From: an uncultured Paraglaciecola sp.
GTDB taxonomy: Bacteria > Pseudomonadota > Gammaproteobacteria > Enterobacterales > Alteromonadaceae
Direction of reading: 5' to 3'
DNA length: 11,141 nucleotides
Assembly: GCA_905479025.1 (NCBI GenBank)
Contig: CAJQKX010000334.1
Span: 1-11,141 of the forward strand
A program made the translations under genes and the position numbers. A model generated the notes under the pieces. That model did no database searches. It was not told where the DNA came from and was given only the letters and a program-made list of their open reading frames with translations. Every line of letters starts with the position of its first letter. Position 1 is the first letter of the stretch. This document shows positions 1-11,141 of this stretch, piece by piece.

Positions 1-261
1 GTCCACATGGCTCTCTGCCGCTAAGTGCATAATGATGTTGGGTTGATATTCTTTGAGTACAGCTGCCATCTTATCCGCATCACAAATGTCAGCTTCAATA
101 AAGGTATACCGTTGATTGTCTTCAATCTCAGTTAATGACTCTAAATTGCCAGCGTAAGTCAGCTTGTCTACATTTATCACGCGATGTGGCGTATTTTGTA
201 TTAGTTCCCTTATAACTGCGGAGCCAATAAAGCCCGCACCGCCGGTAACTAAAAAAGTCAT
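1..261 (-). CDS. rmlB: dTDP-glucose 4,6-dehydratase, N-terminal part (continues past window start)
   Basis: This is the first 87 codons of a short-chain dehydrogenase/epimerase-type enzyme that converts dTDP-glucose to dTDP-4-keto-6-deoxyglucose, the branch point for dTDP-rhamnose and other deoxysugars. The N-terminus reads [20 protein letters not shown], with the NAD-binding GGAGFIG loop at residues 7-13. Further in are [13 protein letters not shown], typical of RmlB, FIEADICD, and HLAAESHVD at the truncated end. The start at 261 matches the usual RmlB N-terminus. An in-frame ATG at 276 would add five residues (MSIEK), and neither start has a convincing Shine-Dalgarno. It lies downstream of wzt on the same strand and probably supplies a nucleotide sugar for the exported glycan. 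Family assignment is firm; only the C-terminal part is unseen. Confidence 0.93.
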
Positions 262-297
262 TTTTTCTATCGACATATAACATTTACCATCAAGTTC

Positions 298-586
298 TTA
301 AATATACTCCGTGACATACAAGCCTGCAGATTCATCGCTAATTTCTTGTCGCATAAATAATATAAAATATAGAGGAATAGCCCCGTACGTATCAATATCA
401 TTAACGAGTTTAGAGCTTTCAAATTCTTTGTAAACAACGTCTACTCGGTCAGGAAAATCTTAATGGAAAGTCAATCGAAATAAACGAGTTATCTAACCCG
501 GAATATAACCAAAATACGGGTTTTGGAAGATTGCTGTCAATTAAATTTCCATCTTTAAAAATTAAGAATATCCGCGCTAGGATAAA
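298..586 (-). pseudogene. Frameshifted remnant of an unrecognised gene between wzt and rmlB
   Basis: Two abutting open frames on the minus strand together look coding. The first runs 586 to 452 and includes NLPKPVFWLYSGLDNSFISI, then hits TGA at 449-451. The second runs from 459 down to a TAA at 298-300 and includes DTYGAIPLYFILFMRQEISD and ESAGLYVTEYI. Removing one T from the four-T run (plus-strand AAAA, 454-457) joins them into about 95 codons reading SIDFPLRF-PDRVDVVYKEF without a break. No start codon is visible in the first frame, and a TAG at 587-589 lies just upstream, so the 5' part of the gene is missing. I do not recognise the family. It is probably a decayed gene of the polysaccharide locus, but chance reading is possible. 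Confidence 0.5.
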
Positions 587-621
587 CTATTAACTAATTG
601 ACTCACTCCCATTGTTGGTAG

Positions 622-1326
622 TTATGCGCCCAAAGAATATTGTTCATACTCGTCAACTAAGTCTTCAGCCATCCCTACTTTAATCACCTCACCTTGGTCT
701 AGCCATACCGCACGTTGACAAACGCGTTTGACCTGCTCCCCGGAATGCGACACAAAAACCACCGTTTGCTCAGAACTGATCCGCTCAGAAATAACAGCTT
801 CGGCTTTAATTCTAAAGCTTTTGTCACCTACACCCAATGTTTCATCAACTAGCAACACATCGGCACGCATTAACATAGAGACTGAAAATCCTAATCTTGC
901 TCGCATACCAGAGCTATAAGTTTTTACAGGCTCCTCAAAACTGTTGCCTAATTCAGAAAAATTTAAAATTTGTGGAAGGGCTTTATAAGCAGCGTCTTTA
1001 CTGTGCCCTAAAAGCATTGCCATAAGAATAGCGTTGTTGCGACCCGATAACTGACTATCAAAACCGGTCTGCAGTGACTGCAGACTGACATGTTTCACAT
1101 AACTTTTAATACTGCCCTCATCAGGTTTAAGAATTCCAGAAAGCAACTTTAACAAGGTAGATTTACCACAACCATTTCGACCAATCACACCTAATGTTTC
1201 GCCTCTGTATACTTCAAATGATACGTTATTTAGCGCGCGATGTTTTGAATATCGGAAAAAACCCTTGCGACTTTTAAACGTCACCCCAACATTTTCTAAT
1301 CTTATACAAGTCTCTTGAACAGGCAT
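622..1326 (-). CDS. wzt: ABC transporter ATP-binding protein for polysaccharide export (Wzt)
   Basis: This is the cytoplasmic ATPase of an ABC-2 polysaccharide exporter, which powers transport of undecaprenyl-linked glycan through Wzm. Residues (234 in all) show Walker A GRNGCGKST at 49-57, the Q-loop region around LQTGF at 85-89, an ABC signature YSSGM at 137-141 (the serine-rich variant usual in Wzt/KpsT), Walker B DVLLVDE at 156-162, and the switch histidine H194 in FVSHS. The length corresponds to the short Wzt/KpsT type without the C-terminal carbohydrate-binding domain. The frame is open upstream to a TTG at 1434, but those 36 residues are an out-of-frame reading of the wzm 3' end. The ATG at 1326 gives the family-like MPVQETCIRLENVGVTFKS and overlaps the ancestral wzm stop as TAATG, indicating translational coupling. 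Confidence 0.93.
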   Translation of the reverse strand: MPVQETCIRLENVGVTFKSRKGFFRYSKHRALNNVSFEVYRGETLGVIGRNGCGKSTLLKLLSGILKPDEGSIKSYVKHVSLQSLQTGFDSQLSGRNNAILMAMLLGHSKDAAYKALPQILNFSELGNSFEEPVKTYSSGMRARLGFSVSMLMRADVLLVDETLGVGDKSFRIKAEAVISERISSEQTVVFVSHSGEQVKRVCQRAVWLDQGEVIKVGMAEDLVDEYEQYSLGA

Positions 1327-1397
1327 TATTGAAGCACCAACCTTGGGTAATTGTGATCGAACTTTCTTATCAAAAAAATTGCAACAATTAGGGCCTA
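1326..1397 (-). other. Premature amber codon and untranslated remainder of wzm
   Basis: The plus-strand CTA at 1395-1397 is TAG on the coding strand. After it, 22 sense codons follow in the same frame: a hydrophobic run ALIVAIFLI, then the positively charged tail RKFDHNYPRLVLQ and TAA at 1326-1328. This is the expected end of a Wzm last helix plus cytoplasmic tail. The TAA shares its final A with the wzt ATG (TAATG), an arrangement typical of intact wzm-wzt pairs. A single base change from CAG (Gln) or TGG (Trp) would explain the stop. Confidence 0.8.
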
Positions 1398-2108
1398 ACC
1401 ACACCCAATAGCCAATATTGTGAGCTGATTCCAATTAGGCAGTAGTCCCTCCATGATGATATCTCGATACATATCAATTGCAGCAGCCAATGGGTTAAAA
1501 AAAAATAAAACTTTATGCTCTGGTATTAAAAACTGTGACGGATTATAAAAAATACCCGAAGCAAACATCATCAACATTGTAAATGTTTGCACAATAAAAC
1601 GTAAATCAGGTAAAAAAGGCACAAAACTAGCGAAAATAATCGCCAAAGAACTAATAAACAATAACTGCATTAATGCAACGGGAATTATTGCAAACCATGC
1701 CAGCGAGGGTTGATAGCCCATTGTCCACAATATTGATAGCATTAGCATAAATACAAAAAAAGTTTTCACTAGATCTTGCCCAATAACTACTAGTGGGAAA
1801 AATAGTTTTGGAATGTCAATTTGGTTCATCAACCCGGTTCCGGTCATTATAGAACTTGAAGCGTTGGTGACTGAGCGACTAAACCAAAGAAATGGGATCT
1901 TCCCGCAAATTAAAAAGGCAATAAAATTCTCAGACCGAGCATTCAGAAAGACACCAAAAATGACATAATAAATAGCAATAAATAATGCCGGTTCGAGAAG
2001 CCACCAGATGTAATTGAGCTGATGCTTTGACGCTTCTGACTTTAAGTTCATCTGGATTTTAACTTTTACGAGTTGCCAAAAACGCAAATTGTTTAATTTA
2101 TGTTGCAT
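1395..2108 (-). CDS. wzm: ABC-2 polysaccharide export permease (Wzm), C-terminally shortened by an amber codon
   Basis: This is an inner-membrane permease that forms the glycan channel with Wzt. The 237 residues show the ABC-2 layout: an amphipathic N-terminus (1-34), hydrophobic segments near 35-55, 63-78, 103-130, 136-164 and 171-188, and family-like stretches LNYIWWLLEP (31-40), TGTGLMNQIDIPKLFFP (89-105) and FYNPSQFLIP (187-196). The start ATG at 2108 is the only sensible one, because the upstream ATG at 2122 runs into TAG after four codons. The frame ends at TAG (1395-1397) inside what should be the last membrane helix (ILAIGCG-stop). Reading on gives ALIVAIFLIRKFDHNYPRLV and a stop at 1326, for a normal 260-residue length. 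The product is therefore probably truncated, or made by suppression. It is divergent from the glycosyltransferase gene and cotranscribed with wzt. Confidence 0.9.
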   Translation of the reverse strand: MQHKLNNLRFWQLVKVKIQMNLKSEASKHQLNYIWWLLEPALFIAIYYVIFGVFLNARSENFIAFLICGKIPFLWFSRSVTNASSSIMTGTGLMNQIDIPKLFFPLVVIGQDLVKTFFVFMLMLSILWTMGYQPSLAWFAIIPVALMQLLFISSLAIIFASFVPFLPDLRFIVQTFTMLMMFASGIFYNPSQFLIPEHKVLFFFNPLAAAIDMYRDIIMEGLLPNWNQLTILAIGCG

Positions 2109-2141
2109 TCTATACTGATGCCATGTTTGAAATTTTCCCTA

Positions 2142-2185
2142 AACTTTTGAGTAACTTTTGAGTAACTTTTGAGTAACTTGTGAGT
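2142..2185. repeat. 11-bp tandem repeat, four copies, in the wzm leader
   Basis: Three perfect copies of AACTTTTGAGT (2142-2152, 2153-2163, 2164-2174) are followed by one copy with a single change, AACTTGTGAGT (2175-2185). The array ends 34 bases upstream of the wzm ATG, so it lies in the 5' untranslated region or proximal promoter. The period is close to one DNA helical turn, so copy-number change would keep flanking sites nearly in phase. On the sense strand of wzm the unit reads ACTCAAAAGTT. Confidence 0.95.
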
Positions 2186-2202
2186 ATACTACGAAACACT
2201 TT

Positions 2203-2231
2203 ATTAATTTATTAATTTTATCAATTTTATC
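2203..2231. repeat. Overlapping short tandem duplications
   Basis: ATTAATTT occurs twice in a row (2203-2210, 2211-2218), and AATTTTATC occurs twice in a row (2214-2222, 2223-2231). Both are AT-only or nearly so and lie just upstream of the 11-bp array relative to wzm. They look like slippage products and may be without function. Confidence 0.8.
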
Positions 2232-2344
2232 AGCAAGATAAAACCCAGAGTTGTTATAAAGTGTTTTTAAACTTGCAGTGCAACCCTGGCTTCAGTTTTT
2301 TATTACGCTTGCTAGCATAAAAATGAACAGACAAATATTTTTAT

Positions 2345-2372
2345 ATTATATCGTCCGAAAAAACGGTAGCAA
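2345..2372 (-). promoter_or_regulatory. Candidate sigma-70 promoter for wzm-wzt
   Basis: On the minus strand, TTGCTA (plus 2367-2372) and a perfect TATAAT (plus 2345-2350) are separated by 16 bases. Transcription would start near 2338, leaving a leader of about 230 bases before the wzm ATG, and this leader would contain the 11-bp repeat array. A second, weaker pair in the leader (TTGCAC and TTTATA, 17 bases apart, in the 2262-2290 area) is also possible. This is pattern matching only. Confidence 0.4.
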
Positions 2373-2514
2373 CTTCAGGTCTTGAATCTTGCACAAATCA
2401 TCGATTTTTCTTACATCATACACGTTATTTGAATAGCCCGTTTAGCCTAATGATTGCAGCCCAAATTCAGTTTGTTATTCAATATGATAAATTAGGTAAC
2501 TCGTTCAAATTATC

Positions 2515-2520
2515 TATAAT
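2515..2520 (+). promoter_or_regulatory. Candidate -10 box for the glycosyltransferase
   Basis: A perfect TATAAT sits five bases before the octamer array. No good -35 box is seen at 16-18 bases upstream (TTAGGT at 2492-2497 is the closest). If used, transcription would start within the first GCATTAGG unit, and both the octamer and hexamer arrays would lie in the leader RNA. In this AT-rich stretch a chance match is quite possible. Confidence 0.3.
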
Positions 2521-2524
2521 TAAA

Positions 2525-2594
2525 GCATTAGGGCATTAGGGCATTAGGGCATTAGGGCATTAGGGCATTAGGGCATTAGGGCATTAGGGCATTA
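2525..2594. repeat. Octanucleotide microsatellite (GCATTAGG), eight full copies plus a partial
   Basis: Eight perfect, uninterrupted GCATTAGG units span 2525-2588, followed by a partial GCATTA (2589-2594). Perfect identity over 70 bases implies recent or ongoing slipped-strand expansion. Eight is not a multiple of three or of the helical turn, so each gain or loss would rotate and displace upstream elements relative to the downstream gene. The array lies 159 bases upstream of the preferred ATG of the glycosyltransferase. It contains no intervening unique spacers and is therefore not a CRISPR array. Confidence 0.97.
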
Positions 2595-2629
2595 AAAAAC
2601 GCCTCACGTAGCATTGATGGCCTGTTTTT
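2595..2629 (+). terminator. Bulged hairpin followed by U-runs, possible attenuator
   Basis: AAAAAC (2595-2600) can pair with GTTTTT (2624-2629), GCC (2601-2603) with GGC (2619-2621), and TCA (2604-2606) with TGA (2615-2617). The loop is CGTAGCAT, with a one-base and a two-base bulge on the 3' side. The stem is followed by T-rich sequence that merges into the hexamer array. It could end or pause transcription between the two repeat arrays. GC content in the stem is low, so termination would be weak. Confidence 0.3.
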
Positions 2630-2635
2630 ATTGAC

Positions 2636-2706
2636 TTTTTATTTTTATTTTTATTTTTATTTTTATTTTTATTTTTATTTTTATTTTTATTTTTATTTTT
2701 ATTTTT
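2636..2706. repeat. Hexanucleotide microsatellite (ATTTTT), eleven copies
   Basis: A TTTTT run (2636-2640) is followed by eleven perfect ATTTTT units (2641-2706), immediately before GGGG and 46 bases upstream of the preferred ATG (2753). The unit is a multiple of three. In the glycosyltransferase frame it reads alternating Phe-Leu and stays open back to a TGA at 2615-2617, but contains no start codon. It therefore most likely acts as a length-variable leader or spacer, for example altering the U-rich region near the ribosome entry site. It may also be selectively neutral. Confidence 0.97.
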
Positions 2707-2752
2707 GGGGTTTTTAAACCACATAAGTTATTTTTCAACCGGCAAAAAAACG

Positions 2753-4207
2753 ATGGCAATCAAAAATAAGTTTTTACATGTCTGGAACAGTTTCCGCTAT
2801 TGTTGTAGACGAAAAGTAATCAATAAATCAGGTTTGTTTAATATTCCCTGGTATTTAGAACAAAACCCGGATGTAAAAAAAAGCAATATATCTCCATTGT
2901 TACATTACATAATGCATGGCGAAAAAGAAGGGCGCAGACCTAGTTCTGTATTTGATACCTCTTTTTACCTCAAACGATATTATGATGTTAAAAAATATAG
3001 AATGGGTCCTTTGGCCCATTATATTATGTATGGAGAAAATGAAGGCCGTAAAGTATCTCCAAACATCATCATTAGCGGTCATCAACTATACCCAAATAAA
3101 GCTAAATTAGTATTTGTTTCACATGATGCATCTAGAACAGGGGCACCATTATTTTTAGTAAATCTTCTCCAAAATTTAAAAAAGGACTTCTCACTGCAAA
3201 TTATCCTTTTAGAAGGAGGACCCTTAATTGATGAATTTGAACAATGTGGCAAAGTATTACATCTGTACACCATATCGCAAGTAACACATCAAGCAACACT
3301 AGAATCATTTGTTACAGATGATTCTAGTGCGGTTTATTTCAATACCATTGTTTCGGCTGGAATCATTGATTTCTTTTCTTATTTGGACAGTCCTAAGTTT
3401 GCTTATATACACGAAATGGGCTGTAGTTTAGAGTTATATCGAGAATCACTTCAAAAGATACTAGATAGTCAAAGCCATATTATTTTAGCTTCAAAATATA
3501 CACATAGGTTAATGCTTGAAAAATATGGCGTCAATAAATCTAGAATGACTGTTTTACGCCCTTTTCTGAGTAAAAGAAGCAAACAACTCGATCTCACAAA
3601 TAAAGTCGCCTTAAGGGAAATATTGGGCTTAAGGAAAAATGCTTTTCTTGTCTTGGGAGCAGGTACGTTGTGTGAAAGAAAAAACCCAGAAGCCTTTATT
3701 AAACTAGCACAACAAGTTTGTTCTATTAATGATGATATTGATTTTATTTGGCTGGGGGAAGGTTTAGCAATGTCAAAACTTCAGAAGCTTGTAGCTAAAT
3801 ACGGACTGAGGGATAGAGTTCAATTCCTAGGATACAAACCTAATATTATGGAATATTTTTCAATAGGAGATATGTTCTTTCTCAGTTCCAAAGAAGACCC
3901 ATGCCCACAGGTGTGTTTAGAGGCTGCAAGTTTTAATTTGCCGATTTTTTCTTTTAAAAACACAGGTGACATTAGCGCTATTTTTGATGATGGTGCTGGT
4001 GTAAGTGCAGTTTTAGGTGACCTCGCTGTACTCAAGTCAGCCCTTATAAACTTATACTCAAATAAATCCCTACAACACGCTTGGGGGGAAGAAGCTAACC
4101 GACGTGTATTTGAAAAATTTAATAAAAGCACTTACCTAAAACGTTTTCATGAGATGAATGCAATGTATTTAAAAAATTCTAAATATTTAGAATTCAAACA
4201 ACTTTAA
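2753..4207 (+). CDS. GT-B (GT4-type) glycosyltransferase with two N-terminal repeats
   Basis: This cytoplasmic enzyme is predicted to transfer a sugar from a nucleotide donor during glycan assembly. Residues 29-64 and 67-103 form two copies of a repeat common at the N-terminus of polysaccharide-locus proteins (W/FYL..N/YDVK...PL.HYIM.GE.EGR). The GT-B part follows: SHDASRTGAP at 123-132, an acceptor-domain HEMG at 220-223, GAGTLCERKNP at 302-312 opening the donor domain, WLGEG at 333-337, and EDPCPQVCLEA at 381-391, a D/E-x7-E nucleotide-sugar motif. The ATG at 2753 gives 484 residues. An in-frame TTG at 2705 at the hexamer edge would give 500, but its extra residues are not family-like. Neither start has a clear Shine-Dalgarno, which is odd. 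The sugar specificity cannot be read from sequence. Confidence 0.9.
   Translation: MAIKNKFLHVWNSFRYCCRRKVINKSGLFNIPWYLEQNPDVKKSNISPLLHYIMHGEKEGRRPSSVFDTSFYLKRYYDVKKYRMGPLAHYIMYGENEGRKVSPNIIISGHQLYPNKAKLVFVSHDASRTGAPLFLVNLLQNLKKDFSLQIILLEGGPLIDEFEQCGKVLHLYTISQVTHQATLESFVTDDSSAVYFNTIVSAGIIDFFSYLDSPKFAYIHEMGCSLELYRESLQKILDSQSHIILASKYTHRLMLEKYGVNKSRMTVLRPFLSKRSKQLDLTNKVALREILGLRKNAFLVLGAGTLCERKNPEAFIKLAQQVCSINDDIDFIWLGEGLAMSKLQKLVAKYGLRDRVQFLGYKPNIMEYFSIGDMFFLSSKEDPCPQVCLEAASFNLPIFSFKNTGDISAIFDDGAGVSAVLGDLAVLKSALINLYSNKSLQHAWGEEANRRVFEKFNKSTYLKRFHEMNAMYLKNSKYLEFKQL
4175..4194. repeat. 20-bp perfect AT-rich palindrome at the glycosyltransferase 3' end
   Basis: AATTCTAAATATTTAGAATT is fully self-complementary and lies within the last codons of the glycosyltransferase, ending 13 bases before its last base. 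It could fold into a weak hairpin in mRNA or bind a dimeric protein. It is not followed by a clear T-run, so an intrinsic terminator is doubtful. Confidence 0.5.
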
Positions 4208-4279
4208 AAATTTAATTTTACACACAGAAAAAATATAAAATCTTGGCAGAAAGTTATTTGAAAGAGTATAAATAACATA

Positions 4280-4543
4280 TTGGAAGTCCCAAGGCTGGTA
4301 GCTCAGCCTTACAGTATTTCTGCAAAAAAATCGGGAACTAGTGGGGCAAAAAAGATTACACTGCCTACTCACAATCAAACCCTTAATGGGGTATTTTGGG
4401 GAAATGCAAATACATTTTGCCTTGCTTTTATTATTGAAACTAATTCAGACATAGCAGTAAAATTGAAACAAAAAGTTAGAAAATCTTTATACTCTTCTAA
4501 TAAAAATATCCTAGGAGCCGCCAACTATTTTGACCGTATTTGA
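4280..4543 (+). CDS. Doubtful small ORF, unrecognised (87 aa)
   Basis: The frame starts at TTG 4280 without a convincing ribosome site and ends at TGA. The product is basic and reads partly like ordinary protein: TLPTHNQTLNGVFWGNANTF, then AVKLKQKVRKSLYSSNKNIL. I recognise no family, signal peptide or membrane segment. It could be a remnant of a displaced gene, with the 5' end including the hairpin at 4291-4310, or a chance ORF. The in-frame sequence after the stop (CYRLNLKQRKTW...) does not extend it convincingly. Confidence 0.25.
   Translation: MEVPRLVAQPYSISAKKSGTSGAKKITLPTHNQTLNGVFWGNANTFCLAFIIETNSDIAVKLKQKVRKSLYSSNKNILGAANYFDRI
4291..4310. repeat. Short inverted repeat (hairpin)
   Basis: AAGGCTG (4291-4297) and CAGCCTT (4304-4310) are perfectly complementary, with a GTAGCT loop. 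It is one of the few GC-containing hairpins in this AT-rich gap, 84 bases after the glycosyltransferase stop. No T-run follows, so it is not a typical intrinsic terminator. Confidence 0.5.
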
Positions 4544-4692
4544 TGCTATCGTTTAAACCTGAAACAACGTAAAACATGGGTCTTACATTACCGAACTCAT
4601 CGATATATTAACTAGGTTATTGTGCGTTATTCAAGAGCCACATAGACTTAAATTTTCAATCTATTCTTGCTAGATGTATTCAATCTTTTTTT

Positions 4693-4696
4693 AGGA
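4693..4696 (+). promoter_or_regulatory. Shine-Dalgarno AGGA of the sulfotransferase
   Basis: AGGA ends 7 bases before the ATG at 4704 and 10 bases before a second in-frame ATG at 4707. The spacing suits the first ATG. Confidence 0.7.
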
Positions 4697-4703
4697 ATTT
4701 ATT

Positions 4704-5573
4704 ATGATGGAAAAAACATTTATTTTGGGCGTAGGGTGTCAAAAGGGTGGGACAACTTGGCTATATAAACAACTAATAAAATGTAAATTTGTCGACATGG
4801 GTTTTACAAAGGAACATCACGTTTTAGATGTCAAGTATATGGGATGTAACGATCCTGTAGAAAAAACACTAAAAGATAGATCTAAATTGACACGAAAGTG
4901 GGGGATTATAAAATCACAGGAAGAAAAGAATTTAGATTTGCTTGTTAAGTTTCGTCAAGATATTGATTCGTATTATAATTTTTTCGACAAATTAATTTCT
5001 ACTAAACCAGAAGTGAATTTTGTTGGCGATATATCTCCATCATATGCGGGGCTTTCTGTTGACGCGTTAAAAGAGGTCAAAGAAGAACTTGCAAAAAGGG
5101 GGTATAACATTAAGGTTATCTTTTTGATGAGAGATCCTTTTGAGAGAATTTGTTCTGCAGTCAGGATGTCTAGAAGACCAAACCGAAGAAAAACCAAAGA
5201 ATTGATAACAAGTGAAGAAATCGATACCTTTGCATATTACAAAAGCGAACATTGCCGTCTGCGAACACAATATGAAAAAACAATGAGGAACTTAGATGCT
5301 GTTTTTGAGCCTGAACAAGTATTTTATAGCATTTATGAAAAATTATTCTCCAAACAAGAAAATCAGTGTCTAGAGAAATTTTTGAACATCCCTGATTTTA
5401 AACCCGATTTTAATAAAGTATTCAATAAGTCAAAAAAAACTGAAACAATAAGTGAACAGCTGAAGAGAGACATTGTTAATTACTACGCTGACACCTATTC
5501 CTATTGCGAAGAACGGTTTAACACGAAGGAAATGTGGTGTAACAATAAATTATATAAGGCAATGGTAAATTGA
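4704..5573 (+). CDS. PAPS-dependent carbohydrate sulfotransferase (289 aa)
   Basis: This is predicted to transfer sulfate from PAPS to a hydroxyl of a glycan. The 5'-phosphosulfate loop GVGCQKGGTTWLY spans residues 9-21. The 3'-phosphate site is VIFLMRDPFERICSAVRM, with R143 and S151 at the family's eight-residue spacing. Between them, FVGDISPSYAG (about 106-116) matches the conserved region before the second motif. The C-terminal ISEQLKRDIVNYYADTYSYCEERF is the usual closing helix with the acidic/aromatic pattern of bacterial sulfotransferases. Length fits a single soluble domain; there is no signal peptide or membrane anchor, so it should act in the cytoplasm before export. It overlaps the next gene by four bases (TTGA), which indicates translational coupling. 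The exact glycan position is unknown. Confidence 0.9.
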   Translation: MMEKTFILGVGCQKGGTTWLYKQLIKCKFVDMGFTKEHHVLDVKYMGCNDPVEKTLKDRSKLTRKWGIIKSQEEKNLDLLVKFRQDIDSYYNFFDKLISTKPEVNFVGDISPSYAGLSVDALKEVKEELAKRGYNIKVIFLMRDPFERICSAVRMSRRPNRRKTKELITSEEIDTFAYYKSEHCRLRTQYEKTMRNLDAVFEPEQVFYSIYEKLFSKQENQCLEKFLNIPDFKPDFNKVFNKSKKTETISEQLKRDIVNYYADTYSYCEERFNTKEMWCNNKLYKAMVN

Positions 5574-8500
5574 AGCGAATAATTATCCATATAGGCATTC
5601 ATAAGACAGGCTCTACCTCGATCCAACAATCTTTTAGTGACCACCATCATACATTAAAACAGTTGGGATATTATTTCCCGCTATTTAAAAACTCGTATAA
5701 ACAAAATACTGAATCCAATCATGGGAGTTTATTTACAAACCTTTACGATGTAAATCCCTTTAAGTGGAGTAATAACAGGCGAATCGGAATTGATACTGTT
5801 GAGAAGGTAAAAGTGTTACAAGCATCTTATCTTTCTCAACTAGCAGCAGTATTGAAAGAGGAAGTCCCAGCCATCATTTTTTCTGCAGAAAAGCTATCGA
5901 AATTTCCCCTTGAAGGTATAAATAAATTTAAAAAAGACATAGAAACATTAACAGAAGGAGCTGTTGAGTTTAAAATTATCTGTTGCCTACGTGAGCCCGT
6001 GTCCTATTGGCAAAGCTTATGCCAAGAGAATATAAAAACAGGTGTTATTTCCCTAGATGAAATCTGTAAGAATACACCTCAAAAGCCTAATCTATTTCAA
6101 GATGTACTGACTAAATACATCACGGCATTTGGTAAAGATGCTGTTGATGTTTATCGTTTTGAAGACATGCTTGTGTCAAAACAGGGGCCATTTAATTACT
6201 TCTTAGGTCGAATATCTGCTGATTTACAAGGAAAGTATGAAGAGAATTGGAGTAATCTTGGTTACTGTCATGAAGCGATTGAGCTCATCTCATATATGAA
6301 CGAAAAAGTCCCTACGATGATTAATAAAAAAGTTAATCCACATAGGAAAATGAATGAGCATAAAATCTTATCGCAATTACAAGGAGTGAAATTTTCCCTA
6401 AGTGAAGAAGTTCAGACAAAAATCATCTCTGAAAGTCAAAATGACAGGCGATGGTTAAAAGCAAATTATAATTTAGAATATCCTAACCCTGAAATCAAAC
6501 CGGTTCAAAAAGAAAAGCTTTGGCAAGAGTCTACCATCAACCAGTTGTATGGCCTGATGCCTAAATTTAATAACAGCATTTCATCCCTTATTATAAAGGC
6601 AATGGAGAATATTGCTATTTCTTATAAAAACACAGAGCCAAAAAAATATGCACTTTTAATAAGAAAACAACATCTATCACCTCTAATTATATGGACTTTT
6701 CGCAGGACAGGAGGAACAAATTTAGCACATACTTTATTTTCGTCTATGGACAATGCTAATGCACATTATGAACCTTTCAATAAAAATCGTATCTATGGGT
6801 ATGTCGTAAAAAATTGGAAGGAAAGTAAAAATAAAGAACAATTGAAAAACGCGCTTATAGATATTCTATCTCAAAAAGTCTGTATTAAGCATTGTTTAGA
6901 GAATGTCCCTGATGAAGTAAATGCCATTTTGTTAGAAATTAGCGTTCAGTATGGTTATAAGCATTTATTCTTATACAGAGAGCAGGCAGAAGGTCGATTA
7001 TTAAGTCTCAATTATGCAGAAAAAACAGGTGTCTGGTCGTCAGATTTTAAGAATAAATCCAATTTAGATAACTCGATATTTTCTCAAAAAATTGAAAGCA
7101 AAAGACTCATTCAACATGAATTGACATGCAGAAAACAAATGAAGTCTATCTATCAAAAATCTGTTTCTCTTAAGGCATTTCCCTTAACTGTTAGCTTCGA
7201 AAACTTATATAAACAACCCTATAAGCAGTCAAAAAAATTAGTGCAAGACTTATTTACATTGCTAGTGCCATCAATGACAGATATTCCTGAAGAATTTTTT
7301 GAAAAACTTCTTAAAAAGGGAGCTCAAGGCACGAAAACAGATTACACACGTTTCAATGGTTCTGAAGATTTCCTCAAACAAGTAAGAGCTTTAGACCAGT
7401 TACACCTTTGTCTAGTCCCCAACTATCAGTTAGATAAAACGAAAGAAATTAATGACTTTAAACACTTTGAGATCATCAATATTCTTCCAGGGATAGAAAG
7501 AAACAGCTTTCATTGTTCTGGCATTGCTGTTGACAAAAATGGTCAAAGTGTAGATTTATTATTGAAACAAGGAACAGGATCCATCCTTGTAGATACTTCC
7601 TTAGAAGGTGGTCATTTTTTATCTAATGCTTGGATCGCCAAAGGACGTAATGAACTGTGGATGAAAAATAACGGACACAACGATGTGTTATTAGCAGTCT
7701 TGACGTTTCAAAAAAATGAAATAGTACATGAAGTCAAAAAATCAAAAAATAACCAACTAAAGAGACTTTATTTTTTCTGGGAAACCAGATTAAAAGACCT
7801 AACTAAAAATATTTTGAAGCCAAAAACCCAACTGAAACAGGTGGCATTTACGCCACCATCTCCTTTCAAAAAAATCTCTGTTATAAATAATAAAATTGGC
7901 TATACACCTATTCCAAAAATAGCCAGTACGTCCATTAAACATGCTCTTTATAAATTAGAAAATAAAAAGGCTTTTTCAATAGAAGAGCACAATACACATA
8001 TACATAATTTTTTTAATGAAAAGAAAAAAGCAGAAAACAACCCTTTGCCTGACTTCAACTTTATAGTTATACGAGATCCGATTAAACGATTTTTGTCAGG
8101 GTACGCCAACCGGGTGATGATGCATAAGGAGCTTTCAAAAAACTTTATTCAAAATACATGCCCATCATTGGAGGGACAAATTCCTTTCTTCGATCCAAAA
8201 CTTAATCAATTTATCGAAAACTTACCTCTTTACTTAAAGGTGGATACTATTCAGCATCACTTTCAACCCATGTGTACGCTATTGAGCAAGACAGAAAGCC
8301 TTAAGCAGTTTGATAAGGTGTACCCTTTAGAAAATATATACTCTCTAGAGAAAGACTTGTCTAATATGACAGGTGAGAACGTGACACTCCCAAACATGCA
8401 AAATAGTGCTCCAGTGATCTCGATTGGAGCGTTAAGCAAACAATCTATAGAAGTATTGTTAGAGTACTACCGTGATGATTACGAAGTATTAAATGAATAT

Positions 8501-9874
8501 TATAGCGTCGACCAAGTTTGGAAAGAATGGAAAGCCATATGTTCGGCTAAAGGAATTTGTGTCATGAATAACAAAGTCGGCTATTTCCCTATCCCAAAAG
8601 TCGCTTGTACTTCTATCAAAAATGCCCTTTATGAATTGGAGTTTAAGAAAGGCTTTTCGGAAGAACAAGAAGGAATGCATATACATGATGCTTTTAACAA
8701 CAACCAAAATCTTGCGCTATGTGATTTTAACTTTATAGTCATCCGAGATCCAATTAAACGCTTTTTGTCAGCATACTCTAACCGTGTTCTTTTTCATGGA
8801 GAACTTTCAGAAAGTACTATTCAAGATATACACCCATCCTTAAAAGGAGAAATTCCATATTTTGACCCAACTATCACACAATTTATTGAGAATTTGCCCA
8901 TTTATTTAAAGGTATTACCTATTCAACATCATGTTCAACCTATTTCTGAGATATTTGATAAAGCAAGGAGTTTGGAACAATTTGATAAAATTTACCCTCT
9001 AGAAAGTCTGTCTGCTTTAGAAGATGACTTGTCTATCATGACGGGTAGTAATGTGCGTTTCAAGCATTCACAAACAGGTGGACCTAGAATTTCACTTGAT
9101 AACTTGAACCGGAAACAAATTGAAATATTGTTAGAATATTATCGAAAAGATTATGAGTTGTTGAATGAATATTATCCCGTTGAACAAATTTGGCAAGAAT
9201 GGGAGAGCAGTAATCCTGACATAACAGATAAAAATGGTTGTTATATTTATTCGAACAAGACGTCTGTCAAAACAGCGGAATTAGTTCTTAAATATCTTGT
9301 TGAAAATTTTACAATCAATTCCATCACTCATTTTGGCTGTCGTAAGACTGCTTGGCTAATAGCCTGTTCAGACCTTGGTATTTTACGTTGCTTAGGGTTA
9401 TATGAGCACGAAGACAAATTAGAAGGGGTAAAAATAGAGACCCTGGAACTTCGACCAATTAACTTGACTGAAAACCTCCATGAACATTTTGACTTAGTCA
9501 TAAGCCTGCAATTAGTAGAAAACTTAAATCCGGCGCATTCAGAACAATGCATTAAATCATTATGTCATAGTTCAAATATTATTCTTTTTGGATCTACATA
9601 TTTAACAGAAGCGACGAAACCTAATTGTCAGAAACATAGCTATTGGGCAACGTTGTTTGCTGTACACGGTTATGTTGTTTTTGATCTTTTCCGACCAATG
9701 CTTCATCGTCATGATGAAAAGGGGGAATCATGGTATAAAGACAACTTATTTTTATACGTAAAACAAGATAGTACTCAGTATCACACGTTAATAGAGCAAG
9801 GTTTTAACCCTATGGAAAATATTTCTTTTATGGATAGTCCTCATCCTTTGTCATTTACACAAATAAATTCTTAA
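5570..9874 (+). CDS. Giant multidomain protein: four sulfotransferase-type modules and a C-terminal methyltransferase-like domain
   Basis: The protein has 1434 residues with no signal peptide or membrane segment, and single-domain sulfotransferases are about 250-350. Module 1 (about 1-368): HIGIHKTGSTS at 6-16, LREPVSYWQS with R141/S149. Module 2 (about 370-620): WTFRRTGGTNL at 375-385, LFLYREQAEGRLLS with R470/S479, then an unassigned beta-rich stretch (about 632-713) and a basic linker. Module 3 (769-995): PIPKIASTSIKHAL at 780-793, FIVIRDPIKRFLSGY with R835/S843. Module 4 (996-1217): PIPKVACTSIKNAL at 1007-1020, FIVIRDPIKRFLSAY with R1059/S1067. Modules 3 and 4 are a tandem duplicate of the Sulfotransfer_2 type (PK-x-AxTS). 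Residues 1218-1434 resemble a class I methyltransferase with a damaged glycine motif. The TTG start is chosen because MKRIIIHIGIHKTGSTS is the standard sulfotransferase opening; it overlaps the previous stop. The likely role is multi-position sulfation of the exported glycan. Confidence 0.88.
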   Translation: MKRIIIHIGIHKTGSTSIQQSFSDHHHTLKQLGYYFPLFKNSYKQNTESNHGSLFTNLYDVNPFKWSNNRRIGIDTVEKVKVLQASYLSQLAAVLKEEVPAIIFSAEKLSKFPLEGINKFKKDIETLTEGAVEFKIICCLREPVSYWQSLCQENIKTGVISLDEICKNTPQKPNLFQDVLTKYITAFGKDAVDVYRFEDMLVSKQGPFNYFLGRISADLQGKYEENWSNLGYCHEAIELISYMNEKVPTMINKKVNPHRKMNEHKILSQLQGVKFSLSEEVQTKIISESQNDRRWLKANYNLEYPNPEIKPVQKEKLWQESTINQLYGLMPKFNNSISSLIIKAMENIAISYKNTEPKKYALLIRKQHLSPLIIWTFRRTGGTNLAHTLFSSMDNANAHYEPFNKNRIYGYVVKNWKESKNKEQLKNALIDILSQKVCIKHCLENVPDEVNAILLEISVQYGYKHLFLYREQAEGRLLSLNYAEKTGVWSSDFKNKSNLDNSIFSQKIESKRLIQHELTCRKQMKSIYQKSVSLKAFPLTVSFENLYKQPYKQSKKLVQDLFTLLVPSMTDIPEEFFEKLLKKGAQGTKTDYTRFNGSEDFLKQVRALDQLHLCLVPNYQLDKTKEINDFKHFEIINILPGIERNSFHCSGIAVDKNGQSVDLLLKQGTGSILVDTSLEGGHFLSNAWIAKGRNELWMKNNGHNDVLLAVLTFQKNEIVHEVKKSKNNQLKRLYFFWETRLKDLTKNILKPKTQLKQVAFTPPSPFKKISVINNKIGYTPIPKIASTSIKHALYKLENKKAFSIEEHNTHIHNFFNEKKKAENNPLPDFNFIVIRDPIKRFLSGYANRVMMHKELSKNFIQNTCPSLEGQIPFFDPKLNQFIENLPLYLKVDTIQHHFQPMCTLLSKTESLKQFDKVYPLENIYSLEKDLSNMTGENVTLPNMQNSAPVISIGALSKQSIEVLLEYYRDDYEVLNEYYSVDQVWKEWKAICSAKGICVMNNKVGYFPIPKVACTSIKNALYELEFKKGFSEEQEGMHIHDAFNNNQNLALCDFNFIVIRDPIKRFLSAYSNRVLFHGELSESTIQDIHPSLKGEIPYFDPTITQFIENLPIYLKVLPIQHHVQPISEIFDKARSLEQFDKIYPLESLSALEDDLSIMTGSNVRFKHSQTGGPRISLDNLNRKQIEILLEYYRKDYELLNEYYPVEQIWQEWESSNPDITDKNGCYIYSNKTSVKTAELVLKYLVENFTINSITHFGCRKTAWLIACSDLGILRCLGLYEHEDKLEGVKIETLELRPINLTENLHEHFDLVISLQLVENLNPAHSEQCIKSLCHSSNIILFGSTYLTEATKPNCQKHSYWATLFAVHGYVVFDLFRPMLHRHDEKGESWYKDNLFLYVKQDSTQYHTLIEQGFNPMENISFMDSPHPLSFTQINS
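7874..9220 (+). repeat. In-frame tandem duplication of a sulfotransferase module
   Basis: Codons 769-995 and 996-1217 are two copies of one module, alike in protein along nearly their whole length and clearly related in DNA (for example around 8054-8098 and 8726-8770). Both open with I.V.NNK.GY.PIPK, share FNFIVIRDPIKRFLS, QFIENLP.YLKV, IQHH.QP, and close with EYYR.DYE.LNEYY.V.Q.W.EW. The second copy lacks three residues before the 3'-phosphate motif. Well over half of the aligned residues agree by eye. Confidence 0.9.
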
Positions 9875-9894
9875 TAGCCTTAAAGCGAGCTGTG

Positions 9895-11034
9895 ATGAAA
9901 GTAAGTATTGTTATTCCAGTATATAATGTAGAAAAATACATATCTGCTTGTATTGATTCTGTTTTATCACAAACATACCAAGACATCGAAATTATAGTCA
10001 TAGATGATTGTTCTCCTGACAAGAGTATTTCAATCATAGAGGCCTATCAATCTAATAAAATTCATATTTATGCCCACAAGAAGAATAAAGGACTTTCAGC
10101 TTCTCGTAATACGGGCGTAACATATTGTACTGGAGACTACATATTGTTTTTGGACTCTGATGATACTTTGAATCCAAAAGCATTGGAGCATTGCCTCTGT
10201 ATTGTACAAGAGCATGGCTCTGAAGTCGTTTCATTCAACTCTCGTCACATTGATGAAGAGGGGAATACCTGGCCACTTTTGTGGCATAAAAAATTCAACT
10301 TTGTAGAATGTTTTAATATATCTATTGTCAATTACCCCAAACTCGTATGGGATGTAGCAGCATGGAATAAGCTCATTTCTCTAAAACTATATAGAGAAAG
10401 CAACTTGATTTTTGATGAAGAACAGCGATGGTTTGAAGACCATTTATTTTCACTACAATTGTATAATAAAGCAAGGAAAGTCAGCATAACTACTGAAGTG
10501 CTTCATTACTATTTGAAGCGAACAGATTCAAGCAATCAGTCCATAACACAACAAAAAACTTTTTTAACCTGCGACTATCGAATTCGAATGATCGAGTCCG
10601 TTTTGCCCTATTTAGAGTCATCAGATAATCAAAAATTGATCCCCTATTTCTTTGACTTAATCCTTAGTTTTTATCGCTTCCTTATAAAAGATGCCTTTGA
10701 TACGGCAGAGACACAAACTCAATTTTTTGAACTTGTGTCTCGCTTCAAAAAAATATTAGAGCGCGTCCCTCTAGAAACTATGACTTACCATAGATTATCT
10801 CAAGTAGATGTTGCATTGATCATAAAGCATATGAGTGCTGAAGATATTGATTTATTTTACAGAGATCAAATGGTACGGCCTAATATATTAGAAAAACTGT
10901 TTTCCTATGATTTTGAAGAAAAAGAATATTTTTTACCTCAATATCTCAAATGGAAAGACGAAAAACAACCTAATCTTAAAAAACTAAAAAGCGCCCCCTC
11001 TTTTAAGAAACACACTTTGTTGTGGTTGAATTAA
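9895..11034 (+). CDS. Family 2 (GT-A) glycosyltransferase
   Basis: This is predicted to transfer a sugar from a nucleotide donor in the cytoplasm as part of glycan assembly. The first ~100 residues are a standard GT2 donor domain: VSIVIPVYNVEKYI at 3-16, VIDDCSPD at 35-42, NKGLSASRNTG at 64-74 and the metal-binding DSDD at 87-90 in LFLDSDDTL. An acceptor-side EEQRWFEDH follows near 175-185. The last ~180 residues are mostly helical and unassigned. The ATG at 9895 is chosen because MKVSIVIPVYN is the family start; a GTG one codon earlier is possible. It begins 20 bases after the giant gene's stop, so it is likely cotranscribed. The stop abuts an insertion-sequence end, so its last few codons could be altered by insertion. 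Confidence 0.9.
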   Translation: MKVSIVIPVYNVEKYISACIDSVLSQTYQDIEIIVIDDCSPDKSISIIEAYQSNKIHIYAHKKNKGLSASRNTGVTYCTGDYILFLDSDDTLNPKALEHCLCIVQEHGSEVVSFNSRHIDEEGNTWPLLWHKKFNFVECFNISIVNYPKLVWDVAAWNKLISLKLYRESNLIFDEEQRWFEDHLFSLQLYNKARKVSITTEVLHYYLKRTDSSNQSITQQKTFLTCDYRIRMIESVLPYLESSDNQKLIPYFFDLILSFYRFLIKDAFDTAETQTQFFELVSRFKKILERVPLETMTYHRLSQVDVALIIKHMSAEDIDLFYRDQMVRPNILEKLFSYDFEEKEYFLPQYLKWKDEKQPNLKKLKSAPSFKKHTLLWLN

Positions 11035-11050
11035 CCGGACACTTCAATAA

Positions 11051-11064
11051 AGGATTATAATCCT
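11051..11064. promoter_or_regulatory. 14-bp palindrome upstream of the transposase
   Basis: AGGATTATAATCCT is perfectly self-complementary, contains TATAAT, and lies 16 bases before the transposase ATG. It may be the IS promoter -10 region and an operator-like site, but this is inference. Confidence 0.4.
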
Positions 11065-11080
11065 GTTAATTGAGGTGAAT

Positions 11081-11141
11081 ATGACTAAACGAACAAATAA
11101 ACATTATCCCGCAGAATTTAAACAAGAAGCGGTCGCTCTGG
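11081..11141 (+). CDS. IS3-family OrfA transposase, N-terminal 20 residues
   Basis: The start MTKRTNKHYPAEFKQEAVAL matches the opening of the helix-turn-helix OrfA protein of IS3-family elements, in which the (K/R)(R/K).Y..EFK.EAV.L motif is diagnostic. OrfA binds the IS ends and contributes to the OrfAB transposase made by frameshifting. GAGGTG (11072-11077) provides a Shine-Dalgarno three bases before the ATG. The rest is beyond the window. Confidence 0.85.
   Translation, partial: MTKRTNKHYPAEFKQEAVAL

Follow-up and report, generated by a model that had tools for sequence, protein, structure and literature searches.

Why should four sulfotransferase modules stand in a single reading frame, and is that frame a real gene? 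The question is raised by an 11,141-nucleotide stretch of DNA from an uncultured Paraglaciecola sp. (contig CAJQKX010000334.1; hereafter the window), in which positions 5570–9874 of the plus strand encode a protein of 1434 aa, laid out as module 1, module 2, a linker, module 3, module 4 and a degenerate methyltransferase domain.

Results

The fused gene and its surroundings

The long frame starts with TTG and has no internal stop codon, and its start overlaps by four nucleotides (TTGA, 5570–5573) the stop of a gene directly upstream (4704–5573, plus strand), which encodes a single-domain sulfotransferase of 289 aa (PF13469, E 1.2e-6, 29.3 bits against a cut-off of 27), as a reading made from the sequence alone had supposed. 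A public protein of 1434 aa, P0001, matches the window protein at equal length with 99% identity and nine substitutions, has the same module order when read with the HMMs built in this analysis, and is encoded on a different contig of 13616 bases. P0001 stands for a public cluster, formed at 90% identity, whose 39 sequences are known through this representative rather than member by member and may include the window's own protein. ORF 5570–9874 is a genuine gene.

Downstream lies a GT2 glycosyltransferase gene (9892–11034, plus strand), interrupted by an IS3-family insertion sequence whose left end (11016–11141, plus strand, start approximate) reaches the end of the window, contains an orfA-like ATG at 11081 and matches IS3 family transposases on plasmids (blastn, best 78.9%). 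The GT2 gene product is identical to P0002 across the first 374 residues of the latter, and behind its GT2 part P0002 carries a 98% identical copy of module 4 and the C-terminal tail. This copy bears on the suspicion that separate genes were joined by an assembly error, since repeats so nearly identical could confuse an assembler around module 4, and five of the nine differences between P0001 and the window protein match P0002. Such an artefact is nevertheless very improbable in view of P0001, of the open frame and of a full-length protein search that returned no close second copy of the stretch from module 1 to module 3.

The window also encodes a GT4-type glycosyltransferase (2705–4207, plus strand; PF00534, 78 bits) and, on the minus strand, a TagH/Wzt-type polysaccharide ABC exporter ATPase (622–1434; PF00005), for which the top-ranking NCBIfam profiles, those of teichoic acid and galactan export ATPases, score under their cut-offs, and an ABC-2 exporter permease (1395–2108; PF01061, 35.6 bits). 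The DNA encoding the exporter had no match among plasmids. An rfbB-like gene and a possible sulfotransferase remnant are likewise present in the locus, and no PAPS-synthesis gene was recognised among window ORFs of 100 aa or more.

Three types of sulfotransferase in one frame

Modules 3 (7868–8551, plus strand, residues 767–994) and 4 (8552–9220, plus strand, residues 995–1217) belong to the Sulfotransfer_2 family (PF03567), which matches the fused protein over two stretches with 97.4 bits in total, far above chance at a cut-off of 22; the better of the two stretches, residues 1001–1199, lies in module 4. Their PAPS loops are PKIASTS (residues 782–788) and PKVACTS (residues 1009–1015), and the PAPS-site residues are K783/T787/S788 with R835/S843 in module 3 and K1010/T1014/S1015 with R1059/S1067 in module 4. 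A comparison with 37 relatives gave 37 columns in which at least 90% of them agree, and each module retains all of these columns; the residue at R835/R1059 is found in 36 of the relatives and that at S843/S1067 in all 37. The two modules, 60% identical and grouped together in the tree (support 0.977), are a lineage-specific duplication, and their divergence (NG86: dN 0.30, while dS is saturated at 4.8) suggests that both copies are constrained. PDB sequence searches with modules 3–4 and with the whole fused protein returned no match.

Module 1 (5570–6667, plus strand, residues 1–366) has the PAPS loop HKTGSTS (residues 11–17), with K12/T13/T16 and R141/S149 as PAPS-site residues; R141 and S149 are invariant in all 15 rows of alignment A6, the window and P0001 included. 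The module is divergent, and a protein search with it alone returned only three proteins. It has no match to the Pfam sulfotransferase families PF00685, PF13469 or PF17784 up to E 0.1, and the six members of alignment A3 show weak matches to PF17784 (three), PF13469 (one) and PF00685 (one). A module 1 profile found no PDB sequence below E 0.05, the best being the sulfotransferase 3rnl at 0.053. Its AlphaFold model, poorly modelled in the C-terminal part, has the fold of the PAPS-dependent sulfotransferase superfamily: sulfotransferases make up 48 of the 50 structural matches in one listing. In Foldseek only two rows have E-values as low as 0.001; P-loop kinases follow closely, and the rows just above that value include GTPases as well as kinases.

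Module 2 (6668–7402, plus strand, residues 367–611) has the loop RRTGGTN (residues 378–384), with R379/G381/G382/T383 and R470/S479 as PAPS-site residues. R470 is kept in all 56 relatives and S479 in 55, and the module retains 44 of 45 family-conserved positions, the exception being position 400, where a histidine conserved in 53 of the 56 is changed to tyrosine. PF09037 gave no match to the window module up to E 0.1, nor did other Pfam sulfotransferase families; it matches four of 13 members of the module 2 family (best 6.2e-7). The module 2 profile found nothing in PDB sequences below E 0.05. In the AF2 model, ten-residue means run from 72 to 98 over model residues 1–250, and all 50 of the VIA rows listed are sulfotransferases; the modelled fold likewise places module 2 in the PAPS-dependent superfamily. 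The best Foldseek hit is Stf0 with trehalose (1tex, E 5.5e-5). Seven Foldseek rows lie below E 0.001, three of them epsilon/zeta toxin kinases; the kinase and GTPase matches of both modules probably reflect a shared P-loop-like core. The linker that follows (7403–7867, plus strand, residues 612–766) is mostly under pLDDT 50 in the module 2 model and has no match in Pfam, and its residues 623–679 resemble a tail found after module 2 in other proteins (the tail HMM scores 25.4 bits on the isolated linker and 20.8 when the whole protein is searched).

The four pairs of PAPS-site motifs picked out by the sequence-only reading thus each fall on conserved columns of their own family, and its view of all four modules as sulfotransferases is borne out, for modules 3 and 4 by PF03567 and for modules 1 and 2 by the fold of their AlphaFold models. 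Where at least two or three sequence types had been suggested, three are distinguished in the one frame: module 1, the Stf0-like module 2 and the two PF03567 copies.

A tail derived from a methyltransferase

Class I methyltransferases carry a glycine-rich SAM motif, D/E-x-G-x-G-x-G. The C-terminal domain (9221–9871, plus strand), which had been described as methyltransferase-like, is so by descent, as its alignment to P0029 and L005 indicates, but its SAM motif I is lost: the loop reads HFGCRKTAW against DFGCGVGTW, relatives show DFGCGVG and DLGCGRG, and HFGCRKT lacks the glycine-rich pattern. In Pfam the domain has only a sub-threshold match to PF08242. From the loss of this loop, the tail is probably no longer a methyltransferase. 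Like the tail, which probably has a glycan-binding or structural role, some of the sulfotransferase modules might be glycan-binding or structural, a reading that partly overlaps the one preferred below and that is in keeping with the degenerate SAM motif, the divergence of module 1, the poorly modelled end of its structure and the H400Y change in module 2. Because all four modules keep their conserved PAPS-site residues, and modules 3 and 4 are constrained, we regard a partly catalytic protein as possible but somewhat unlikely.

Fusions among relatives

Relatives were collected with P0004 as query (72 proteins, candidates of about 528–1680 aa). Of the 72, 36 contain at least two sulfotransferase modules of the types described above, P0001 and P0004 counted; in four of the 35 besides P0001 (P0004 included) the second module match is partial and weak. 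Writing m34 for a module of the module 3/4 type, the orders found were m34–m2 (20 proteins), m1–m34 (seven), m2–m34 (six, of which P0042, P0046, P0055 and P0056 rest on partial m2 matches, E 5e-5 to 4e-9) and m34–m1 (one). The E-values of these HMMs, built from small sets, are rough; moreover, the m34 seed contained pieces of P0003 and P0004 and all seeds contained window pieces, so that these match by construction. The m34–m2 fusion extends down to 31% identity to P0004, which implies that it is old or arose repeatedly.

Among the 72 proteins and the four returned by the full-length search, P0001 was the only protein with four modules, and the four-module form is seen in the window/P0001 lineage only; both searches need shared 5-residue words and can therefore miss remote cases. 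The earlier statement that no protein of such architecture had been described accordingly stands for the four-module form and not beyond it, because the 35 further proteins each combine two modules of the kinds seen here. Among the titles and abstract openings listed from open-licence PMC papers, none describes a multi-sulfotransferase protein.

In other genomes the modules occur as separate or neighbouring genes. Among 18 genome_contigs loci with module 2, an m34 module is present in four (L007, L008, L010, L011) and an m1-type module in at most five (L008, L013, L014, L019, L023; L013 and L014 are contigs of one MAG), an upper bound since the module 1 HMM is not strict and picks up a different sulfotransferase as well (L013, 10757–12040). 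In L028 an m1-type frame lies directly 3′ of the m2 frame. Module 2 was found in two of 369 genomes of G001's class (G001 itself and a weak match, 6.6e-9) and in four of 390 genomes of G002's order, and the m34 type in five of 369 genomes of G002's class, G002 itself being one in both cases. No frame in the loci from these genome samples had more than two modules, and whole-protein scans of genome_contigs and viral_contigs confirmed no relative. In plasmids, 21 records carry single modules at identities below 60%, and no record covers 80% of the query.

These arrangements bear on whether fusion brought any gain. Ordinary sulfotransferases might simply have run together as recombination in the locus removed their stop codons, acting independently ever since, with module 4 and the tail perhaps also made from residue 999. 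At 8550–8566 (plus strand) a Shine-Dalgarno-like AAGGA lies nine bases before an in-frame ATG at the start of module 4, a possible internal start or the scar of a former separate gene; a scan of the frame found three such starts (residues 82, 999 and 1415), of which only 999 falls at a sulfotransferase module boundary. Module order varies among relatives, module 4 and the tail also stand behind GT2 in P0002, and the IS3 element with the possible sulfotransferase remnant marks a disturbed locus. Against such neutral tethering, which partly overlaps the preferred explanation, are the recurrence of m34–m2 in 20 of the 72 proteins and the conservation of the four-module form in P0001, and we consider it unlikely.

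Discussion

Our analysis suggests that the window encodes an intact, cytoplasmic, PAPS-dependent polysaccharide-tailoring protein that arose by fusion and duplication and adds several sulfates to a surface glycan exported by the ABC system, an explanation that we regard as probable. Three kinds of sulfotransferase (module 1, module 2 with its accessory tail, and module 3/4) would have been brought together by gene fusion and duplication, and every module most likely has a PAPS site of its own in use and adds sulfate to one particular hydroxyl within the repeat unit. The neighbouring glycosyltransferases would build the glycan and the ABC-2 exporter secrete it, while fusion would hold the sulfotransferases in a fixed ratio and near one chain, alongside the separate upstream enzyme. 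That the protein is cytoplasmic, that every module is catalytic and that the acceptor is a glycan are inferences, as is multiple sulfation, which is the natural reading of four modules in this gene setting. The varying order and partners of the fusions are fitted as well by plain genetic tethering as by a working assembly. A lipid, a small metabolite or a protein would be a different acceptor, and the fold of module 2 ties Stf0, which acts with trehalose, and tyrosylprotein sulfotransferases with glycan sulfotransferases; yet the locus has glycosyltransferases, an rfbB-like gene and an ABC-2 exporter, and fused relatives also carry GT2, FkbM, LicD or pyruvyltransferase domains (Pfam), making such an acceptor quite improbable.

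More tentatively, the protein could be a sulfation assembly line, in which a growing or completed repeat unit passes between four PAPS sites that each add a different sulfate in set order, the dead methyltransferase domain holds the acceptor, and the locus changes its sulfation code when fused modules are shuffled and duplicated, as when module 4 and the tail moved behind the glycosyltransferase of the next gene. We think this rather doubtful.

The fusion suggests that several sulfates may be put on the same sugar chain by a single protein. Fused modules hint, ahead of any experiment, at which sulfotransferases share a glycan, and they offer a single gene whose modules can be inactivated singly to learn which sulfate each writes. 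For Vibrio sp. KMM 8419, which has a sulfated capsule, the exact functions of the sulfotransferase genes were described as unknown (PMC11641403), and a 2024 review of polysaccharide sulfotransferases warns that the Pfam sulfotransferase seeds lean towards known enzymes of animals and that bacterial ones may escape them (PMC11625862). With the module 1 and 2 families, which match Pfam poorly, it could become possible to name genes that at present carry the annotation hypothetical.

Comparison with known systems

With the PF03567 bacterial carbohydrate sulfotransferases, modules 3 and 4 share the profile match and all 37 conserved positions, whereas the fused protein has two adjacent copies joined to two other sulfotransferase types. 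Module 2 resembles the Stf0/LpsS type (PF09037; 1tex) in its best Foldseek match and through the four of its 13 relatives that match PF09037, and differs from it in having HEPFN and IKHC motifs and an accessory tail and in the window module's own lack of a PF09037 match. Animal N-deacetylase/N-sulfotransferase (NDST) joins one sulfotransferase domain to a deacetylase, and shows no sign of a shared fusion origin with the window protein. The two-module m34–m2 fusions, for example P0012 of Oceanimonas smirnovii, P0021 of Marinobacterium sedimentorum, P0026 of Oceanobacter mangrovi and, with an added GT2, P0004 of Ca. Sedimenticola, likewise hold two module types in one chain, with a related tail after module 2 in at least some; all 20 have the opposite order to the window protein and lack module 1, the second m34 module and the methyltransferase-derived tail. 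Fusion of sulfotransferases is a recurring, little-noticed habit, of which the four-module protein is an extreme case.

Organization of the gene cluster

The open reading frame for the 1434-aa fused protein (5570-9874, + strand) begins with a TTG codon overlapping the stop codon of the upstream single-domain sulfotransferase gene (4704-5573, +), so the two genes are probably translated together. A GT2 glycosyltransferase gene follows (9892-11034, +), and on the other side lie genes for a GT4-type glycosyltransferase (2705-4207, +), an ABC-2 permease (1395-2108, -) and an ABC exporter ATPase (622-1434, -), and a partial rfbB-like gene (1-276, -), which shows 54% identity across 87 residues to a stretch of the locus L001 annotated rfbB. 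Shortly 5′ of the GT4 gene are two perfect tandem repeats, GCATTAGG x 8.8 (2525-2594) and TTTTTA x 11.8 (2636-2706), of a type that can switch or tune expression. The short open stretch HIGSPKAGSSALQYFCKKIGN (about 4276-4338) is similar to the PAPS loop of sulfotransferases of the module 1 (m1) type (HMM E-value 1.4e-4 against the m1-type profile, calculated from a small set), and is perhaps the remnant of a further sulfotransferase gene.

Fused and separate relatives

A protein search with residues 1-480 of P0004, a Ca. Sedimenticola fusion, yielded 72 proteins, counting P0004 and the near-identical public protein P0001, to which module content was assigned with our own profiles for m1, m2, the module 3/4 type (m34) and the C-terminal tail. 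Because this search takes only proteins of about 528-1680 aa, free-standing forms are absent from the set. The sequence-only reading knew of no described protein with the architecture; this stands for the four-module chain, found within this set only in P0001 (m1-m2-m34-m34-tail), but not for multiplicity as such, since 36 of the 72 carry at least two m1, m2 or m34 modules. The other combinations were m34-m2 (20 proteins), m1-m34 (7), m2-m34 (6, four of which rest on partial m2 matches), and m2-m2 and m34-m1 (one each). The tail followed m34 in P0002 and m2 in P0029, and the sole profile of the set was m2 in 31 proteins and m34 in three. Precomputed Pfam partners of the 31 include GT2, FkbM, LicD, pyruvyltransferase and ABC ATPase domains, among others, and P0028, P0047 and P0070 have an additional sulfotransferase domain (PF13469). 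An FkbM-type methyltransferase domain (PF05050, precomputed) accompanies m2 in 15 of the 72 (P0044, P0045, P0050, P0051, P0053, P0058-P0062, P0064, P0066-P0068 and P0071).

On genome contigs, free-standing m2 is common, with open reading frames of 245-288 aa in 13 of 18 loci. An m3/m4-type module shares the locus with m2 in L007, L008, L010 and L011 (fused in L008), as does an m1-type module in L008, L013, L014, L019 and L023; in L028 an m1-type frame lies directly 3′ of the m2 frame on the same strand. That genes adjacent elsewhere are fused here points to a single shared job. Very long glycosyltransferases (1322-2000 aa) with PF13704 and Galactosyl_T domains also adjoin the m2 gene (L007, 6052-10020; L002, 1915-7863; L003, 1835-7837), and in P0027 one of this type is fused to m2.

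Linker and methyltransferase-derived tail

In 15 two-module fusions (P0008-P0015, P0017, P0019-P0022, P0026 and P0031) and in L009 and L010, m2 is followed by a tail, and a profile built on these tails scores 25.4 bits against residues 623-679 when the linker is searched alone; m2 therefore seems to bring an accessory piece of its own. Immediately 5′ of module 3, within the coding sequence, is an inverted repeat (GGTGGC-ATTTAC-GCCACC, 7840-7857) that may be the relic of a junction; stem-loops of this kind are about as frequent as in shuffled sequence (4 found, 3.9 expected).

The C-terminal domain had been described as methyltransferase-like, which holds for its ancestry: residues 1218-1434 align over their full length to the m2-methyltransferase fusion P0029, and also to a free-standing protein of L005 annotated as a class I SAM-dependent methyltransferase. 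The SAM motif, however, reads HFGCRKTAW in the window, versus DFGCGVGTW and DLGCGRGAW in the P0029 and L005 proteins, and the downstream GLDG(N/D)W of these relatives is reduced to GLY in the window. These changes are common to P0001 and P0002. Judged from its motifs, the tail is conserved yet very likely no longer a SAM enzyme; it could be an acceptor-holding part or a structural cap.

A second copy of module 4 and tail

The first 374 residues of P0002 are identical to the window GT2, and are followed by a linker and a copy of m4 and tail differing from the window's at 6 of 441 residues. The window's GT2-sulfotransferase gene is interrupted, at the point where P0002 goes on, by an IS3-family element (11016-11141) inside which the window ends. 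Because GT2 stands behind m4 and tail in the window, we infer that both copies belong to one genome. Of the nine positions at which P0001 and the window's protein disagree, seven fall within residues 1077-1186, and at five (1158, 1160, 1177, 1184 and 1186) P0001 has the P0002 residue. This suggests that the two copies have exchanged sequence, or that an assembler mixed them up. At the start of m4, AAGGA is followed after nine bases by an in-frame ATG (residue 999), where the matching m3 codon is isoleucine (ATA); the site may act as an internal start, or may be what is left of a gene that was once separate.

Proposed working and comparison with known proteins

In ABC-exporter pathways the glycan is completed in the cytoplasm, the site of PAPS. 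Together, the upstream sulfotransferase and the fused protein would provide five sulfotransferase sites, and six where the P0002-type gene is uncut. We think that each fused module would sulfate its own position; a fixed order of action is hypothetical. Rival readings partly overlap with this one, so their odds do not sum to one. Among the titles and openings of abstracts listed by the literature searches, none describes a protein with two or more sulfotransferase domains. Each type of module is known or close to a known one; their joining into a chain of four is a new form, so far observed in a single lineage.
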